64,000 nucleotides of DNA. It comes from Myxococcales bacterium (GTDB taxonomy: Bacteria; Myxococcota; Myxococcia; Myxococcales; Myxococcaceae). Location of the stretch: assembly GCA_020846875.1 (NCBI GenBank), contig JADLDB010000094.1, positions 1-64,000 on the forward strand. Direction: 5' to 3'. A program made the position numbers and the translations under genes. Below are positions 1-64,000 of this stretch, piece by piece (within the stretch, counting starts at the first letter, position 1; every line of letters begins with the position of its first letter). The notes below the pieces were generated by a model. The model was not told where the DNA came from and did not search any database. It was given only the letters and a program-made list of their open reading frames with translations.

Positions 1-255
1 ACGGGCTGCACCTGGCGGGAGGCGCACGACTGCGCGCAGTACGGGAGCAACTGCGTCGACCACCAGTGCAACGGCGGGACGGCGCCGGGCTCGGGCTGCA
101 CCTGGCGCGAGGAGCACGACTGCCGGCAGCAGGGGGCGGGGTGCGCCGACCACCAGTGCAGTGGCGGCACCGCGGCGGGGACGGGCTGCACCTGGCGCCA
201 GACGCACGACTGCCAGCAGCAGGGGCGGGCTTGCCGCCTGGGTCAGTGCACCTGA
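1..255 (+). CDS. C-terminal part of a cysteine-rich repeat protein (5' end outside window)
   Basis: Frame 1 is open from the first base to a TGA at 253-255, giving 84 residues without a start, so the gene enters from the left edge. The protein is made of a 30-residue unit that begins GCTWREEHDC and contains four cysteines and a GGTA linker; two and a half copies are visible. The regular cysteines suggest small disulphide-bonded extracellular modules. There is no MYXO-CTERM sorting tail; the protein ends right after the last Cys pair. I do not recognise the family, and the function is unknown. It could be the tail of a secreted enzyme or of an adhesin. Confidence 0.7.
   Translation, partial: TGCTWREAHDCAQYGSNCVDHQCNGGTAPGSGCTWREEHDCRQQGAGCADHQCSGGTAAGTGCTWRQTHDCQQQGRACRLGQCT
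4..255 (+). repeat. 90-bp in-frame tandem repeat (2.8 copies)
   Basis: Units start at 4, 94 and 184; the last is cut short by the stop codon. The repeat is exactly 90 bp, so it adds 30 residues per copy. Copies differ mainly at third positions and at a few variable residues (REAHDC, REEHDC, RQTHDC), which indicates selection on the protein rather than recent DNA slippage. The array probably continues left of the window. Confidence 0.8.
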
Positions 256-487
256 CGGGTCAGCCTGATTGCAGCACCCGGGGGGGCGAGGCTCGGGGAA
301 GGCAGAGCCACCTGGCCTCTGGCCGCGGTCGTCTTGTGTGCAGTCGGAATGACGTGCAGGGCTGCGGCTCGGCAGCCGACGGCAACACCACCTTCGACGA
401 GGGCAAGCGCTGCTGGATCAACAAGGTCATCTTCCCTGTCGCAGCGCACCCGGTGGTGGGCTGGCGAGCCTCTGGTACCGTGACGCC
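256..487. other. Intergenic stretch, no recognisable gene
   Basis: This stretch lies between the Cys-rich repeat protein and the GH114-like lipoprotein. One frame stays open here across 255-491 and encodes residues such as ADGNTTFDEGKRCW, but it overlaps the repeat gene out of frame upstream, has no ribosome-binding site and matches nothing I recognise. The promoter of the next gene should lie here. No convincing hairpin was seen. Confidence 0.5.
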
Positions 488-1420
488 ATGAGAGTCATCG
501 CGCTCGTCGCAGTGCTCGCGTGGATGGGCTGCAGCGCAGGAGGACCGGCCGACGGCGGCGCAGGAGGCGCGGGGGGAGGCGCGGTCGGCGGTGGCGGCGG
601 TGGCGCTGCCGGAGGGCTCGGAGGCGGAGGAGGTGGTGGAGCAGGCGGAGGCGGAGGCCCGAGCACCGACGGTGGCTTTGGCGCTGACGGAGGCTCGAGC
701 ACCGACGGCGGCTGGCTGCGCCTCGCGCCGGGCACGTCGTGGCAGTGGCAGCTCACCGGCGCCATCGACACCAGCGTGGACGCGGGCGTCTTCGACGTGG
801 ACCTCTTCGAGACGCCGCAGGCCACCATCGACGCGCTCCACGCCTCGGGCCGGAAGGTCATCTGCTACTTCGACACGGCGTACGAGCCGGGCCGGCCGGA
901 CTCCGCGCAGCTCGAGCCGTACCGAGGCAACCCGGTGCAGGGCTGGCCGGGGCAGTACTGGCTGGACTTCCGGCAGCAAGCGGTGCGCGACGTGATGCGC
1001 GCGCGGATGGACCTCGCGGTGACGAAGCGCTGCGACGCGCTGGAGCCCGACGACGTCGACGCCATCGACAACGACCCGGGCATTCCGTTGACGGCCGCCG
1101 ACCAGCTCGACTTCTGTCGCTTCCTCGCGCGCGAGGCGCACGCGCGGGGCCTCGGCGTGGCGCTGAAGAATGACCTGGCGCAGGTTCCTCAGTTGGTTGG
1201 CGACTTCGACTTCGCCGTCAATGAGGAGTGCTTTCAGTACAACGAGTGCAGCGACCTCGCCCCGTTCATCCAGGCCGGCAAGGCGGTGCTGCAGGTCGAG
1301 TACACGAGCGGAAACCTGGAGACGAAAGCGGCGAGCATCTGTCCACAGGCGAACGCGCTGAACTTCGACACGCTCATCAAGCGGCTCGACCTCGACGCGC
1401 CGCGACGGCCGTGCCGGTGA
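488..1420 (+). CDS. GH114-like secreted lipoprotein (endo-alpha-1,4-polygalactosaminidase family)
   Basis: 310 residues. The first 17 form a lipoprotein signal ending in WMGC, so the mature protein should be lipid-anchored after Cys16. Residues 20-75 are a Gly/Asp-rich flexible linker. The rest is a TIM-barrel-like domain with the GH114/TM1410 signature: it opens with PGTSWQWQLTG, followed by VDLFET, KVICYFDTAY, DALEPDDVD and ALKNDLAQ, the order seen in that family. The family includes enzymes that cut galactosaminogalactan-type polymers, so a role in degrading fungal or biofilm polysaccharide at the cell surface is plausible but inferred. The gene stands alone, with a GC-rich repeat cluster behind it. 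Confidence 0.75.
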   Translation: MRVIALVAVLAWMGCSAGGPADGGAGGAGGGAVGGGGGGAAGGLGGGGGGGAGGGGGPSTDGGFGADGGSSTDGGWLRLAPGTSWQWQLTGAIDTSVDAGVFDVDLFETPQATIDALHASGRKVICYFDTAYEPGRPDSAQLEPYRGNPVQGWPGQYWLDFRQQAVRDVMRARMDLAVTKRCDALEPDDVDAIDNDPGIPLTAADQLDFCRFLAREAHARGLGVALKNDLAQVPQLVGDFDFAVNEECFQYNECSDLAPFIQAGKAVLQVEYTSGNLETKAASICPQANALNFDTLIKRLDLDAPRRPCR

Positions 1421-1422
1421 GG

Positions 1423-1522
1423 GGAGCACCAAAGTTGACAATCCGCCTGGGGGCCAGGGGTCTCCCAGCGGAGCACCAAAGTTGCTCCCCGATGCCAGCT
1501 TCGCAGAAACTTTGGGTGCTCC
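1423..1522. repeat. Three copies of a 14-bp element, two direct and one inverted, between convergent genes
   Basis: GGAGCACCAAAGTT occurs at 1423-1436 and 1470-1483; its reverse complement with one extra G occurs at 1508-1522. Either direct copy can pair with the inverted copy to form a 14-bp stem, so two alternative hairpins are possible. The cluster sits between the ends of two convergent genes and may act as a bidirectional terminator, although no T-run follows. It could also be the remnant of a small palindromic repeat element. Confidence 0.6.
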
Positions 1523-1559
1523 ACCCGCGCCAAGCTTCGGGCGTCGGCTGGCCACCTGC

Positions 1560-3548
1560 TCAGCCCGCGGTGAAGGCCAGCAGCGCGGCGCCCTCGGCCA
1601 CCTGGTCGCCCGCGGCGAAGTGGAACGAGTCCACCTGGCCGTCGGAGGGCGCGGTGATGGTGTGCTCCATCTTCATCGCCTCCATCACCAGCAGCGGCGT
1701 GCCCTTCGCCACCTTGACGCCCGGCTTCGCGAGCAGCGCCACGACCTTGCCCGGCATCGGCGCGGCGAGTCCTCCGCCTTCGGCCTCTTCGGCGGCGTGG
1801 GCCAGCGGATCGAAGCGCTTGAGCGCGGTCTGCGTGCCGGCGTGGAAGACGTGCACCTCGTCTCCGCTGAAGACGACGGTGCCACGGATCGGCTGATCGC
1901 CCAGCATCGCGTGCACGTCGTCGCCCGCCACGGTGAAGGTGAGGCGCCTTTCCGCCTTCCCTGAGGAGAAGCGGTACGCGGTGTGGCCGTACGTCACGGA
2001 CACCTCGTGCGGGCCGTGCGCCGAAGACGCCTTGAGTGTGCGCGTGTACGTCTGGTTGAGCCGCCAGCCGCTCCGAGCCGACCACGGATCGGTCGACGTG
2101 CGCGCGGCCTCCTCTTCCCGGTGCAGCTCGGCGGCGGTGGCCAGCGCCAGCACCGCGTCCGACGGCGGCGCCTCCCTGGGGAAGAGCGCGTCGTGGTTCC
2201 GCGCGATGAGCCCGGTGTCCACCTCGCCGCTCGCGAACGGCCTCGACGCGATGACGCGCCGGAGGAACGCCACGTTGGTGTGGAGGCCCACCACCTGCGT
2301 CTCCTCCAGCACCTGCTGGAGTTGCTTGAGCGCCTGCTCGCGATCGCTGCCCCAGACGATCAGCTTGGCGATCATCGGATCGTAGAAGGGCGTGATGGCG
2401 TCGCCCTGCCGTACGCCCGAGTCCACCCGCACCGCGGTGCGTTTCCCACCGCTGAACTCCACGTGCGCGGGGAAGCGCAGGTGCGCGAGCGAGCCGATGC
2501 TGGGCAGGAAGCCCTTCTCCGGGTTCTCCGCGTAGAGGCGCGCCTCCACCGCGTGGCCGGTCAGCTTCAGGTCCTCCTGCTCCACCGGCAGCGGCTCGCC
2601 CGACGCCACGCGGAGCTGCCACTCGACCAGGTCGAAGCCGGTCACCAGCTCCGTCACCGGGTGCTCTACCTGGAGCCGGGTGTTCATCTCCATGAAGTAG
2701 AAGGCGTCGCCCTCGGCGATGAACTCCACCGTACCGGCGCCGACGTAGCCGACCGCCTTCGCCGCTGCGACCGCCGCCTCGCCCATCGCCTTGCGCCGCG
2801 CCGCCGTCATGCCGGGCGCCGGCGCCTCCTCCAGCACCTTCTGGTGCCGTCGCTGCACGCTGCAGTCGCGCTCGAAGAGGGACACGCAGCTCCCCTTCGT
2901 GTCCGCAAACACCTGCACCTCGATGTGCCGCGGCTTCGTGAGGTACTTCTCCACCAGCACCGCGTCGTCGCCGAAGGCGCTCGCCGCCTCGCGCTTGCAG
3001 GACTCGAGCGCCGCCTGGAAGTCGCCGGCCTTCTCGACGACGCGCATGCCCTTGCCGCCCCCGCCCGCGCTGGCCTTGATCAGCACCGGGAAGCCGATGC
3101 GCGCGGCCTCCTTCGCCAGCAGCGCCGGGTCCTGATCGTCGCCGTGGTAACCGGGCACCAGCGGCACGCCGGCCTTCTGCATGAGCGTCTTCGCCGCCGA
3201 CTTGAGGCCCATCGCCGAGATCGCGCTCGCCGGCGGGCCGATGAACACCAGCCCCGCCTTCACGCACGCGTCCGCGAAGTCCTCGTTCTCGGACAAGAAG
3301 CCGTAGCCGGGGTGAATGGCCTGGGCGCCGGACGACCTCGCCGCGGCGAGGAGGCGCTCCATCACCAGGTAGCTGTCCTTCGCGGGCGCGGGGCCGATGC
3401 GCACCGCCTCGTCGCAGGCGGCTACGTGCTTCGCGCCGGCGTCGGCGTCGGAGTACACGGCGACGGTCTTCACGCCCAGCTTGCGCGCGGTGGCGGCTAC
3501 GCGGCAGGCGATCTCTCCACGGTTGGCGATGAGGATCTTGTCGAACAT
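1560..3548 (-). CDS. Acyl-CoA carboxylase alpha subunit: biotin carboxylase plus biotin carrier (3-methylcrotonyl-CoA type)
   Basis: 662 residues. It begins MFDKILIANRGEIACRV, the standard biotin carboxylase N-terminus. The ATP-grasp domain follows, with the GGGGKGM loop and the EMNTRLQVEHPVTE metal/ATP site, then a linker domain, and a C-terminal biotinyl domain with VMEAMKMEH in which the Lys near residue 626 is biotinylated. This fused layout is that of MccA/LiuD/PccA subunits. It carboxylates biotin with ATP and bicarbonate for the carboxyltransferase encoded just upstream. An upstream GTG at 3554 overlaps the partner's stop by four bases; I chose the ATG at 3548 because a GGA core lies 7 bases before it. 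The substrate (methylcrotonyl-, geranyl- or propionyl-CoA) is inferred from the partner. Confidence 0.92.
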   Translation of the reverse strand: MFDKILIANRGEIACRVAATARKLGVKTVAVYSDADAGAKHVAACDEAVRIGPAPAKDSYLVMERLLAAARSSGAQAIHPGYGFLSENEDFADACVKAGLVFIGPPASAISAMGLKSAAKTLMQKAGVPLVPGYHGDDQDPALLAKEAARIGFPVLIKASAGGGGKGMRVVEKAGDFQAALESCKREAASAFGDDAVLVEKYLTKPRHIEVQVFADTKGSCVSLFERDCSVQRRHQKVLEEAPAPGMTAARRKAMGEAAVAAAKAVGYVGAGTVEFIAEGDAFYFMEMNTRLQVEHPVTELVTGFDLVEWQLRVASGEPLPVEQEDLKLTGHAVEARLYAENPEKGFLPSIGSLAHLRFPAHVEFSGGKRTAVRVDSGVRQGDAITPFYDPMIAKLIVWGSDREQALKQLQQVLEETQVVGLHTNVAFLRRVIASRPFASGEVDTGLIARNHDALFPREAPPSDAVLALATAAELHREEEAARTSTDPWSARSGWRLNQTYTRTLKASSAHGPHEVSVTYGHTAYRFSSGKAERRLTFTVAGDDVHAMLGDQPIRGTVVFSGDEVHVFHAGTQTALKRFDPLAHAAEEAEGGGLAAPMPGKVVALLAKPGVKVAKGTPLLVMEAMKMEHTITAPSDGQVDSFHFAAGDQVAEGAALLAFTAG

Positions 3549-3550
3549 GG

Positions 3551-5158
3551 TCACATCCGGAAGACGCCGAAGGTCGTCTCAGGCACGGGCGTGTTGAGCG
3601 TGGCGGACAGCGCGAGGGCCAGGGTCATGCGCGTGTCGGCGGGGTCGATGACGCCGTCGTCCCAGAGGCGCGCCGACGCATAGTACGGGTGGCCCTGCTC
3701 CTCGTACTGCGCGCGAATCGGCGCCTTGAAGGCCTCCTCTTCCTCTTTGGACCACTTCCCGCCCTTGCCCTCGATGCCGTCGCGCTTCACCGTGGCCAGC
3801 ACGCTCGCCGCCTGCTCGCCGCCCATCACCGAGATGCGCGCGTTGGGCCACATGAAGAGGAAGCGCGGCCCGTAGGCGCGGCCGCACATGCCGTAGTTCC
3901 CGGCGCCGAAGCTGCCCCCGATGATGAGCGTCAGCTTGGGCACCGCCGCGGTGGACACGGCCGTCACCATCTTCGCGCCGTTCTTCGCGATGCCCTCGTT
4001 CTCGTACTTTCGGCCCACCATGAAGCCGGTGATGTTCTGCAGGAAGACGAGCGGGATCTTCCGCTGGCAGCACAGCTCGATGAAGTGCGCGCCCTTGAGC
4101 GCCGACTCGGAGAAGAGGATGCCGTTGTTCGCGATGATGCCGACGGGCATGCCGTGGAGGTGCGCGAAGCCCGTCACCAGCGTGGTGCCGTAGCGCGCCT
4201 TCCACTCGTCGAACTCGGAGCCGTCGACCAGGCGCGCGATGATCTCCCGCACGTCGAAGGGCTTCTTGGTGTCGGTGGGGATGATGCCGTACAGCTCGTC
4301 GGCTTCGTGCTTCGGCGCGACGGGCGCCCGCAGCGGGATGTTGGGCCGCTTCTCCACGTTCAAGTGCGAGACGATGCGCCGCGCGATGGCCAGCGCGTGC
4401 GTGTCGTTCTGCGCGAGGTGGTCGACCACGCCGGACAGCCGCGTGTGCACGTCGCCGCCCCCCAGGTCCTCGGCCGACACCACCTCGCCTGTCGCCGCCT
4501 TCACCAGAGGAGGTCCGCCCAGGAAGATGGTCCCCTGGTTCTTCACGATGACCGACTCGTCGCTCATCGCCGGCACGTACGCGCCGCCCGCGGTGCAGCT
4601 GCCCATCACCACGGCGAGCTGCGGAATGCCCTTCGAGGACAGCTGCGCCTGGTTGAAGAAGATGCGGCCGAAGTGCTCCCGGTCGGGGAACACCTCGTCC
4701 TGGTTGGGCAGGTTCGCGCCGCCCGAGTCCACCAGGTAGATGCAGGGCAGGCGGTTCTCTGCGGCGATCTCCTGGGCGCGGAGGTGCTTTTTCACCGTCA
4801 GCGGGTAGTAGCTGCCGCCCTTCACCGTGGCGTCGTTGCAGACGATGACGCACTCGCGCCCCGTGACGCGCCCGATGCCGGTGATGAGACCAGCGCCCGG
4901 CGCAGCGCCGTCGTACATGCCGTGCGCCGCGAGCTGCGAGAGCTCGAGGAAGGGGGTGCCGGGGTCGAGCAGCCCGTTGACGCGCTCGCGGGGCAGCAGC
5001 TTTCCGCGCGCCAGGTGCTTCTTCCGCGCGTCCTCGCCGCCGCCCAGCGACACCTTCGCCACCTGCGCCTTCAGGTCCTCCACCAGGCCGCGCATCGCGG
5101 TGGCGTTGGCGAGGAAGTCGGCGCTGCGGGGGTTTAGCTGGGAGCTCAAGGTGCTCAT
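3551..5158 (-). CDS. Acyl-CoA carboxylase beta subunit, carboxyltransferase (3-methylcrotonyl-CoA carboxylase type)
   Basis: 535 residues, the usual length of MccB. It starts [15 protein letters not shown] and runs through the two crotonase-like carboxyltransferase halves, with [11 protein letters not shown] near the N-terminus, [19 protein letters not shown], the oxyanion-hole stretch [16 protein letters not shown], and [19 protein letters not shown] in the C-terminal half. The LRAQEIA and YGMCGRA motifs are typical of methylcrotonyl-CoA rather than propionyl-CoA carboxylases, which supports a role in leucine catabolism and, in myxobacteria, branched-chain acyl-CoA supply. The frame stays open upstream to 5575, but homology begins at 5158. 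It is first in a two-gene operon with the biotin subunit two bases downstream. Confidence 0.92.
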
Positions 5159-5240
5159 GCGGCCCCGGGTTCTACTCCGAGGGCCATCGCGGGGCGCGGA
5201 AGAAACCGGCGACGAGCGTCCCGGCCACCGGTGGTGGGGC

Positions 5241-6194
5241 TCAGCGCGTCGGTCGCTTCTGGAAGACGAGGGCCGCGGCCTTCGAGCGCGGCGTGGTGAG
5301 GTGGAAGCTGCGGGCTGGCAAGGCTTCGGTCGCGCGCCGCACCTCTTCGGCGAGCTGCACGCCTTCGTAGCGCCACGGTGCCTCGCCCCCCTTGAGCGTC
5401 TCGAGCAGTCGGGCGCCGTCCAAAGGCTGGTAGCCGGCGAAGGCGAGCGTCTCGACGGCGCGGTCGACCAGCTCCGGCTCGTAGGTGGTGACCGTCGAGG
5501 CGAGGGTGAGGGTGAGGAACTTGTCGCTGACCTTCCGGGAAAGGCCGGCAGGCAGCTCGGTGAGCGGCTCACCAAAGGCGCGCAGGAGCTGGTCGTTGGA
5601 CTTCTCGGTCATCGCGGCGGCGAGGCACTCCACCTCCAGCGCGCGAGAGAGGAAGGCCACGTCGCGCCGCTCCGCCACCCGGGTGATGGCCAGCATCAGC
5701 ACCATCGCCAACTGAGCGTCGTTCTCCACCCGTGAGAGGAGGCCGGTGGTGACGAAGACGAAGCCGCCGGGGCTGCCGAAGAAGAGCGGTCGCTCCACGT
5801 CCAGCGCGCCGAACACCCACGGGAGGTGTCCACGCCCGGAGAACGCGGCGAGGCCCTTGCCGAGCAGGTTCAGCTCACGGTCGACCCTCTCCGTCTCTTC
5901 CGCGGTCAGGCCGAGCCACGCGGGATCCCACGCGACCCCGCCGTCGGCGATGGGGTGGCTGCCCGCGCGATGGGCGAGGTCCAGCGCCAGCGTGGCGCCG
6001 AAGGCCTCCTCCTCCCGCCACGTGACAGGCTTGTCCCGCAGGGCCTGGCACTCCTTCACGATCCGAAACGAATCCGCCGCGGCGGCTGTGGCCAGCGTGT
6101 CGCCGACGGTCGGCACCCCGGCCGAGCGCAACCTGGGCTGACAACTGCTCGCGCACAGCAGCCACAGACCGAGCCAGGTGAAGTAACGGGACAT
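5241..6194 (-). CDS. M48-peptidase-like lipoprotein with destroyed zinc site
   Basis: 317 residues. The N-terminus ([17 protein letters not shown]) is a lipoprotein signal with Cys18 as the likely lipidated residue. Residues 134-176 match the conserved core of BepA/M48 peptidases: [18 protein letters not shown] followed by [16 protein letters not shown]. In active enzymes the latter segment reads roughly AELAGVLAHEIAHV; here the two His and the Glu of HExxH are Leu168, Ala169 and Arg172, so zinc binding and catalysis should be impossible. The fold-defining surroundings are kept, which suggests a folded pseudopeptidase, perhaps an outer-membrane assembly or chaperone factor. It stands alone downstream of a divergent gap. 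Confidence 0.7.
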
Positions 6195-6558
6195 GCACCC
6201 AGTGTTGGGCCTCCCGGCGAGGCGCGCAACGACGGACTTTGGTCGATCGCGTCACCCGGGCGCGACGCCGTTGACGCCGTACGTCGAGCGCGAGCCGAAA
6301 GCGCGTGCACCTCGGAGATGGCGTGCTGGTGATCCACGCGCTGCTGTCACGCCGCCATGACGCCCGATTCCCGGGCGATCCCGCTGGTGCATCCACGCGC
6401 GCCTGTCCCCTCCCGTTCTGCTCGTCCCCTTTGCAGCGGCCACCGCGAGTGAAACGCGCGCGGCTCACTTCGGGTCGCCGGGGCGGGGCGAGAGCCCCTG
6501 GGTGAAACCGTCAGGTGACGGTGGGCCACCCGGCCCACGAATTGCTCACCCCCTGGTC
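6195..6558. other. Divergent intergenic region with hairpin and direct repeat
   Basis: This 364-bp gap separates the M48-like lipoprotein and the amidase, so both promoters should lie here. A perfect 7-bp stem (GTGGGCC, loop ACCC, GGCCCAC) occupies 6521-6538, just 20 bases before the amidase start. A near-identical direct repeat, GCTGGTGATCCACGCGC at 6323-6339 and the same with one inserted C at 6383-6400, could be a regulator site. No coding frame here looks real. Confidence 0.45.
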
Positions 6559-9069
6559 ATGACACGGACCAACTGGGCCATCGCAGTGCTGCTCCTCGCC
6601 AGCGCGTGCGGCGAGGGCCTCGGCAACGTGAAGCAGGAGGCGACCCGGCCGCACGCGGTGAACCACCCCGGCAAGCGCAACGACGCCCTGCGCCTCGCCG
6701 AGCAGCAGACCGGCCTCCCCCGCGAGGTGGTGATGGCGCTCGCCTACCAGCAGGGCCGCTTCGAGTCGGCGTCCCCCGACGACACGCCGCTCAGGCACGA
6801 CGTGGTGAGCGATGATCCGGAGCTCAGCGGCGACGAGTACGGCGGCATTCACCACTTCGGGCCCATGTACCTCTCGCTCGAGCAGGTGACCGCCGGCGCG
6901 CGCTCAGCCGGGCTCGCCGAGGACGCGGTGAGGAACGACGACGCCGCCAACATCCTCGCCGGCGCGGCGGTGCTGGCCGAGAAGGCGAAGCCGCTCACCT
7001 CCGACGAGGACTTCGAGACGCTGGCGCCCTTCCGCGAGGCCCTGACGCGCTACCTCGCGCTGGAGGACTCGCCGGCCGCGGGCAACCTGGCCATCGCAGA
7101 GATCCACGACCTGCTGCGCGCCGGCTTCAAGGTGACGCTGGACGACGGCGAGACGCTGGAGGTGACGGGCTTCGGGCCAGCGCTCACCACCACCGCGCGC
7201 GCGCTGGGCGTGGGCGAGTACCCGGCGGTGCAGTGGATCCGCAGCCCCAACTTCAGCTCCCGCGACGGCAACCCGGTGCGCTTCGTCGTCGTCCACGACA
7301 TGGAGGGCTTCATGTCGTCGGCCATCGCCGTCTTCTCCAACACCGCGCGGCAGTCCTCGGCGCACTACCTCACCCGCGCGTCTGACGGGCACATCGTGCA
7401 GATGGTGGACGAAGGGATGAACGCCTGGCACTGCGGTAACGGCTGGTACAACCGCAACTCCATCGGCATCGAGCACGAGGGCTTCGCCGGGCGGCCCGCG
7501 GGCGGCGGCTACTACAACGAGACGCAGTACGTGGCGTCGGCGCAGCTGGTGGCGGCCATCGCCACGCGCTACCGCATCCCCATCGATCGCGGGCACATCT
7601 TCGGCCACGGCAACGTGCCGTCCTCGGGGGCTGGCGGCATCTGCAGCGACGCGCAGGCCAACGCCGCGCACTGTGGAGGCGCCGGTCACCACTGGGATCC
7701 CGGCCCGTACTGGGACTGGGGCCACTACCTGGACCTGGTGGCGAAGTTCGCCAGCGCGCCGCCACCGCCTCCGCCCGCGAAGAAGTACGAGGTGCTGACC
7801 GGCGACTTCGACGGCGACGGCAAGACGGATCTCGCCACCATCTCGCCCAACGGGGGCGGGGGCTGGGCCCAGTGGGTGGCGATGGAACTCTCCGGCAGCG
7901 GCACCTCCACCGTGTGGAGCGCGCACACGCCACAGCACATGCGCAACGGCAACGGCGACGCCGACTATCGGGTGCTGGCCGCCGACTTCAACGGCGACCG
8001 CAAGACGGACCTCGCCACCATCTCCACCACCGGCGGAGGGGGCTGGCGCGACTGGGTGGCGCTGGAGCTGTCCACCGGCGCGGGCTTCGTGTCCACGGTG
8101 TGGCGCGCGACCACCCCCATCCACATGCGCAACGGCGACGCGACGCGCGACTACCGGGTGTTCGCCGCGGACTTCAACGGCGACGGGAAGGCGGACCTCG
8201 CCACGCTGTCTCCCAACGGCGGCGGCGGCTGGGCGGACTGGGTGGCGCTGGAGCTGTCCACCGGCGCGGGCTTCACCTCCACGGTGTGGAGCACCGTCAC
8301 CTCGGGGCACATTCGCCGCGGCGGGCCGGGCGGCTACCTGGTGCGGGTGGGCGACTTCAACGGCGACCAGAAGGCGGACCTCTTGACGGTGAGCCCCAAC
8401 GGCGGCGGCGGGTGGCGCGACTGGTACTCGATGGAGCTGTCCACGGGGGCCGGCTTCGTGTCCACCGTGTGGAGCTCACCCACGCCCATGCACATGCGCA
8501 ACGGCGGCCCGGACTTCTACCGGGTGCTGGTGGCGGACTTCGACGGCGACGGGAAGGACGACGTGGCCACCGTGTCTCCGCTGGGCGGCGGCGGCTGGAG
8601 GGACTGGATCGCCATGGACCTCTCCACCGGCGGGGGTTTCCGTTCCACGGTGTGGGGCGCGCACACGCCCAGCCACATGCGCAACGGCGGTACGGGTGAC
8701 CACGCAGTCATCGCGGCGGACTTCAACGGCGACGGGAAGGCCGACCTCGCCAGCATCACCGCCACGGGCGGCGGCGGCTGGCGCGACTGGGTGGCGATGG
8801 AGTTGTCCACCGGCGCGGGCTTCCGCTCGACGGTGTGGGGGGCGAACACGCCCATTCACATGCGCAACGGCGGCGGGGGCAGCCGGGAGTGGCGCGTGCT
8901 GGTGGGTGACCTCGACGGGAACCAGAAGGCGGACCTGCTCACCCTGAGTCCGAATGGCGGCGGCGGCTGGGCCGACTGGTTCGCGGTGGAGTCGTCCACG
9001 GGCGCGGGCTTCACCTCGTGGGTGCGCGGCGCGGCGACGCCCCAGCACATCCGCAACGGCGGCTTCTGA
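6559..9069 (+). CDS. Secreted N-acetylmuramoyl-L-alanine amidase with seven C-terminal FG-GAP/VCBS repeats
   Basis: 836 residues starting MTRTNWAIAVLLLASACGEG, a lipoprotein signal. Residues 45-190 form a helical region resembling lysozyme-like domains (GLPREVVMALAYQQGRFES). Residues 225-395 are an Amidase_2 (peptidoglycan amidase) domain: His246 in VVVHDMEG and His378/Asp380 in HHWDPG are the expected zinc and catalytic residues, with NRNSIGIEHEGF between them. After a Pro stretch come seven repeats of about 59 residues, each starting with a calcium-loop motif such as DFNGDGKADL and containing GGGGWADWVALELS. The repeats form a beta-propeller-like surface module. Cleavage of prey or self peptidoglycan is likely. 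A longer frame begins at 6502, but the signal peptide fixes the start at 6559. Confidence 0.88.
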   Translation: MTRTNWAIAVLLLASACGEGLGNVKQEATRPHAVNHPGKRNDALRLAEQQTGLPREVVMALAYQQGRFESASPDDTPLRHDVVSDDPELSGDEYGGIHHFGPMYLSLEQVTAGARSAGLAEDAVRNDDAANILAGAAVLAEKAKPLTSDEDFETLAPFREALTRYLALEDSPAAGNLAIAEIHDLLRAGFKVTLDDGETLEVTGFGPALTTTARALGVGEYPAVQWIRSPNFSSRDGNPVRFVVVHDMEGFMSSAIAVFSNTARQSSAHYLTRASDGHIVQMVDEGMNAWHCGNGWYNRNSIGIEHEGFAGRPAGGGYYNETQYVASAQLVAAIATRYRIPIDRGHIFGHGNVPSSGAGGICSDAQANAAHCGGAGHHWDPGPYWDWGHYLDLVAKFASAPPPPPPAKKYEVLTGDFDGDGKTDLATISPNGGGGWAQWVAMELSGSGTSTVWSAHTPQHMRNGNGDADYRVLAADFNGDRKTDLATISTTGGGGWRDWVALELSTGAGFVSTVWRATTPIHMRNGDATRDYRVFAADFNGDGKADLATLSPNGGGGWADWVALELSTGAGFTSTVWSTVTSGHIRRGGPGGYLVRVGDFNGDQKADLLTVSPNGGGGWRDWYSMELSTGAGFVSTVWSSPTPMHMRNGGPDFYRVLVADFDGDGKDDVATVSPLGGGGWRDWIAMDLSTGGGFRSTVWGAHTPSHMRNGGTGDHAVIAADFNGDGKADLASITATGGGGWRDWVAMELSTGAGFRSTVWGANTPIHMRNGGGGSREWRVLVGDLDGNQKADLLTLSPNGGGGWADWFAVESSTGAGFTSWVRGAATPQHIRNGGF

Positions 9070-9075
9070 GCGGCC

Positions 9076-10818
9076 TCAGTACAGCCCGATGCCCGCCGGG
9101 CCGTTCGAGGTCGTGCCCCAGGTCTGCGAGGTGCGCGTGTGGGCCACCATGGTGTTGGTGTTGTTCTCGCCCGCGGGGGGCTGTTGGCCGGCCGCCGCGG
9201 GCGCGTCGAACGAGAAGTAGACGTAGCTCTGCGTCGCGCCGGCCCCGTAGTTTTCCCAGGTGGCCCCGCCGTTGTTGTTGCTCTTCGTGGCGATGACCTT
9301 CGCCGTGTTGCTCGAGCTCCAGGTCCTGTTGGGCGTCGTCCCGGTGGCGCGGTTGGGGCCAAAGCGGTTGTGATCGGCGAAGTAGGTGATGGGCCTGCTC
9401 GCCGTCCCGAGGCCGATGTTGATGGGGAAGGGCGTGCCGTCGAGGAAGTTCCGGGTGATGAGCAGCCCCGAGGTGGCGCAGGCGTTCCTCGTCACCATGA
9501 CCGCCGCGTTGAGGTTCGCGTCGTTGGTCATGTCGATGGTGTTGCCGGTCAGCACCACACCGAAGAGCTGGCCGGCCGCGGGCAGGCTGCACTCCACCTG
9601 AATGCCGTCGGAGTGCGTGGAGTCGCCGTCGCTGCGGTCCGCGTCGTAGGCGTACCACTGGTTGTGGTGAATCCAGCTGCGCTCGATGCGGACGTCGGTG
9701 TTGGGCGCCGCGCCCTGGTGGATCTGCATGCCGTCGACGGTGCCGGTGATTTCACTGCGCAGCAGAGCAAGCCGGCACGCGCGCAAGCCAAGCCCGTGGT
9801 GGTAGTCGGTGTTGATGCCGGCTCCGCGCTGCACGGCCGGGGGCACGCGGAACTCGGAGTCCTCGAGGCGCAGCGCCACGGTGTTGGCGTCGTTGCTGTT
9901 GAGCAGCGTCTTGCCGTTGGTCACGCCGTTGGGCGGAGGGGCGTCTGGCGCTGCGGGAATGGAGACACCTTCGACGATGGACCGCCGCAGCGTCACGTTG
10001 GGGGCGCGCACCGACACATAGCCGCGCAGGTGCAGGCGATCGATGACGAACCGGCCGTTCTCGAGGTACGTGAAGCCGGCAGGCAGCGTCACCGTGGTCG
10101 AGGTGTTTCGCCGCAGCGAGTAGGCCCCGTTGCTGTAGAGGACGTACAGCGTCTCCTCCGCGTCCGTCGGCGTATTGGTGGCGCTCTTGTTGGGCTTCTC
10201 GAGGTCGAGCAGGTGGAGCCGGTCCTTCACGACGTCGGGCACACCGGTGGTCGCGTCATCCGGCGAGTAGGAGCCGCTGGCGCGCTCCGAGAGGGTGACG
10301 GTACGCGCCGCGCTCGCCGAGCCGCCGGCGCTGGTGGTGATGGTCAGCGTCACCACGTAGCTCCCGGGAGTCGAGTAGGTGTGCGGAGGTGGTGTCTGGC
10401 CGGTCGCGGAGCTGCCGTCGCCCCAGTCCCAGGCGCGGCTCGTGATGGGGGCGGTGCCTCCCGAGGAGGCGTCGTCGTCGACTGACACCGTGAGGTCCCG
10501 GGCGTCCAGCTCGAAGCGCGCCAATGGGCCAGGAAGGCCTGCGTCCCCGCCCGCGTCAGGCGCCCCTGCGTCGTTGGCGCTGCCGGCGTCGGTGGGCGCC
10601 CCAGCGTCGGTCCCGTCGCCTGCGTCCGTCGTCTCGCCTGCGTCCGTCGTCTCACCTGCTTCCGTCAGCTCACCTGCGTCCGTCAGCTCACCTGCGTCCG
10701 TCTCACCGGCATCCATCGCCTCGCCCGCGTCCATCGTCGCACCCGCGTCGTCGTCGCCAGGCGGCGCCCCGCAGGACAGGAGGGTCAGGAAGCAGAGAAT
10801 GCCCGCGCGAGCCTGCAT
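9076..10818 (-). CDS. Lipoprotein with DAG-rich linker, PKD domain and beta-helix domain
   Basis: 580 residues. The signal peptide ends in LTLLSC (Cys16). Residues 24-94 are a degenerate DAGET-type repeat, a flexible spacer common on myxobacterial lipoproteins. Residues 97-185 form a PKD domain, with the diagnostic WDWGDGS and the YSTPGSYVVTLTI strand. From about 215 to the end, repeated short strands (LRLEDSEFRV, VRIERSWIHHN, VVLTGNTIDM, GLLITRNFL) indicate a right-handed parallel beta-helix, as in pectate-lyase-like or carbohydrate-binding proteins. The acidic DADRSDGDSTHSDGIQ region could bind calcium. A polysaccharide-binding or -cleaving surface protein is likely, but no catalytic residues can be assigned. 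It converges on the amidase gene with 6 bases between stops. Confidence 0.75.
   Translation of the reverse strand: MQARAGILCFLTLLSCGAPPGDDDAGATMDAGEAMDAGETDAGELTDAGELTEAGETTDAGETTDAGDGTDAGAPTDAGSANDAGAPDAGGDAGLPGPLARFELDARDLTVSVDDDASSGGTAPITSRAWDWGDGSSATGQTPPPHTYSTPGSYVVTLTITTSAGGSASAARTVTLSERASGSYSPDDATTGVPDVVKDRLHLLDLEKPNKSATNTPTDAEETLYVLYSNGAYSLRRNTSTTVTLPAGFTYLENGRFVIDRLHLRGYVSVRAPNVTLRRSIVEGVSIPAAPDAPPPNGVTNGKTLLNSNDANTVALRLEDSEFRVPPAVQRGAGINTDYHHGLGLRACRLALLRSEITGTVDGMQIHQGAAPNTDVRIERSWIHHNQWYAYDADRSDGDSTHSDGIQVECSLPAAGQLFGVVLTGNTIDMTNDANLNAAVMVTRNACATSGLLITRNFLDGTPFPINIGLGTASRPITYFADHNRFGPNRATGTTPNRTWSSSNTAKVIATKSNNNGGATWENYGAGATQSYVYFSFDAPAAAGQQPPAGENNTNTMVAHTRTSQTWGTTSNGPAGIGLY
10537..10749 (-). 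repeat. DAG-rich low-complexity repeat inside the PKD/beta-helix lipoprotein gene
   Basis: About 70 codons encode imperfect repeats of DAGETT/DAGELT/DAGAPT. The DNA unit is 15-18 bp and copies differ slightly, so the tract can change length by slippage. It separates the lipidated Cys from the PKD domain and probably works as a flexible tether. Confidence 0.75.
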
Positions 10819-10948
10819 GCCGACGCTCTAGCGCTGGGAGCGAGGCCGAGCGAGTCCTGCAGCGGCAGAGGTGAGGCCGCGAGGTTTCTTCTGCCAGCAC
10901 TGGAGCCGGCACTGGTGCGTGCGCGGCGGGACAGGCACACTCCCGCGC

Positions 10949-11542
10949 ATGAGGAAGCGCTCCTGCCGAATGCTGGGTGTCACGCTGAGCCTGTGGGCGT
11001 TTGGGGCGGCGGCGGAGTGCTCCGTCACCACGAAGGACTTCAAGCCGCAGTTCGCTGCGAAGTTGCCCAAGGGCTTCAAGCTCAATTCCTCGAAGCTGGA
11101 CGCGAAGGCGAGGACGTACCGCCAGGAGCTCAAGCTGCCGTACGGCGAGACGGTGACGGTCGAGCTCGGCGGCTGCGAGCGCTTCAAGTACTCGTACCTG
11201 ATCAAGGCGCCGACGGTGACGACGAAGACGGTGGGCGCCGAGGTGCTGGCGGTGAGCCGGCGCGTGCTGCCGACCCTGCCGATGAAGGAGGACGCCATCG
11301 CGGATCCGAAGCGGCTGGCGAAGGCGCTCGACGAAGCAGAGATCGTCTCCCTGCCCAGCGAGCTGCCCTGCGGAGGCGCGACCTGCCAGGTGTCCGTCGA
11401 GCCGGACCCGAAGGCGAAGAAGGACAAGCCGAAGCCGAAGCCGAAGAAGGGCAAGGACGCCAAGCCCGAGGAGAAGAAGGACGAGCCGGTGGCCGAGGCG
11501 CCCGGGCAGATCCGCATCTCCTGGGAAGCACCCGAGCCTTAA
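10949..11542 (+). CDS. Exported hypothetical protein with Lys/Pro-rich tail
   Basis: 197 residues starting MRKRSCRMLGVTLSLWAFGAAAEC, a clear signal peptide. The frame is open upstream to 10871, but those codons do not look like protein. The mature part (CSVTTKDFKPQFAAKLPKGF onward) has four or five Cys residues (CGGATC near 150) and a highly charged KAKKDKPKPKPKKGK stretch around residues 158-180, then an acidic end. I do not recognise the family. It is divergent from the PKD lipoprotein (130-bp shared promoter region) and converges on the deformylase gene with 4 bases between stops. Confidence 0.6.
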   Translation: MRKRSCRMLGVTLSLWAFGAAAECSVTTKDFKPQFAAKLPKGFKLNSSKLDAKARTYRQELKLPYGETVTVELGGCERFKYSYLIKAPTVTTKTVGAEVLAVSRRVLPTLPMKEDAIADPKRLAKALDEAEIVSLPSELPCGGATCQVSVEPDPKAKKDKPKPKPKKGKDAKPEEKKDEPVAEAPGQIRISWEAPEP

Positions 11543-11546
11543 AGCG

Positions 11547-12143
11547 TCACTCCACGCCGAAGGTCTTGCGAACGTCCACCGCGGGCTTGCCGCCGAAGCG
11601 CGCCTTCACCTGCGGCAGCGTGCCGAAGCTCACGGACACCATGCGATCGACGTACAGCGTGCCCTTCAGGTGGTCGACCTCGTGCTGGAGGATGCGCGCC
11701 GGCCACCCCTTCACCCGCCAGGTGACCGGCTGGCCGCGTTCGTCGAGGCCCGACACCTCCACCTCGCGGAAGCGCGGCACCAGCGCCGCGTAGCCCGCCA
11801 CCGACAGGCAGCCCTCGAAGAAGGTCACCTGCTCCTCGCCGATGGGCGTCAGCGTGGGGTTGATGAAGACGCGCAGCGGCACGGGCCCGCGCTCGCGCTC
11901 GGCCAACTCCTCCTTCGTCAGCGTGGCCTGCAGCTCGACCCGGTCCTCCAGCACCAGCACCTGCAGGCTCACGCCCAGTTGCGGCGCGGCGAGGCCGACC
12001 CCCGGCGCCTCCCGCATCGCGGTCACCATCCGGGTGAGCAGGGCCTGGAAGTCCGGCGTGCGGATCTCCTCGGCGCGGACCGGCTGGGCCTGCAGGCGGA
12101 GCACCTCGTGGCCGGTCTGGACGATGGGGTTCTCCTTCTCCAT
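11547..12143 (-). CDS. def: Peptide deformylase
   Basis: 198 residues from the ATG at 12143. All three signature motifs are present: GVGLAAPQ at 48-55, EGCLS at 110-114 (Cys112 binds the metal) and QHEVDHL at 153-159 (both His bind metal, Glu is catalytic). It removes the formyl group from nascent protein N-termini. This start has a GGAGG five bases upstream. A longer in-frame start at 12248 would add 35 residues that look like a lipoprotein signal (RTAPAFFLLSACATT); that version would be exported, which would be odd for this enzyme. The short form is preferred because it leaves 103 bp for the divergent promoters. A second, general deformylase may exist elsewhere in the genome. Confidence 0.85.
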   Translation of the reverse strand: MEKENPIVQTGHEVLRLQAQPVRAEEIRTPDFQALLTRMVTAMREAPGVGLAAPQLGVSLQVLVLEDRVELQATLTKEELAERERGPVPLRVFINPTLTPIGEEQVTFFEGCLSVAGYAALVPRFREVEVSGLDERGQPVTWRVKGWPARILQHEVDHLKGTLYVDRMVSVSFGTLPQVKARFGGKPAVDVRKTFGVE

Positions 12144-12246
12144 GCGTGCCTCCGGGGCGGGCAGGGTGGTGGCGCAGGCGGAGAGGAGGAAGAAGGCTGG
12201 AGCCGTCCGCCCGAGCGACTGCGCTAGACCGAAGGCTCGCCTCGTC

Positions 12247-12816
12247 ATGATGCTCCCGCTCCTCGTGCTGGCTGGCGTCTGTGGGCCCGTGGTGGCCGAC
12301 GCGGACTTCGCCGCCACCCAAGCACAGGGGCTGGCGCGCTTCGACGGTGGAGTGCGCCTCGACGCCCTCACAGCGCTCTCCACTGGCCCGGACGCGGGGA
12401 TCGCCCGGCAGCCGGGCTCCCGCTTCGGCGTGATGGACTCGCCGGTGTTCGACGTCCAGCAGGTGACTCGCTGGACCAGCGTGGGCTGGACGACGGCGCG
12501 GCCCAGTGGCGTGCGCCTGCCCGACGACGGCGGCACCGAGCCCTTCCGCCTCGACGCGATGGACCTGACGGGCAACGTTTCGCTGTACCACCTCGATGAA
12601 GCGGCGTGGACCGCCCTCGGCTCGTGCCCCGGCGCGGACGCGGGCATCGATGGAGGAGCGAGTGACGCCGGGAGCCCCGACGCCGGAGGAGGAGACGTCG
12701 GGACGGGCGCAGCGCAGGACTACACGGTGCGAGGACTCAACGGTGCCGGGGGTGCTGGTGCTCTTGCTGCTCGGGCTCGCCGCGCGCCGCCGGCGCCTCA
12801 CGGTGGACAGTGCTGA
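12247..12816 (+). CDS. Exported protein with Asp/Gly linker; MYXO-CTERM-like tail out of frame
   Basis: 189 residues starting MMLPLLVLAGVCG, a signal peptide. The mature part has WTSVGWTTARPSGVRLP and ends in a DAG-rich linker (PGADAGIDGG to about residue 155). In this frame the end is a meaningless Ala/Arg-rich tail. One frame over, just after the linker, the DNA encodes VPGVLVLLLLGLAARRRR, a typical MYXO-CTERM hydrophobic segment plus Arg cluster, the tail expected after such a linker. A one-base shift near 12700-12725 would restore it. Either the gene is frameshifted or the sequence has an error. The annotated end overlaps the convergent gene by 19 bases. Function unknown. Confidence 0.55.
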   Translation: MMLPLLVLAGVCGPVVADADFAATQAQGLARFDGGVRLDALTALSTGPDAGIARQPGSRFGVMDSPVFDVQQVTRWTSVGWTTARPSGVRLPDDGGTEPFRLDAMDLTGNVSLYHLDEAAWTALGSCPGADAGIDGGASDAGSPDAGGGDVGTGAAQDYTVRGLNGAGGAGALAARARRAPPAPHGGQC

Positions 12817-14234
12817 GGCTGAATGCTCCAGCTGCCGCGCTGCGCGCCGTTGTTCCACACCACCTTCGAGCCGCCGTAGTTGAAGACGTGGTACCCGTAC
12901 CAGAGGCCGCCGCAGCTCGTGTAGCTGACGGCGATCTCGTCGGTGTGGCCGACCTCGTGCTGTCCGGCGCACAGGCCCTGCGCGCGCAGGGAGGCGGTGA
13001 CGGCCGCGAACCAGGTCTGATCCGTGTAGCGATCGCCGATGGAGCAGTCGCTGCCCTTCGGACAGCCGGACAGCTGCTCCATGGTGGTGTTGACCAGGTT
13101 GGCCACCATCGCGTTGGTGAGGGTGTGGCCGGTGTATTCGGGATCCGGCACGCCCTGCGGGAAGGTGCAGCCCGTGGTCACCGCGCAGCTCACCGCCACC
13201 GAGCGGGTGACGACCGGCCCGAAGGCCGTCGGCGTGGTGGTGCCGGCCACCATGCGGAAGCGCGCGTCGAAGGTGCCGGAGACGAGCGGCGCCCGCAGCG
13301 GCACCTGGAAGCTGGCGCTCCCGCCGGGGGGGACGTCGAGGCCGCCCGGGAGGACCACGAAGTCCTCCGCGGCCGCAGGGAGGAACGCGTTCGCCGGGCC
13401 GTCGACCCAGGCCAGGCCGTAGCCGCCCGCGCTGGTCCACGTGGTCGAGCCGGTGTTGGTCATCGCCACCGTCGCCGTCGTCGTGGCGTGGCAGGCCATG
13501 GTCGCCGGCAAGGTGTGGGCTCCCGCAGTCGCGCCGTTGCCCGCCGTGCCGCCACCGCCTCCAGTCGCTCCGCCCCCGCTGCCGCCACCCGTCGCACCGC
13601 CGCCCGTGCCGCCTCCGGTGGCGCCGCCTCCCGCGCCTCCGCCCGTGGCGCCACCACCTACGCCACCGCCACTGCCACCACCGGTTGGGCCACCGCCTGC
13701 ACCGCCGCCTGCACCGCCGCCGATGCCACCACCGGTCGCTCCACCGCCTGTCCCTCCGCCCGTGGGGCCACCACCGCTGCCGCCTCCGGGCGCTCCGCCG
13801 CCTGCGCCCCCGCCCGCCGCGCCGCCGCCCGTGCCGCTGCCGGGCAGCACGGTGACTCGCAGGACGACGTTGGAGCCGTTGGTCGCGTCGCGCGCGGTGA
13901 CGGCGAGGAGTTGCTCGAGGTCACCGAGGAAGAGCGTGGTGGTAGCCCGGCCGGTCGCGTCGGTGAGGACCTTGAGGGTGGACAACTGCGCGCCCCCGGC
14001 GGAAGAGTCGAGGGTGAATTCCACCTGCGCGTCGGGGAGCAGGCCCACGCAGTCGCGGACCTCGACGGAGAGGTCGCGTGACGTGCCGGCCGGGCCACTG
14101 AGCGCGGTGGGCCCCAGCGCGGTGAGGCGCTGAGGGCAGGACGGGTCGTTCGGCCCCGAGAGGGTGCCCTCGCAGCCCGTCCACACCAGCGCGGCCGCGA
14201 GGAGCCCGAAGAGCTGCTTCTGGAGGGAACCCAT
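12798..14234 (-). CDS. Lipoprotein with Ig-like domains and a long Gly-rich linker
   Basis: 478 residues starting MGSLQKQLFGLLAAALVWTGC, a lipoprotein signal with Cys21. Residues 30-130 resemble a Big-1-type Ig domain (LSVEVRDC, DAQVEFTLD, VLTDATGRATTTLFLG). A Gly/Thr/Ala linker of about 100 residues follows. Residues 240-345 look like an NBR1-type Ig domain: TATVAMTNTGSTTWTSAGGY, a PPGGSASFQVPL strand, and SGTFDARFRMV. The C-terminal 130 residues contain several Cys and the motif CAGQHEVGHTDEIAVSYTSC. HEVGH fits HExxH, but a metallopeptidase is only a possibility. It is probably a surface-display protein. It ends convergently with the preceding gene. Confidence 0.65.
   Translation of the reverse strand: MGSLQKQLFGLLAAALVWTGCEGTLSGPNDPSCPQRLTALGPTALSGPAGTSRDLSVEVRDCVGLLPDAQVEFTLDSSAGGAQLSTLKVLTDATGRATTTLFLGDLEQLLAVTARDATNGSNVVLRVTVLPGSGTGGGAAGGGAGGGAPGGGSGGGPTGGGTGGGATGGGIGGGAGGGAGGGPTGGGSGGGVGGGATGGGAGGGATGGGTGGGATGGGSGGGATGGGGGTAGNGATAGAHTLPATMACHATTTATVAMTNTGSTTWTSAGGYGLAWVDGPANAFLPAAAEDFVVLPGGLDVPPGGSASFQVPLRAPLVSGTFDARFRMVAGTTTPTAFGPVVTRSVAVSCAVTTGCTFPQGVPDPEYTGHTLTNAMVANLVNTTMEQLSGCPKGSDCSIGDRYTDQTWFAAVTASLRAQGLCAGQHEVGHTDEIAVSYTSCGGLWYGYHVFNYGGSKVVWNNGAQRGSWSIQPQHCPP
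13537..13846 (-). repeat. GGG-A/T/S low-complexity tract encoding a Gly-rich linker
   Basis: About 100 codons encode runs of GGG separated by A, T, S or PT, built from an imperfect 12-15 bp unit. The plus strand is almost pure C/G here. The tract joins two Ig-like domains and is prone to length change by slippage or misassembly. Confidence 0.8.
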
Positions 14235-14291
14235 GCGCCCACCGCACAGCAAGGGGCACGCCGACAGGCCGCATGACACTCCGGCGGGAAG

Positions 14292-14438
14292 TCAGGCGCT
14301 TGCGGCCTCGCACGCGGGGGCGCGAGGGCGCGGGTGTTGCTCCGGAGGCGACAAGTCGTCGCGCAGCACCCAGGGCAGGGGCACCTCGCAAGGCGCGTCC
14401 ACCTCGCGCTCGACGCCCTTGATGGTGATGGGCTTCAC
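14292..14438 (-). pseudogene. Fragment of a 2Fe-2S oxidoreductase subunit (isoquinoline 1-oxidoreductase alpha/CoxS type)
   Basis: A GTG at 14438 opens a 48-residue frame ending in TGA at 14292-14294. Its first 27 residues include ITIKGVEREVDAP and PLPWVLRDDL. This matches the start of the small 2Fe-2S subunit of xanthine-dehydrogenase-family enzymes, where the segment reads roughly NGQEHEVDAPPDTPLLWVLRD and is followed by GLTGTKFGCG. The homology stops just after WVLRDDL, before any cluster cysteine, and the remainder is Pro/Arg junk. No partner molybdenum subunit lies nearby. I read it as the decayed 5' end of a deleted gene. Confidence 0.6.
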
Positions 14439-14471
14439 GTGCCTTGCCCGGCCCCTTCTCGCAGCCGTTCG

Positions 14472-15377
14472 TCAGGTGGGCGCCGGCCTCGGCTCGGGAG
14501 TGAGCGGTGCGCCGAGCAGCTGCGCCACTTCCGCGGCGAAGGCGCGCATCTCGTCGTCGGTGAGGCGGGCGGTGTTCAGCAGCACCAGCCGCGGTCCGGA
14601 CTTGAGGGTGAGGGCGAGGTGGAGGGGTGGAGCGCTGGCCGCGGCGGTGCTGCGGGGGCGCCCGGCCTCGTCGGCGTTGGCCGCCTCGGTGAGCTTTCCC
14701 ACCCAGCCGCCCTGGTTCATCGTCACCGCCACGGAGGCCACGTCCTCGAAGCCGGCCGTCACCACCTTCGCGCCGCCGGGCTTCTCCCGCAGCTCCAGCT
14801 TCCGCGCCGCGGCGTCGACGGTGAGCACCTGTGGACGCAGGGCATAGCGGGGCAGCGAGAGCGCGCTCAGGAAGACGAGCAGCCACACCAGCGAGCAGGC
14901 CCCGCCCACCCAGGTGAAGGTGTTGGTGAAGGTGCGGTGCAGCGTGAGCTTCGGGGCGTTGGGGTCGGCGAGGAAGACGCGCAATTCGCTCACCAGCGCG
15001 TCCTTGTCCTTGCGGTTGCGGTCCGAGGACAGGCTCAGGACGGGCACCTCGGCGCCGGCGCCCGTGAGGAGCGCCACGCGCGTGGAGCCGCTGCCGTCTC
15101 TCTCGAGGAGCGCCGCTTCGCGCACGTCGTCGGCGTGCCGCTCGAGGTGGAGCAGCCCGAAGAGGACGCCTTCGCGCACGTCGCAGGCCGCGGCGCCGCT
15201 GGTGCGGGTGCACGTCACCTCCACGCGCATCGAGCCCAGGCTGAGCAGGCCGGGTCCGAAGAGGAGCAGCAGCACGAAGACGGCGACGCTGGCGAGGACG
15301 CGAAGGGCCAGCGACTGCTTCGGCCGCAGCCGCAGGCGGACTCGGCCTCGTTCATCGGTGGTGCGCTCGACCGGCAT
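14472..15377 (-). CDS. Membrane protein with two predicted transmembrane segments, function unknown
   Basis: 301 residues from the ATG at 15377. A basic N-terminus (RGRVRLRLRPKQS) precedes the first hydrophobic segment, LASVAVFVLLLLFGPGLLSL, at about 28-47. A second segment, SLVWLLVFLSALSL, lies near 160. Between them is a soluble domain with VTCTRTSGAAACDVREG, and after the second is a PH-like or bPH-style domain (LTVDAAARKLELREKPGG, LKSGPRLVLLNTARLTDDEM). The overall layout, two helices plus a small beta domain reading out a profile, recalls YdbT/bPH-family membrane proteins, but that is only a resemblance. The frame continues upstream without a better start. Confidence 0.65.
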   Translation of the reverse strand: MPVERTTDERGRVRLRLRPKQSLALRVLASVAVFVLLLLFGPGLLSLGSMRVEVTCTRTSGAAACDVREGVLFGLLHLERHADDVREAALLERDGSGSTRVALLTGAGAEVPVLSLSSDRNRKDKDALVSELRVFLADPNAPKLTLHRTFTNTFTWVGGACSLVWLLVFLSALSLPRYALRPQVLTVDAAARKLELREKPGGAKVVTAGFEDVASVAVTMNQGGWVGKLTEAANADEAGRPRSTAAASAPPLHLALTLKSGPRLVLLNTARLTDDEMRAFAAEVAQLLGAPLTPEPRPAPT

Positions 15378-15501
15378 GGAGGCGCAGCGTAACCCAGCAG
15401 TACGAGAGGGCCGTCGACTTCTCGCGTGCGGCGATGTCCCACGCCGGCCGGGGCGCGTGTCCAAGGCGGCGAGACGGGATGACCCCGGGGAGACGATTGC
15501 C

Positions 15502-17661
15502 ATGACGCGCCTCATCAAGCCGCTGCTCGTTTTGTCGCTGTTCGCCTGCGGTCCTTCGACGCGGGAGGCGTCGACGCTGGACCCGCTGCCCAACCCGATG
15601 GAGCCGGGCTTCACCGCCTCGCAGCAGCCCACGGCGACGAAGTACGCGGCGCTGGTCACCTTCGGGGGCGGTGCGGCGTGCGCGGACCTGGAGAAGCACC
15701 TGGAGGATCGCGCCGTCCTCGACATGCGGCTGCGGGTGGCGAGCAGCAAGAAGTACGCGCTGCAGTGGTGGGACTCCTCGCACCAGCCGAATGGGACCGG
15801 CGGCGGCACCGGGGGTGGCACGGGCACTTTCGACTCGGGGAGCGCGGGGGGCGCGGGTGGCTCGAGCGGTGGTGCGGGCGGCGGTGGAGGAGGCGCCGGC
15901 AGCGGCCCCACCGACTACACCACCACCAACAACCAGGTGGTGGGGGTAGACGAAGCGGACTTCGTGAAGAACGACGGGACGCGGCTGTTCGTCCTCTCCG
16001 GGCGCTCGCTCTTCACCGCGTCGACGTGGCCGGCGTCGGCCCTGGCGCGGCGCGGGCAGGTGGCCCTGGACGGCCGGCCCGCGGCGATGTTCCTGGAGGG
16101 CGATCGGGTGGTGGTCTTCTCCTACGGCTTCGTCCCGGGCTTCGACCTGCCGTCGTGGTGCCGGCAAGGCGGGTGCGGTGACTGGTACTCCAACGCCACC
16201 ATCGTCTCGTACGTGGACGTGAGCGATCTCTCCACCCCGCGGGTGGTGGCCCGGCAGCAGCTCGCTGGCCGCTACTTCGACGCGCGGCGGGTGGGGAACT
16301 CGATGCGCGTCGTCACCCAGCACGCCTTCCCCTGGCTCAACGAGCTCACGACCTGGGTGGACTGGAACGTCCAGCAGTCGGCGGTCAGCAAGCAGGCGCT
16401 GTCCGACGCGTTCGACGCGCTGGCCAACTCGAACGAGGTCCGGATCCGCCAGCGCTCGCTGTCCCAGTGGCTGCCGGACGCGCTCTTGCTCACCGCGGCC
16501 GGCAACAGCGCCTTGCCCTTCAACTGCGCGGACGTGGTGTCCACCACCGCCTCGGCGCGGCTGGGCGTGACGAACGTGGTGACGCTGGACCTGGCGGACC
16601 CGACGCAGGTGAAGCGGCAGGCGATGCTGGCGCAGGTGGACGAGCTGTACCAGTCGCACGACGCGCTCTACCTGTCGCAGCGGCACTGGTGGTGGTGGTG
16701 GTTCGACGGGCAGGACGACGTGACCTACGTCTACAAGTTCGACACCACGCAGCCGGACCGGGCGCGCTTCGCGGCCTCGGCGCGGATCGACGGCACGCCG
16801 CTCAACCAGTTCGCCTTCGACGAGCACCGCGGGTACCTGCGGGTGGCGACGACGGCGTGGGAGCCGGTGTCCGCGGGTTCAGGCGGGGGGACGGGCGCGC
16901 AGGTGAGCGTCAACCGGGTGGTGGTGCTGGACGAGCAGGGCGGCTCCCTGGTTGAGGTGGGCCGCACCGAGGATCTCGCGCCGGGTGAGCGGATCATGAG
17001 CGCGCGCTTCGTGGGCGACACGGCCTACGTGGTGACGTTCCGCCAGGTGGATCCGCTGTACACCATCGACCTGTCGGACCCGGCGCGGCCGCGGAAGGTG
17101 GGCGAGCTGAAGATCCCCGGCTTCTCCAGCTACATCCACCCGCTGGACGCGACGCACCTGCTCACCATCGGCACCTACACCCCCGAGGTGCAGACCGACT
17201 GGCGCGAGCGGCACCTGCAGCTGCAGATCTTCGACGTGGCGGATCTCGCGCACCCGCGGCAGACGCACACCCAGTTCGTCGGGCGGGCCTGGGGCTGGAG
17301 CGAGGCGCAGTGGGAACACAAGGCGTTCAACTACTTCCCGGCGCGCGGGCTCCTGGCGATTCCGTTCTCCGACTACTTCTCGGACGCGGCGGGGTGGCAC
17401 TACGCGTCCGACCTGCGGGTGTTCCACGTCGACGCGCAGGCGGGCTTCCAGGCGAAAGGCAGCCTGGACATGACCGACGTGCTGTACCGGGACACGGCCT
17501 GCGGGTACGGCTGCTGGAGCTGGTACTGGAGCCCGCAGGTCCGCCGCAGCGTGATGGCGGACGACTATGTCTACGCGGTGTCGTCGGGCGGGGTGCGGGT
17601 GGCGCAGGTGGACGACCTCGGGCACCCGCTGGCGACGGCGCTGTTCGATCCGTCGCCGTGA
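15502..17661 (+). CDS. Secreted beta-propeller domain lipoprotein (Beta_propel family)
   Basis: 719 residues starting MTRLIKPLLVLSLFACG, a lipoprotein signal (Cys16). GGGGAG sits about nine bases upstream of the ATG. A Gly-rich linker fills residues 98-135. The remainder contains the family hallmarks: NNQVVGVDEADFVKNDG, a propeller blade start; then VVSTTASARLGVTNVVTLDL, RYLRVATT-type blades, YTIDLSDPARPRKVGELKIPGFSSYIHPL and HLLTIGTYT. This is the secreted C-terminal beta-propeller family (PF09826 type), seen in archaea and bacteria, whose biochemical role is unknown. An unusual run of five Trp codons (16687-16701, HWWWWWFDG) sits in one blade. The family contains several Cys; a CGYGCW pair near the end may be a disulphide. 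Confidence 0.8.
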   Translation: MTRLIKPLLVLSLFACGPSTREASTLDPLPNPMEPGFTASQQPTATKYAALVTFGGGAACADLEKHLEDRAVLDMRLRVASSKKYALQWWDSSHQPNGTGGGTGGGTGTFDSGSAGGAGGSSGGAGGGGGGAGSGPTDYTTTNNQVVGVDEADFVKNDGTRLFVLSGRSLFTASTWPASALARRGQVALDGRPAAMFLEGDRVVVFSYGFVPGFDLPSWCRQGGCGDWYSNATIVSYVDVSDLSTPRVVARQQLAGRYFDARRVGNSMRVVTQHAFPWLNELTTWVDWNVQQSAVSKQALSDAFDALANSNEVRIRQRSLSQWLPDALLLTAAGNSALPFNCADVVSTTASARLGVTNVVTLDLADPTQVKRQAMLAQVDELYQSHDALYLSQRHWWWWWFDGQDDVTYVYKFDTTQPDRARFAASARIDGTPLNQFAFDEHRGYLRVATTAWEPVSAGSGGGTGAQVSVNRVVVLDEQGGSLVEVGRTEDLAPGERIMSARFVGDTAYVVTFRQVDPLYTIDLSDPARPRKVGELKIPGFSSYIHPLDATHLLTIGTYTPEVQTDWRERHLQLQIFDVADLAHPRQTHTQFVGRAWGWSEAQWEHKAFNYFPARGLLAIPFSDYFSDAAGWHYASDLRVFHVDAQAGFQAKGSLDMTDVLYRDTACGYGCWSWYWSPQVRRSVMADDYVYAVSSGGVRVAQVDDLGHPLATALFDPSP

Positions 17662-17698
17662 CGCGGCCGGGAGCTCCTCTGCTAATAAGAGGCGCTCC

Positions 17699-18985
17699 AT
17701 GGTGCGCCTGTTTGCCCTGTCCCTCTTGCTCGCCGCCTGCTCCCGCTCCTCCGCCAAGGGCCCCACCGAGGCCGAGGCGAAGGCGAAGCTGGCGGCTTGC
17801 ACCTTCGGCCCCGGCGCCCTGGCGAAGGACACGCTGCCCGGCGCCGCAAAGGTGGGCAGCGCCATACCCATCGACCACTTCGTGCTGGTGATGCAGGAGA
17901 ACCGCAGCTTCGACCACTACTACTCCCGGCTGACCCACGGCGGCGTGCACGTGGCCGGCAGCGAAATCACCAACCCCGACTCGCAGGGCAAGGCGGTGAA
18001 GCGCTACCACGAGACGCGCTACTGCATTCGCGACGTGAACCACTCCTGGAGCGGCTCCCACGCCCAGTACAACGACGGGAAGATGGACGGCTTCGTCGTC
18101 ACCAACGAGCCGGAAGGCGCCCGCGCCATGGGCTACTTCGACGAGACGGATCTGCCTTTCTACTACGCGCTGTCCCGCGCCTTCGCGATCAGCGACATGC
18201 ACTTCTCCTCGGTGATGGGCCCGACGCAGCCCAACCGCCTCTACTACTGGGCGGGCACCAGCTTCGGGGCGATCCGCAACGGGCTGCCGCCGCAGGGCGC
18301 GCCCAGCCTCTTCACCCGCCTCAACGACGCGAAGGTGGGGTGGAACAGCTACGTCAGCGACCTCGCCTCGCCGGCCGTCTTCGTCAACCTGATCAGCGCC
18401 AACAACGAGCGCTTTCGGCCCGTCGACCAGTTCTTCGCCGACGCCGCCGCGGGGAAACTGCCGCCGGTGAGCGTAGTGGAAGCCACCTTCACCGGCGGCG
18501 TGCAGGCCGACCAGACCGACGAGCACCCGGCGTCCAACATCCAGCACGGGCAGGCCTTCACCGCGAAGGTGGTCAACGCAGTGCTGAAGTCGCCGCAGTG
18601 GCCGAGGACGGCGCTCATCTTCCTCTACGACGAGCACGGAGGCTTCCACGACAGCGTGGCGCCGCCGAAGGCCTGCGAGCCCGACGACCTGCGGCCCAAC
18701 GGCGACGACACCCGGCGCTTCGACCACCTGGGCTTCCGCACGCCCCTCATCGTGGTGTCACCGTTTGCCCGGCGTGGCTACGTTTCGCACGTGCCGGTGG
18801 ACCACACCGCGGTGCTGCGCCTGGTGGAGGCCCGCTTCGAATTGCCCGCGCTCACCCGCCGCGACGCGAACGCCTGGCCCCTGCTGGACCTGTTCGACTT
18901 CGAGCACCCGGACGTGAGCGTGCCGACGTTGCCCGCGGCGGTCATCGACCCGGAGCGGGACGCCGCCTGCAAGCGCGACTTCTAA
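17699..18985 (+). CDS. Phospholipase C/acid phosphatase-like phosphoesterase lipoprotein
   Basis: 428 residues starting MVRLFALSLLLAACS, a lipoprotein signal with Cys14. An AAGAGG lies nine bases before the ATG. The phosphoesterase (PF04185) signature is complete: FVLVMQENRSFDHYY at 61-75, where the Glu-Asn binds the catalytic metal, then HSWSGSHAQYNDGKMDGFV, SVMGPTQPNRLYYWAGT, DEHGGFHD at 311-318 and PLIVVSPFARRGYVSHVPVDHT. Members hydrolyse phosphatidylcholine or other phosphomonoesters and phosphodiesters outside the cytoplasm. Lipid anchoring would place it on the envelope, where it could attack prey membranes or scavenge phosphate. It starts 37 bases after the beta-propeller gene, so the two may be cotranscribed. 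Confidence 0.85.
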   Translation: MVRLFALSLLLAACSRSSAKGPTEAEAKAKLAACTFGPGALAKDTLPGAAKVGSAIPIDHFVLVMQENRSFDHYYSRLTHGGVHVAGSEITNPDSQGKAVKRYHETRYCIRDVNHSWSGSHAQYNDGKMDGFVVTNEPEGARAMGYFDETDLPFYYALSRAFAISDMHFSSVMGPTQPNRLYYWAGTSFGAIRNGLPPQGAPSLFTRLNDAKVGWNSYVSDLASPAVFVNLISANNERFRPVDQFFADAAAGKLPPVSVVEATFTGGVQADQTDEHPASNIQHGQAFTAKVVNAVLKSPQWPRTALIFLYDEHGGFHDSVAPPKACEPDDLRPNGDDTRRFDHLGFRTPLIVVSPFARRGYVSHVPVDHTAVLRLVEARFELPALTRRDANAWPLLDLFDFEHPDVSVPTLPAAVIDPERDAACKRDF

Positions 18986-19062
18986 CGGTTGAGCCTCTTG
19001 CACACGTGCACGCCCGCCGTCTTCACGCGCGGCAGGGCGAAGGAAGGACTGCGTCGCTGGGT

Positions 19063-20172
19063 TCACGGGCCTCGGGGCGCGAGCCGAATCGTGCGCACCG
19101 CGTCCTTCGGCCCAAGGGACCGAAGGGAAACCGCCGCCGGCTGCTCGCCTGCCAGGGCACGCCCCGTCGGTGCCGAAGTCAGGGCGCAGTCGACCTCCCA
19201 TGGGCCGATGCGGGGCAGGGCCCAGCGCGCTCCGGCAGGCACCACGACGCGAAAGCTCGACTGGTGGACCCCGACGCTCTGGCCCGCCACCCGCGGCCAG
19301 CCGAGCGCCGCGGCGAGCGCGGCTGCGGGCATGGGAGGGACGAATTGGAGCGACACCTCCCCGTCTCCCCCAGGCGCCTTGACGATCCCCGCGCCCTTCG
19401 GGGCGTGAGACACCAACTGCCAGACCTCCTCGGCTGACCGGGCGCCCGCGAGCCCCTTGCCGAGCTCACGCAGCACCCGCGCGCGCGCTTCGACGTCGAC
19501 GGGCGGCGCGGCCCAGTCCGGCTCGCTGGCGAACCAGTCGAGCGACACCGCGTCACCGTCGGCGGCGTCGACGAAGTACGAGCCATAGCGACGCAGGCGG
19601 ATCGCCGGCCCCTTCCCATCCGGCGCGGGTCGCTCGAGCTCGGTCGAGGCGCCAAAGGCCGCGCGCAGCCCCGCCTCGCACGCCGCTCTCCCGCGGCTGA
19701 AGCGCACGTGAAACTCCACGAGGCCGCGGCCCCGGAGGGCCGCCGTCGAGGCGATCGGCCGGGAGTGGTACAGGTCCCAGTCGTACAGGACGAGCAGGCG
19801 AGCCACGTCTCCGCCGAGCGGCGCGCCCCCCGCGACGCCGGAGGCGGTTGGCGAGGGCAGTTGGATCGCCCCCATCGTGAGGTCGGCGCCGATGGGCTCG
19901 GGCAGGGTGATACCGAGCGCAGCCTCGAGCGCGCCCACGGTGGGCGGGCGCGTGGCTACGAAGGCGCACCCACCGGCAGCGGCTCCCGCGCCTTCCCCTG
20001 GGCCTCCGGGTATTCCTCCGTCGCCCTGGTGCAGCGCCGGAGCCGCGCCGGGGATGGTCGCGAGCGCCGCGGCGGGCGAGCCCCCAGCCGCCTCGCTGCG
20101 GCCGGTGGTGACGGCGATGAGCGCGGAGATGACCATGGGTAGGCTCCGGAGGGCGGCTTCAATTCGAGGCAT
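19063..20172 (-). CDS. Exported hypothetical protein
   Basis: 369 residues from the ATG at 20172 (MPRIEAALRSLPMVISALIAVTTGRSEA), a plausible signal peptide. The frame is open upstream, but there the sequence belongs to a TerC remnant in another frame. The mature protein has a Gly/Ala-rich stretch (about 30-70), then an ordered region with LPEPIGADLTMGAIQLP, LLVLYDWDLYHSRPIAST and YGSYFVDAADGDAVSLDWF, and a C-terminal part with WEVDCALTSAPTGRAL. No family is recognised. It converges on the phosphoesterase gene. Confidence 0.55.
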   Translation of the reverse strand: MPRIEAALRSLPMVISALIAVTTGRSEAAGGSPAAALATIPGAAPALHQGDGGIPGGPGEGAGAAAGGCAFVATRPPTVGALEAALGITLPEPIGADLTMGAIQLPSPTASGVAGGAPLGGDVARLLVLYDWDLYHSRPIASTAALRGRGLVEFHVRFSRGRAACEAGLRAAFGASTELERPAPDGKGPAIRLRRYGSYFVDAADGDAVSLDWFASEPDWAAPPVDVEARARVLRELGKGLAGARSAEEVWQLVSHAPKGAGIVKAPGGDGEVSLQFVPPMPAAALAAALGWPRVAGQSVGVHQSSFRVVVPAGARWALPRIGPWEVDCALTSAPTGRALAGEQPAAVSLRSLGPKDAVRTIRLAPRGP

Positions 20173-20177
20173 GTCCG

Positions 20178-20423
20178 TCAGAGGATAGGCGCCGCCGCCG
20201 CGCAGGTCACCGCGCCCTGTCCAGCCCGGCTGGCGCGCATGACGAGCGCACCGCCGCCGCCGATGCGCGTCACCAGCCTGCGCTGGGCGTCGGGGAGCCG
20301 CCCGGTGAGGATGCTGATGAAGACGAGGTTGTCGATGCCCAGCACCACCTCCATCGCCGTCAGCGAGACGAGCGCGGTCCAGGTGGCCGGGCCACGCTTC
20401 CCCCACCGGCCACCGCACGAGCT
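20178..20423 (-). pseudogene. Fragment of a TerC-family integral membrane protein
   Basis: This frame is open from 20423 to a TGA at 20178-20180 but lacks a start. The segment at about 20260-20390 encodes [20 protein letters not shown] and then [17 protein letters not shown]. This is the first transmembrane helix of TerC-family metal-resistance proteins, in which the ExxxGxDN motif is invariant. Homology ends after RLVTRIG; the rest is Ala/Arg-rich junk. Both ends of the gene are gone, so it is a relic. Its 3' edge touches the 5' end of the adjacent exported hypothetical protein. Confidence 0.65.
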
Positions 20424-20477
20424 TCAGGTGCGCGGCGCCGGACTCAGTCTCCCGGCGACCGCCTCAGAAAGTCGCCT

Positions 20478-23400
20478 CTACGGACGCCCCGGCTCGTTCT
20501 TTCCGCACCCGACGCGCGTGCCCGGCGCGCCTGAGTGTTTCGGCCCGTCCTTCCCGGCGCCTCGGCCGCCGTCTACCCTGAGGCCAGCGAAGCTGCATCG
20601 CCCGGCCTCCACCGCGATGCGCCCGCCGCCGCCTCCTCCTCCCGACGGAGCGCCGCCGCTTCCCCCTTGCGCGGACAGCTTCCCGTTGCCGGTGACGGTG
20701 CTCGCGCGCAGCCACAGGCTGCCCCCCGCGCCCCCGCCCGAGGCCAGTGCGGCGGGGCAGCGCTTCGCGTCCACGCCGGGCGCGCCGTCGGCCGCCACCG
20801 TCCCGTCGATGCGCGCGGCGCCGCTGATGGTCAGCCTCAGCGCGCCTCCACCCGAGCCACCGGCCGCGCAGGGGCTGAACCAGCCTGCTCCATCCACGAC
20901 GTCCCCACCGTAGCCGCCCTGTCCGAAGGACGCTGGCTGAGCGGCAGTCCCGTGCGCGGCGGAGGCGCAGCCCAGGTCCTTCGGCGAATTCCCGTGGCCC
21001 CGGCCGCCCGCTCCGCCGTGGGAGCCGCCCGCCATGTTTGCGTAGGCCCCGCGCGAGCAGTCGTAGTCCTCGCGGCCGTAGTCGCCCTGGCCGCTCACCT
21101 CGAGGCGGCTGGCGCGGTCGATGGACAACGCGCCCAGCGTCAGCTCGACGGCGCGCGGCGTCGGCTCAGCCCACAGGTGCGCCTGCAGCCACCCCTGCTG
21201 CGCGCTGCCCACCTGGTGAAGCCAGAAGCGCTGGTCCGCGCCGGCCAGTATGCCGCCCTTCTCCAGCGACAGCTCCTTCGCCGCCAGGCCCGGCGTCACC
21301 GCGTTCGCCCGCGCAATCACCACGCGCTGCGCGGAGAAGTCGCCGTCCACCACCGTCACGCCGCCCTTCGCCGCGCCGTTGTCCACCAGGAGGACGGGGA
21401 CTTCGCCCTTCACGTTCCACAGGAGCGTGCCGGCGCCGCCCTGCGCGCGGACGTCGGACCACGCGACGTAGTCGCTGCGCCCCCCGGCCTTCGCCTGGTT
21501 CAGTTGCTTCGCCTTCGCGGCCGAGAGTGACGCGCCCGCGCCGCCCAGCACCCGCACCGTCCCCTTCCAGCCGGCGCGCGTCTCCACGTCGAGCCGCACT
21601 CGCCCGCCGCCTCCGCCGCCGCCGAAGAGGAAGTAGTACGCGTGCTCCGTGCCCCTGCCGCCCGAGGCGCTCAACAGGCCCTTCCCCTCGAGCGCGCGCG
21701 CCGACAGCCACAGGCTTCCGCCCGCGCCGCCGCCGCTGCCCTGCTCGGCGTAGTCCTGGAAGAGCGTCATGCCGTCGCTGCCGTCGACGAGGATCTTCCC
21801 GTCCACCTTCGCGGTGCCGCCCACCTCGAGCCTGAGCGCGCCGCCGCCGATGCCCCCGATGCCCAGGAGGCTGAGGGGCCTGTCCAGGACGAAGGCGCCT
21901 CCCCCGTAGCCGCCGGTGCCCACCTCCCTCGGCTCCAGGGGGTCGCCCAGCGCGTCCGGAGGCCGCCCGGTGTGCTGAGGCGAGCCGCTGCGGCCGACGC
22001 CCCCGAGGCCAGCGTGGGAGCCCCCGGCGCGGTTGCCGACCGAGTTGGCCCAGAGGAACTCCTCCCGGTAGGGGCCGCCCCACCCCGAGAGGTCGATGCG
22101 GCTGCTGGCGTCGACGCGCAGCTCACCCGACAGGCGCAGCTCCAGCCGCTCGTTGAGGTCCTCCTGCACCACCGCGGACGGGTAGATGACCTGTGCGCTG
22201 GACAGGCCCTTGCGGGCAGCCCCCGCCGGCACCTCGAAGAAGGCGGTGCGCGGGGGGAAGTCGAGCCGCACGCGGGAGTTGTTCGGCAGCAGCACCGCCC
22301 CCTGTTCGAGCACCAGCGCGCGGGCCTCGAGGCCGTCGGTGGCGACGACGGCGCGCCGCAGCGTCACCTGCACTCCGGGGAACTTCCCCGCCAGGTAGCC
22401 GACGCCGCGCAGCCCGTTCGCGTCGAGGGCGCCCTCCACCACCAATTCGTCGCCGCCGTCCTGCACCTTCCAGTACACCGTGCCCGGGCCGCCGTGCGTG
22501 CGGCGATCGCTCCACGGGGGGATCACCTCGTCGGACGCGCCGGGGTTCTTCATCGTGCCGCCGAGGCCGCCCAGCGTCTCGGTCCGCCCGCGCCAGCCGC
22601 CGCGCTCCCGGCACTGGATGCGGATGCGCCCCGCGCTGCCCCCGCCGCCCGACCGCGAGCCGAAGCCGCCCCCGCCGTAGCCCCCGGCGCCGCCGTTCAC
22701 CTGCAGGAAGCCGGCGCCGGACAGGGCGCCGTCGACCTCGAGGAAGAGCGTGCCTCCGCTGCCCCCGCCCGTGCCCAGTCGCGCGTCCCCGCCGTTGGCC
22801 CTGGCCTGGCCGTCGAAGGCCAGCGTCTTCGCCCGCACGCGGATGACGCCACCGCCGCGCCCGCCATCCCTCCCCCTCCCACCGATTCCACCCTCGCGGA
22901 AGTCCAGCGGGCTGGCCACCGCGCCCACCTCGGGCCGCGCGCCGGGGAGTTCCGCCGGATCGAAGGAGTTGACGTTGAGGTTGGCGCTCGTCCCCCCGAA
23001 GCCCCCGAAGCTGGCTCCCGAGTGGTGCTCGTCCATTTCCGCCGGGTAGGCGAGCTCGCCCGTGGTGAAGGCGTCGCCGCTCTGCGTCACCTCCAGCGCC
23101 GTGGCCGGCCCCACCTTCGCCTCGCCCAGGGTGGCGTAGAGGCGCGGGGCGAGGACGAAGGGCACGGCCTTGTCCCCGTCGACGTCGGTGTCGCGGGCCA
23201 CCTCGAGGCAGGACGCGACGCTGCCTTCGTCGCTGGGCCACAGCTTCCCGCCGCGCATGAAGAGCTGGTCGACGCGCACGTGGGTGGCCACCACCGGCGT
23301 GCCCTTCGTCTCCAGCCTCGTCGCGTCGACGTGCGGTGCGTGGGCCGCGCAGCCCGCGAAGCCGGGCGCGCCTTCGACGGGACTGCCCCGCACCTCCAGC

Positions 23401-24869
23401 GCTCCGGCGCCCAACCTCACCAGGCCCCGGCCGACTCTGGCCCGCAGCTGCCGCCCCACTCGCACGGTGGTGCCGCTGCCCGTCAATTCCTGCGCGTCGA
23501 TGAAGCCGCCGGACACGGAGCCGCCGGTCGCGGTGACGACAGCGAAGCGCAGCTCGCCGCCGGCCGACAGCCCGCTGGCGTTGATCCGCGCGACGCCGCG
23601 CTGGGTGGCGAAGGCCTTGTCCGGGCCGAGGTAGCTTCCTCCCGAGATGCTCGAGCCCTCGGTGGCGTCGACCTCCTCCACCTCGACGTCGCCGCCCGCG
23701 AGCCGCCCCTTGCGCGCGGTCACCTTCGGCACCTTCACCGAGGCCGTGCCTTCGAGGCTGGCGCCGTCCTCGAGCAGGGCGGTGCTGGCCACCACGGTGC
23801 TGGCGCTGATGCTTCCGGTCCTCGCGGTGATGGTGTCGAAGCGCAGGTCTCCCGCCTTCACGGCTCCGCCGCGCACCGTCAGCACACCCTGCTGCGGCGT
23901 GCCGCCCACCTTCTGCTTCACCGGGCCGAGGTAGCCGCTGCTGTCCACCAGCCCGCCCGACACCTCGAGCTGGTCCACCTCGATGCTGGGGGCGCCCACG
24001 CGGCCTGCGGAGATGACGATGCTGGGCGCGGTCACCGGCTTGCTCGAGTCCAGGCCGCCACCCGCCGCGCGGAGGCGGTCGAGGGCGGCGCCTTCGACGG
24101 ACACCGTGCCGCCGTTGAGCGACGCTTCGCTGCCCTTGAGGAAGCCGGGCCCGGGGCTGGCGTTGCCCAGCGTGGCGATCTGCAGCGCCGTCGCCGCGGC
24201 GCCGCTCACGTCGGCGCCTACCGCGATGACGTAGCCCAGCGACGCCTGGTCCGGCAGGAGGCCGGTCTCCAGAGATCTCGCCTCGATGCCGCCGAAGAGG
24301 CGAATGAGAATGCCGTCCACCTTCAGCCGGTCGACCTTCACCCGCCCGCTGACGATGACGGTGCAGAAGGGCGGCACGTAGAAGGTGCCGGTGTCGATGT
24401 AGCTCTCTTCGTCGATCATCGGCGGCGACAGCAGGTTGTCGGTGCACCCGACGTCGCCTCGGCCGGTGACGAAGTCTGCGGCCGTGCCCAGGGTTTCGGA
24501 GAAGGCGTCGGCCGCGGGCCCCCCGCGCTGCTTCATCAAGGTGTCCGCCAGGCGCAGGGCCTGGAAGGAGGCGGCGAAGCGGTCGATGGTGCCCGGCTCG
24601 AAGGGCGACGCCTTCACGCGCTTGAGGTCGACCGGGCGCGACAGGCCCAGCACGCGGACCCGTGTCGCGGTGTGCGTCGGCCCGGTCCAGGTGCCGTCCA
24701 CCTCGAGCCTGGAGCCGCAGAGCTGCGCGGTGAAGGCGCCGCCGGGCCCGCTCCCGGAGCGCTCGATGCGGTACTCGCCGCACGAAGACCGGCCCGTCAG
24801 CGTCTCGGCGAAGCCCGCCGCGGGCACTGCGAGCGCTGCCGCGACCACCCAACAGAAAACGTTCGGCAT
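20478..24869 (-). CDS. Giant Gly-rich secreted repeat protein (beta-helix/adhesin-like)
   Basis: 1463 residues starting MPNVFCWVVAAALAVPAAGFAE, a Sec signal. Residues 20-130 have paired Cys (SSCGEYRIE, LCGSRLEVDG). The middle is a long series of short beta strands with Ser/Gly/Val repeats (GGTVSVEGAAL, ASTVVASTALLEDGASLEG), typical of a stacked beta-helix. The C-terminal half holds at least two copies of a roughly 300-residue module ending in GGGAGGSLWLRA or GSGGGAGGSLWLSA, then a GGGGGGGR stretch and a WSDxRxxGGxGTxxW motif. Such proteins are large outer-surface or matrix components. There is no MYXO-CTERM. Met 24890 is an alternative start. No catalytic motif is visible; adhesion or structure is inferred. 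Confidence 0.7.
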   Translation of the reverse strand: MPNVFCWVVAAALAVPAAGFAETLTGRSSCGEYRIERSGSGPGGAFTAQLCGSRLEVDGTWTGPTHTATRVRVLGLSRPVDLKRVKASPFEPGTIDRFAASFQALRLADTLMKQRGGPAADAFSETLGTAADFVTGRGDVGCTDNLLSPPMIDEESYIDTGTFYVPPFCTVIVSGRVKVDRLKVDGILIRLFGGIEARSLETGLLPDQASLGYVIAVGADVSGAAATALQIATLGNASPGPGFLKGSEASLNGGTVSVEGAALDRLRAAGGGLDSSKPVTAPSIVISAGRVGAPSIEVDQLEVSGGLVDSSGYLGPVKQKVGGTPQQGVLTVRGGAVKAGDLRFDTITARTGSISASTVVASTALLEDGASLEGTASVKVPKVTARKGRLAGGDVEVEEVDATEGSSISGGSYLGPDKAFATQRGVARINASGLSAGGELRFAVVTATGGSVSGGFIDAQELTGSGTTVRVGRQLRARVGRGLVRLGAGALEVRGSPVEGAPGFAGCAAHAPHVDATRLETKGTPVVATHVRVDQLFMRGGKLWPSDEGSVASCLEVARDTDVDGDKAVPFVLAPRLYATLGEAKVGPATALEVTQSGDAFTTGELAYPAEMDEHHSGASFGGFGGTSANLNVNSFDPAELPGARPEVGAVASPLDFREGGIGGRGRDGGRGGGVIRVRAKTLAFDGQARANGGDARLGTGGGSGGTLFLEVDGALSGAGFLQVNGGAGGYGGGGFGSRSGGGGSAGRIRIQCRERGGWRGRTETLGGLGGTMKNPGASDEVIPPWSDRRTHGGPGTVYWKVQDGGDELVVEGALDANGLRGVGYLAGKFPGVQVTLRRAVVATDGLEARALVLEQGAVLLPNNSRVRLDFPPRTAFFEVPAGAARKGLSSAQVIYPSAVVQEDLNERLELRLSGELRVDASSRIDLSGWGGPYREEFLWANSVGNRAGGSHAGLGGVGRSGSPQHTGRPPDALGDPLEPREVGTGGYGGGAFVLDRPLSLLGIGGIGGGALRLEVGGTAKVDGKILVDGSDGMTLFQDYAEQGSGGGAGGSLWLSARALEGKGLLSASGGRGTEHAYYFLFGGGGGGGRVRLDVETRAGWKGTVRVLGGAGASLSAAKAKQLNQAKAGGRSDYVAWSDVRAQGGAGTLLWNVKGEVPVLLVDNGAAKGGVTVVDGDFSAQRVVIARANAVTPGLAAKELSLEKGGILAGADQRFWLHQVGSAQQGWLQAHLWAEPTPRAVELTLGALSIDRASRLEVSGQGDYGREDYDCSRGAYANMAGGSHGGAGGRGHGNSPKDLGCASAAHGTAAQPASFGQGGYGGDVVDGAGWFSPCAAGGSGGGALRLTISGAARIDGTVAADGAPGVDAKRCPAALASGGGAGGSLWLRASTVTGNGKLSAQGGSGGAPSGGGGGGGRIAVEAGRCSFAGLRVDGGRGAGKDGPKHSGAPGTRVGCGKNEPGRP

Positions 24870-25099
24870 GAATCCCCCGAGTGAAGACATCAGACGTCGT
24901 TCGGCCTCGCAGCCTCTGCCTGGTGAGGTTTCTTGCGCGCCCGTCGCCCCGGTCTTGCGTCGCCAGCGCCTGCACCGCCGGAGCAAGAGCGAGCGACAGG
25001 AGCACCGGCGTCCCCCCTGGCCGTCGGAGGCCGCATGGCGCGTTCCTAGCGCATTTGAGGCGGCGCGTGGGGCGATCAGCGTCTTGCGGGCCGAGGGGC

Positions 25100-25450
25100 C
25101 TACAGGCGGATCTCGTCGCGGATCTTCGCGAGGGAGGCGAGGGTGGCGCGGGCCTTCGCCTGCCACTCGGCGAAGAACGGCGCGCTGGCGGGGAACTCCG
25201 CGGCGAGCTCCTCGTAGCGCGCGAGCTGCGAGGTCCAGAACCCGGCGAGGCGCTCCAGCAGCACGAGCAGCCCCTGCGCGTCGGCGACGGACTTGAAGAG
25301 GTCCGCCAGCATCCGCTTGCGCTCGTTGTAGCGGAGGCTGCCCTCGGTGAGGCGCGCCAGCACCAGCAGCTCGTTGCGCGTCAGGTAGGCGCCGCTCTTC
25401 GCCGGAGCCGCCAGGCGCGCGGCCAGCTCGTCAAACGCGGAGGTGCTCAT
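25100..25450 (-). CDS. Small helical protein at the end of the molybdoenzyme operon
   Basis: 116 residues starting MSTSAFDELAARLAAP. The sequence is almost all amphipathic helix (LTRNELLVLARLTEGSLRYN, LLVLLERLAGFWTSQLARYEEL) with no Cys and no signal peptide, so it is cytoplasmic. Its start overlaps the end of the AroE-like gene by 20 bases, indicating translational coupling and operon membership. It might be a specific chaperone or assembly factor for the oxidoreductase, but I recognise no family. Confidence 0.65.
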   Translation of the reverse strand: MSTSAFDELAARLAAPAKSGAYLTRNELLVLARLTEGSLRYNERKRMLADLFKSVADAQGLLVLLERLAGFWTSQLARYEELAAEFPASAPFFAEWQAKARATLASLAKIRDEIRL

Positions 25451-26216
25451 AGTGGCTCCGGAAGCCGTCATCGGTGAGCTGACAGGGGCGCAGCCGCTTC
25501 TCCGTCACGGCGACGTCGAGGTCCTTCGGCAGGCGCACGTCCACGCCGAAGCACTCGCGCGTCTCGTCCACCGCGCGCTCAATCCACGCCGGGAGGATGG
25601 ACCAGCGCTGCACCGACTCGGCCAGCGCGCGCGTGCGGGAAGGCGTCAGGCTCCAGTCGCAGGCCGGCAGCAGCGCGCGGGGGTTGCCCGGGACGGGCAG
25701 CGGACCGGCGTGGCCCGGCAGTGCGGCGTCGAGCAGGCAGTCCACGCCGTCGAGGGAGTCGAGCGTGCCGTTCCCTTCCAGAGGGAGGAGGTGAGCGCGG
25801 ATGGCGTGCAACGGCGCCAGGCACGCCTGGGCCACCCGCGCGTCGCCCACCCAGGCCACCTTCGCGCCAGGGAAGAGGTGCTGCTCGAGCAGCGGCGCCA
25901 GCGTCTGCGGGTGGAGGAAGTGGCAGGACACCGCGCCCGTGCCCAGCGGGGTGATGGCGTCCACCAGGCCCAGCGGAGACTTCGCCCAGGACGCGGCGTC
26001 GGCCCACAGCGACGGCGCCACGTGCAGCGCCTCGGCCTTCTTCGACTCCACGAAGCCGTCCAGCAGCTTGCCCACCACGTCCGCGCGCACGATGAAGGGC
26101 ATGTACGCCGCGTCCAGCCCGTTGAAGCCGTAGAGCGCGTTGAAGAGGCGCACCAGCCACTCGTCGCGCGCGTCGGCGGTGATGAGGCCCACCACGCGGG
26201 TGCTGGGGCGGATCAT
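25431..26216 (-). CDS. Shikimate-dehydrogenase-like (AroE-fold) protein in the molybdoenzyme operon
   Basis: 261 residues starting MIRPSTRVVGLITADARDEW. The first 75 residues follow the AroE substrate-binding pattern: a VVGLI strand, a helix, then FNALYGFNGLDAAYMPFIVRA, which corresponds to the HNAAFxALGLDAxYxPF segment of shikimate dehydrogenase. A Rossmann-like second half is likely (AKVAWVGDARVAQACL). The catalytic Lys-Asp pair and the shikimate-binding Ser-x-Ser are not evident, so the classical reaction is doubtful. The ATG overlaps the TGA of the ferredoxin gene (ATGA), so it is coupled to the redox operon. It may act as an NAD(P)-linked partner or a maturation factor; the function is not known. 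Confidence 0.65.
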   Translation of the reverse strand: MIRPSTRVVGLITADARDEWLVRLFNALYGFNGLDAAYMPFIVRADVVGKLLDGFVESKKAEALHVAPSLWADAASWAKSPLGLVDAITPLGTGAVSCHFLHPQTLAPLLEQHLFPGAKVAWVGDARVAQACLAPLHAIRAHLLPLEGNGTLDSLDGVDCLLDAALPGHAGPLPVPGNPRALLPACDWSLTPSRTRALAESVQRWSILPAWIERAVDETRECFGVDVRLPKDLDVAVTEKRLRPCQLTDDGFRSHYEHLRV

Positions 26217-27265
26217 CGGCGGAACCCTACGAGGGCTCGCGCTTCGTCGTCGAGGTCGCGGCAGCGCTCGCACAGGAAGTCCTCGCCGCCGGTGTGCTTG
26301 AAGGGCGCGCCGCACTCGGCGCAGGACTTCACCGTGAGGCGGCCGAGGGGGTGGACCTCGCGCGAGGTGAAGTGCCCCAAATCGATGGTCTTCGCGCGGG
26401 TGAGGGCGTGCGGCTCGCAGACGTCGTGGCAGGTGCTGCACTTCACGCAGGCGCTGGCGTCGAAGCCCAGCTCGTCGCGGACGGCCGTCATGGAGAGCGC
26501 CCCGGTGGGGCAGGTAGTGACGCAGAGCGCGCAGGCCGTGCAGGTGGTGACGTCGAGGGACTTGGACGAGGTGAAGGGCACCAGCTCGTCGGGCAGCTTC
26601 GCTCTGGGAGCCGGCACCTGCGCGGCGGCGAGCGCGGCCAGCAGGCGCTTGCGGCGTGGCGGGGGCTCCTGACTGCGGAGGAGCGCGGGGTTCAGCTTCG
26701 TCGTGTCCATCTCGAGGCGAGGGGGCGGCTTCTCGGTGATGGTCGCGGGGACGAAACGGCGGAGAAAGTCGCGGCGTGAAGCTCCCCGCTCCTCTGTGGG
26801 GAGAGGGTCAGGGAGAGGGAAAGCCCCCTTGCCCAGCGCCACGGTGAGGGTCGTCTTTGCACCCACGGCCTGCAGGAACTCGCGCGCCGCCTCCGCGCGC
26901 GAGGAGAGGACCTGCTGGACTTCGGGCGGCTGGGTGCTGCGGAGGTCCAGACGGAAGGTGCCCTCCGCCAGTGCGCGGACGGCGAGGTCTTCGACCGACA
27001 GCGCGCCGAGCGGGGCACTGCCCCTCTCCCCGGCCTTCTCCCCCGCTGGGGGCGAGGGTGCAAGGTACGTCAGTTGGAACGACTCCGTCGGGCACTCGCC
27101 CACGCACAGCCCACACTCCACGCACTTCGACAGGTCCACGGCCACCGACTCGCGCGGCCCGTCGAAGGAGATGGCCCCCGTCGGACACACCTCCACGCAC
27201 GCCCGGCAGCTCGCCGCCCGGCTGCGCAGCTTCACGCACGTCTCCCAGGTCAGAGAGAGCGTCAT
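26213..27265 (-). CDS. Multi-cluster 4Fe-4S ferredoxin-type protein with REP-derived insertions
   Basis: 350 residues. It carries four CxxCxxCxxxC-type clusters: CRACVEVCP, CVECGLCVGECP, CTACALCVTTCP and CVKCSTCHDVC. A C-terminal CAECGAPF...CERC zinc ribbon follows. Two segments (LAPSPPAGEKAGERG and FPLPDPLPTEERG) are translated copies of a palindromic DNA repeat inserted in frame. The second is followed by SRRDFLRRF, which resembles a twin-arginine motif but is internal. The protein likely passes electrons between the molybdoenzyme subunits and the quinone or cytosolic pool. Start and stop each overlap the neighbouring gene by four bases (ATGA). Confidence 0.8.
   Translation of the reverse strand: MTLSLTWETCVKLRSRAASCRACVEVCPTGAISFDGPRESVAVDLSKCVECGLCVGECPTESFQLTYLAPSPPAGEKAGERGSAPLGALSVEDLAVRALAEGTFRLDLRSTQPPEVQQVLSSRAEAAREFLQAVGAKTTLTVALGKGAFPLPDPLPTEERGASRRDFLRRFVPATITEKPPPRLEMDTTKLNPALLRSQEPPPRRKRLLAALAAAQVPAPRAKLPDELVPFTSSKSLDVTTCTACALCVTTCPTGALSMTAVRDELGFDASACVKCSTCHDVCEPHALTRAKTIDLGHFTSREVHPLGRLTVKSCAECGAPFKHTGGEDFLCERCRDLDDEARALVGFRR
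26782..26819 (-). repeat. REP-like palindromic element, copy A, inside the ferredoxin gene
   Basis: CTCCCC (26782-26787) and GGGGAG (26798-26803) form the stem, followed by the AGGGTCAGGGAGAGG tail typical of this family. Read in the ferredoxin frame it encodes FPLPDPLPTEERG. It keeps the frame, so it has been absorbed into the protein. Confidence 0.7.
27021..27060 (-). repeat. REP-like palindromic element, copy B, inside the ferredoxin gene
   Basis: The plus strand reads CCCCTCTCCCCGGCCTTCTC and then CCCCGCTGGGGGCGAGGGTG, with paired CCC and GGG arms around a GCT loop. It encodes LAPSPPAGEKAGERG in the ferredoxin. It has the same base skew and motif order as copies A and C. Confidence 0.7.
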
Positions 27266-27846
27266 GCGCCTTCCTTCACCAGCCCCTCGTGGTCCGACAA
27301 CAGGAACTGCAGCGCCGCGTCCGCCCCGTCCCGGTAGAGCGCCGTCTTCGCGTTGCGCGCCGCCGCCAGGAAATACACCGGCGCCCAGCGGAGCAGGTGT
27401 TCCTCGAGGAATGAGCGCTCGATGGCTCGTACCTTCGCCGCGTACGCCGCGGCTCCCGTCGCCGCCGCCTCCGCTTCCTTCTGGGCCAGCACCGCCATCA
27501 GCTCGAGCTCGATGCCCACGTGGTCCATCGACAGCGAGCGCGCCGCCGAGAGGTCCGCCTCGAAGCCCCACCTCGTCAGGAAGTCCGCCAGCGGGTTCGC
27601 CCGCCCAGACTCCACCATCGCGTCCTCACGTCGAAAGAAGGACTCGTAGGGCACCAGGCTGACGACGGTGAGGTTCACGAAGTCCGCGTCGAGGTCCACG
27701 CGCGGCGCCGGGCCCGCCTCCGCGAACGCGGGCAGGAGCGCCTTCGCGAAGTCGCCCTCAAGGACCTCCGCCAGGGCATCGTCGACTTCCCGCACGAAGA
27801 GGCGGGAGAAGAATGAGTAGAGGCGGTGGCGTGAGGCGGCGTTCAA
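27262..27846 (-). CDS. torD: TorD-family redox-enzyme maturation chaperone
   Basis: 194 residues, all helical, with the TorD-family N-terminus (NAASRHRLYSFFSRLFVREV), the central DFVNLTVVSLVPYESFFRRE and the MDHVGIELELMAVLAQKE helix that corresponds to the conserved DHL/ELE signature. Such chaperones bind the Tat signal and apoenzyme of a molybdoenzyme until the cofactor is loaded. The gene is directly downstream of the molybdopterin subunit, its probable client. The start codon appears to be TTG at 27846; the strongly purine-rich GAGGGAAAG upstream comes from a REP-like element. The stop overlaps the start of the ferredoxin gene. Confidence 0.85.
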   Translation of the reverse strand: MNAASRHRLYSFFSRLFVREVDDALAEVLEGDFAKALLPAFAEAGPAPRVDLDADFVNLTVVSLVPYESFFRREDAMVESGRANPLADFLTRWGFEADLSAARSLSMDHVGIELELMAVLAQKEAEAAATGAAAYAAKVRAIERSFLEEHLLRWAPVYFLAAARNAKTALYRDGADAALQFLLSDHEGLVKEGA

Positions 27847-27854
27847 GGCGTTCT

Positions 27855-27894
27855 TTCCCTCACCCCGACCCTCTGCCCCGCTGGGGGAGAGGGA
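27855..27894. repeat. REP-like palindromic element, copy C, between molybdoenzyme and torD genes
   Basis: TTCCCTCACCCCGACCCTCT is followed by GCCCCGCTGGGGGAGAGGGA, with CCCC and GGGG arms around the GCT loop. It fills the only gap in the operon. On the coding strand it ends in GAGGGAAAG about seven bases before the TTG start of torD, so it may also provide that gene's ribosome-binding site. Confidence 0.7.
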
Positions 27895-27901
27895 GCAGTC
27901 A

Positions 27902-30900
27902 TCAGGTGACGTTCATCTTGTACGCGTCGCGGGTGATGGGCACCCACGGGCGCTTCAAGTGCTCGGGCCGCCGCAGCCCGCCCGGACCCGGCGCGGGCCG
28001 CGTCAGCTGATCGCGCCACACCTGGTACGTCTTGAACGTCGCCTGAATGTCCACCTGCAGGTCGCCCACCTTCTCCCCAGGGCCCGCCTTCTCCAGCAGC
28101 ACCTTCTGGTGCCAGCAGTGCATGCCCGACACTGGATCCGGGTGGGGGTGGTGCACCGCGTTCTGCCAGACGCCCGACAGCCCGTCCCAGCTGAGGTTGT
28201 CCAGGTCCTGGTTGAACTCGGCGAAGGGCCAGCCCTTGTCGCCGAACTCCTTCGTCGGCGTGACGTGCAGCTTCTCGACGCCCCGCACGTAGCCCAGCCT
28301 CCGCGTGGTGCCCGACTCCTTCAGCGCCGCGGTGGGCGCGCCCAGCCCCATGACGCCCAGCGGCTTCTCGAAGCCCGGCACCTCCACCTGCTCCACCACG
28401 CGCCAGCGCCCGGCGTGGTGGGAGCAGGCCAGCGTGCCCGGGGCAATCCCCTGCGTCGGCACGCACATCGCGATGAAGTAGCCCGACTCCAGCGTCGACA
28501 GCGTGTCCACCACCCGCACCTTCACCGGGTCGCCCCGCTTGAAGCCCAGCCGCGCCGCGTCCACCTCGTTGATCCACAGCGGGTTGTGGTTCTGGCTGAT
28601 CTCCATCAGCCACTTGGAGTTCACCGAGCGCGTGTGGACGTTGTAGCTCAAGCGGAAGATGGGGTTCAGCGCGAAGGCGTTGGGCTCCGTCATGTAGGAG
28701 TGATGTACCTGCGACACGAGGTGCACCATCGAGGCCCGCTGCTCTTTCGTGCGCGGGTACACCGGCACCGCGTACTCGGCCCAGCCCCAGTCCTTGAACC
28801 AGCGCGCGTAGAACTCCATCTTCCGGCTGGGGGTGGCGAAGCCCGTCACCTGCTCGCCCTCGCGCGTCTTCACCCCGATGACGTGCCGGCCTTCCTTCGT
28901 GTCCACGTAGAGCTGGTTGGTGCGCGGGTCCGTCTTCACGTCCTTCGTCGGGTACTCGACCGCTCCGCCGAACCACTGCGGGGCCTTCACCTTCACCACG
29001 CCCCTCGCCTCGTCGACGTGCAGCTCTTCCTTGTGCACCTGGTACACGTCGCGCTTCTCGGTCCACGCGCCGTGGTCGCGCATGTACGCGTAGCAGGGGA
29101 AGCGCTCGCCCAGGGCCGCCAGCTTCTTCTCGACGTCCGTCTTCGCTTCGGCGCTCTTGTGCTTGGCGTACTCCCCGGCGGCCGCCTTGAGGCCCGGCAG
29201 GGTGGCGAAGGCCGCGTCGTAGTACTCGGCGATGGTGACCGGCTTGCCCGGGTGCTGCCTGCTCTCCCAGTACGGGCGGATGCCCAGCTTCCCGTCGGGG
29301 TCGACGTGGTGGAACAGCAGGTTCACCCACAGCTCGTTCTCTTCCCACACCTCACCCAGGCCGGCCTTGACGTGCGCCTCCAGCGTGGCGCGCGCCGGAT
29401 CTTTCGGCTCCCAGCCGCTCTTCTCCAGCGCCACCCGCAGCACCGGCTGGCGGAAGGCCAGCCACGCCTCGGTGTTGGTCGGCTCGGAGTGCTGATCGTG
29501 CCGCTCGCCGGACATGCCCACCGGGAGGATGTAGTCCATGAACCAGTTCGTCTCGGACCAGGTGGGCGAGGGGTTGAAGGTGAGCTCCAGCTTCGTCTCG
29601 TCCTTCAGCACCTCCATCCAGCGGAAGCCGTCCGGGTTGATCCACATCGGGTTGTATTGGCGGGGAATCCACACCGACAGCCTGGAGGGCACGGTGAGGC
29701 CCTTCTTCCGCCACTTCTCCTGCCACTCCGTGTCCGAGAGCAGGTGCGGCAACAGGAAGGACACCTCGTAGGTCGCGAGCGGCCACTCGGGAGGGTAGGA
29801 CAGCTCGTTCCACGCGTTCACCTTGGGAGGCGTCGCGGCCTGGGTCGAAGCGCCGCCCTTGCCGGCCACCGCGATGACGCGGCCTTCCTCCACGCCCAGC
29901 GCGCCCACCCCGCCGAAGTTGCCGGTGAGCGAGAGGAGGAAGATGCCCGCGCGGCCGGTGCCCATCCACCCGCCGCGGTTGCCGCTCCCGCCGGCGCGCC
30001 AGAAGAAGCTGGCGATGCGGTCGCCGGCGTAGAGGACGTACTCGTACAGCTTCTCCAGCTTGGCGAGCGGCACCCGCGCCTCTTCCGCCGCCCACTGGAG
30101 CGTGTAGCCGCCGTAGAGCTCGACGAGCAGCTTCTCGAAGTCCTCGAAGGTGTCACCCTTCGGCAGCTCGGCCAGGAGGCCACGGGACTTGAGCAGCTCC
30201 AGCTCGGCCTTGTCGTCCAGCAGCTCCTGCCAGTTCCACCACTCGCGGATGAACTCGCGGTCGTACCTCTTCTCCTCGAGCAGCCGCGCGGCGAGCGCCA
30301 GGTAGATGGCCGCCTCGGTGCCCGGCCAGGCGGGGATCCACAGGTCGGCGATGCCCGCGGAGTTGGACAGCCGCGGATCCATCACCACCAGCTTCGCGCC
30401 CTTCTGCCGCGCCCGGGCGATCTGCCCCGCCGACTGCTGGAAGTAGTGGCCCGCGTCGGCGGCGTGCGAGGACTGGAGGAAGAGGAGCCGCGCGTTCTCC
30501 CAGTCCGGCGCGCTGCGATCGTCGTTGAGCCAGAGCACCGAGGACAGGCGCGCGTTGGTGCTGCAGATGTTGGTGTGGCTGTTCTGGCAGTCCTGGCCCA
30601 GCGACGCCCACACCCGCGGGGTGAAGCCCGACTCATTGGGCCGGCCCACGTGGTGCATGATGGTCTTCTTCGACAGCTCGTCGCCCTGCTCCAGGGTGGC
30701 GCGCATCTTCGCGCCGATGGTGGCCAGCGCTTCGTCCCAGGTGGTGCGCACCCACTTGCCGTCGCCGCGCTTGCTGCCCGGCGCCCGCTTCAGGGGGAAG
30801 GGGATGCGATCCGGGTCGTACATCTGCGACTGCACCGCGTAGCCCTTGGCGCAGTTGCGGCCCAGGCTGCCGGTGTGGAGCGGGTTGCCCATGAACTTCC

Positions 30901-31243
30901 GCACCACCATCGTCTCTTTGTCCACCCACGCGGTGAGGCCGCAGACGGCCTCGCAGTTGTTGCAGACGGTGGGGACCAGCGCGTAGTCGCGCACCTTCAC
31001 CTCGTGGCGCAGCACGCCGCCGCGCTTCCAGTCGTCGCCGTCCAGCTCTCTCCAGCCGTTCCACTTCTCGAAGGGCGGGTAGCTGGAGAAGTTGCCGTCC
31101 ACCACCGGGGCCGTGTCCCAGCGGCCGGGCAGCGCCTCGCCGGCCCGCGCCTCGGGGGTGAAGGAGCGCACCGCGCCCACGGTGACCGCCGCCGCCCCCG
31201 TCGTCACCGCCGCTGCCTTCAGGAAGTCGCGTCGCTTGAGCAT
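27902..31243 (-). CDS. Tat-exported molybdopterin oxidoreductase catalytic subunit (polysulfide/thiosulfate/tetrathionate reductase-like)
   Basis: 1113 residues starting MLKRRDFLKAAAVTTGAAAV, a Tat signal with KRRDFLK. A 4Fe-4S motif follows (Cys94, Cys97, Cys101, Cys131 in CNNCEAVCG and NCAKG). Cys227 in NICSTNA is the likely molybdenum ligand. Later motifs MDPRLSNSAGIADLW and the C-terminal MopB domain (FKRGDPVKVRV) bind the two pterins. It is longer than PsrA/PhsA (about 750-760), nearer TtrA in size. With the adjacent FeS and NrfD subunits it forms a complex iron-sulfur molybdoenzyme on the periplasmic face, exchanging electrons with the quinone pool. The substrate cannot be read from sequence alone; a sulphur oxyanion, arsenic species or an organic acceptor are options. 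Confidence 0.85.
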   Translation of the reverse strand: MLKRRDFLKAAAVTTGAAAVTVGAVRSFTPEARAGEALPGRWDTAPVVDGNFSSYPPFEKWNGWRELDGDDWKRGGVLRHEVKVRDYALVPTVCNNCEAVCGLTAWVDKETMVVRKFMGNPLHTGSLGRNCAKGYAVQSQMYDPDRIPFPLKRAPGSKRGDGKWVRTTWDEALATIGAKMRATLEQGDELSKKTIMHHVGRPNESGFTPRVWASLGQDCQNSHTNICSTNARLSSVLWLNDDRSAPDWENARLLFLQSSHAADAGHYFQQSAGQIARARQKGAKLVVMDPRLSNSAGIADLWIPAWPGTEAAIYLALAARLLEEKRYDREFIREWWNWQELLDDKAELELLKSRGLLAELPKGDTFEDFEKLLVELYGGYTLQWAAEEARVPLAKLEKLYEYVLYAGDRIASFFWRAGGSGNRGGWMGTGRAGIFLLSLTGNFGGVGALGVEEGRVIAVAGKGGASTQAATPPKVNAWNELSYPPEWPLATYEVSFLLPHLLSDTEWQEKWRKKGLTVPSRLSVWIPRQYNPMWINPDGFRWMEVLKDETKLELTFNPSPTWSETNWFMDYILPVGMSGERHDQHSEPTNTEAWLAFRQPVLRVALEKSGWEPKDPARATLEAHVKAGLGEVWEENELWVNLLFHHVDPDGKLGIRPYWESRQHPGKPVTIAEYYDAAFATLPGLKAAAGEYAKHKSAEAKTDVEKKLAALGERFPCYAYMRDHGAWTEKRDVYQVHKEELHVDEARGVVKVKAPQWFGGAVEYPTKDVKTDPRTNQLYVDTKEGRHVIGVKTREGEQVTGFATPSRKMEFYARWFKDWGWAEYAVPVYPRTKEQRASMVHLVSQVHHSYMTEPNAFALNPIFRLSYNVHTRSVNSKWLMEISQNHNPLWINEVDAARLGFKRGDPVKVRVVDTLSTLESGYFIAMCVPTQGIAPGTLACSHHAGRWRVVEQVEVPGFEKPLGVMGLGAPTAALKESGTTRRLGYVRGVEKLHVTPTKEFGDKGWPFAEFNQDLDNLSWDGLSGVWQNAVHHPHPDPVSGMHCWHQKVLLEKAGPGEKVGDLQVDIQATFKTYQVWRDQLTRPAPGPGGLRRPEHLKRPWVPITRDAYKMNVT

Positions 31244-31255
31244 GGCGTCGTCTCG

Positions 31256-32155
31256 TCAGGACAGAGGGAGGTGCTGCGGCGCGAGGAGCCAGGCGTGCTT
31301 GGCCAGCCACAGCCCCACCAGCCCCGACACCGCCGCCAGCTTGAGCGCCACGGGCTGCTTCGCCCGCACGCTCAAGGTGACCAGCACGCCGGGCACCACG
31401 AAGCCGAAGACGAGGCCGGCGAGGAAGAGCGTCCGCAGGTCGCCGGACAGCAGGGTGTGGATGACGTACTCGGCCTCCTCCGACTTCTGGGGCGCGAAGA
31501 TGACTTCAGCGCCGAAGATGACCAGCGCCACCAGCGCCGACAGTCCGAGGATCCACGCCAGCGAGAGGCTCTCTTCCGGCTTCTTCTCGCCGAAGAGGAG
31601 GAAGGTGGCGCTGCCCGCAAGCGTCGCGGCCACCAGCATCTGGGCGACCTCCGCCGGCGTCTGCCAGACCTCCCGCGCGCTCGCCTGGCCCAGGAGCGCC
31701 GCGGTGTAGATGGTGGCGAAGAAGGCCAGCACCAGGGTGGGCCACAGCAGCCGGTCCCACAGCGCGTCGCGCTTCTTCCACACCGCGTAGCTCATCAGCG
31801 TCAGCACGCCGGTGTACGCGGTGAGCAGCCAGGCGCCGACGTTGATGGAGCTGGTGAAGTGCGGGTGGGTGAACATGTGCCAGAAGCGGAACATCTGGTG
31901 CAGGTCCAGCACGGTGAAGAGCAGCGTCAGTTGGATGAAGACGAAGCCGATGATGGGCATCCACCGGCGGTAGAAGGCCTGGTGCTCGGCGTGGCGGCGC
32001 ATCATGTACGCGCCCACCAGCAGCACGCCGGTGCCCACCGACTTGGCCCACATGTTCATGGTGACGTACCAGCCCCACATCACGCCGGTGTGCAGCACGT
32101 CGAGGGTGACGCGGGCGGACTGCAGCGTGGGGACGTCGGCGACGAGCGGATCCAT
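31256..32155 (-). CDS. NrfD/PsrC-type quinone-interacting membrane subunit
   Basis: 299 residues with eight hydrophobic segments, for example LLVGAYMM, PIIGFVFIQLTLLFTVLDL, VGAWLLTAYTGVLTLMSYA, TLVLAFFATIYTAALLG and ILGLSALVALVIFGAEVIF. The MFRFWHMFTHPHFTSSINVGAW segment is the typical NrfD quinone-site loop. It anchors the catalytic and FeS subunits and links them to the quinone pool. The ATG at 32155 overlaps the stop of the FeS gene by one base (TGATG), so it is translationally coupled. Confidence 0.88.
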   Translation of the reverse strand: MDPLVADVPTLQSARVTLDVLHTGVMWGWYVTMNMWAKSVGTGVLLVGAYMMRRHAEHQAFYRRWMPIIGFVFIQLTLLFTVLDLHQMFRFWHMFTHPHFTSSINVGAWLLTAYTGVLTLMSYAVWKKRDALWDRLLWPTLVLAFFATIYTAALLGQASAREVWQTPAEVAQMLVAATLAGSATFLLFGEKKPEESLSLAWILGLSALVALVIFGAEVIFAPQKSEEAEYVIHTLLSGDLRTLFLAGLVFGFVVPGVLVTLSVRAKQPVALKLAAVSGLVGLWLAKHAWLLAPQHLPLS

Positions 32156-32790
32156 CAGGGGCCTCCCACCTTGTCGAGGGTGCCGAGGCGGTTGAACAGC
32201 TCGAAGCCCGGCTCCCGGCGCGCCGAGAGCGGCTCTACGTGCTGAGCTCCAGCCCCGGTGTAGAAGTGCTTGGGCAGCGTGCCCTTCTCGGGCTTGCGCA
32301 CGCGGGTGTCTCTGTGGCTCGCGATGTACTGGCTGATGCGGCTCCTCGGCTCGTCGAGGTCTCCGAAGACGTTGGCCCCGGTGGGGCAGGCCACCACGCA
32401 CGCCGGCTCGAGGCCGCCTTCCACCCGGTGCGCACAGTAGGTGCACTTGTCGGCGGTGTTGGACTCGGGGTCCATGTAGATGGCGCCGTAGGGGCAGGCC
32501 ATCATGCAGGCCGCGCAGCCGATGCAGCGGTCCTTGTCGATGTCGACGATGCCGTTGGGCAGGTAGTGCAGCGCCGACACCGGGCAGATGCGCTCGCAGG
32601 GCGCGCTGTCGCAGTGGTTGCAGCGCATCGGCGTGAAGCTGCGCTTCACCTCCGGGTACAGGCCGGAGTCGACGTACTTCACCCGCAGCCGCCAACTGCC
32701 CACCGGGACGTTGTTCTCGGACTTGCAGGCCACCTCGCAGGCCTTGCAGCCCATGCACAGGGTGAGGTCGACCAGAAAACCCAGCCGCAT
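32155..32790 (-). CDS. Four-cluster ferredoxin subunit of the molybdoenzyme (PsrB/PhsB/DmsB type)
   Basis: 211 residues with four [4Fe-4S] motifs: CMGCKACEVACK, CNHCDSAPCERICP, CIGCAACMMACP and CTYCAHRVEGG followed by CVVACP. This cysteine pattern is diagnostic of the electron-transfer subunit that lies between the molybdopterin subunit and the NrfD anchor. There is no Tat signal; the subunit is normally carried through the Tat system with its partner. It is first in the operon. A GGGGG sits seven bases before the ATG, and an FNR-like palindrome lies about 130 bp upstream. Confidence 0.9.
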   Translation of the reverse strand: MRLGFLVDLTLCMGCKACEVACKSENNVPVGSWRLRVKYVDSGLYPEVKRSFTPMRCNHCDSAPCERICPVSALHYLPNGIVDIDKDRCIGCAACMMACPYGAIYMDPESNTADKCTYCAHRVEGGLEPACVVACPTGANVFGDLDEPRSRISQYIASHRDTRVRKPEKGTLPKHFYTGAGAQHVEPLSARREPGFELFNRLGTLDKVGGP

Positions 32791-32912
32791 GTGTGCCCCC
32801 GAAGGGTGGTGCCTACCCGGCGTGATGGAACGGTGCCGGCCTGAGAGCCAGGCGCGCGGCCAGGGGGTTCAACTCGCTGCGCGCTGCGTCAACGGGCGAA
32901 AAGGCTGCCCGG

Positions 32913-32928
32913 CCTGATCGGCATCAGG
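32913..32928. promoter_or_regulatory. FNR/CRP-like palindrome in the divergent promoter region
   Basis: CCTGAT-CGGC-ATCAGG is a perfect 6-bp inverted repeat with a 4-bp spacer. It resembles the FNR box TTGATnnnnATCAA, differing in the outer T/A pair. It lies 123 bp upstream of the FeS-subunit ATG and 25 bp upstream of the divergent gene. The placement before an anaerobic-type respiratory operon makes an oxygen- or redox-responsive activator plausible. The evidence is the pattern alone. Confidence 0.35.
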
Positions 32929-32952
32929 GGTAGACGCACGGCAGTGTGCACA

Positions 32953-33693
32953 ATGGGGGCGATGCGATTCCTCTGCCTGGTGGTGCCGCTGGCCCTGACG
33001 GCTGGCACGTCGTTGGCCGAGTCGACGCCCCCTGCAGCCCAGGCGACTGATGCGCCGCTCGGCGCGTCCGCTCCCGCCGAGGCGACGCCCGCGCCCACCC
33101 CTGCAGTCGAAGCGACGCCCGCGCCCGCGCCCGCACCCGCCGAGGGGACGCCCGCGCCCGCCGCCACGCGCTCGCCGCCGGTGTGGTTTGTCCACCTCAA
33201 CGTCGGGCTGCCGGTCTTCACGTCCGTGGGCCCCTGGACGACGCCGACGGGCAACGCGGTGCCGGCCCAGTCCTTCACCCCGGCGCAGCGCTTCGGGCTG
33301 GTCCAGTTGCTGGGCGTGGGGCGCTGGCTGACGCCCTGGTTCCGGCTCAACCTGTCGATTCAGTTCGCCGAGCTCCTCACCGGACAGCCGGTCGCGATGC
33401 CCGCGGGCGCCCACACCTTCACGGGCCTGGCCTTCGTGGGCGCCGTCGTCTGGGGGGCCTTCATGTACGGCCCCTTCTTCGCCGGGCTGGGGCCGATGGT
33501 GGGCCCGCGGTGGATGGGGAACAGCGCCAGCAGTTGGGTGTACTTCGACGCCGGGCTCTTCACCTGCGCCGGCGCGTCGCTGAAGCTGGGCGCCGGCTTC
33601 CTGCTGGCCCTCGCGGTGCAGGTGCCGGTGACCTTCAACCCTGCGGTCATCGTCTCGGTGGTGCCGGCCTTGTCGGTGGCGCGGCGCTTCTGA
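32953..33693 (+). CDS. Exported protein with Ala/Pro-rich linker, probable outer-membrane barrel
   Basis: 246 residues. The signal peptide MRFLCLVVPLALTAGTSLAES is preceded by three optional residues (ATG at 32953 or 32962; both fit). An APAPTPAVEATPAPAPAPAE linker spans residues 25-70. The rest alternates short hydrophobic stretches with Gly (VWFVHLNVGLPVFTSVGPW, LAFVGAVVWGAFMYGPFFAG, LLALAVQVPVTFNPAVIVSV) like an eight-stranded outer-membrane barrel. It is divergent from the molybdoenzyme operon and shares its promoter region. No family is recognised. Confidence 0.6.
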   Translation: MGAMRFLCLVVPLALTAGTSLAESTPPAAQATDAPLGASAPAEATPAPTPAVEATPAPAPAPAEGTPAPAATRSPPVWFVHLNVGLPVFTSVGPWTTPTGNAVPAQSFTPAQRFGLVQLLGVGRWLTPWFRLNLSIQFAELLTGQPVAMPAGAHTFTGLAFVGAVVWGAFMYGPFFAGLGPMVGPRWMGNSASSWVYFDAGLFTCAGASLKLGAGFLLALAVQVPVTFNPAVIVSVVPALSVARRF

Positions 33694-33727
33694 CTGACGC
33701 CAGGCGAAGGACGGTTGCCAGCGCGCC

Positions 33728-34696
33728 TCACCCGCAGGCGGGCACCAGGTCCACGCCGCTGAAGAACTCGTCCACCACCAACTTCCACGCCTCGGCGTTG
33801 GCAGCCGTCCGGCACTTGTAGGGCGAAGGCGCCTTCTCTTTGCGCAACAGCGCCCGGTGCTCGACGTAGTAGCGCCGTGCGATGTCGGCGCCGTACTCGC
33901 CCACTCCGTTGCCCGGCTGGAAGGCGTAGTAGGTGCCGCCCTTCACCTTGATGGAGTCGGGCGCGTAGGGCTCGAGGCACTTCGTCTGGGTGCCGCACTT
34001 CTTCACGATGCGACCGAAGACGCCCGAGAGGGCCCGGCGCGTCCAGTCCCCGCGGGCCTGGTCGTTCAAGTGGAAGATCTCGTGGAACAGCGTGCCGCGC
34101 ACGCCCGCCTCGGAGCCGAACAGCGAGCCCTGCACGTTGTAGGCGACGGCCCAGTCCACCGCGAAGGCCGACGGCGTCCTGCGCTTCACCGACTCGAAGA
34201 AGCGGAAGTCCAGCGCGCGCCAGCGGTACTTCGGCGCGCCGCCCAGCCCCTGGAAGAAGGTGTCGAAGTCGCGCAGCGCTGCGTTCACCATCGCCAGGTG
34301 CTGCTGATGGGCGCCCACCGGCAGCCGGGGGACGAGGTGCAGTTGGCCCCGGTAGCCGCCGTCGAAGTCCTGCTCGGGCAACTGGCCCAGCACCGTGCCC
34401 GTGTCGCGGTACAGCGCGACGACGGTCTTCGCCGCCGCCGCGTCCTTCGCGTAGCGCGCCTCGATGAGGCAGACGATCTGCGCGGCGTCGTCCCCCGCGT
34501 CGCAGGGCTTCGGCGGGGCCTCGGTGAGGAAGAGGATTTCCTGCGCCAGCGCGCGGCTCAGCCGGGGCTCGTCGGCGAGGACGGGGACGGAGCCTGAGAA
34601 GACGGCCAGGGCGAAGAGCCACCGCACGCCAACGCGACACCCGCCCCGGCGCGCCGGTTCCCCACCTGCCCCACCGGTGGCCTGCCGCTGCCGCAC
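33728..34696 (-). CDS. Secreted zinc metallopeptidase (HExxH), coupled to the serine protease gene
   Basis: 322 residues from a GTG at 34696, with GGAGG about nine bases before it at the end of the upstream gene. A long basic n-region precedes the hydrophobic segment WLFALAVFSGSVPVLA, so it is exported. HEIFH at 205-209 in the context GTLFHEIFHLNDQARG is a zinc-binding HExxH, and the later Glu-rich GVGEYGADIARRYYVEH is a candidate third-ligand region. The remaining sequence contains Cys pairs (PKPCDAG, IVCLIEA, KKCGTQTKCLE). Family unassigned; peptidase is likely. Only three bases separate it from the protease stop. Confidence 0.7.
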   Translation of the reverse strand: MRQRQATGGAGGEPARRGGCRVGVRWLFALAVFSGSVPVLADEPRLSRALAQEILFLTEAPPKPCDAGDDAAQIVCLIEARYAKDAAAAKTVVALYRDTGTVLGQLPEQDFDGGYRGQLHLVPRLPVGAHQQHLAMVNAALRDFDTFFQGLGGAPKYRWRALDFRFFESVKRRTPSAFAVDWAVAYNVQGSLFGSEAGVRGTLFHEIFHLNDQARGDWTRRALSGVFGRIVKKCGTQTKCLEPYAPDSIKVKGGTYYAFQPGNGVGEYGADIARRYYVEHRALLRKEKAPSPYKCRTAANAEAWKLVVDEFFSGVDLVPACG

Positions 34697-34699
34697 GCG

Positions 34700-36511
34700 T
34701 CAGCGCCTCCACCGCCGCGCGAGGAAGGCGAGCGCCAGCAACGCCCACACCCCGCCCGGGACACTCGCGCAGCCCACCGCCGGGGCCTTCGACTCCTGGG
34801 TCCCCAGCTTCTCGAGGACGTGCGGCGCCGGGACGCAGAGGCGCTCGCCGCCCTGCGCGGGCTCGCAGTCCTCCTCCGTCGTGCAGTCGTTGAAGTCCAC
34901 GCACGGCACCAGGCAGCGGGTCGCCTCGCCGGTGAGGCCGGTGCAGGCGGTGCCGGCTGCGCAGCGGCTCACCCCGAGGGTGCACCCACCGCCCAGCCCC
35001 ACCTCCGGCGGCTTCGGCTCGCAGACGCTCGCTCCGGCCTGGCCGGCGACGCAGTCCTCGCTGGCGGTGCAGTCCGCACCGCTGGTGCACGTCGCGCGGC
35101 AGGTGGCGGTGCCGCCCAATGGCCCGGTGCAGGTGGTGCCGCCCAGGCAGCGCGTCAAGCCCACCAGGCAGGTCTCGCCCGGCATCGCCTCGGGCGGCTT
35201 CGGCTCGCAGATGCGCGCGCCCAGCTGGCCGGCCACGCACTCGTGGGTGCTGGCGCAGTCGGGGTCGCTGGTGCACGTGCGCCGGCAGGTGGTCGCGCCG
35301 CCCAGAGGCCCGGTGCAGGTGGTGCCGCCCAGGCAGAAGGTGCCGCCGGGTGTGCAGCTCTGGCCAGAGGTGGCGGTGGGCAGTTGCGGCAGCAGGCACA
35401 CCGCCCCCGCGCACTGCGTCCCGGACGGGCACGTCGCCGAGCACGGGCGGCTGCAGTACCGCGTGCCGCGCTGGGGATCGCTCGCGCAGGTGCGGTGTTG
35501 GCACTGCGCGTCTTGAGTGCAGGGGGACAGCTCTGCGGTGCAGTCGGGATCCAGCGCGGGGCAATTCTGCGTGGCGCACACGCCGTTGGACACGCAGTCG
35601 CGCGGGCAGTCGGGGTCGGACAGCAGGTTGGGGCACTGGGCGCTGCAGGCGCCGTCGGCCACGCACACGCAGTCGAAGTCGGGCGAGGGACAGCCCGAGG
35701 CGCACAGCCCGTCCTCCACGCAGGACGCGCCGCCGGTGTCGAGGAGGAACTGGCGGATGAAGGCGCCGTAGGTGTCGACGCGCGTGTCCACTCCGTCCAT
35801 GCAGTTGGCGCCGGGGGTGGTGCGGGAGTGCACCCCGATGACGCGCAACAGCCCGTCGCTCTCCAGGAGCATCGAGGGGCCGCCCGAGTCCCCGTTGCAG
35901 ATGCCGGCGGAGGTGAAGTCGCCCAGCTCGATGAGGTTGGCCTGCAGCCCGCGCAGGGGTAGCTGCACCCGGCGCCGCAGGCCGAAGTCCGACGCGCCGC
36001 TGGAGGTGAGGCCGAAGCCCACCACCTCCATGGTGCGGCCCACGTCCGGGCTGCCCAGGGTGCGACGGCTGTAGGGCCGGCTGGGCGCGCCCGCCAGCGG
36101 CGCGTTCAGCTTCACCAGGCCGAGGTCGTAGGCGGTGGTGGTGGAGGTGTTCCACGAAGGGTGGGGCCGCCAACTGGCCGCGGGCAGCCAGCCGCCGTCC
36201 AGCGGGTTGGGCGAGTTGTTCTGCAGCTCCATGGCGACGAGGGTGGCGCCCGGCAAGAGGAGCGCGGTGGTGCAGTGCGCCGCAGTGAGGGCCACGGTGG
36301 GGGTGATGAGCGTGCCGGAGCAGCGGCGGAACTCGGTGCCGCCGTCGGGGACGGCCAGCGTCAGGCGCAGGGCCACCACCTCAGGGAAGCCTCCGTCATC
36401 CACCACGCCGCCGACGATGGCGTCGACCCGCTGCGCCGGGCCCCAAGCGCCTTCAACGACGCCGCAGCCGCACAGTCCGAAGGCCACCGCCGCCCAGATC
36501 CCGAGTCGCAC
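34700..36511 (-). CDS. Trypsin-like serine protease lipoprotein with Cys-rich repeats and MYXO-CTERM tail
   Basis: 603 residues from a GTG at 36511, preceded by GGGGAGG. The N-terminus (GIWAAVAFGLCGC) is a lipoprotein-type signal. The trypsin domain spans about 32-250: IVGG at 32-35, the triad His79 (TAAHC), Asp129 (YDLGLVKL) and Ser209 (CNGDSGGP). Residues 265-570 are Cys-rich EGF/TIL-like repeats, two to three of them nearly identical (CLGGTTCTGPLGGATTC). The last 24 residues, GCASVPGGVWALLALAFLAR and RWRR, are a MYXO-CTERM signal for surface anchoring. It is likely a cell-surface protease used on prey or in development. Confidence 0.9.
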   Translation of the reverse strand: MRLGIWAAVAFGLCGCGVVEGAWGPAQRVDAIVGGVVDDGGFPEVVALRLTLAVPDGGTEFRRCSGTLITPTVALTAAHCTTALLLPGATLVAMELQNNSPNPLDGGWLPAASWRPHPSWNTSTTTAYDLGLVKLNAPLAGAPSRPYSRRTLGSPDVGRTMEVVGFGLTSSGASDFGLRRRVQLPLRGLQANLIELGDFTSAGICNGDSGGPSMLLESDGLLRVIGVHSRTTPGANCMDGVDTRVDTYGAFIRQFLLDTGGASCVEDGLCASGCPSPDFDCVCVADGACSAQCPNLLSDPDCPRDCVSNGVCATQNCPALDPDCTAELSPCTQDAQCQHRTCASDPQRGTRYCSRPCSATCPSGTQCAGAVCLLPQLPTATSGQSCTPGGTFCLGGTTCTGPLGGATTCRRTCTSDPDCASTHECVAGQLGARICEPKPPEAMPGETCLVGLTRCLGGTTCTGPLGGTATCRATCTSGADCTASEDCVAGQAGASVCEPKPPEVGLGGGCTLGVSRCAAGTACTGLTGEATRCLVPCVDFNDCTTEEDCEPAQGGERLCVPAPHVLEKLGTQESKAPAVGCASVPGGVWALLALAFLARRWRR

Positions 36512-36605
36512 GAGGCCTCCCCTTCACGCGCGCCACGAGGAGGCGCAGGAGCCTTGAAGGCTACCATGCGCCGGTGACGCGACGGTGCCCCGGGCCAAAG
36601 GGAAG

Positions 36606-39443
36606 TCAGAAGCCTGCGGCCAGCTCGATGTACAGGGTCCGCCCGTACTGCTGCACCGTGCCGAAGCCAGCCTCGGTGGCCACCGGCAGCGTGTACTTCT
36701 GGTCGAGCAGGTTCCGCACCCCGGCGAAGTAGCGCAGCGGGCCGTACTCGCCCTGCAGCCCGAGGTTGATGAGGAAGGCCTCGCCCACGTGGGTGCCGTC
36801 TCCCGCCCGTCGCGCCGACTGGTAGGTCAGCTGCCCGGACAGCCGCACGAAGCCTTCCTTCACCGGCACCAGCGCCTTCAGGGTAGCCAGGTGCTGCGGG
36901 TAGGAGACGGCGTTGGCGTCGACGCCGCCCAGCATGACGAAGCTGTAGGTGGCGTCGACGATGGTCCACCGCCCGGGCTGCCAGCGAAGCTCTGCCTCGG
37001 CGCCGCCGGCGGTGAAGCGGTCCGCCGCGTTGGTGTACACCACGCACTGCACCGGCTCGGTGGGCGAGCCGCAGCGCTCCGGCATGACGTCGTCCTCCTC
37101 GAGGACGATGAGCCGGTCGATGAGGTTGTAGTAGCCGCCCACGGTGAGGCGTAGCTCGGGCGTCAGGTCGTGGCTGTGCTCGGCCTCGAAGGTGGTGATG
37201 ATTTCGGGCTGCTGCGGCTGGTCCGGCCTGCGCTGCGTCTCGTTGTTGTCGCTGAAGTTCAGCTCGTAGATGGTGGGCGCGCGGAAGGCCTGCCCCACCA
37301 CCAGCTTGGTGACGCCGCCCTCGTACAGCTTCGCCACCACCGCGCCGCGCGGGGACAAGGCCACGCCCGGGAGGTCGAAGTACTTGTCGAGGCGCAGGCC
37401 GAGCTGCACGAAGACGCGGCTGATGATCTGCCACTCGTCCAGCAGGGTCCCGCTCAAGAGGACGCGCGTGTAGTGCTCTTCTGGCAGGCCGGTGCCCTGT
37501 TGCCGCACGAGCTGCACATTGCCCTCGAAGGAGGCGGTGAGGCGGTTGCCTTCGAAGAGCGTGATGCCGGCGCGCACCTCGCCGCCGAACCAGTCCGCGC
37601 CGCCCGTGTCGCTGTCGCGGTACTGCTCGCCGTTGCTGTCCAGCTTGGCGTAGTAGCCCCGGTAGCGGCTGCCGTCGTAGCTGGCGCGGCCGTTCAGCGT
37701 CACCCGCGAGAAGGCGTGCTCGTAGCGCAGCTCGGCGAAGCCGCGGGCGTCGGTGTACTCGGTGCCTGCCACGCCCGGGGCCGCACCGTAGGGCGCGGTG
37801 GGGACCTGCTTGCGCCGCTGGTTCAGCTTCCCCAGCAGGGTGAAGCCCTTCCACTCGCCGAGGAGGGACGCGCCCAGCGAGCGCTCGCCGTCCATGCCCT
37901 GCACCAGGGTGCCGTCTGACAGGGGGGTGGTGGGCGCGCCTTCTGCCAGCATTCCCGCGGCGGAGGCCTTCAGCGAGCTGCCTTCGCGCCCCAGCGCGCC
38001 GGTGGCGCGCACCTTGCCGCCGTTCAGATCGCCCACGCCGCCCACCGCCTCCACGTTCCGGCTGCGCTCGATGCGCCGGCGGGGCACCACGTTGATGACG
38101 CCGAAGAAGGCGCCGGTGCCGAAGAGGATGGAGGTGGGCCCGCGCACCACCTCAATCCGCTCCACGTCGGAGAGGTCGACGTCGAAGTCGCGGGCCACGA
38201 AGCCCTGGCCGGCCCACACGTCGTTGAGCGGGTGGCCGTCCCACAGGGTGAGGAGGCGGGTGTTCAGGTCGCCGGGGGGTGAGAAGCCGCGCAGGCCGGC
38301 GTAGGTGTAGATGCGGTCGTCGGTGAAGAAGAAGCCGCGCACGCCGCGCAGCGCCTCCGCGAGCGTCTGGTAGCCCTGGCCCAGCAGCTCCTCGCGGGTG
38401 ATGACGGTCACCGAGGCGGGCGCCTGGTCCACCGAGAGCGCCTGCTTGGAGGCGGCCACCACCTTGGGCGGGGCGTAGCGCAGCTCGGCGTCGACGCGCA
38501 GCTCGCTGTCCTCGGCCACCACCACCCGGCGCACCAGCGGCGTCACCTCTTCGGTGGTGACCTCCACCTCGTACTCGCCCACCGGCAGGGTGAGCACCGT
38601 GGGGGTGAAGCCCGAGTCCTTGCCGTCCACGCGCACCAGCGCTCCGTCGCGGTTGGCCGTCACCACCACCTTCCCCGTGGCCTTCGGCTTCTCCTGCAGG
38701 ACGGCCTTCGCGGTGACGGTCTGGTCGGCCTTCACGTCGAGGAGCAGTTGCTGCGACAGGTGGCCCTTTGCGCTCACCACCAGCAGGCGCTTGCCCGGCA
38801 CCAGCTCCAGGGTGGCGGGCACCTTGCCCAGCTCGGGCCCTTCCGCCGACTCACGGATGGACGCACCTTCGGGCGCGCCCTCGATGGTCGCCTTCCCGAC
38901 GATGATGGAGAGCTCTACCACCTGCTTCACCTCGCGGCCCTTGCCCACCGACACCTTCACCTGCGCGGGGCGGTGGCCTTCCAGCTCGAGGAGGATGGTG
39001 TGGGCGCCCGGCGAGACGGCGAAGGTCTGCGGCGTGCGGCCGCGGCTGCCCAGGTCCTTCCTGTCGACGTAGAGGTCGGCGCCCGGCGGCGTGGAGGTGA
39101 CGGTGACGAGCGCCACGCGCGGGGCGAGGCGGGCCAGGGCCTGCTTCACGTCCTTCCGCTCGTCGGCCGGCAGGGTGGGGTCGACGAAGAGGTCGTTCCA
39201 GTAGCGGTAGGCCTCGTCGAACCTGTCGAGCGCCTCGTAGCAGCGCGCGATGTTGAAGAGCACGTTGCGGTTGGGCACCAGCCGGTACGAGAGGAAGTAG
39301 CTGGCCAGGGCCCTCTCGTAGTCGCGCTTCGAGTAGGCCGCGTTGCCCAGCGAGAAGGCCACGTCCGCCTCGTCGGCGGTGTTGTCGGCCCGCGCCGGGA
39401 AGGCCAGCGCCAGCGCGACGAGGAGGGGCAGGGTGGTGCGCAC
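36606..39443 (-). CDS. TonB-dependent receptor with N-terminal TPR and PEGA domains
   Basis: 945 residues from the GTG at 39443 (a TTG at 39485 is an alternative). The signal is TTLPLLVALALAFPARA. Residues 20-100 are TPR-like (AYSKRDYERALASYFLSYRL). About 105-310 hold three PEGA/carboxypeptidase-regulatory-like beta modules (TSTPPGADLYVDRKDLG, VVVTANRDGALVRVDGKDSG). A plug domain at 325-450 contains the conserved VTVITREEL, LRGVRGF and RIEVVRGPTSILFGTGA. The 22-strand barrel follows and ends RTLYIELAAGF. No TonB box is obvious after the signal because of the TPR/PEGA insertion. It is last in the ECF-sigma operon and probably imports or senses an extracellular ligand. Confidence 0.88.
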   Translation of the reverse strand: MRTTLPLLVALALAFPARADNTADEADVAFSLGNAAYSKRDYERALASYFLSYRLVPNRNVLFNIARCYEALDRFDEAYRYWNDLFVDPTLPADERKDVKQALARLAPRVALVTVTSTPPGADLYVDRKDLGSRGRTPQTFAVSPGAHTILLELEGHRPAQVKVSVGKGREVKQVVELSIIVGKATIEGAPEGASIRESAEGPELGKVPATLELVPGKRLLVVSAKGHLSQQLLLDVKADQTVTAKAVLQEKPKATGKVVVTANRDGALVRVDGKDSGFTPTVLTLPVGEYEVEVTTEEVTPLVRRVVVAEDSELRVDAELRYAPPKVVAASKQALSVDQAPASVTVITREELLGQGYQTLAEALRGVRGFFFTDDRIYTYAGLRGFSPPGDLNTRLLTLWDGHPLNDVWAGQGFVARDFDVDLSDVERIEVVRGPTSILFGTGAFFGVINVVPRRRIERSRNVEAVGGVGDLNGGKVRATGALGREGSSLKASAAGMLAEGAPTTPLSDGTLVQGMDGERSLGASLLGEWKGFTLLGKLNQRRKQVPTAPYGAAPGVAGTEYTDARGFAELRYEHAFSRVTLNGRASYDGSRYRGYYAKLDSNGEQYRDSDTGGADWFGGEVRAGITLFEGNRLTASFEGNVQLVRQQGTGLPEEHYTRVLLSGTLLDEWQIISRVFVQLGLRLDKYFDLPGVALSPRGAVVAKLYEGGVTKLVVGQAFRAPTIYELNFSDNNETQRRPDQPQQPEIITTFEAEHSHDLTPELRLTVGGYYNLIDRLIVLEEDDVMPERCGSPTEPVQCVVYTNAADRFTAGGAEAELRWQPGRWTIVDATYSFVMLGGVDANAVSYPQHLATLKALVPVKEGFVRLSGQLTYQSARRAGDGTHVGEAFLINLGLQGEYGPLRYFAGVRNLLDQKYTLPVATEAGFGTVQQYGRTLYIELAAGF

Positions 39444-39497
39444 GGGAAGCGAGCGCGAGGTTACACGCTGGCCCGGGCCCGACAACGAATCGTCGCG

Positions 39498-41066
39498 CTA
39501 CAGGAAGTGCCAGCTTGCGCCCACGCCAAAGTGGATCTGCGGCAGCACGCCCGAAGCGCGGAAGAGCAGGTGGCCCGCCACCGCCGCGTCGAAGGAGAGC
39601 GAGGGCACCGAAGGCAGGTGCATGGACATGCTGACGCTGGCGGTGCCTGCCGCCACGGGCGTGACGCCGGCGCCGGCGGAAGAAGGTGGCGGGGAGGAGG
39701 CCGGCTGGAGGAAAACCTCGTTGCTGCGCAGCACCAGCGTGGGGCCCAGCGAGAGCGAGAGCGCCAGGCCGCCCCCGCGACCCCAGGCGCTGTCCACCGC
39801 CACCCACACGAAGTCGGTGCCGAACATGGCGCGGTTCGCCTGAAACGTGGTGGGCAGCACGCCGAAGTCCCGAATGAGTTGCTCAGAGAGCGGCGTCGCC
39901 GTGGGGAAGGACACCAGCGCGCGCGCCGCCCGCCACTCGAAGCGCTCCGAGAAGCGCCAGGCGTAGGCGGCCTGCAGCGTCCAGTTGGTGGCGAAGCTTT
40001 CCGGGGACACGCCGCCCTGCAGCGCCACCTGGTGCCGGCCCACCAGCGGTCCGCCCTTCGACGCCAGCCGCGCGTCGCCCACCAGGGTGAGGCTGGCTTC
40101 TTCCACCACGCTGGGCGCGCCTTCCTTCACCTGCACCTCGCGCGAGAGGACGCCTTCGTCGCTGACCCGCCGCACCACGTAGGCCCCGGGCGGGAGCGTC
40201 ACCCGCAGCACCTGCTCGCCCGCGGGCGCCTCCACCACCACCACGCCCGAGGAGAGCTGCACCACCTGCAGCGGGCCTTCCTTTTGCGCGAGGGTGAGCA
40301 GCGTGGGGCTGTGCGAGACGGCGGTCAGCACCACGTCCTGCCGGCCTCGAAGCCGCAGATCGAAGCTGGGGTGCTGCGGGGTGGGGGCGCGCCTCGCCGA
40401 GTCGCGAATGGTGAGGCGGTTGGCGTAGGCGAAGGCCTCCGACAGCGTCACCTGGCCGTCTCCGGTTTGATCCGCCGCGCCCGACAGGCCGGCGACGAGG
40501 TGGTGGGTGAAGAAGCTCCCCTGCAGCGCCTCGGCTTCGTGGGCGTCCTCGAGCCCGGAGCTGGAGGCGAGCAGCGCCATGCCTTCGCTGGACAGCGCGG
40601 TCAGGCCCACCTCGAAGGGCTGGGTGACGGACAGGCCTTTGGCCTGCGTCCACCCGCCGCCGCGGCAACTGTCGATGACGCCTACCCGCACGCCCACCGC
40701 CTCGTCGGACAGGCGCTGCTTGAGCGCGGACAGCGGCAGCGCCGCTCCGCCGGGGTAGAGGGAGTGATCGTCTGCGTGGCCGGAGAAGTAGAAGAGCAGC
40801 ATGGTGTGTGCGCCTCGCGCCTCTGCGCGCGCCTCGTCCAGCGCAAGCAGCACCGCTTCGGGCGAGGGGTCGAGCAGCACGCGCACGTCGCCCGGCTGGA
40901 AGTGGCCCGCGCGGGTCAGCACGCCGGCCATCGCCTGGGCGTCGCGGTGGGCGTACTGAAGCTGCGCGCGCCCGGCGACGGCGGTGTTGCTGCCCACCAC
41001 CACGGCCACGCGGCGCTCGGCTGGCGGGGCGACGGAGAGGAGCAGCGCGGCGAGGGTGGAGATCAT
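39498..41066 (-). CDS. Secreted caspase-like (C14) protein fused to a beta-barrel-like C-terminus
   Basis: 522 residues. The N-terminus MISTLAALLLSVAPPAE is a signal peptide, so the caspase domain should face the periplasm. The domain (18-235) has the p20 core RRVAVVVGSN, the catalytic His97 in YFSGHADD and Cys134 in GVIDSCRGGG. A calcium-loop-like DQTGDGQVTLSE follows near 200. Residues 245-370 are beta-rich and 375-522 look like an outer-membrane barrel that ends in HFGVGASWHFL with a C-terminal aromatic. AAGGAG lies six bases before the ATG, which overlaps the anti-sigma stop (ATGA). Caspase-like domains in bacteria often act in regulated proteolysis; this one could be released or activated at the outer membrane. 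Confidence 0.85.
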   Translation of the reverse strand: MISTLAALLLSVAPPAERRVAVVVGSNTAVAGRAQLQYAHRDAQAMAGVLTRAGHFQPGDVRVLLDPSPEAVLLALDEARAEARGAHTMLLFYFSGHADDHSLYPGGAALPLSALKQRLSDEAVGVRVGVIDSCRGGGWTQAKGLSVTQPFEVGLTALSSEGMALLASSSGLEDAHEAEALQGSFFTHHLVAGLSGAADQTGDGQVTLSEAFAYANRLTIRDSARRAPTPQHPSFDLRLRGRQDVVLTAVSHSPTLLTLAQKEGPLQVVQLSSGVVVVEAPAGEQVLRVTLPPGAYVVRRVSDEGVLSREVQVKEGAPSVVEEASLTLVGDARLASKGGPLVGRHQVALQGGVSPESFATNWTLQAAYAWRFSERFEWRAARALVSFPTATPLSEQLIRDFGVLPTTFQANRAMFGTDFVWVAVDSAWGRGGGLALSLSLGPTLVLRSNEVFLQPASSPPPSSAGAGVTPVAAGTASVSMSMHLPSVPSLSFDAAVAGHLLFRASGVLPQIHFGVGASWHFL

Positions 41067-41689
41067 GGGCGCTCCTTGGGCAGACGGTACTCCAGGGTGA
41101 AGGCGGCTTCGTCACGACGGCCGGCCACGGCGGCCACCGTCGCGTCGCTCAATGGCTCGCGGCTCAACACCACGGCCAGGCGCTCCTCGGTACCTTCGGC
41201 GTCCAGCGTCCACGCGGGCGTCAGCGCGGTGCCGGCGGCTGACGGCTTTGCGGCGTAGAGGATGCGCGGCGCCGCGCCGAGCTGCACGACGGTGAGGTGC
41301 GGGAAGCCGGCCGGCGCCACCTCGAGGCGGATCGCGTCGCCGGGCCTGAGCGGCGCGCCCTGCCATGGGGTGACGGCGTCGCCCCGCTTGATCCACACCG
41401 TCGCGGCCGGCGTGCCTTTGGGCCGCACGTCGTCGTTCCCCCCCAGGCGCGGCGCGGCGAAGACGGCCAGCAGCGCGGCCACTGCGCCAGCCAGCGCGAA
41501 GCCGGGCAGGCGCCAGCGCGACGGCGGGGGGCGCGCCACCAAGTCCAGCCAGGCCGGCCGGGGCAACGGCACCTGCGCCGCGGCGACGTGGCTTCGGCAG
41601 GCCTCGCAGGACTCCACGTGCCGCGCGAGTTCTTCGGGCGCCGCGTCCAGGGCGTAGCGATCGAGCGCGAGGTGGGACGGGTGGCTCAT
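41063..41689 (-). CDS. Zinc-finger anti-sigma factor
   Basis: 208 residues. The anti-sigma domain includes His24, Cys28 and Cys31 in HVESCEAC, a ZAS-type zinc site. One transmembrane segment, GFALAGAVAALLAVFAAPRL, spans about 62-81, followed by a periplasmic domain with VWIKRGDAVTPWQGAPLRPG. GAGGAG lies before the ATG. It should bind and hold the ECF sigma factor encoded immediately upstream until a periplasmic signal frees it. Start and stop overlap both neighbours by four bases (ATGA). Confidence 0.88.
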   Translation of the reverse strand: MSHPSHLALDRYALDAAPEELARHVESCEACRSHVAAAQVPLPRPAWLDLVARPPPSRWRLPGFALAGAVAALLAVFAAPRLGGNDDVRPKGTPAATVWIKRGDAVTPWQGAPLRPGDAIRLEVAPAGFPHLTVVQLGAAPRILYAAKPSAAGTALTPAWTLDAEGTEERLAVVLSREPLSDATVAAVAGRRDEAAFTLEYRLPKERP

Positions 41690-42162
41690 GGCAGCTCTCC
41701 TCGCAGGTGGGCGGTGCGCGCGTCGAAGCGCTCCAGCAGGCGTCGCACGGTGCGCTCGGAGACCCCCAGCACCTCGGCGGCCTCGGGCTGGGTGAGGCCG
41801 TCGATGCGGGCCAGCAGCGCACACTCCAATTCGTCCCTCGGGGCGTCCTTCGCCACCCGCAGCAGCACCCGGCGCGCTTCCAGCCCCACCTCGGGGGGCT
41901 GCGCGACGGCGTCGGACGGAGGCACTGCGTCGCGAACGGACTTCGCACGCAGGTGGTCGATCGCCAGGTGGGTGGCCGTCTTGTAGATCCACGCGGTGAC
42001 GCGCCGCGAGTCCTGCTCGGGGAGGCGGGCGCGCCACAGCCGGACGAAGGTGTCCTGGGCGAGGTCCTGCGCGGTGTCGAAGTCTCCGAGCATGCGGCGA
42101 CACTTCTGGCGGATGAGCGGAAAGAACCGCCGGTACAGGCGATCGATGTCTGCGGCGCTCAA
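41686..42162 (-). CDS. ECF-family RNA polymerase sigma factor
   Basis: 158 residues. Region 2 has FDTAQDLAQDTFVRLWRAR and the DNA-melting RRVTAWIYKTATHLAIDHLR; region 4 has IDGLTQPEAAEVLGVSERTVRRLLER. The start codon is TTG at 42162: GGGAGG ends five bases before it. A GTG at 42168 lies within that Shine-Dalgarno and is therefore unlikely. The gene heads the operon and probably drives its own transcription when the anti-sigma factor releases it. Confidence 0.9.
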   Translation of the reverse strand: MSAADIDRLYRRFFPLIRQKCRRMLGDFDTAQDLAQDTFVRLWRARLPEQDSRRVTAWIYKTATHLAIDHLRAKSVRDAVPPSDAVAQPPEVGLEARRVLLRVAKDAPRDELECALLARIDGLTQPEAAEVLGVSERTVRRLLERFDARTAHLRGELP

Positions 42163-42227
42163 CGCCACCTCCCTGCGCGTCTAGACGGGCCAGCGCTGAG
42201 AATCCGGCCACCCCCGGCTGACTTTCT

Positions 42228-42725
42228 TCACCGGCAGAAGCGCGCCCACTCCTCGGGCAGCGGGCCGCCCAGCAGCTTCTCGGCGCCGCTCCGCTCGAGC
42301 AGCGCGAAGGTGAAGTCGCCGGTGAAGCAGGCTTCCCCCGACTGGCGCACCTCGACGGCCGCCCGCACCACGCGGCCGCCGGGCTTCGTCACCTGGCCCC
42401 GAGCCTGGGCTTCCTGACCCACGCGAATCCCCTTGAGCAGCCTGGCCTCGAAGCCGGTGGTGAAGCCGAACTTGCCGGTGGAGGCCAGCACCGCCCACGC
42501 CGCCGTCTCGTCCGCCACGGTGGAGACGAGGCCGCCGTGCATGAGGCCTAAGGGGCCCTGGTGGCGCACCGTGGGCAGAAAGCGCGTCACCACCGCGTCG
42601 CCGTCTACGGTGAAGCGCAGGCGGAAGCCGAAGGGATGGTCCGGGCTGCAGCCGAAGCAGGGCTGGCCTTCACCGAAGAGCGTGCCGTCGAGGGGCGAGA
42701 CGAGCGGAGTCACGTCGGCCCGCAT
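42228..42725 (-). CDS. Hotdog-fold acyl-CoA thioesterase (PaaI family)
   Basis: 165 residues with the hotdog/4HBT pattern: FGCSPDHPFGFRLRFTVDG, then HQGPLGLMHGGLVSTVADETAAW, the hallmark HGG and acidic residue of the PaaI/YigI subgroup, and the strands GFTTGFEARLLKGI and GEACFTGDFTFALLER. It would hydrolyse an acyl-CoA thioester in the cytosol. It lies just upstream of the sigma gene in the same direction with 65 bases between, so it may or may not belong to that operon. It is divergent from the amidohydrolase gene with 57 bp between starts. Confidence 0.82.
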   Translation of the reverse strand: MRADVTPLVSPLDGTLFGEGQPCFGCSPDHPFGFRLRFTVDGDAVVTRFLPTVRHQGPLGLMHGGLVSTVADETAAWAVLASTGKFGFTTGFEARLLKGIRVGQEAQARGQVTKPGGRVVRAAVEVRQSGEACFTGDFTFALLERSGAEKLLGGPLPEEWARFCR

Positions 42726-42782
42726 AGCGCGCGGCGAGCAAGTCCGCACGCGCCGCCCGCGCGGGTGGTAGAAGCCACCTCC

Positions 42783-44033
42783 GTGCCCGCGTTCTCCCGT
42801 CGCGCGTTGCTCGCCGGTGGCGCGGCGGCGCTCACCTCCGGCTGCTACCGCCTCGCCCGTCCCCCGCCCCTCGACGGCCCGCTGTCGCCCGAGGCGCGCC
42901 GGCTGATCCAGACCGCGTGGGCGGGCCTCGACTCGAACCTGGTGCTGGACACCCACGTGCACGTCGTCGGCCTGGGTACGGGCGGCACCGGCTGCTGGGT
43001 GAACCCGGCGCTGCAGTCGCCGCTGGCGCACCCCTTGAACGCGCTGCGCTTCGACATCTACAAGCAGGCGGCGGGCGTCACCGACGAGGCGGTGGGCGAT
43101 AGCCAGTACGTGGAGACGCTGCTGTCCCGCATGCGCCGGCAGTTGATCCACGGGCGCGCGCTCATCCTCGCCTTCGACCAGACGTACTCGGAGGACGGCA
43201 CGCCCAGGCCGGAGCTCACCGAGTTCCACACCCCCAACGACTACGTGGTGAAGCTGGCGCGGGAGAACCCGGACTGCTTCGTGGCGTGTGCGTCGGTGCA
43301 CCCGTACCGCAACGACGCGGTGGAGGCGCTCGAGCGCGCGGTGGAGGGCGGCGCGGTGGCGGTGAAGTGGCTGCCCAACGCCATGTCCATCGATCCCTCC
43401 AGCCCCCGCTGCGACGCCTTCTACGAGGCCCTGGCGCGGCTGCGCGTGCCGCTGCTCACCCACGCGGGCGAGGAGAAGGCGGTGGAGGCGGAGGAGGCGC
43501 AGCGCTTCGGCAACCCGCTGCACCTGCGCCGGCCGCTGGACCTGGGCGTCACCGTCATCGTCGCCCACTGCGCCAGCCTGGGGAAGAACCCCGACCTCGA
43601 CGCGCCCGCGTCGTCCGGCAAGCACCCCTGGGTGGACAACTTCGAGCTCTTCACCCGGCTGATGGACGAGCCGAGGTACGTCGGCCGGCTGTACGGCGAG
43701 GTGTCGGCGATGCTGCAGGCCAACCGGGTGGGGCGCCCGCTGGCCACGGTGCTCACCCGCGCCGACTGGCACCCGCGGCTCTTGAACGGCTCCGACTACC
43801 CGCTGCCGGCCATCACCGTGCTGGTACAGACCAGGGTGCTCAAGGACCAGGGCTTCCTCACCTCGGCCCAGCGCGACGTGCTCAACGAGCTCGATCGCCA
43901 CAACCCGCTGATGTTCGACTTCGTCAGCAAGCGCACGGTGGCGGTGCGGGACGCGGGCGGCGTGCACCGGCTGCCGCGGGAAGTGTTCACCGGCCGGCCG
44001 GAGGTGTTCCCCAGGCTCAAGCCTCCGCCCTGA
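42783..44033 (+). CDS. Tat-exported amidohydrolase (Amidohydro_2, TIM-barrel metal-dependent hydrolase)
   Basis: 416 residues from a GTG at 42783. The N-terminus FSRRALLAGGAAALTSGC carries twin Arg and a lipobox Cys, so a lipoprotein exported by Tat is likely. The barrel starts with LVLDTHVHVVG (metal-binding HxH) and continues with FVACASVHPY, VAVKWLPNAM, LLTHAGEEKA, VIVAHCASLG and GSDYPLPA, the expected His/Asp ligands in order. The family (PF04909) decarboxylates or hydrolyses small organic acids. The substrate is unknown. An upstream GTG at 42765 is a weaker start candidate. Confidence 0.8.
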   Translation: MPAFSRRALLAGGAAALTSGCYRLARPPPLDGPLSPEARRLIQTAWAGLDSNLVLDTHVHVVGLGTGGTGCWVNPALQSPLAHPLNALRFDIYKQAAGVTDEAVGDSQYVETLLSRMRRQLIHGRALILAFDQTYSEDGTPRPELTEFHTPNDYVVKLARENPDCFVACASVHPYRNDAVEALERAVEGGAVAVKWLPNAMSIDPSSPRCDAFYEALARLRVPLLTHAGEEKAVEAEEAQRFGNPLHLRRPLDLGVTVIVAHCASLGKNPDLDAPASSGKHPWVDNFELFTRLMDEPRYVGRLYGEVSAMLQANRVGRPLATVLTRADWHPRLLNGSDYPLPAITVLVQTRVLKDQGFLTSAQRDVLNELDRHNPLMFDFVSKRTVAVRDAGGVHRLPREVFTGRPEVFPRLKPPP

Positions 44034-44052
44034 CGCCGCGCTCAAGAGGAAG

Positions 44053-44379
44053 TCAGTCGCCGAAGCCCAGGGAGTCGAGGTCGTCGTCGACGCCGCCGTC
44101 CCGCGCCGCCGCGCGCTGACGTGCGCGCTCCGTACGCTCGTCGCCCGCCGCCTTGCCTAACGCGAAGAAGGCCAGCACGCACGCCAGCATCGAGAGCGCC
44201 GGGGCGCGCATCGTCTTGAGGTGGGCCAGCCCCCAGATGAGCCCGAAGCAGGGGATGAGCAGCGCCGCCACGCCGAAGCCCCGCCCCTTCTGGCCGTGGA
44301 TTCTGGAGGCGAGCCACAGGTGGCAGCCCAGCGAGGCCACCACCAGCGCACAGGCGCTGAGGTTGTAGACGGGGTGCAC
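44053..44379 (-). CDS. Small membrane protein, three predicted helices
   Basis: 108 residues from a GTG at 44379. Hydrophobic segments are LSACALVVASLGCHLWLA, FGVAALLIPCFGLIWGLA and LSMLACVLAFFALG, followed by a charged cytoplasmic tail (DERTERARQRAAARDGG). It is divergent from the Ser/Thr kinase gene, with 34 bp between starts. No family recognised. Confidence 0.6.
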   Translation of the reverse strand: MHPVYNLSACALVVASLGCHLWLASRIHGQKGRGFGVAALLIPCFGLIWGLAHLKTMRAPALSMLACVLAFFALGKAAGDERTERARQRAAARDGGVDDDLDSLGFGD

Positions 44380-44413
44380 CCCACGAGCGTAACCCGGCTA
44401 GAGTCGCCGCACG

Positions 44414-46210
44414 GTGTCGAACCAGGGGCCTGAGCTCACCGGTCGGAAGATCGGCGAGTACGAGATCGTCGCGAAGATTGGCGTGGGCGGCATGGGCGCC
44501 GTCTACGAGGGCCGGCAACCGCTCATCGGTAAGCGGGTGGCGGTGAAGGTGCTGCTGCCGACGCTGTCCAACGAGAAGGAGCTGGTGGAGCGCTTCCTGT
44601 CCGAGGCGCGCGCGGTGAACGAGATCCGCCACCGCGGCATCGTCGACATCTTCAGCTTCGGGCAGCTCCCCGAGGGCTCACACTACTTCGTGATGGAGTA
44701 CCTCGAGGGCGAGGCCTTCGATCGGCTCATCAAGAAGAAGGCGCCCATGCCCCTGGCCGAGGCGCTCCACTGGACCGAGGAGACGCTGGACGCGCTCGAC
44801 GCCGCGCACCACGCCGGCATCATCCACCGCGACATCAAGCCGTCGAACCTCTTCCTGGTGCAGGCCGCGCGCGGCAAGCCGTACGTGAAGCTCTTGGACT
44901 TCGGCATCGCCAAGCTGGGGGCCTTGCAGGGCGAGTCCACCCCGCAGACGCGCGCGTCCGTCATCCTCGGCACGCCCGACTACATCAGCCCGGAGCAGGC
45001 GCGCGGCAAGCCGATCAGCCCGCAGACCGATCTCTACGCGGTGGGCGCGGTGCTGTTCGAGATGGTGACCGGCCAGCGCCTCTTCAAAGGCGAGAACACG
45101 CTGGCCACCATGTGGGCCCACGTGGAGGATCCGCCGCCGGTGCCGTCGACGCTCCGGCCCGACGTGCCCCAGGCGCTGGACGAGATCATCCTCTGGGCGC
45201 TGGAGAAGAAGTCGGAGTCGCGGCCGCCCAGCGCCGAGGTGATGCGCGACGCCCTGGCCCAGGTGCGGCAGTCGCTCGGGCCCGGCCAGGCGATGACGCC
45301 CAGCCCCGGCACCGGCAGCGGCGAGCGGGTGCTGGTGGGGCACACCCCTCCTCCCTCGGTACGGCAGCGGGTGCTGGCCACCACGCCGTCGCCGTCGAGC
45401 GCCGGCCAGAAGGCCCTGGGCACGCCGCCGCCCAAGTCCGGCAGTCAGTCCTCCATCAGCGGGCGCCGGCCGGCGGTGAAGCCGCCGTCTCCCGAGACGA
45501 AGCTGGCGCCGCTGACCTCGATGACGCGCGACGAGGAGCGCCCCACCGAGGCGGCCCTGCCTCCCGCGCCGGCCGTCACCTCCACCGGGCGCGCCCCCGA
45601 GCTGGAGACCGACGGCGGGAGAGAAGGGGCCGAGGTCACCGATCCGCAGGCCACCGCCTACCGGCCCCAGAAGTCGAAGCTGCCGCTGGTGCTGGCGGGG
45701 CTGGTGGGCGTGCTGCTCGTCTCGGTGACGGTGCTGTTCCTGTTGCCGGGCGCGAAGCCCGACGTGGTGGAGGAGCACGCGCTCAAGCCGCCCACGAAGC
45801 CGCCGGAGGACGTGAAGCCGCCGGAGCCGGTGAAGCCGGTGGTGACGCCCACGCCGCCAGAGCCGACCAGGCCCGTCGCGGTGGTGACGCCGCCTCCGGA
45901 GCCGACGAAGCCGGTGGTGCCGGAGCAGCCGGCCCCGGTGAAGACTCCGGCGCCGAAGCCTGCTGAGACGCCGAAGCCGAAGGCCGATCCGCCGAAGCCC
46001 AAGGGCATCACCAGCCAGCAGCTCCAGGCCCGCCTGGCGAAGCTGGAGCAGAAGCTGGCCGCGCGCGAAGCCGAGACGGGCGAGAAGGATCGGGTGCTGC
46101 GCCAGTTCCTCGACCAGGCCCGAAAGGACATCGCGAGCGCCTCCACCGACGGCCAGCGCAAGGAAGCCGCCCAGTTCCTCGACGAGATTCAGCACCAGTT
46201 CCCGAAGTGA
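44414..46210 (+). CDS. Membrane-bound Ser/Thr protein kinase (Hanks type)
   Basis: 598 residues from a GTG at 44414. The kinase domain has a complete set of motifs: Gly loop GVGGMG at 23-28, Lys45 in VAVKV, Glu64 in SEAR, HRDIKPSN (Asp140, Asn145), DFG (162-164) and GTPDYISPEQ. It should be active. A linker with TPSPGTGSGER and PPK segments follows, one transmembrane helix (LPLVLAGLVGVLLVSVTVLFLL, about 421-444), a long Pro-rich periplasmic stalk (KPPEDVKPPEPVKP) and a C-terminal helical segment (LQARLAKLEQKLAAREAE). The stalk plus coiled-coil end suggests a wall- or partner-sensing function. Confidence 0.92.
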   Translation: MSNQGPELTGRKIGEYEIVAKIGVGGMGAVYEGRQPLIGKRVAVKVLLPTLSNEKELVERFLSEARAVNEIRHRGIVDIFSFGQLPEGSHYFVMEYLEGEAFDRLIKKKAPMPLAEALHWTEETLDALDAAHHAGIIHRDIKPSNLFLVQAARGKPYVKLLDFGIAKLGALQGESTPQTRASVILGTPDYISPEQARGKPISPQTDLYAVGAVLFEMVTGQRLFKGENTLATMWAHVEDPPPVPSTLRPDVPQALDEIILWALEKKSESRPPSAEVMRDALAQVRQSLGPGQAMTPSPGTGSGERVLVGHTPPPSVRQRVLATTPSPSSAGQKALGTPPPKSGSQSSISGRRPAVKPPSPETKLAPLTSMTRDEERPTEAALPPAPAVTSTGRAPELETDGGREGAEVTDPQATAYRPQKSKLPLVLAGLVGVLLVSVTVLFLLPGAKPDVVEEHALKPPTKPPEDVKPPEPVKPVVTPTPPEPTRPVAVVTPPPEPTKPVVPEQPAPVKTPAPKPAETPKPKADPPKPKGITSQQLQARLAKLEQKLAAREAETGEKDRVLRQFLDQARKDIASASTDGQRKEAAQFLDEIQHQFPK

Positions 46211-46298
46211 CGGGGGGTAGGACATGTGGGCAGGAGGCCCACCGGGTGCTGGGCGGCTGGACACGCGGTGAGAGCGGAGGCGATCTACACTCCGGCCC

Positions 46299-47189
46299 GT
46301 GATGCTCTCCCTCGTGGTGGCGCTGTCCCTGGCGCAGTCGGGCGGTGAGGTCCGCGCGCCGGTGGCGGTGGTGTTGACCAGCAAGCGGCCCGGCGCCGAG
46401 GCGGTGTCCCCGAAGATCGCCGCCCGTGTCTTCGAGGTGCTGAAGAAGGAGCAGGTGGGCGGGCTGCTCACCACCGCGCAGTCGGCGAAGGAGCTCAAGG
46501 CCAACGGCTTCTCGGATCCACGCACCTGCCAGGGCACGCGCGGCTGCCTCACCAAGCTGGCCATTCTCCTCGGCGCGCACGCGGTGGTGATCGGCGTGGA
46601 CGTGGGCAAGGTGGGCAAGACGCTGGCCATTCACCTGGAGGCGATCGCCGCGGACCAGGAGCAGCCGCTGGCCAGCCTGGACGTGTCGTCGTCCCTCGAC
46701 GGGTGGAGCGACGCGATGAGCGCCCCCATCGTCGTCTTCGTGCGCGACGTAAAGAGCGGGCTGTCGATGCAGCGGGAGACGCCGCCCTTGCCGCCGCCCA
46801 CCGTGCTGAAGAAGCCGGTGGACGCGCCGAAGGCCGCCGACGCGCCGAAGAAGGCCGAGCTCACGCCCGCGCCGAAGGAAGAGCCGCTGGAGGTGCGCGC
46901 GAAGGCCCCGGCGGGCAAGTCTCGCACCGCGGCGTGGGTGCTGGCCGGCAGCGCGGCGGCGGCGGCGGGCGGGGCGGTGGTGTTCGGCGCCCTCGGCGCT
47001 TCCGACAAGGCGAAGTACCAGTCGTCGCTGGTGACGTTGCCCGACGGCAGCATGGGCAGCACCCTGCCGGAGAGCGAAGCGAAGGCGCTGGCCGCCGGCG
47101 CCAACACCAAAATCGGCCTCGCCATCGGCTCCGCGGTGCTCTCCGCCGCGCTGGGCGGCACCGCCACCTGGCTCTTCCTCAGGGAGTAG
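46299..47189 (+). CDS. Exported/membrane hypothetical protein downstream of the kinase
   Basis: 296 residues. A GTG at 46299 is followed by ATG at 46302; the hydrophobic MLSLVVALSLAQ is a signal. Residues 20-150 form an ordered domain with DPRTCQGTRGCLTKLAILLG and AHAVVIGVDVGKVGKTLAIHL, then a Lys/Pro linker (TVLKKPVDAPKAADAPKK) and two closing hydrophobic segments, WVLAGSAAAAAGGAVVFGAL and IGLAIGSAVLSAALGGTATW. It is co-directional with the kinase, 88 bases behind. A kinase-associated role is guessed; no family is recognised. Confidence 0.6.
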   Translation: MMLSLVVALSLAQSGGEVRAPVAVVLTSKRPGAEAVSPKIAARVFEVLKKEQVGGLLTTAQSAKELKANGFSDPRTCQGTRGCLTKLAILLGAHAVVIGVDVGKVGKTLAIHLEAIAADQEQPLASLDVSSSLDGWSDAMSAPIVVFVRDVKSGLSMQRETPPLPPPTVLKKPVDAPKAADAPKKAELTPAPKEEPLEVRAKAPAGKSRTAAWVLAGSAAAAAGGAVVFGALGASDKAKYQSSLVTLPDGSMGSTLPESEAKALAAGANTKIGLAIGSAVLSAALGGTATWLFLRE

Positions 47190-47190
47190 C

Positions 47191-47215
47191 CGCGCAGGGC
47201 CCGCTGGGCCGCGCG
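47191..47215. terminator. Possible bidirectional terminator hairpin
   Basis: Between two convergent stop codons, GGCCC and GGGCC pair around a GCT loop (47199-47211) with flanking CGCG arms extending the stem through a small bulge. No T-run follows, so a Rho-independent terminator is only a possibility. Confidence 0.3.
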
Positions 47216-47225
47216 TGAAGGAGCC

Positions 47226-47657
47226 TCACCCTCCAGCTGGTGGCGCAGAGAATGGGTTCTCGAGGCGGACGCCTGCGAGCGTGGCGCCGCCGTGGAGGTC
47301 CTCCGAGAGCAGCCGCTCACACCCGGCATCGGAGGCGCAGCGGAGGATCAACGCGTCCCAGAAGGACAGCGAGTGCAGCCGGTGGAGGTCGATGGCTCCG
47401 AGGATGTGCTCGACGCGAACGGCGATCACCTCGAAGCCGAGGTAGATCTCCAGGCGCGCCCGGGCACGCGCTGGCTCGAGCCCGAGCTTCCTCGTCGCGT
47501 TCACGAAGTACTCCTGCAGCACCTGGGTGGAGACGACGCCGGTGGCCGTCTCCAGGGCTTCTGTCAGCAGCGCCCGCGCCCGATCGCGCTTGTCCCGCGA
47601 GTCTTCGTCGTCGGCGTACAGCAGCACGTTGGTGTCGAAGAAGACGCGAGAGGTCAC
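47226..47657 (-). CDS. vapC: PIN-domain toxin (VapC family)
   Basis: 143 residues from a GTG at 47657 with GAGGA five bases upstream. The four acidic residues of the PIN nuclease site are present: Asp8 in VFFDTNVLLY, Glu49 in VLQEYF, Asp101 in SFWDALI and Asp120 in LSEDLHGG. VapC toxins cleave tRNA or rRNA and are neutralised by the antitoxin encoded upstream. The GTGA overlap with the antitoxin stop is typical of toxin-antitoxin pairs. Confidence 0.88.
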   Translation of the reverse strand: MTSRVFFDTNVLLYADDEDSRDKRDRARALLTEALETATGVVSTQVLQEYFVNATRKLGLEPARARARLEIYLGFEVIAVRVEHILGAIDLHRLHSLSFWDALILRCASDAGCERLLSEDLHGGATLAGVRLENPFSAPPAGG

Positions 47658-47887
47658 GTGTGGTCCTCGTAGGCTTCTTCCCGCGCGATCTTCCGCCCGC
47701 CGGAGTGCCCACCGCCTTCCGCCCAGAGGCGCCGCAGGTGCTCGACGGCGCTGCGCCGGTGACGGCTGCCCGCCAGCTCTTCGAGGTACTCGCGGATCAA
47801 CGCATTGAGGCTGGTGCCCCGCTTGAGCGCGGCCTGGCGCGCGCGCTCGAGCGTCACCTCATCGACCGACAGCGTGACGTTCTTCAT
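47654..47887 (-). CDS. vapB: Ribbon-helix-helix antitoxin (VapB-like)
   Basis: 77 residues from the ATG at 47887. MKNVTLSVDEVTLERARQAA is the RHH DNA-binding beta strand and helix, followed by the second helix TSLNALIREYLEELAG. The charged tail (RHRRSAVEHLRRLWAEGGG) would wrap the toxin. It overlaps the toxin gene by four bases and precedes it, the standard order. A palindrome just upstream (47891-47903) is a candidate operator for autoregulation. Upstream codons to 47923 are unlikely to be used. Confidence 0.85.
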   Translation of the reverse strand: MKNVTLSVDEVTLERARQAALKRGTSLNALIREYLEELAGSRHRRSAVEHLRRLWAEGGGHSGGRKIAREEAYEDHT

Positions 47888-47890
47888 GAA

Positions 47891-47903
47891 CACATGGTAT
47901 GTG
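47891..47903. promoter_or_regulatory. Candidate operator of the toxin-antitoxin pair
   Basis: CACAT-GGT-ATGTG is a perfect 5-bp inverted repeat, three bases upstream of the antitoxin ATG and overlapping GTGCGCAC, another palindrome. RHH antitoxins usually bind such sites to repress their own operon. The position fits, but the pattern is short. Confidence 0.4.
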
Positions 47904-47951
47904 CGCACAGCCACGCAGCGCAAATAATCCTAGGGACTTCCGAAGCTGGGA

Positions 47952-49856
47952 CTACCCGTCACCGAGGCGCTGCAGCTCGTCCCAGCGGGCGTAGAGGCGG
48001 TCCACTTCGCGGGCGGCGGCCTCGAGCTCTTTCGACACGCGGGCCACTTCCGTCGCGTTGCTGAACACGGAGGGCTCGGCGAGCTGCGCTTCCAGCGAGG
48101 ACTTGTTCGCCTCCGCCGCTTCGATGGCGGCCTCCATGCCGTCCAGTTCCCGCTGGTCCTTGTAGGAGAGGCGCGCTGGCTTCTTCGGTGGGCTCTGGGC
48201 CGGCGGCGTCGAGGGCTTCTCTGTGGGAGGTGGGGGCGCTGCGGGGGGCTTCGGCTTGAGGCGCTGGTACATCGACCAGTTGCCCTCGTAGCGCACCACC
48301 TTCCCGTCGCCCTCCACGGCCAGCACCGTGGTGGCCACCTTGTCGAGGAAGTAGCGGTCGTGGGTGACGAGCAGCACCGCGCCGGGGAACTCGAGCAGCA
48401 GGCGCTCGAGGACGTTGAGCGTCACCAGGTCCAGGTCATTGGTCGGCTCGTCCAGCACCAGCACGTTGGCGCCTTCGAGGAAGAGGCGGGCCAGCAGCAG
48501 CCGGTTGCGCTCCCCGCCGGACAGCGCCTTGACCTGCAGGCGCTGCATCGGCACCGGGAAGAGCAGATCGTCGAGGTAGTCGGCCAGGCGAACCTGCTTC
48601 TCGCCCAGCGTCACCCAGTCGTCGTGCCAGGCGGCCTCGTAGACGGTGGCCTCGTCGTCGAGCGAGAGGCGCTGCTGATCGTAGTAGGCGATGCGGGTCT
48701 TCGGGCCGAGGGTGACGGTGCCCGAGGCGGGCGGCAGCTCCCCGAGGAGCGTCTTCACCAGCGTCGTCTTCCCCGCGCCGTTGGGCCCGACGATGCCCAG
48801 CCGCTCGCCGGGCTGGACGATGAGGTTGACGCCCGCGAAGACGGTGCGCTCCCCGAAGCGCTGAGCCACGCCCTTCGCCTCGATGACCGTCTGGGAGAGC
48901 CGCGGCGCGTGGGCCAGTTGCAGGGCGGGCACCTTCGGGCGGGAGAAGCCCTTCTCGGCGAGCAGCTTGCGGGCGCGCTCGATGCGGGCCTTCGACTTGG
49001 TGCGCCGGGCCTCCACGCCCTTGCGCAGCCAGGCCACCTCCTGGGCGATCCACCGCTCGCGCTTGTGCTGAGCGACCTCCGCTTGCTCCACGCGCGCCCA
49101 CTTCTGCTCCAGGTAGTCCTGGTAGTTGCCGGGGTAGCTGACCAGGCCGCCGCCGCCGGCCCCGCCGGGCGGCTCCACCTCGACGATCCGCTCCACCAGG
49201 TCGTCGAGGAAGTAGCGGTCGTGGGTGACGAGCAACAGCGCGCCCTCGAAGCCGTCCAGCTCTTCCTCCAGCCACTCCACCGTCTCGGCGTCGAGGTGGT
49301 TGGTGGGCTCGTCCAGCATCAAGAGGTCGGGCCGTGACAAGAGCGCCCGGGCGATGGCGACGCGCTTCTTGAGGCCGCCGGACAGCTCGGCCACCGGGCG
49401 CTCCCAGTCCTTCACGCCGAGGCGATCGAGCAGCTTCTTCGCCTGATGCGAGGTGTCCCAGCCGCCGAGCCGCTCGATGTGCTCGTTGAGGTGCGCGAGC
49501 GCCTCGAGGTCCTTCGCCTCGTGGGTGGCCTCCAGCTTCTCCGCCAGCTCGCGGTGGCGGGCCAGCGCTTCCCGCAGCGGGGCCTGGGCCACCTCCAGCT
49601 CGGACTGCACGGTGGCGCCGTCGGGGAAGCCGGGTTCCTGCGGGAGGAAGGTGACGCGGGCCCCGCGCTTGAGCTGAAGGAGGCCGGAGTCGGGCTTCAT
49701 CGCGCCCGCGAGGATGCGCATCAGCGTGGACTTGCCGCAGCCGTTGACGCCCACCAGGCCGACCCGCTCGGTCTCTTCGATCACCAGCTCCACGCCGTCG
49801 AAGACGGTGCGGCTGCCGAAGGCGAGGCGGACGTCGGCGGCGCGCAGCAGCGTCAT
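47952..49856 (-). CDS. uup: ABC-F family ATPase, Uup type
   Basis: 634 residues with two full nucleotide-binding domains and no transmembrane segment. The first has Walker A GVNGCGKST, signature LSGGLKKR and Walker B LLMLDEPTNHLD; the second has GPNGAGKTT, LSGGERNR and VLVLDEPTNDLD. Between the domains lies the ABC-F interdomain linker (KWARVEQAEVAQHKRERWIAQ onward), and the C-terminus is a coiled coil (LDGMEAAIEAAEANKSSLEAQL), the Uup hallmark. The protein acts on ribosomes or on DNA/replication intermediates. The gene is monocistronic. Confidence 0.92.
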   Translation of the reverse strand: MTLLRAADVRLAFGSRTVFDGVELVIEETERVGLVGVNGCGKSTLMRILAGAMKPDSGLLQLKRGARVTFLPQEPGFPDGATVQSELEVAQAPLREALARHRELAEKLEATHEAKDLEALAHLNEHIERLGGWDTSHQAKKLLDRLGVKDWERPVAELSGGLKKRVAIARALLSRPDLLMLDEPTNHLDAETVEWLEEELDGFEGALLLVTHDRYFLDDLVERIVEVEPPGGAGGGGLVSYPGNYQDYLEQKWARVEQAEVAQHKRERWIAQEVAWLRKGVEARRTKSKARIERARKLLAEKGFSRPKVPALQLAHAPRLSQTVIEAKGVAQRFGERTVFAGVNLIVQPGERLGIVGPNGAGKTTLVKTLLGELPPASGTVTLGPKTRIAYYDQQRLSLDDEATVYEAAWHDDWVTLGEKQVRLADYLDDLLFPVPMQRLQVKALSGGERNRLLLARLFLEGANVLVLDEPTNDLDLVTLNVLERLLLEFPGAVLLVTHDRYFLDKVATTVLAVEGDGKVVRYEGNWSMYQRLKPKPPAAPPPPTEKPSTPPAQSPPKKPARLSYKDQRELDGMEAAIEAAEANKSSLEAQLAEPSVFSNATEVARVSKELEAAAREVDRLYARWDELQRLGDG

Positions 49857-49977
49857 GGCCGCCGGGCACGTAGCACGACGCGAGGGCTGACGGGCCGCGC
49901 ACCGGTGGGGCCACCGCCCGAGGGCTGCTGGTCAGGCTCGCCTCGGCTTGCCGGCGCCCGTAAAGTCGCCGCCCCAG

Positions 49978-52887
49978 GTGAGCTACGACATCCTCTCCAA
50001 TCTCCCGCCAGGGACGTCGAGCCGGACGCGCCTGGCGATGCGCGACGGGCGGCGGAAGGTCGTCCTGCGCATGGTGCGTGAGGGGGTGGAGCCCTTCCTG
50101 CCGGAGAAGACGCCCGACGCGGTGCTGCCGCTGATCGAGCTGTCCGAGCAGCTGGGCGTTCGCTACGCCGTCTACGACTACCTGCCGGGCGTCACCCTGC
50201 GGGAGTTGGTGGACGCGCTGCGCGAGGCGGACCAGCCGGTGCCGCTTCCGCTGGCGGCGCGGGTCCTCATCGACGCGGCGCGCGCGGTGGGGCAGCTCCA
50301 CGACGCCCACCCGCCGCTCCCTTCCCACGGGGGCCTGTCGGACTCGGCCATCCTCATCGGCTTCGACGGCGTGGTGCGCGTGCTGGACTACGGAGTGCCG
50401 CGGCCCAGCCGGTACCAGCCTTCGGTGCCGGGGGGGACGCACGGCGACGTCTTCGCGCTGGCGGCGGTGCTGCACTCGGTGCTGACGGACTTCGCGGGCA
50501 CGTACTCAGAGGCGGTGGACGACGGTGTGCCGCTGCCCGTGCCGAGCGCGATGCACGCGGAGGCCACGCCCGCGCTCGACGACGTGCTGGGCCGGGCCAC
50601 CTCGCGCGCCTTCGCCAGGCGGCAGGTGGACGCGAGCGTGCTGGCCGGCGAGCTGGAGGCGGTGCAGGGCGACGCGCTCCTCACGACGGAGCAACTGGGC
50701 GAGGAGGTGCGCAGCCGGTTCCAGGCGAGGCTCGATCTCTCTGCTGGTCCGGTGGGCGGCGCGAGCCGCGCGGTGAAGCTCACCGCCGACGAGGGAGCGC
50801 TCGGCTATGACAACGACGCGCCCACCGGCGCGCACGTGGCGCCGTGGCTCAAGGACGGGCAGGGCGGGGACGGGCCGAACGCCGGAGGCACGCGGCGGGC
50901 GCCGGTGCCCTGGGTGACAGGCACCACGGGGGACAACTTCCCGGCGGCGCCGGCGCCTCCGCCCGGTACGGATCCCGGTCGCCCGGACCCTGAGGTGGGC
51001 GCGGGGATTCCCACCGGAACCGAGCCCGGGCGCCCCAGCCCCCTGGGCGGCATTCCGTCTGGCACCGAGCCGGGGCGGGCGGGCCCCTTCGCCGCCGGAG
51101 GCGCCGCGGCAGCGGAGGGAGAGGGGGAGCCCGACGGCACCCAGCCGCGCATTCAAGTGACGGCGGCGCCCGCGCAGCCCTCGCCCGGGCCACGCGCCGA
51201 GACGGCGGTAGCGCGTCCCCGGACGTCCTCGGGTGGCCGGCCGGCGGTGCGCGGCAACGGCGTCGCGGCGCGCCCCGCCTCCACGTCCACCGGAGGAGCC
51301 AGGGCGGAGAACGACGTACCGGCTGGCGCGGTGGTCCCCGCACGGAAGTCCTCCGCCAGCGCGGCCGACACCGGCGAGGAGGAAGACGAGTCAGAGCCCG
51401 CGCCGCGCGCGCGCGGCGAGGCGCCGGGTCCGCGCGCGGCCGCCCCTGCCGCAGAGAAGAAGGCTCCTGTCGCGGCGGCCGACACCGGCGAGGAGGAAGA
51501 CGAGGCAGGGCCCGCGACGCGCGCGCGCGGCGAGGCGCCGGGTCCGCGCGCCTCCGCCCCTGCCGCAGAGAAGAAGGCTCCTGCCGCGGCGGCCGACACC
51601 GGCGAGGAGGAGGAGGAGGCAGGGCCCGCGACGCGCGCGCGCAGCGAGGCGCCCGGTCCGCGCGCCTCCGCGCCTGCCGCAGAGAAGAAGGCGCCTGCCG
51701 CAGAGAAGAGGGCTCCTGCCGCGGCGGCCGAGACCGGCGAGGAGGAGGAGGAGGCAGGGCCCGCGGCGCGCGCGCGCGGCGAGGTGCCCGGACCGCGCGC
51801 CTCCGCGCCTGCCGCAGAGAAGAGGGCTCCTGCCGCGGCGGCCGAGACCGGCGAGGAGGAGGAGGAGGCAGGGCCCGCGGCGCGCTCGCGCGGCGAGGTG
51901 CCCGGTCCGCGCGGCGCCGGGGAGAAGAGGCCTCCTGTCGGGGCCGCCGACGCCGGCGGGGATGAGGGCGAGGCGGAGGTGGCGCCCGGCGTGGGCGGTG
52001 AGCCGACCAACCCGCGCGCCTCCACGCCGGGCGGGGGCCGTCGCACGTCAGAGCGCCCGCGAGCGGAAGCGCCTGGGCCCGCGCTGGGAGAGGGCGAGCC
52101 CGAGGCGACGCGCCCGCGCGCCCGGGTGCCGGTGGAGAACCAGGACACCAACCCGCGAGCGCACGGCCCGGCCGACACCGGCCCCGCGCCCATCGAGAAC
52201 CAGGACACCAACCCGCGAGCCTCCGCGCCCCGGGGCCGCAACACCACCGTGCACGAGAAGCTGCAGGCGCGCGGGCAGGAGCGGATCCGCACGCCTCCGC
52301 TGGGGGTGCCCGCGGCGGGCAGCGAGGAGGACCTGAGCAACGACGTGGTGAACGAGCCCACCAACGTCCGCGCCCGGCCCAGCAAGCCGGTGGAGTCAGA
52401 GGGTGAGCTGCCGATGACGAGCGAGGCGGCCGCTCCCAACAGCGCCCGCCGGTGGATCGCCTTCCTGCTGCTCTTGCTGGCGCTGGGGCTTGGGGCGGTA
52501 GCGCTCTTTGCGCCGCAGAGGCTCGCGGCGCTGAAGGTGAAGCTGGGCCTGGTGCCGCCGCCGGAGCCGGAGGTGCAGGCAGAGGCGGTGGGGGACGAGC
52601 CGGTCGACGGCGGGGCAGCGGCCGCGGAGGCTGGAGACGGGGGCGGGCTGGTGGCGGTGGCCGCGCTGGACGAGTCGGACGCCGGAGAGGAGGAGGAACG
52701 GGAAGGAGACTCCGACGGCGGCGAGGAAGAAGAGGCTGTGGAAGAGCCTGACGGCGGGGCCGTCGCGGACGCATCAGACGGGGGAGCTTCGGGTGACGGC
52801 GGCGCGACCATCGACGGTGGGGGCAGCGTCAAGCCGGTGGTGAAGAGCGCGCCGAAGAAGAAGAAGAAGCGACGTCGCTACCGTTGA
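49978..52887 (+). CDS. Pseudokinase with long acidic repeat stalk and one transmembrane helix
   Basis: 969 residues from a GTG at 49978 (an upstream TTG at 49948 is less likely). Residues 1-240 have a protein-kinase fold, with VRYAVYDYLPGVTLRELVD as the hinge region, but key residues are lost: the Lys is Arg31 (VVLRMV), HRD is HGG (117-119), the catalytic Asn is Ala124 and DFG is DYG (137-139). About 270-820 is low-complexity (Gly/Pro/Ala/Glu), including five near-identical repeats of roughly 38 residues. One helix, WIAFLLLLLALGLGAVALFA, lies near 826-845, then an Asp/Gly/Glu extracellular tail. Likely a scaffold or sensor without kinase activity. Confidence 0.8.
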   Translation: MSYDILSNLPPGTSSRTRLAMRDGRRKVVLRMVREGVEPFLPEKTPDAVLPLIELSEQLGVRYAVYDYLPGVTLRELVDALREADQPVPLPLAARVLIDAARAVGQLHDAHPPLPSHGGLSDSAILIGFDGVVRVLDYGVPRPSRYQPSVPGGTHGDVFALAAVLHSVLTDFAGTYSEAVDDGVPLPVPSAMHAEATPALDDVLGRATSRAFARRQVDASVLAGELEAVQGDALLTTEQLGEEVRSRFQARLDLSAGPVGGASRAVKLTADEGALGYDNDAPTGAHVAPWLKDGQGGDGPNAGGTRRAPVPWVTGTTGDNFPAAPAPPPGTDPGRPDPEVGAGIPTGTEPGRPSPLGGIPSGTEPGRAGPFAAGGAAAAEGEGEPDGTQPRIQVTAAPAQPSPGPRAETAVARPRTSSGGRPAVRGNGVAARPASTSTGGARAENDVPAGAVVPARKSSASAADTGEEEDESEPAPRARGEAPGPRAAAPAAEKKAPVAAADTGEEEDEAGPATRARGEAPGPRASAPAAEKKAPAAAADTGEEEEEAGPATRARSEAPGPRASAPAAEKKAPAAEKRAPAAAAETGEEEEEAGPAARARGEVPGPRASAPAAEKRAPAAAAETGEEEEEAGPAARSRGEVPGPRGAGEKRPPVGAADAGGDEGEAEVAPGVGGEPTNPRASTPGGGRRTSERPRAEAPGPALGEGEPEATRPRARVPVENQDTNPRAHGPADTGPAPIENQDTNPRASAPRGRNTTVHEKLQARGQERIRTPPLGVPAAGSEEDLSNDVVNEPTNVRARPSKPVESEGELPMTSEAAAPNSARRWIAFLLLLLALGLGAVALFAPQRLAALKVKLGLVPPPEPEVQAEAVGDEPVDGGAAAAEAGDGGGLVAVAALDESDAGEEEEREGDSDGGEEEEAVEEPDGGAVADASDGGASGDGGATIDGGGSVKPVVKSAPKKKKKRRRYR
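51358..51945 (+). repeat. Five tandem repeats (about 114 bp) in the pseudokinase gene
   Basis: Units begin near 51358, 51475, 51589, 51724 and 51838. Each encodes AADTGEEEDEAGPATRARGE, then a PGPRASAPAAEKKAP segment. Copies 2-5 are nearly identical at DNA level; copy 3 has an extra AEKRAPA insertion. The repeat is in frame and likely expands or contracts by recombination. Confidence 0.85.
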
Positions 52888-52927
52888 ATCGAGCTCCAGT
52901 CCGGATTGCAGTAGGCTTCGCGCCGTC

Positions 52928-54826
52928 ATGGCCCTGCCCCGACTGACGGAACCCCTGGTGCGAGAGAGCGGCCGGCTGCGACCGGCGACGTGGGACGAAG
53001 CGCTGGAGGTGGCGGCGCGCGGCTTCGCGGCGACGAAGCAGGCGCACGGCCCCCACGCCATCGGCTGCTTCAGCTGCTCGAAGGCCACCAACGAGGTGAA
53101 CTACATCGCGCAGAAGTTCATGCGGGGGGCGATCGGCTCCAACCACATCGACAGCTGCAACCGGACCTGACACGCCCCCAGCGTCGTCGGTCTGGCGACG
53201 GTCTTCGGAGCAGGCGGCGGCACTTCCTCCTACCGCGAGGTGGAGGAGACGGACCTGATCGTCCTCTGGGGTTCCAACGCGCGGGAGACGCACCCCATCT
53301 TCTTCCACCACGTGCTGAAGGCGATTCACCGGGGCGCGAAGGTGTACGTGGTGGATCCGCGGCGAACGGCCACCGCCGAGTGGGCGGACGGCTGGCTGCC
53401 GGTGCACGTGGGGGCGGACATCGCGCTGGCGAACGCGGTGGCGGCGACCATTCTGGAAGAGGGCCTTGCCAACCGGGAGTTCATCCGGCGGGCCACGTCG
53501 GGCTTCGAGGAGTGGGAGGCGTACACGAGGAGCCACACGCCGGAGAAGGTGGCGTCCATCACCGGGGTGGAGCCGTCTCTGGTGCGGCGGCTGGCGCGGG
53601 ACTACGCGCGGGCGGATCGGGCGATGATCTGCTGGACGCTTGGCATCACGGAGCACCACAACGGGGTGGACAACGTGCTGGGGCTCATCAACCTGGCGCT
53701 GGTGACGGGGCACGTGGGGAGGTGGGGTTCGGGGCTCAACCCGTTGCGTGGGCAGAACAACGTGCAGGGCGGCGGGGACATGGGCGCGTTGCCGAACAAG
53801 CTGCCTGGCTTCGAGGACGTAGAGAGCGCGGCCGCGCGGGCGAAGTGGGAGGCGCTGTGGGGGCGGCCGATTCCTCCGAAGCAGGGGCTGCACCTGACGG
53901 GGATGTTCGAGGCGATGGCGCACGGCCAGCTGCGCGCCCTGTACGTGCTGGGGGAGAACCCGGCGCAGTCGGAGGCGGACAAGACGCGCACCATCAAACT
54001 GCTGGCGGGGCTCGATCACCTGGTGGTGCAGGACATCGTGCGGACGAAGACGGCGGAGCTGGCGCACGTGGTGTTGCCGGCGAGCGTGAGCTTCTGCGAG
54101 TCGGAGGGGACGGTGACGAGTTCCGAGCGGCGGGTGCAGCGGGTGCGCAAGGCGCTGGCCCCGCCGGGGCAGGCGCGGGACGACATCGACATCACCTGTG
54201 AGCTGTCGAAGCGGCTGGGGTACGACATGGGCATGCCGGCGCCGAAGCAGGCGTGGGACGAGCTGCGCAGGGCGAGCCCGCTGCACGGGGGGATGAGCTA
54301 CGAGCGGCTGGAGGCGCTGGGAGGAATCCAGTGGCCGTGTCCGGACGAGACGAGCGAGGGGCAGCGCTTCCTGCACGCGCGGCTGTGGAAGGAGCCGGTG
54401 GAAGGGCGGCGGGCGCCGTTCCACGTGGTGCACGACGAGCCGCCGGTGGAGGCGCTGGACAGAGACTACCCCTTGAGGCTCACGACGGGCCGGCGGCTGG
54501 ACTCTTTCAACACCGGCGTGCTGTCGCGCGGCTACGAGAGTCCGCGGCGTCTTGGAGAGACGGTCGACCTCTCTCCGCACGACGCGGGGGCGTTGGGGGT
54601 GCAGGAGGGAGAGAAGGTGCGGGTGGTGAGCCGGCGTGGAGCGGTGGTGGCGCCGGTGCGGGTGGATCCGGGCCTGCGGCGTGGGTTGGTCTTCATGACC
54701 TTCCACTTCCCGGACGAAGTGGACACCAACCAGCTCACCATCGACGCGGCGGATCCGCGATCTGGCACAGCGGAGTTCAAGGCAGCGGCGGTGCGAGTCG
54801 AGCGGCTCGAGGCGCCCCAACGCTGA
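52928..54826 (+). CDS. fdhA: Formate dehydrogenase catalytic subunit, selenocysteine-containing, lacking the N-terminal 4Fe-4S domain
   Basis: 632 residues including selenocysteine at position 81, encoded by TGA at 53168-53170. The frame is open on both sides, and the context NHIDSCNRT-U-HAPSVVGLAT is that of formate dehydrogenases, where Sec or Cys binds molybdenum/tungsten and the next His helps catalysis. Later motifs: LIVLWGSNARETHPIF, YVVDPRRTATAEWAD, QNNVQGGGDMGALPN, LGENPAQSEAD, VLPASVSFCESEGTVTSSER and the MopB domain RLTTGRRLDSFNTGVLSRG, all pterin contacts. A normal alpha subunit begins with a CxxCxxxC 4Fe-4S domain ending in GRFGFxFV; here it starts MALPRLTEPLVRESGRL, exactly after that point, and the missing part is in the last gene of the operon. 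It is paired with NuoEF- and HoxU-like subunits to reduce NAD+ with formate, or run in reverse. Confidence 0.9.
53168..53200 (+). promoter_or_regulatory. UGA selenocysteine codon and bacterial SECIS hairpin
   Basis: After the TGA, 11 bases precede a perfect 7-bp stem, CGTCGTC (53182-53188) with GGCGACG (53194-53200), capped by the loop GGTCT (53189-53193). The spacing from TGA to GGTCT is 18 bases, the same as in the known E. coli fdhF element, and the loop is the SelB-recognised GGUCU. The downstream half of the stem stays inside the coding frame. This supports decoding of the TGA as selenocysteine. Confidence 0.9.
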
Positions 54827-55185
54827 GGCGACCTCTCTCTGACAGAGAGCTGTGCCGCGCGGGAGCTGGAGCCGGGTCGAAGGAGCGAGGCCTTTCGGGA
54901 GCTCACGGTCGGGAGGCGGAGCGTGTGGGAGGACCGCGAGAGGACGAGGGGCGACGGCTGAGGTGGAGGGGCGGGACGCCGGTCGGCAGGGCGGTGGTCC
55001 CTGCGGCGCGAGGCCGAAGCCCTGCTCCCTGGTGACCAGACGGGCGAGGGGAGGGGCTGGGGGAAGAAGGCAGGGCGGGGGGGAGGGCCGATTCCGCGCT
55101 GGCCTGTTGCCGTGCAGCGCGGTGCGTCGTCCTTGGGAGGTGCAGAAGGCTGGCTCCCGGGCCCGGGGTGGAGGACGCTCTGGCC
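54827..55185. other. Gap in the formate dehydrogenase operon, strongly purine-biased
   Basis: This 359-bp gap separates the catalytic gene from the diaphorase gene. CTCTCT-GAC-AGAGAG (54835-54849) is a 6-bp hairpin right after the catalytic stop. From about 54890 to 55100 the plus strand is dominated by G and A, with runs such as GGGGAGGGG. No convincing coding frame exists. The catalytic gene and the two that follow could therefore be separate transcripts, or the gap could be the scar of the rearrangement that split the alpha subunit. Confidence 0.5.
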
Positions 55186-57012
55186 ATGGATGTCCGTCCC
55201 ACAGCGCCGCCCCCCACCGAAGACGAGCGTCGCGCCGTCGATGCGGCGCTGGGCCCGCCTGACGCCGAAGGCCCCGTCACGGCGAGCGAGGCGAGGGCGC
55301 GGCGGACGCACCTTCTGCCAGCGCTGCGGGCGGTGCAGGAGCGGCTGGGCTTCGTGAGTGAAGGCGCGCTGGGCTACGTCTGCGCGCGGCTGGGGTTGCC
55401 ACCGGCCGAGGGCTACGGGGTGGCCAGCTTCTACGCGCTGCTGGCGTTGGGGGAGCGGCCGAGGGCCTTCGCGCACGTCTGCGACGACGTGGCGTGCCGG
55501 GCGGCCGGTGCGGAGCGGCTGTGCGCGGACGTGGAGAAGTCCCTGGGGCCGGCCTTCTCTGCGCCGCACCGAGCGGACCCCGGCCAACCGCACCCGAAGA
55601 CAGCGGCGCGCTGGGCCCGCAGTCCCTGTCTGGGGCTGTGCGAGCAAGCGCCGGCCGCGTTGGTGACGGTGGCGGGCGCAGCGCCGGTCGAGCAAGCCTT
55701 CGGCGGGGCGACGGTGGACAAGGTGCGCAGGGCGCTGGGCGGTGAGCCGGTGGAGCCGCTGCCGTGCACCCTGGGAGGGGCGGGCCCGCGGCGGCTGCTC
55801 GCGCGCGCGGGGGTGGTGGACGCGACGAGCCTCGACGACTACCGGCGGCGCGGCGGCTACGAGGCCCTGCGTCGCGCGCTGGAGGTGGGCCCGGAGGCGG
55901 TCCTTCGCGAGGTGACGGACGCGAAGCTGGTGGGCCGGGGCGGCGCGGCTTTCCCCACGGGCCGGAAGTGGGACGCGGTGGCGAAGGCGCCGGTGCGCCC
56001 GCACTACGTGGTGTGCAACGCGGACGAGTCGGAGCCCGGCACCTTCAAGGATCGGGTGCTGCTGGAGCTCGATCCCTTCTCCCTCGTCGAGGCGATGACG
56101 CTGGCGGGCTTCGCGGTGGGCGCGGAGCAGGGCTACCTGTACCTGCGGGGGGAGTACCCGCTGGCGCGGCGGCGGCTGGAGAACGCCCTGGCGAAGGCGA
56201 GGGCGCGAGGACTCCTCGGCGGCGACGTGATGGGGCGGGGCGTGCGCTTCGAGTTGGAATTGCGCGTGGGCGCGGGCGCGTACATCTGCGGGGAAGAGAC
56301 GGCGCTCTTCAACTCCATCGAGGGCTTCCGGGGGGAGCCGCGCTCCAAGCCGCCCTTCCCGGTGCAGGCGGGGCTGTTCGGTAAGCCGACGGCCATCAAC
56401 AACGTGGAGACGCTGGTGGCCACGCTGGACATCGTGCGCGAGGGCGCGGCGGCCTACGCCAGCGTCGGCACGGCGGGCAGCCCGGGCACCAAGCTGTTCT
56501 GCGTGTCGGGCGCGGTGCAGGCGCCGGGTGTCTACGAGGTGCCCTTCGGCACGTCGCTGGGCGCGTTGCTGGCGCTGTGCGGCGGCGTGAAGGGGAGGCT
56601 TCGGGCCATCCTGCTGGGGGGCGCGGCGGGCACCTTCGTGGGCCCCGAGGCGCTGGATCTGCCGCTCTCCTTCGAGGGGGCGCGCGCGGCGGGGGCGACG
56701 CTGGGCTCGGGCGTGGTGCTGGTGTTGGACGACTCCGTGGACTTGAGGGACCAGCTGCGGCGCCTCGCCGCCTTCTTCCGCGACGAGTCCTGTGGGCAGT
56801 GCGTGCCGTGCCGGGTGGGCACCGTCCGACAGGAGGAGCTGCTGGCCCGGCTGGCGCGCGGCGCGCCTTCAGGAAGCGTGAAGGAGGAGCTGCAGCTGCT
56901 CCGCGAGCTCGGCCAGGCGATGCGCGACGCGTCCATCTGCGGGCTGGGGCAGACGGCGTCTTCCGCGGTGGAGTCGGCGGTGAAGTTGGGCGTCTTCGAG
57001 GGCAAGCCATGA
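55186..57012 (+). CDS. NuoE-NuoF fusion, diaphorase subunit of the formate dehydrogenase
   Basis: 608 residues from the ATG at 55186 (GTG at 55168 is the alternative; GGAGG lies nearby). Residues 1-175 are a thioredoxin-like NuoE domain whose 2Fe-2S ligands are VCDDVACR and SPCLGLCE. The NuoF part has the FMN/NADH loop GRGGAAFPTGRKWD, NADESEPGTFKDR and GAYICGEETALFNSIEG, and then the 4Fe-4S site ESCGQCVPCRVGT with the distal Cys of ASICGLGQ. This subunit transfers electrons between FeS clusters and NAD+. It is fused as in HoxF/FdsB-type complexes and overlaps the next gene by four bases (ATGA). Confidence 0.9.
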   Translation: MDVRPTAPPPTEDERRAVDAALGPPDAEGPVTASEARARRTHLLPALRAVQERLGFVSEGALGYVCARLGLPPAEGYGVASFYALLALGERPRAFAHVCDDVACRAAGAERLCADVEKSLGPAFSAPHRADPGQPHPKTAARWARSPCLGLCEQAPAALVTVAGAAPVEQAFGGATVDKVRRALGGEPVEPLPCTLGGAGPRRLLARAGVVDATSLDDYRRRGGYEALRRALEVGPEAVLREVTDAKLVGRGGAAFPTGRKWDAVAKAPVRPHYVVCNADESEPGTFKDRVLLELDPFSLVEAMTLAGFAVGAEQGYLYLRGEYPLARRRLENALAKARARGLLGGDVMGRGVRFELELRVGAGAYICGEETALFNSIEGFRGEPRSKPPFPVQAGLFGKPTAINNVETLVATLDIVREGAAAYASVGTAGSPGTKLFCVSGAVQAPGVYEVPFGTSLGALLALCGGVKGRLRAILLGGAAGTFVGPEALDLPLSFEGARAAGATLGSGVVLVLDDSVDLRDQLRRLAAFFRDESCGQCVPCRVGTVRQEELLARLARGAPSGSVKEELQLLRELGQAMRDASICGLGQTASSAVESAVKLGVFEGKP

Positions 57013-57917
57013 CGCAGCGCACGCTGGAGCTCACCGTCGACGGCGTGAAGGTGTCGGTGCCTGAGGGCGCGACGCTGCTGGACGCGTGCCGGAAGGCGGG
57101 GAAGGACGTGCCCACCTTCTGCTGGGCGGCGAACCTCACGCCCGCCAACGTGTGCCGCATCTGCGTGGTGGAGCTGGGCGGCGCGCGCACCCTGGTGCCG
57201 GCGTGCAGTCGGAAGGCCGAGGCCGGGCAGGTGGTGCAGACGGACAGCCCGCGGGTGCACCTGTCGCGCAAGCTGGTGCTGGAGCTGCTCGGCTCCAGCG
57301 TGGACATGTCGCTGTCGAGGGACTTCCAGGCGCTCTCGAAGCGGTACGGCGCCAGGCCCGAGCGCTTCGGCAACAAGGCGGCGCGCGCCGAGGCAGGGGC
57401 GAGGGACGCCGCCCACGCCGGGCACCACCACCCGGGTGACGGCGCCCAGGCGGCCACGGTGGGCCAGCCGGTGAAGGTGGACAACGCGCTCTTCGTGCGC
57501 GACTACGAGAAGTGCATGCTCTGCTACAAGTGCGTGGAGGCCTGCGGCACCGATGCGCAGAACACCTTCGCCATCGCGGTGGCGGGGCGGGGCTTCGAGG
57601 CGCGCATCTCCACGGAGCACGACGTCGCGCTGGACGACTCGGCCTGCGTCTTCTGCGGCAACTGCATCGGGGTGTGCCCCACCGGCGCCTTGATGTTCGC
57701 CAGCGAGCACGAGCTGCGCGCGCAAGGCCGGTGGGACGAGTCGAAGCAGACCGTCACCGACACGGTGTGCGCCTACTGCGGGGTGGGCTGCGTGCTGTCG
57801 CTGACGGTGCAGGACAACGAAATCGTCCGCGTCACCTCGCCTTCCGACAGCAGCGTCACTGGTGGCCACCTCTGCGTGAAGGGCCGCTTCGGCTACGGCT
57901 TCGTGAAGGGCGGCTGA
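57009..57917 (+). CDS. HoxU/NuoG-N-like FeS subunit carrying the displaced Fe4S4 domain of formate dehydrogenase alpha
   Basis: 302 residues. Residues 1-80 are a 2Fe-2S ferredoxin (FCWAANLTPANVCRICVVEL). Residues 170-245 hold two 4Fe-4S sites (CMLCYKCVEACG and CVFCGNCIGVCP). The last 55 residues are the molybdopterin-enzyme Fe4S4 domain: VCAYCGVGCVLSLTVQDNEI and GGHLCVKGRFGYGFV, ending in KGG. In usual NAD-linked formate dehydrogenases this whole region is the N-terminus of the alpha subunit. Here it is a separate subunit placed after the diaphorase gene, and must dock against the catalytic subunit in trans. A His-rich HHHPGDG insert precedes the 4Fe-4S part. Confidence 0.88.
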   Translation: MTQRTLELTVDGVKVSVPEGATLLDACRKAGKDVPTFCWAANLTPANVCRICVVELGGARTLVPACSRKAEAGQVVQTDSPRVHLSRKLVLELLGSSVDMSLSRDFQALSKRYGARPERFGNKAARAEAGARDAAHAGHHHPGDGAQAATVGQPVKVDNALFVRDYEKCMLCYKCVEACGTDAQNTFAIAVAGRGFEARISTEHDVALDDSACVFCGNCIGVCPTGALMFASEHELRAQGRWDESKQTVTDTVCAYCGVGCVLSLTVQDNEIVRVTSPSDSSVTGGHLCVKGRFGYGFVKGG

Positions 57918-57921
57918 GGTT

Positions 57922-59526
57922 TCAGCGCCGCGCGGTGGGCTGTGGCCCCGGCCTCAGCTGGCGATCCACCACGCCGAACGTCCAGTCGGACAGCCACACC
58001 AGCGAGAGGCGGGCGGTGAAGCCGGTGACGCTGCGGTCGAGGGTCTGGTCCTCGAAGGCGCTGCGCCGGACGGCCACCACCATGTCGGCGCCGAGGGCCA
58101 CGGGCCCCAGCAGGCGCACCATGGGGCCCACGGTGAAGTACATGATGTTCTCCCAGCCGGACGGCGGGGTGTAGGCGCCCACCACGAACCAGTCGCGCAC
58201 CGACACGCGCAGCCAGCCGACGTTCTTGTGGATGAGGCGCGCGTCGAGGGTGAGCTGGACGCCGGGCCCGATGTGGTAGTCGCGGTACAGCTCCTCGTCG
58301 AGGCCGAGCGCCCCGGCGGTGGCGAAGGGCACGCCGCTGAAGACGCCGGAGGTCTGCAGGAAGACGTTCTGGGACAGCTTCCACTGCAGCGAGGTGCCGA
58401 TGCCCACGCCCACCGACGACACGCGCACCAGCGAGACGCCCGAGTAGTCGTACTGGCCGAACAGGCCCCACAGCCCCCGCACCGAGGTGTTCGCGCTGCC
58501 GAAGTTGGTGCCGAAGAGGAGCCCGCGGCTGAAGTACGCGCCCGCAGTGGAGCCGCCCCCCACCGACAGGTTGAAGTCGAGGTCGAAGTGGGAGAACGGG
58601 TGCCGGTACTTGAAGTCCGGATCGCCGGGAATGCCGTAGGTGAGCCGGCCCTGCAGGTTGAGCTGCGTGCCCGCTGTCTGGAACACGCGGCCGGTGGCCG
58701 GCTCGCGCAGCGAGGAGCCGAAGGTGACGCCCGCGCCCATCACCGCGAAGTAGGGCGGGTGATCCTCGAGGTCGCCCGCGTACAGGTCGTCGTTGGTGAG
58801 CCACGAGTTGGCGGTGTCCATGGGGCTGAGCAGGAAGGAGCCCAGCTTTCGGCCCCAGCCCGGCGCGCGCCCGTCGGTGTCGGTGAGCACCAGCATGGCC
58901 GCGCGGTGCAGCACCTCGCCCAGGAAGATGCCGCCGATGGTGGTGGTGATCTGATCGTTGATGGACGGCGCGTCGACCTCGTAGAAGAGCTCCCAGGTGA
59001 GGCTGGCGAAGAGCGGGTAGAGGGTCGCCAGCCAGAAGGGGACACCGGAGGAGCGCGCCGCGGTGAAGGCCAGCGCGCCCTGGTACGGGTGGCCGAACTG
59101 GTTGGTGAGGAAGTAGTCCACGTCCCACGTCCAGGGACGGCGGCCATCGAAGTGGCTCTTGATGGAGTCGAGCGACACCTGCCCGAAGGACTCGCGCGAC
59201 ACCAGGTTGGTGAAGGAGAGGAAGAGCAGGTGCAGCGCCTCCGACTCCAGCGCGGGGATGAGGTAGTTGGTGCGCTTGGGCTTGTTGACGAAGCTGACGA
59301 CGCCGGGCTCGGGGGGCGGCGCGAGGACGGTGGCGGAGGCGGTCGGCAGCGCCACCACCACGCCCGCGTCTGCGAAGGGCACCACGAGGGACTCGGGCGA
59401 GGACAGGGTGCCGGCGTCGGCCGCCTCACCGGCGGGCGCGGTGTCGGCGGTGGGCGCGTCCTCGGGCAGGGCCGCCCACGCGGGGACGGCGGCCGCGAGC
59501 AGCAGCGAGAAGAAGAAGAGCCTCAT
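57922..59526 (-). CDS. DUF3943 family outer-membrane protein
   Basis: 534 residues starting MRLFFFSLLLAAAVPAWAA, a Sec signal. The DUF3943 signature is clear: WDVDYFLTNQFGHPYQGALA, AARSSGVPF, SLTWELFYEVDAPSINDQIT and TTIGGIFLGEVLHRAAM. The C-terminal half alternates polar/hydrophobic strands (LSVGGGSTAGAYFSRGL, GPGVQLTLDARLIHKNVG) like a beta barrel. Family members are outer-membrane proteins of unknown function. It is last in a five-gene operon, overlapping its upstream gene by four bases. Confidence 0.8.
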   Translation of the reverse strand: MRLFFFSLLLAAAVPAWAALPEDAPTADTAPAGEAADAGTLSSPESLVVPFADAGVVVALPTASATVLAPPPEPGVVSFVNKPKRTNYLIPALESEALHLLFLSFTNLVSRESFGQVSLDSIKSHFDGRRPWTWDVDYFLTNQFGHPYQGALAFTAARSSGVPFWLATLYPLFASLTWELFYEVDAPSINDQITTTIGGIFLGEVLHRAAMLVLTDTDGRAPGWGRKLGSFLLSPMDTANSWLTNDDLYAGDLEDHPPYFAVMGAGVTFGSSLREPATGRVFQTAGTQLNLQGRLTYGIPGDPDFKYRHPFSHFDLDFNLSVGGGSTAGAYFSRGLLFGTNFGSANTSVRGLWGLFGQYDYSGVSLVRVSSVGVGIGTSLQWKLSQNVFLQTSGVFSGVPFATAGALGLDEELYRDYHIGPGVQLTLDARLIHKNVGWLRVSVRDWFVVGAYTPPSGWENIMYFTVGPMVRLLGPVALGADMVVAVRRSAFEDQTLDRSVTGFTARLSLVWLSDWTFGVVDRQLRPGPQPTARR

Positions 59527-59921
59527 GGCAGCTTCCATCCGAAGGCGAAGAGGCCCCCGCCCTGCACCGGCGCGAAGGCGGCCGACAGCTCCGAGGTGGG
59601 CGTCCAGAGGAACAGCACCAGCGCCAGCCCGGCGGTGAGCGCGCCCACTCCCAGCAGCGACACGCCGCCCACCACGTTGGAGGTGGCGTTGGACTGGGCG
59701 GCGTCGATTTCTTCCTGCGTGGGCAGCGACGCGGCCTTGTTCCACTGCACCTGCCCGAGGATGACGAAGGTGGCGCCGCCGATCAGCGACAGGCCGCTGA
59801 TGATGGCCGGCACCAGCGCCCTCGCCGGCACCACGTTGGGCTTCTGGGCCTGCGGGGGGGCAGCGGGCGTCACCTGGCCGAGCGCGAGGGACACGACGAG
59901 CGGTGCGAGGAGAGCGTGCAT
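59523..59921 (-). CDS. Small membrane protein in the DUF3943 operon
   Basis: 132 residues. A short signal-like N-terminus (LLAPLVVSLALGQ) precedes two helices, LVPAIISGLSLIGGATFVILG and VVGGVSLLGVGALTAGLALVLFLW. Between them is the helical loop QVQWNKAASLPTQEEIDAAQ. It starts 52 bases after the preceding gene in the operon and overlaps the DUF3943 start. Function unknown. Confidence 0.65.
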   Translation of the reverse strand: MHALLAPLVVSLALGQVTPAAPPQAQKPNVVPARALVPAIISGLSLIGGATFVILGQVQWNKAASLPTQEEIDAAQSNATSNVVGGVSLLGVGALTAGLALVLFLWTPTSELSAAFAPVQGGGLFAFGWKLP

Positions 59922-59973
59922 GGTGCCCGCGGACGCTACTCGCCGGGTCGCGGGGGTACAGGGAAAAGACCGG

Positions 59974-60666
59974 TCACCCGAACTCGATGTACGGCCCGGC
60001 GGTGAAGTCGGCCTGCAGCAGCGCGCCGCCGCCCGACACGCCCACTGCGCAGCCCGCGCCGCCGCACCAGAGGCTGCCTCCGGTGAAGAGGAAGGGGATG
60101 AGCAGCCGCGCCTGGCCCCGCAGGCCGAACTTCTTGAACAGCCGCAGCTTGATGCCCAGCGAGGTGCTGGCGGAGAAGAGCCACAGGTCGCCGTAGCCCG
60201 AGTCGTGGGGGTGCATGATGGTGGTGCCCAGGCCGACGGAGAAGAAGCCGCGCAGCCGGTCGTTGCCCAGCTCGTACAGCGCCGCCGCGTGGATGTAGTG
60301 GATGGACAGGCCGAAGCGGTACTCCAGCGGGCTGTTGGTCCCCAGCGGCGAGGTGGACAGCCCGGACGGCTGGAAGAGGTAGAAGAGCTCGCCGCGGAAG
60401 GCGTGCCCCCGCTTCCAGCCTTTCGCGGTCAGCCACCCGATGGAGCCGCCGAAGCTGCCCGAGTCCGTCAGCTTCACCGCGCGCCCGAAGTAGATGGTGG
60501 GGCTGGTCTGGTAGCCGAACTGCCCGGAGATGTCGAAGCGCCCTGGCGCCGTGGACGCCGCGCTGGCTGGTGGCTGGTTGAAGGAGTCCACCGGTTGGGG
60601 GGTGAAGTCCTGCGCGGACGAGGAGGCAGAGAAGGCGACGAGGAAGACGCAGACGGCGTCACGCAT
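59974..60666 (-). CDS. Outer-membrane beta-barrel protein
   Basis: 230 residues starting MRDAVCVFLVAFSASSSAQD, a signal peptide. AGGAG lies six bases upstream of the ATG, inside the end of the preceding gene. The mature protein has eight or more alternating strands (FDISGQFGYQTSPTIYFG, FRGELFYLFQP, YRFGLSIHYIHAAALYEL, FFSVGLGTTIMHP, ADFTAGPYIEFG) and is a typical small barrel. Its function is not known. Confidence 0.75.
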   Translation of the reverse strand: MRDAVCVFLVAFSASSSAQDFTPQPVDSFNQPPASAASTAPGRFDISGQFGYQTSPTIYFGRAVKLTDSGSFGGSIGWLTAKGWKRGHAFRGELFYLFQPSGLSTSPLGTNSPLEYRFGLSIHYIHAAALYELGNDRLRGFFSVGLGTTIMHPHDSGYGDLWLFSASTSLGIKLRLFKKFGLRGQARLLIPFLFTGGSLWCGGAGCAVGVSGGGALLQADFTAGPYIEFG

Positions 60667-60679
60667 GGGGACTCCTCTT

Positions 60680-61336
60680 TCAAATCTGCCAGGCGACGCC
60701 CAGCAGACCCGACAGCATCATCGCGTTCTGCACCTGCGCGAAGCTGACGGTGGTGAACGTGTAACGGACGGCGGCGGTGAGGGCGAGGCGCGAGTCGGAG
60801 AGGGCCAGGCTCCAGTACAGCCCGGCCTCCGCGTGCGAGGCGAAGTGGAAGCCGCTGTCGGACTCCTCCAGGTCGGCCACCCTCTGGTAGGCGAAGCTCC
60901 ACACCGCCCCCAGCCCCACTCCCACGTACGGCTGCACGGATTGATCGAGGAAGTAGTAGTGCGCGGTGAGGCGCGGCGAGAGGAAGTGCGCGTAGCGGTA
61001 CAGCGGGCCGGACGCGGTGCCGCCGTTGTCCAGCGCCAGGCTGGCCAGGTCCGAAGTCTGCGAGTAGCGGTTGAAGCCGAAGGTGAGGCCCACCGAGAGG
61101 CGCCTGGTCACCTTGCTGCGGCCTTCCAGGTTGAAGCCCACCGGGCTGACGGCAGAGATGTACTGGGAGAAGGAGCCGATGGCCCCGCCCAATTCGTACG
61201 TGAAGTTCCAGATGGTGTCGTAGCGGCGGAAGTCGCGATCGCGCTCCACCGGCTGGAAGCTGACGGCCCCGGGGGCGATCTGCGCCGCGGCGGGTACAGC
61301 AGTGAGGACGGCCAACGCGAGAAGAGGGGCCTTCAT
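60680..61336 (-). CDS. Outer-membrane beta-barrel protein
   Basis: 218 residues with signal peptide MKAPLLALAVLTAVPAAAQ. Alternating strands follow (YDTIWNFTYELGGAIGSF, RRLSVGLTFGFNRYSQ, RLTAHYYFLDQSVQPYVGVG, FASHAEAGLYWSLALS, ALTAAVRYTFTTVSF), similar to OmpW-like or porin-like eight-stranded barrels. The ATG overlaps the stop of the lipoprotein gene. Confidence 0.78.
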   Translation of the reverse strand: MKAPLLALAVLTAVPAAAQIAPGAVSFQPVERDRDFRRYDTIWNFTYELGGAIGSFSQYISAVSPVGFNLEGRSKVTRRLSVGLTFGFNRYSQTSDLASLALDNGGTASGPLYRYAHFLSPRLTAHYYFLDQSVQPYVGVGLGAVWSFAYQRVADLEESDSGFHFASHAEAGLYWSLALSDSRLALTAAVRYTFTTVSFAQVQNAMMLSGLLGVAWQI

Positions 61337-61944
61337 CGCGCCACCCTCGGGGACTGCGCGAAGGCCCGGTCGATGGCGTCCTTCGCCTTCGCCGCGTCGT
61401 AGCCGGTGTCGGGCAGCACGCTGTACAGCGCCGCGGACCAGTGCGTCTTCACCCGCTCACCGGCGCCGGGGGGCGGGGCGGTGAACTCGTGCAGCTCGAT
61501 GATGAGCGTCCCGTAGCGGTAGTCGCCGATGTACGAGAAGTCCCAGCTGCACTGGGCGCCGCAGTACGGCGTGCCCGGGTACCAGAAGCAGTAGTCGCAC
61601 CACACGCCGGTGAAGTACTCCTCTTCCGTGCCGAGGATGGCCGACACCGTCACGCCGAAGTCCGCGCTGGTGGCCGTGCCGGTGTGCTTCGCGTAGCCCT
61701 TCGCCACCAGGTTGGCCTCGACGGCCGACAGCAGGTTGGGCACGTCGGCGGTCCAGTCCTTCGGGCTCGGCGGAGTCTGCGCCACCAGCTTCACCTGCGT
61801 GGGCAGGGCGAAGGTGCGCAGCGCCTTGAAGTCGGTGGAAGGAGAGTCCTGGGTGAGGACCACGATGCCGTTCACCACGCTGTCCGGAGCGCTGGGCCCG
61901 CACGCACACGCGAAGACCGCACCGGCCACGAGGAGGAGTCGCAC
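61333..61944 (-). CDS. DUF4136 lipoprotein
   Basis: 203 residues from a GTG at 61944. The signal ends in FACACG (Cys15 or so), so it is a lipoprotein. The DUF4136 pattern is present: STDFKALRTFALPTQV, LLSAVEANLVAKGYAK, ADFGVTVSAILGTEEEY and YGTLIIELHEF. It contains a WCDYCFWYPGTPYCGAQCSW cysteine cluster, which is unusual for the family and could be disulphide-bonded. It is first gene of the five-gene envelope operon. Confidence 0.8.
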   Translation of the reverse strand: MRLLLVAGAVFACACGPSAPDSVVNGIVVLTQDSPSTDFKALRTFALPTQVKLVAQTPPSPKDWTADVPNLLSAVEANLVAKGYAKHTGTATSADFGVTVSAILGTEEEYFTGVWCDYCFWYPGTPYCGAQCSWDFSYIGDYRYGTLIIELHEFTAPPPGAGERVKTHWSAALYSVLPDTGYDAAKAKDAIDRAFAQSPRVAR

Positions 61945-62079
61945 GGCCAGCGTTGTAACAGCCGCCGCACTGTCGGCAAGGAAGCAGGGTCCTCCCGTCG
62001 GAGTGAGATTGACCCGGGCGGTCGGCGGAAACCCTCCCCGGTACTGGGTAACTGTCTGGAGGCCGATGGGAAACGAGGG

Positions 62080-62095
62080 GGGCAGAGCGCTTGCA
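62080..62095 (+). promoter_or_regulatory. Possible sigma-54 promoter before the response regulator
   Basis: GGGCAGAGCGCTTGCA fits the -24 GG / -12 GC layout with 10 bases between, near the consensus TGGCAC-N5-TTGCA. It ends 37 bases before the ATG at 62133, leaving room for a transcription start about 62106. The surrounding sequence also contains GGTACTGG and CCAGTACC as an inverted repeat, possibly for an activator. Only the pattern supports it. Confidence 0.35.
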
Positions 62096-62132
62096 TCACC
62101 GGCCAGTACCTCGCTTTCCCCGGAGTCTCCCC

Positions 62133-62639
62133 ATGATTGCCTCCTCGGCCCGCCGCGTCCTGATCGTCGACGACGAGGCCAACGTCTGCAGCGCGCTGCG
62201 CCGCTCCTTGAGCCGGGAGGGGTACCAGATCGAGGCCTGCACCAACCCGGACGAGGCGCTGGCGAAGATGAAGACGCGCTCTTTTGACCTGGTCATCTCC
62301 GATCACCTGATGCCCGAGATGACCGGACTGGAATTCTTGAAGCGCGTGCGCGACCGGTACCCGGACGCGGTGCGGATCATCCTCACCGGGCACGCCGACA
62401 TGCAGACCGCGATCGACGCCATCAACCAGGGAGAGATCTACCGCTTCCTCACCAAGCCCTGGGACGACCTGGAGCTCAAGGTGTGCATTACCCTGGCCTT
62501 CGAGAAGCTGGATCTGGAGCGAGAGAATCGCGCGCTACTCTCCCGGCTGCGTGCTCTGTCGGACCGCCTGGTGCGGGAGAAGCCGGCGCTGGGCTCCCTG
62601 CGACGGGACGAGACCGGGGCCATCCTGCTCGACGCCTGA
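62133..62639 (+). CDS. Single-domain response regulator with helical tail
   Basis: 168 residues starting [20 protein letters not shown]. The receiver domain is complete: Asp13/Asp14, phosphoacceptor Asp57 in [11 protein letters not shown], Thr85 in ILTGHAD and Lys108 in FLTKPWDD. A coiled-coil-like tail ([20 protein letters not shown]) follows and no output domain is present, the layout of RpfG-type truncated receivers or of scaffold regulators. The gene lies 15 bases before a histidine kinase gene, so it is likely that kinase's partner. Confidence 0.9.
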
Positions 62640-62654
62640 AAGGAAGGTGCGGGC

Positions 62655-64000
62655 ATGGGGCGCACGCACGAACAGTGGCTCGAGCAGGTCAATCGCTTCG
62701 CCTGGGATGTCGCCCGCCAGCTCTTCCTGCCCAACGTGCGGCGGGTGGCGGTGATGCGCACCCGGGAGCTGTGCGATGCCGACGGGGCCACGCTGCTGCT
62801 GCACGACTCGGAGACGGGCGCGCTGTCCTTCGAGTTGGTGGAGGGCGCGGGGGCCGGCGCGCTGGAGCACCGGCGGCTCGCGCCGGGGGAAGGCATCGCC
62901 GGCCGGGTGGCCCTCGAGCGCGCGCCGCTGCTGGTGGAGGACGTGGGCTCGAGTCGCGACTTCGCCCGCGGCTTCGACGCCGCCTCGGGCTTCGTCACCG
63001 GCTCCATCATCGCGGTGCCGCTGATCTTCGACGAGCGCCTGCTGGGCGTGCTGGAGGCGGTTCGCTGCGCCGAGCGGCACCCCTTCACCCAGGAGGACCT
63101 CACCCACCTCAGCGCCCTGGCGCCCCACGTGGCCGCGGCCGTGCAGCACCTGCGCACCGAGGAGTCGCTCCGCCAGGCCCGCGAGAGCCTGCAGAAGAGC
63201 CACGATCAGCTGGAGAAGCGAGTGGCGGAGCGCACCCGCCTCATCGCCCGTGCCAAGCAGCAGTGGGAAGCCACCTTCGACGCCATGCAGGATCCGGTGG
63301 TCGTGCTGGACGGTTACAAGGTGCGCCGGGCCAACCGCGCCTTTCAGGTGCTGGCCGGCGGTCGCCCGTGGGCGGACATCATCGACGCGACCTGCCACCA
63401 GGTGCTCGCTGGCCGGAGCACTCCCTGCTCGGGCTGTCCGCTCCAGGTGCCGGGCAAGCTGACCGAGGTGCGCTTCGCCGACGCCACCTTCCACGCTTCC
63501 CGGTCGCAGGTGGAGCTCGGTGACGTGCCGGCCAGCGTGGTGCACTACCGCGACGTCACCGAGCAGCGCCGCCTGGCGGGGCGCCTGCGGGAGAGCGAGC
63601 GGCTGGCCTCGGTGGGACAGCTCGCCTCCGGCGCGGCCCACGAGATCAACAACCCGCTGTCCATCGTCCTGTCCAGCCTGCGGCTGCTGCGCGACACCTT
63701 GGCCGACGTGCTGATGCCCGCGACCGACGCGCTGCGCCGGGCCCACGCCGCCTTCGGCCGAGGTGACTCCACCCAGGCGAAGCAGGTGCTGGCGGGCGCA
63801 CAGGTCGACCCGGCGGACGTGGCTGACGCGCTGGAGGTCATCGACGAGGCGGTGGTGGGCGCCCAGCGGATCAACGAGGTGGTGAGGAGCCTGCGCGAAC
63901 TCTCACGCCAGGAGCAGGGCCGAGCGGAGGCGGTGCCGGTCAACCCGGTGGTGCAGCGGACCGTGGCGCGCGTGCTGGGGCCGCAGCACCGGGAAAGGGT
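62655..64000 (+). CDS. GAF-PAS sensor histidine kinase (3' end outside window)
   Basis: 448 residues visible from the ATG at 62655; GGAAGG lies upstream. A GAF domain spans about 20-165 ([36 protein letters not shown]). A coiled coil ([20 protein letters not shown]) leads into a PAS domain ([20 protein letters not shown]) with a Cys motif, [16 protein letters not shown]. The HisKA segment [20 protein letters not shown] carries phosphoacceptor His329, and a long helix pair follows. No transmembrane segment is visible, so it is cytoplasmic. The ATPase domain lies beyond the right edge. It is the probable partner of the receiver immediately upstream. Confidence 0.88.

Follow-up and report, generated by a model that had tools for sequence, protein, structure and literature searches.

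An ECF sigma factor, a zinc-type anti-sigma factor and an exported caspase form a conserved operon in Myxococcota, with a Lys-Gly motif common to the anti-sigma factor and the caspase

Results

Organization and limits of the operon

The window analysed here is a stretch of 64,000 nucleotides (contig JADLDB010000094.1, positions 1 to 64,000) from a Myxococcales bacterium. Four genes on its minus strand follow one another in the order ECF sigma factor, anti-sigma factor, exported caspase-like protease and TonB receptor, and neither Rfam families nor tRNA genes were found in the window. The first three genes are joined by two 4-base ATGA overlaps, one between the end of the sigma gene (41686) and the start of the anti-sigma gene (41689), the other between the end of the anti-sigma gene (41063) and the start of the caspase gene (41066). 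The TonB receptor gene does not overlap the caspase gene, from which it is separated by 12-54 nt depending on the start codon chosen. The sigma gene (41686..42168, minus strand) encodes 160 residues with matches to Sigma70_r2 (E=1.5e-15), Sigma70_r4_2 (E=4.4e-8) and TIGR02937 (E=4.1e-18), and thus has the sigma2 and sigma4 domains of an ECF factor, without a long extension. Its start is the GTG at 42168, so that the conserved unit with its promoter spans approximately 39498-42210 and not 36606-42162, as initially annotated. The order, strand and overlaps given in that annotation stand, and the receptor falls outside the conserved unit.

The initial annotation suggested a search for an ECF-type promoter upstream of 42168, and a promoter-like site, TGGCCGGATT-N13-CGTC (also written as TGGCCGG-N16-CGTC), is indeed present at 42184..42210 on the minus strand, 16-42 bp upstream of the sigma start. 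The motif recurs with the same 13-nt spacer upstream of the sigma genes in related trios, and the operon is therefore apparently autoregulated. No other perfect match occurs in the 7.06 Mb genome, which is a weak result because part of the motif had been taken from the window itself. A wider regulon was considered and rejected, as matches with one mismatch (8) show no excess over the reversed control (8). The unit is best read as an autoregulated signalling operon made up of the genes for sigma factor, anti-sigma factor and caspase.

The TonB receptor lies outside the conserved operon

The receptor consists of TPR repeats, three PEGA domains, a Plug and a TonB barrel. Its N-terminus is made up of the TPR and PEGA parts, and no STN domain was detected at E up to 1. 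An orthologue with about 50-70% identity is found in 49 of 58 genomes of the family, located elsewhere than the trio and far from it in complete genomes. No match to the receptor lies beside any other trio examined, and the sigma promoter motif does not recur ahead of the receptor gene. On these grounds the receptor was rejected as a fourth component of the system.

The locus resembles FecIRA in placing an ECF sigma factor beside an anti-sigma factor and, within this window only, a TonB receptor. It differs in that the receptor has no STN domain and is not conserved with the sigma/anti-sigma pair, and in that the anti-sigma factor is not of FecR type: Pfam gives no FecR match at E up to 1, and its relatives are zf-HC2-type. 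The proposal that this is a FecIRA-like surface-signalling system, in which the TonB receptor would sense and the caspase transmit the signal, rests on the gene order in one window; with the orthologue elsewhere and the receptor lacking STN it fails, and we regard it as highly improbable.

Conservation of the trio

Of 88 relatives of the anti-sigma factor, drawn from 26 genomes that represent 26 genera, 70 have a PF00656 caspase directly downstream, and seven further downstream caspases were missed by Pfam, which brings the total to 77 of 88, although the sequences are related by descent and such counts overstate their independence. In three more relatives the anti-sigma gene adjoins a caspase gene in another orientation, which indicates that the linkage survives rearrangement. 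Dozens of loci carry the trio with its ATGA overlaps, so the arrangement is more than chance; it is found across the phylum Myxococcota and also in Fibrobacteria, and most of the sampled Myxococcota genomes encode members of the caspase family, often more than one. In the test of neighbourhood conservation suggested in the initial annotation, the trio is thus conserved, with consistent linkage of the caspase, and the receptor is not part of it.

The gene downstream of the trios was searched as a possible common substrate, a candidate that was rejected since these genes vary. One subgroup of trios has a conserved, coupled lipoprotein downstream ('GGNFSNDDLEFLNALP'), which has no conserved KG.

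The caspase and its Lys-Gly sites

The caspase gene (39498..41066, minus strand) encodes 522 residues, arranged as a signal peptide, a caspase fold (18-250), a beta-sandwich (246-330) and a C-terminal eight-stranded barrel-like domain. Its place in family C14 follows from a PF00656 match (E=1.4e-13) and from the model (m89801a5b50fb, pLDDT 71.6), whose caspase part, the portion covered by the fold search, aligns with metacaspase-4, caspase-7 and MALT1 structures with Z of about 19-20. With the single sequence as query no relatives were found among PDB sequences, and metacaspases were reached by profile only. A reading as a defence system was set aside, with only a marginal PADLOC 'caspase' match (E=6.6e-4).

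The catalytic residues His97 (codon 40776..40778, minus strand) and Cys134 (in IDSCRG; codon 40665..40667, minus strand) are present in 48/48 trio caspases and in all 91 linked caspases, so the pair, described as intact in the initial annotation, is not lost in the orthologues. D42, D132 and K143 are likewise found in 91/91 linked caspases, and E173 in 90/91. The three acidic residues align with Asp365, Asp462 and Glu500 of MALT1, the match of E173 being from our own alignment, and D42 and D132 also correspond to Asp95 and Asp211 of TbMCA2; in both enzymes these residues bind a basic P1 (PMC4357240). D42, D132 and E173 are thus predicted to form the acidic S1 pocket expected for cleavage after Lys or Arg.

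Two Lys-Gly pairs of the caspase are candidate self-processing sites. K143-G144 (40635..40640, minus strand; both residues in 48/48) lies in the loop past the catalytic Cys, about 14 residues beyond strand 4 and near the position where caspases are processed, within a segment (136-164) modelled with pLDDT <50 and predicted to be disordered. K337-G338 (40053..40058, minus strand) lies between the protease part and the C-terminal barrel, where residues 334-341 also have pLDDT <50 and are likewise predicted to be disordered; the Lys is kept in 47/48, mostly as KG, with KR, KS and KL also occurring. The domain itself, which resembles an outer-membrane barrel (residues 344-521; 39504..40037, minus strand) shows eight long strands in an AF2 model of low confidence (~55 pLDDT), and an aromatic residue is found within the last three positions in 41/48 caspase homologues, against a background of 20%. 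Both Lys-Gly sites are absent from four close caspases without a linked anti-sigma factor. Several other unlinked close caspases retain both, and the K143 pair also occurs in four more distant caspases with no anti-sigma gene found nearby, so that these two sites do not by themselves mark a caspase as belonging to a trio.

The anti-sigma factor and its K91-G92 site

The anti-sigma gene (41063..41689, minus strand) encodes 208 residues (model mf5235176be35, pLDDT 84.3). The protein itself has no Pfam match, and its homologues match zf-HC2 (3/19) or DUF4384 (2/19). It carries the zinc motif H24-x3-C28-x2-C31 (HxxxCxxC) and one membrane helix (residues 64-78), which, together with the overlapping gene arrangement, assigns it to the class I zinc anti-sigma factors. 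The ligands H24, C28 and C31 are kept in 47, 46 and 46 of 48 trio anti-sigmas. The periplasmic part (about residues 92-208) is Ig-like/DUF4384-like; a fold search returned Ig-like structures (best Z 8.2) and no specific family.

Between the membrane helix and this domain lies K91-G92 (41414..41419, minus strand), the predicted cleavage site. Each of the two residues is conserved in 47/48 trio anti-sigmas, at least as well as the zinc ligands, at a median pairwise identity of 25%, and the pair is retained in the two Fibrobacteria anti-sigmas in which the zinc Cys residues are absent. In control zf-HC2 anti-sigmas without a caspase it occurs in only 2/27. A conserved site just outside the membrane with a linked protease would be compatible with the site-1 step of RseA-like RIP. 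Three anti-sigmas, one of them on a short contig, keep KG with no caspase nearby, so the pair may have a structural role or else be served in trans.

The near-invariant Lys-Gly common to the anti-sigma and caspase linkers suggests that the protease cuts both itself and the anti-sigma factor, and thereby gives indirect support, from sequence, to the initial idea that the caspase cleaves the periplasmic part of the anti-sigma factor. In one divergent trio (L153) Arg-Gly is found at all three places. A second type of caspase is accompanied by anti-sigmas with G-x-KG in 8/8 cases; its own KG is found either next to the lipobox or within the linker at the N-terminus. Because the pair in this type sits at the N-terminal lipid anchor while a barrel-like C-terminus is retained, the idea of release from the membrane does not carry over to it in simple form.

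Discussion

The best explanation of these data, to which we assign a probability of roughly 0.6, is that a membrane-tethered caspase processes itself and then acts as the site-1 protease of its own anti-sigma factor, freeing a self-activating sigma factor. The linkage, the catalytic and S1 residues, the conserved Lys-Gly sites and the promoter motif are computational results; the membrane topology, the signal and the cutting of these sites, by this caspase and in this order, are inferred. The one-helix zinc anti-sigma factor would hold the ECF sigma factor at the inner membrane, and the secreted caspase would have its protease domain in the periplasm, with the C-terminal barrel anchoring it to the outer membrane. 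An envelope signal would activate the caspase, which would cut itself after K143, in the activation loop, and after K337, for release from the barrel, and then cut the anti-sigma factor after K91. A site-2 protease, a family (PF02163) present in the same genome (best E=6.7e-64), would complete removal of the anti-sigma factor, and the freed sigma factor would drive expression of the operon that encodes it through the promoter TGGCCGG-N16-CGTC.

The caspase might instead be the output and not the trigger, with envelope stress sensed otherwise (e.g. by a DegS-type protease) and the exported protease induced for other targets or for cell killing, the anti-sigma Lys-Gly being a structural or feedback site. 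Its position as last gene of an apparently autoregulated operon fits such a role, as do the three anti-sigmas that retain KG without a neighbouring caspase and the proposal, in the excerpt of PMC3501461 used here, that metacaspases are executors of myxobacterial cell death. We consider this rather unlikely, since it leaves unexplained why the anti-sigma factor and two caspase linkers share one invariant dipeptide, why KG is so rare in other zf-HC2 anti-sigmas, and why all three sites are Arg-Gly in the divergent trio.

The anti-sigma pair could also simply mark the start of the Ig-like fold, for instance as a tight turn, with the caspase pairs independent of it and none of this related to proteolysis. 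In the model K91-G92 directly precedes the first strand (E95-102), where pLDDT rises, and a conserved Gly at a domain boundary is common. Yet Lys and Gly are equally invariant, the pair is kept among anti-sigmas of only 11-25% identity with different spacing after the motif, and the divergent trio has Arg in place of Lys in the anti-sigma factor together with the caspase sites, which makes a purely structural origin improbable. Proteolytic release of the sigma factor by the linked caspase remains our preferred reading.

The initial view that no such system had been described is too strong. Operons of sigma-70 and metacaspase genes are reported in Myxococcus xanthus, Anaeromyxobacter, Haliangium, Sorangium, Ralstonia and Fibrobacter, and four of five M. 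xanthus metacaspases lie in sigma-factor operons, according to the excerpt of Asplund-Samuelsson et al. (2012, PMC3501461). The ATGA overlaps here and in relatives reproduce that arrangement, but the excerpt describes no anti-sigma factor, sensor domain, cleavage motif, membrane anchor, promoter or mechanism; the anti-sigma factor with the proposed mechanism and the shared Lys-Gly motif are what is new.

In Craspase, Cas7-11 with the TPR-CHAT protease Csx29 cleaves Csx30, an inhibitor of the ECF factor CASP-sigma (PMC10028731). The likeness lies in a caspase-like protease that cuts a sigma inhibitor and frees an ECF sigma factor, with positive autoregulation proposed there too (PMC10028731). 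The protease of Craspase, however, is of CHAT type and activated by RNA, and its substrate Csx30 does not belong to the membrane-bound zinc anti-sigma factors, whereas the trio has an exported C14 protease (with no CHAT match at E up to 1) and a membrane anti-sigma factor, with no CRISPR part seen at the locus.

DegS and RseP cleave RseA, the anti-sigma factor of E. coli sigma-E (PMC8103513), and the order proposed here, an envelope signal followed by a periplasmic site-1 cut of a one-helix anti-sigma and then a site-2 protease, would be similar. DegS, in contrast, is a serine PDZ protease encoded outside the sigma operon, whereas the present enzyme is a cysteine protease whose gene lies in one operon with that of its proposed substrate and for which an outer-membrane tether is predicted. 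With metacaspases, MALT1 and PmC11, the clan CD enzymes of basic P1 preference, it shares the fold, the His/Cys dyad and the acidic S1 residues, and PmC11 (C11) cleaves itself after Lys147 (PMC4850288); none of these is reported there as an outer-membrane-anchored sigma regulator.

For this locus the idea of a TonB receptor can be retired. Bacterial relatives of caspases are mostly discussed as cell-death enzymes, and to our knowledge few have known native substrates; here a predicted substrate and the exact bond, K91-G92 of the anti-sigma factor, can be named for a family. We lean, by a small degree, towards the broader view of a phylum-wide envelope-signalling family in which a membrane-tethered caspase is devoted to the site-1 cut of an ECF anti-sigma factor, and in which one K/R-G motif is used three times, for protease activation, anchor release and sigma unlocking. 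If true, this would constitute a proteolytic cascade from the outer to the inner membrane with built-in positive feedback. Caspases would then relay signals from the outer membrane to gene expression, in a parallel to DegS-RseA and Craspase that is independent of both, and this would help to explain the large numbers of caspases in multicellular myxobacteria.

Gene organization and predicted promoter of the trio

The ECF sigma factor (160 aa, 41686-42168), the anti-sigma factor (208 aa, 41063-41689) and the exported caspase-like protein (522 aa, 39498-41066) are encoded on the minus strand and joined by two 4-base ATGA overlaps; the coordinates (39498-42168) bear out the single direction and the overlaps described in the initial annotation. 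After a gap of 12-54 nt follows, on the same strand, a gene for a TPR-PEGA-TonB receptor (36606 to 39443 or 39485). Sigma factor, caspase and receptor have Pfam matches, the window's anti-sigma itself has none, and among 19 anti-sigma homologues three match zf-HC2 and two DUF4384.

Upstream of the sigma gene, where an ECF-type promoter had been anticipated, lies a promoter-like site, TGGCCGGATT-N13-CGTC (42184-42210, minus strand). It agrees with TGGCCGGTTT-N13-CGTC, which precedes related trios at constant spacing; one trio subgroup has the variants TGTCCGCTTT...CGTT. Motif scores of at least 14 were reached by 11 of 69 real upstream regions versus 2 of 690 shuffled ones. The trio operon holds the only perfect match in the 7.06 Mb genome, a weak result because the pattern was partly derived from this site. 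We infer that the operon is autoregulated.

Elsewhere in the window, a small gene pair (47226-47893, minus strand) resembles by eye a PIN-domain toxin with its antitoxin. A formate-dehydrogenase-like gene (52928-54826, plus strand) carries an in-frame TGA (53168-53170), at which gene callers would split it in two; the context, SCNRT-U-HAPSVVGLATVFG, is where the catalytic selenocysteine is expected, and the gene likely encodes a selenoprotein.

Conservation of the trio

A first survey around caspase relatives found the order sigma, anti-sigma, caspase at most of about 70 loci, mostly with −4 overlaps, in Myxococcaceae and two Fibrobacteria contigs. Coordinates compared in 26 genomes from 26 genera place a PF00656 caspase directly downstream of 70 of 88 anti-sigma matches, and an anti-sigma directly upstream of 70 of 118 PF00656 matches. 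Inspection of the 18 exceptions revealed seven normal trios whose caspase had escaped PF00656, which raises the total to 77/88 and confirms the consistent linkage presupposed at the outset, and three cases in which the caspase adjoins the anti-sigma in a different orientation. Caspase profile matches occur in 158 of 193 genomes sampled across the phylum, and inspected loci contain trios in several further families and orders. We put the probability that the trio is a functional unit at about 0.95. Gene order differs at loci L144, L145, L151 and L155, where the caspase is placed upstream, convergently or divergently relative to the sigma/anti-sigma pair, so the linkage exceeds one fixed operon.

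The TonB receptor, by contrast, was not sustained as the fourth component of a FecIRA-like system. Its orthologue, present in 49 of 58 family genomes (~50-70% identity, mostly single copy), lies far from every listed caspase in complete genomes (for example, genome G003: 1.02 Mb, caspases at 3.89 and 8.24 Mb; genome G007: 11.76 Mb, nearest caspase at 12.19 Mb), and adjoins no other trio inspected. The domain search identified TPR and PEGA at its N-terminus, and Pfam no STN domain there. The receptor is very probably an unrelated neighbour.

At loci L075-L086 and L091 a conserved lipoprotein of ~310-325 aa ('GGNFSNDDLEFLNALP') directly follows the caspase; in this one subgroup the close coupling makes a four-gene operon. 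No conserved KG was found in these lipoproteins. A repetitive protein encoded ~390 bp after the L100 caspase starts with repeated ASVKGYSA units, that is, repeated Lys-Gly.

The claim that no such system had been described goes too far. A 2012 study listed operons that join sigma-70 and metacaspase genes in M. xanthus (four of five metacaspases) and in several further genera, Fibrobacter among them (PMC3501461), but the accessible papers found, which do not include the main ECF classification, describe no anti-sigma, motif or mechanism for them.

The caspase is predicted to cut after basic residues

In the AF2 model, built from a 20-sequence alignment (mean pLDDT 71.6), a signal-peptide helix precedes a caspase fold that is predicted well. 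A beta-sandwich and a short disordered linker (334-341) come next, and eight long strands, modelled with low confidence, run to the C-terminus. The caspase part shares its fold with metacaspases, caspases and MALT1 (Z 19-20). An aromatic residue falls within the last three positions in 41 of 48 homologues versus 20% of other proteins at the same loci, which fits an outer-membrane barrel. The topology of 8-stranded outer-membrane barrels would put the attached caspase domain in the periplasm.

The His97/Cys134 pair, already judged intact, is kept in 91/91 linked homologues (those adjoining a sigma/anti-sigma pair), as are D42 and D132 (each 91/91) and E173 (90/91). These acids align with the acidic S1 residues Asp365, Asp462 and Glu500 of MALT1 (E173 by our own alignment), and D42 and D132 also with Asp95 and Asp211 of TbMCA2 (PMC4357240). 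Cleavage after Lys/Arg is therefore predicted, and the protein is very likely an active protease that prefers a basic P1 residue.

At L095, L096 and L097 the caspase gene is followed by genes for small lipoproteins rich in Cys (92-99 aa). They carry 'REQLIRDFGVLP' or a variant of it, almost identical to a loop of the caspase barrel (window residues ~391-404, SEQLIRDFGVLP), and are possibly a mimic or ligand of the barrel.

A Lys-Gly motif in both proteins

Anti-sigma sequences from 48 non-identical trios are divergent, with a median pairwise identity of 25%. Entropy ranks G92, H24 and K91 first, then C28 and C31, so the top columns are the zinc ligands and one Lys-Gly. Across the set K91-G92 lies 7-20 residues past the membrane helix; in the model it borders a disordered stretch (79-88) right before the periplasmic domain. 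The single aligned K exception, L041 (ITAKGLG), results from a shifted alignment, and L104 reads K-D. Fibrobacteria anti-sigmas keep the Lys-Gly though their zinc Cys residues are gone; of 27 further zf-HC2 anti-sigmas from the genomes surveyed, only 2 have KG in the corresponding stretch. In the 265-aa anti-sigma of L041/L099 the N-terminal zinc domain is seemingly duplicated (two HPSxLxLDRLALG...C..C units).

Near-invariant Lys occurs in only two caspase columns, both mostly K-G. K143-G144 (each 48/48) lies nine residues past the catalytic Cys, near the caspase processing position, and its loop has pLDDT <50; K337 (47/48, with G next in 40) belongs to the linker that leads into the barrel. 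In the divergent trio L153 all three places read Arg-Gly (anti-sigma FSA-RG-G; caspase AYG-RG-PGG and VAT-RG-AA), a single clear case of covariation rather than a statistical result; in L214, an unlinked caspase, both caspase positions carry Arg. Caspases of a second type (HGTLARD/CHSGxGKS) likewise follow a sigma/anti-sigma pair. In eight examples an invariant G-x-K-G lies past the anti-sigma helix, and the caspases, mostly with a lipobox, carry KG in the short linker that leads to the protease domain, so that the motif again separates membrane anchor from functional domain.

Against cleavage as the meaning of the motif count three anti-sigmas that retain KG without a nearby caspase (L137, L141, L147), some unlinked caspases that keep the Lys sites, and K143-KG in distant caspases near which no anti-sigma was found. 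Four close unlinked caspases (L089, L173, L175, L176) lack both Lys sites. This subgroup (392-434 aa) has no barrel, and a small gene follows, in L089 resembling by eye a cyclic-nucleotide-binding protein. At L137, two zinc metalloprotease-like genes (HESGHxLGLxHS) lie downstream of the anti-sigma, of the window's family, where a caspase is expected.

Proposed mechanism

Self-cleavage of the caspase at K143 and/or K337 seems reasonably probable, and a cut of the anti-sigma at K91 somewhat favoured. The nearest known mechanism is that of Craspase, whose caspase-like CHAT protease cleaves an inhibitor of a sigma factor (PMC10028731); an ECF54/CHAT association has also been recorded (PMC8999054), and among envelope systems the classical counterpart is DegS-RseA (PMC8103513). 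Candidate sensors are the Ig-like/DUF4384-like domain of the anti-sigma and the caspase barrel. Most likely, the caspase would be the dedicated site-1 protease of the ECF anti-sigma and would process itself, with one dipeptide marking where cuts would switch the enzyme on, release it and unlock the sigma factor. A general site-2 protease, a family present in the genome, would act after the caspase cut, and the freed sigma factor would give positive feedback.
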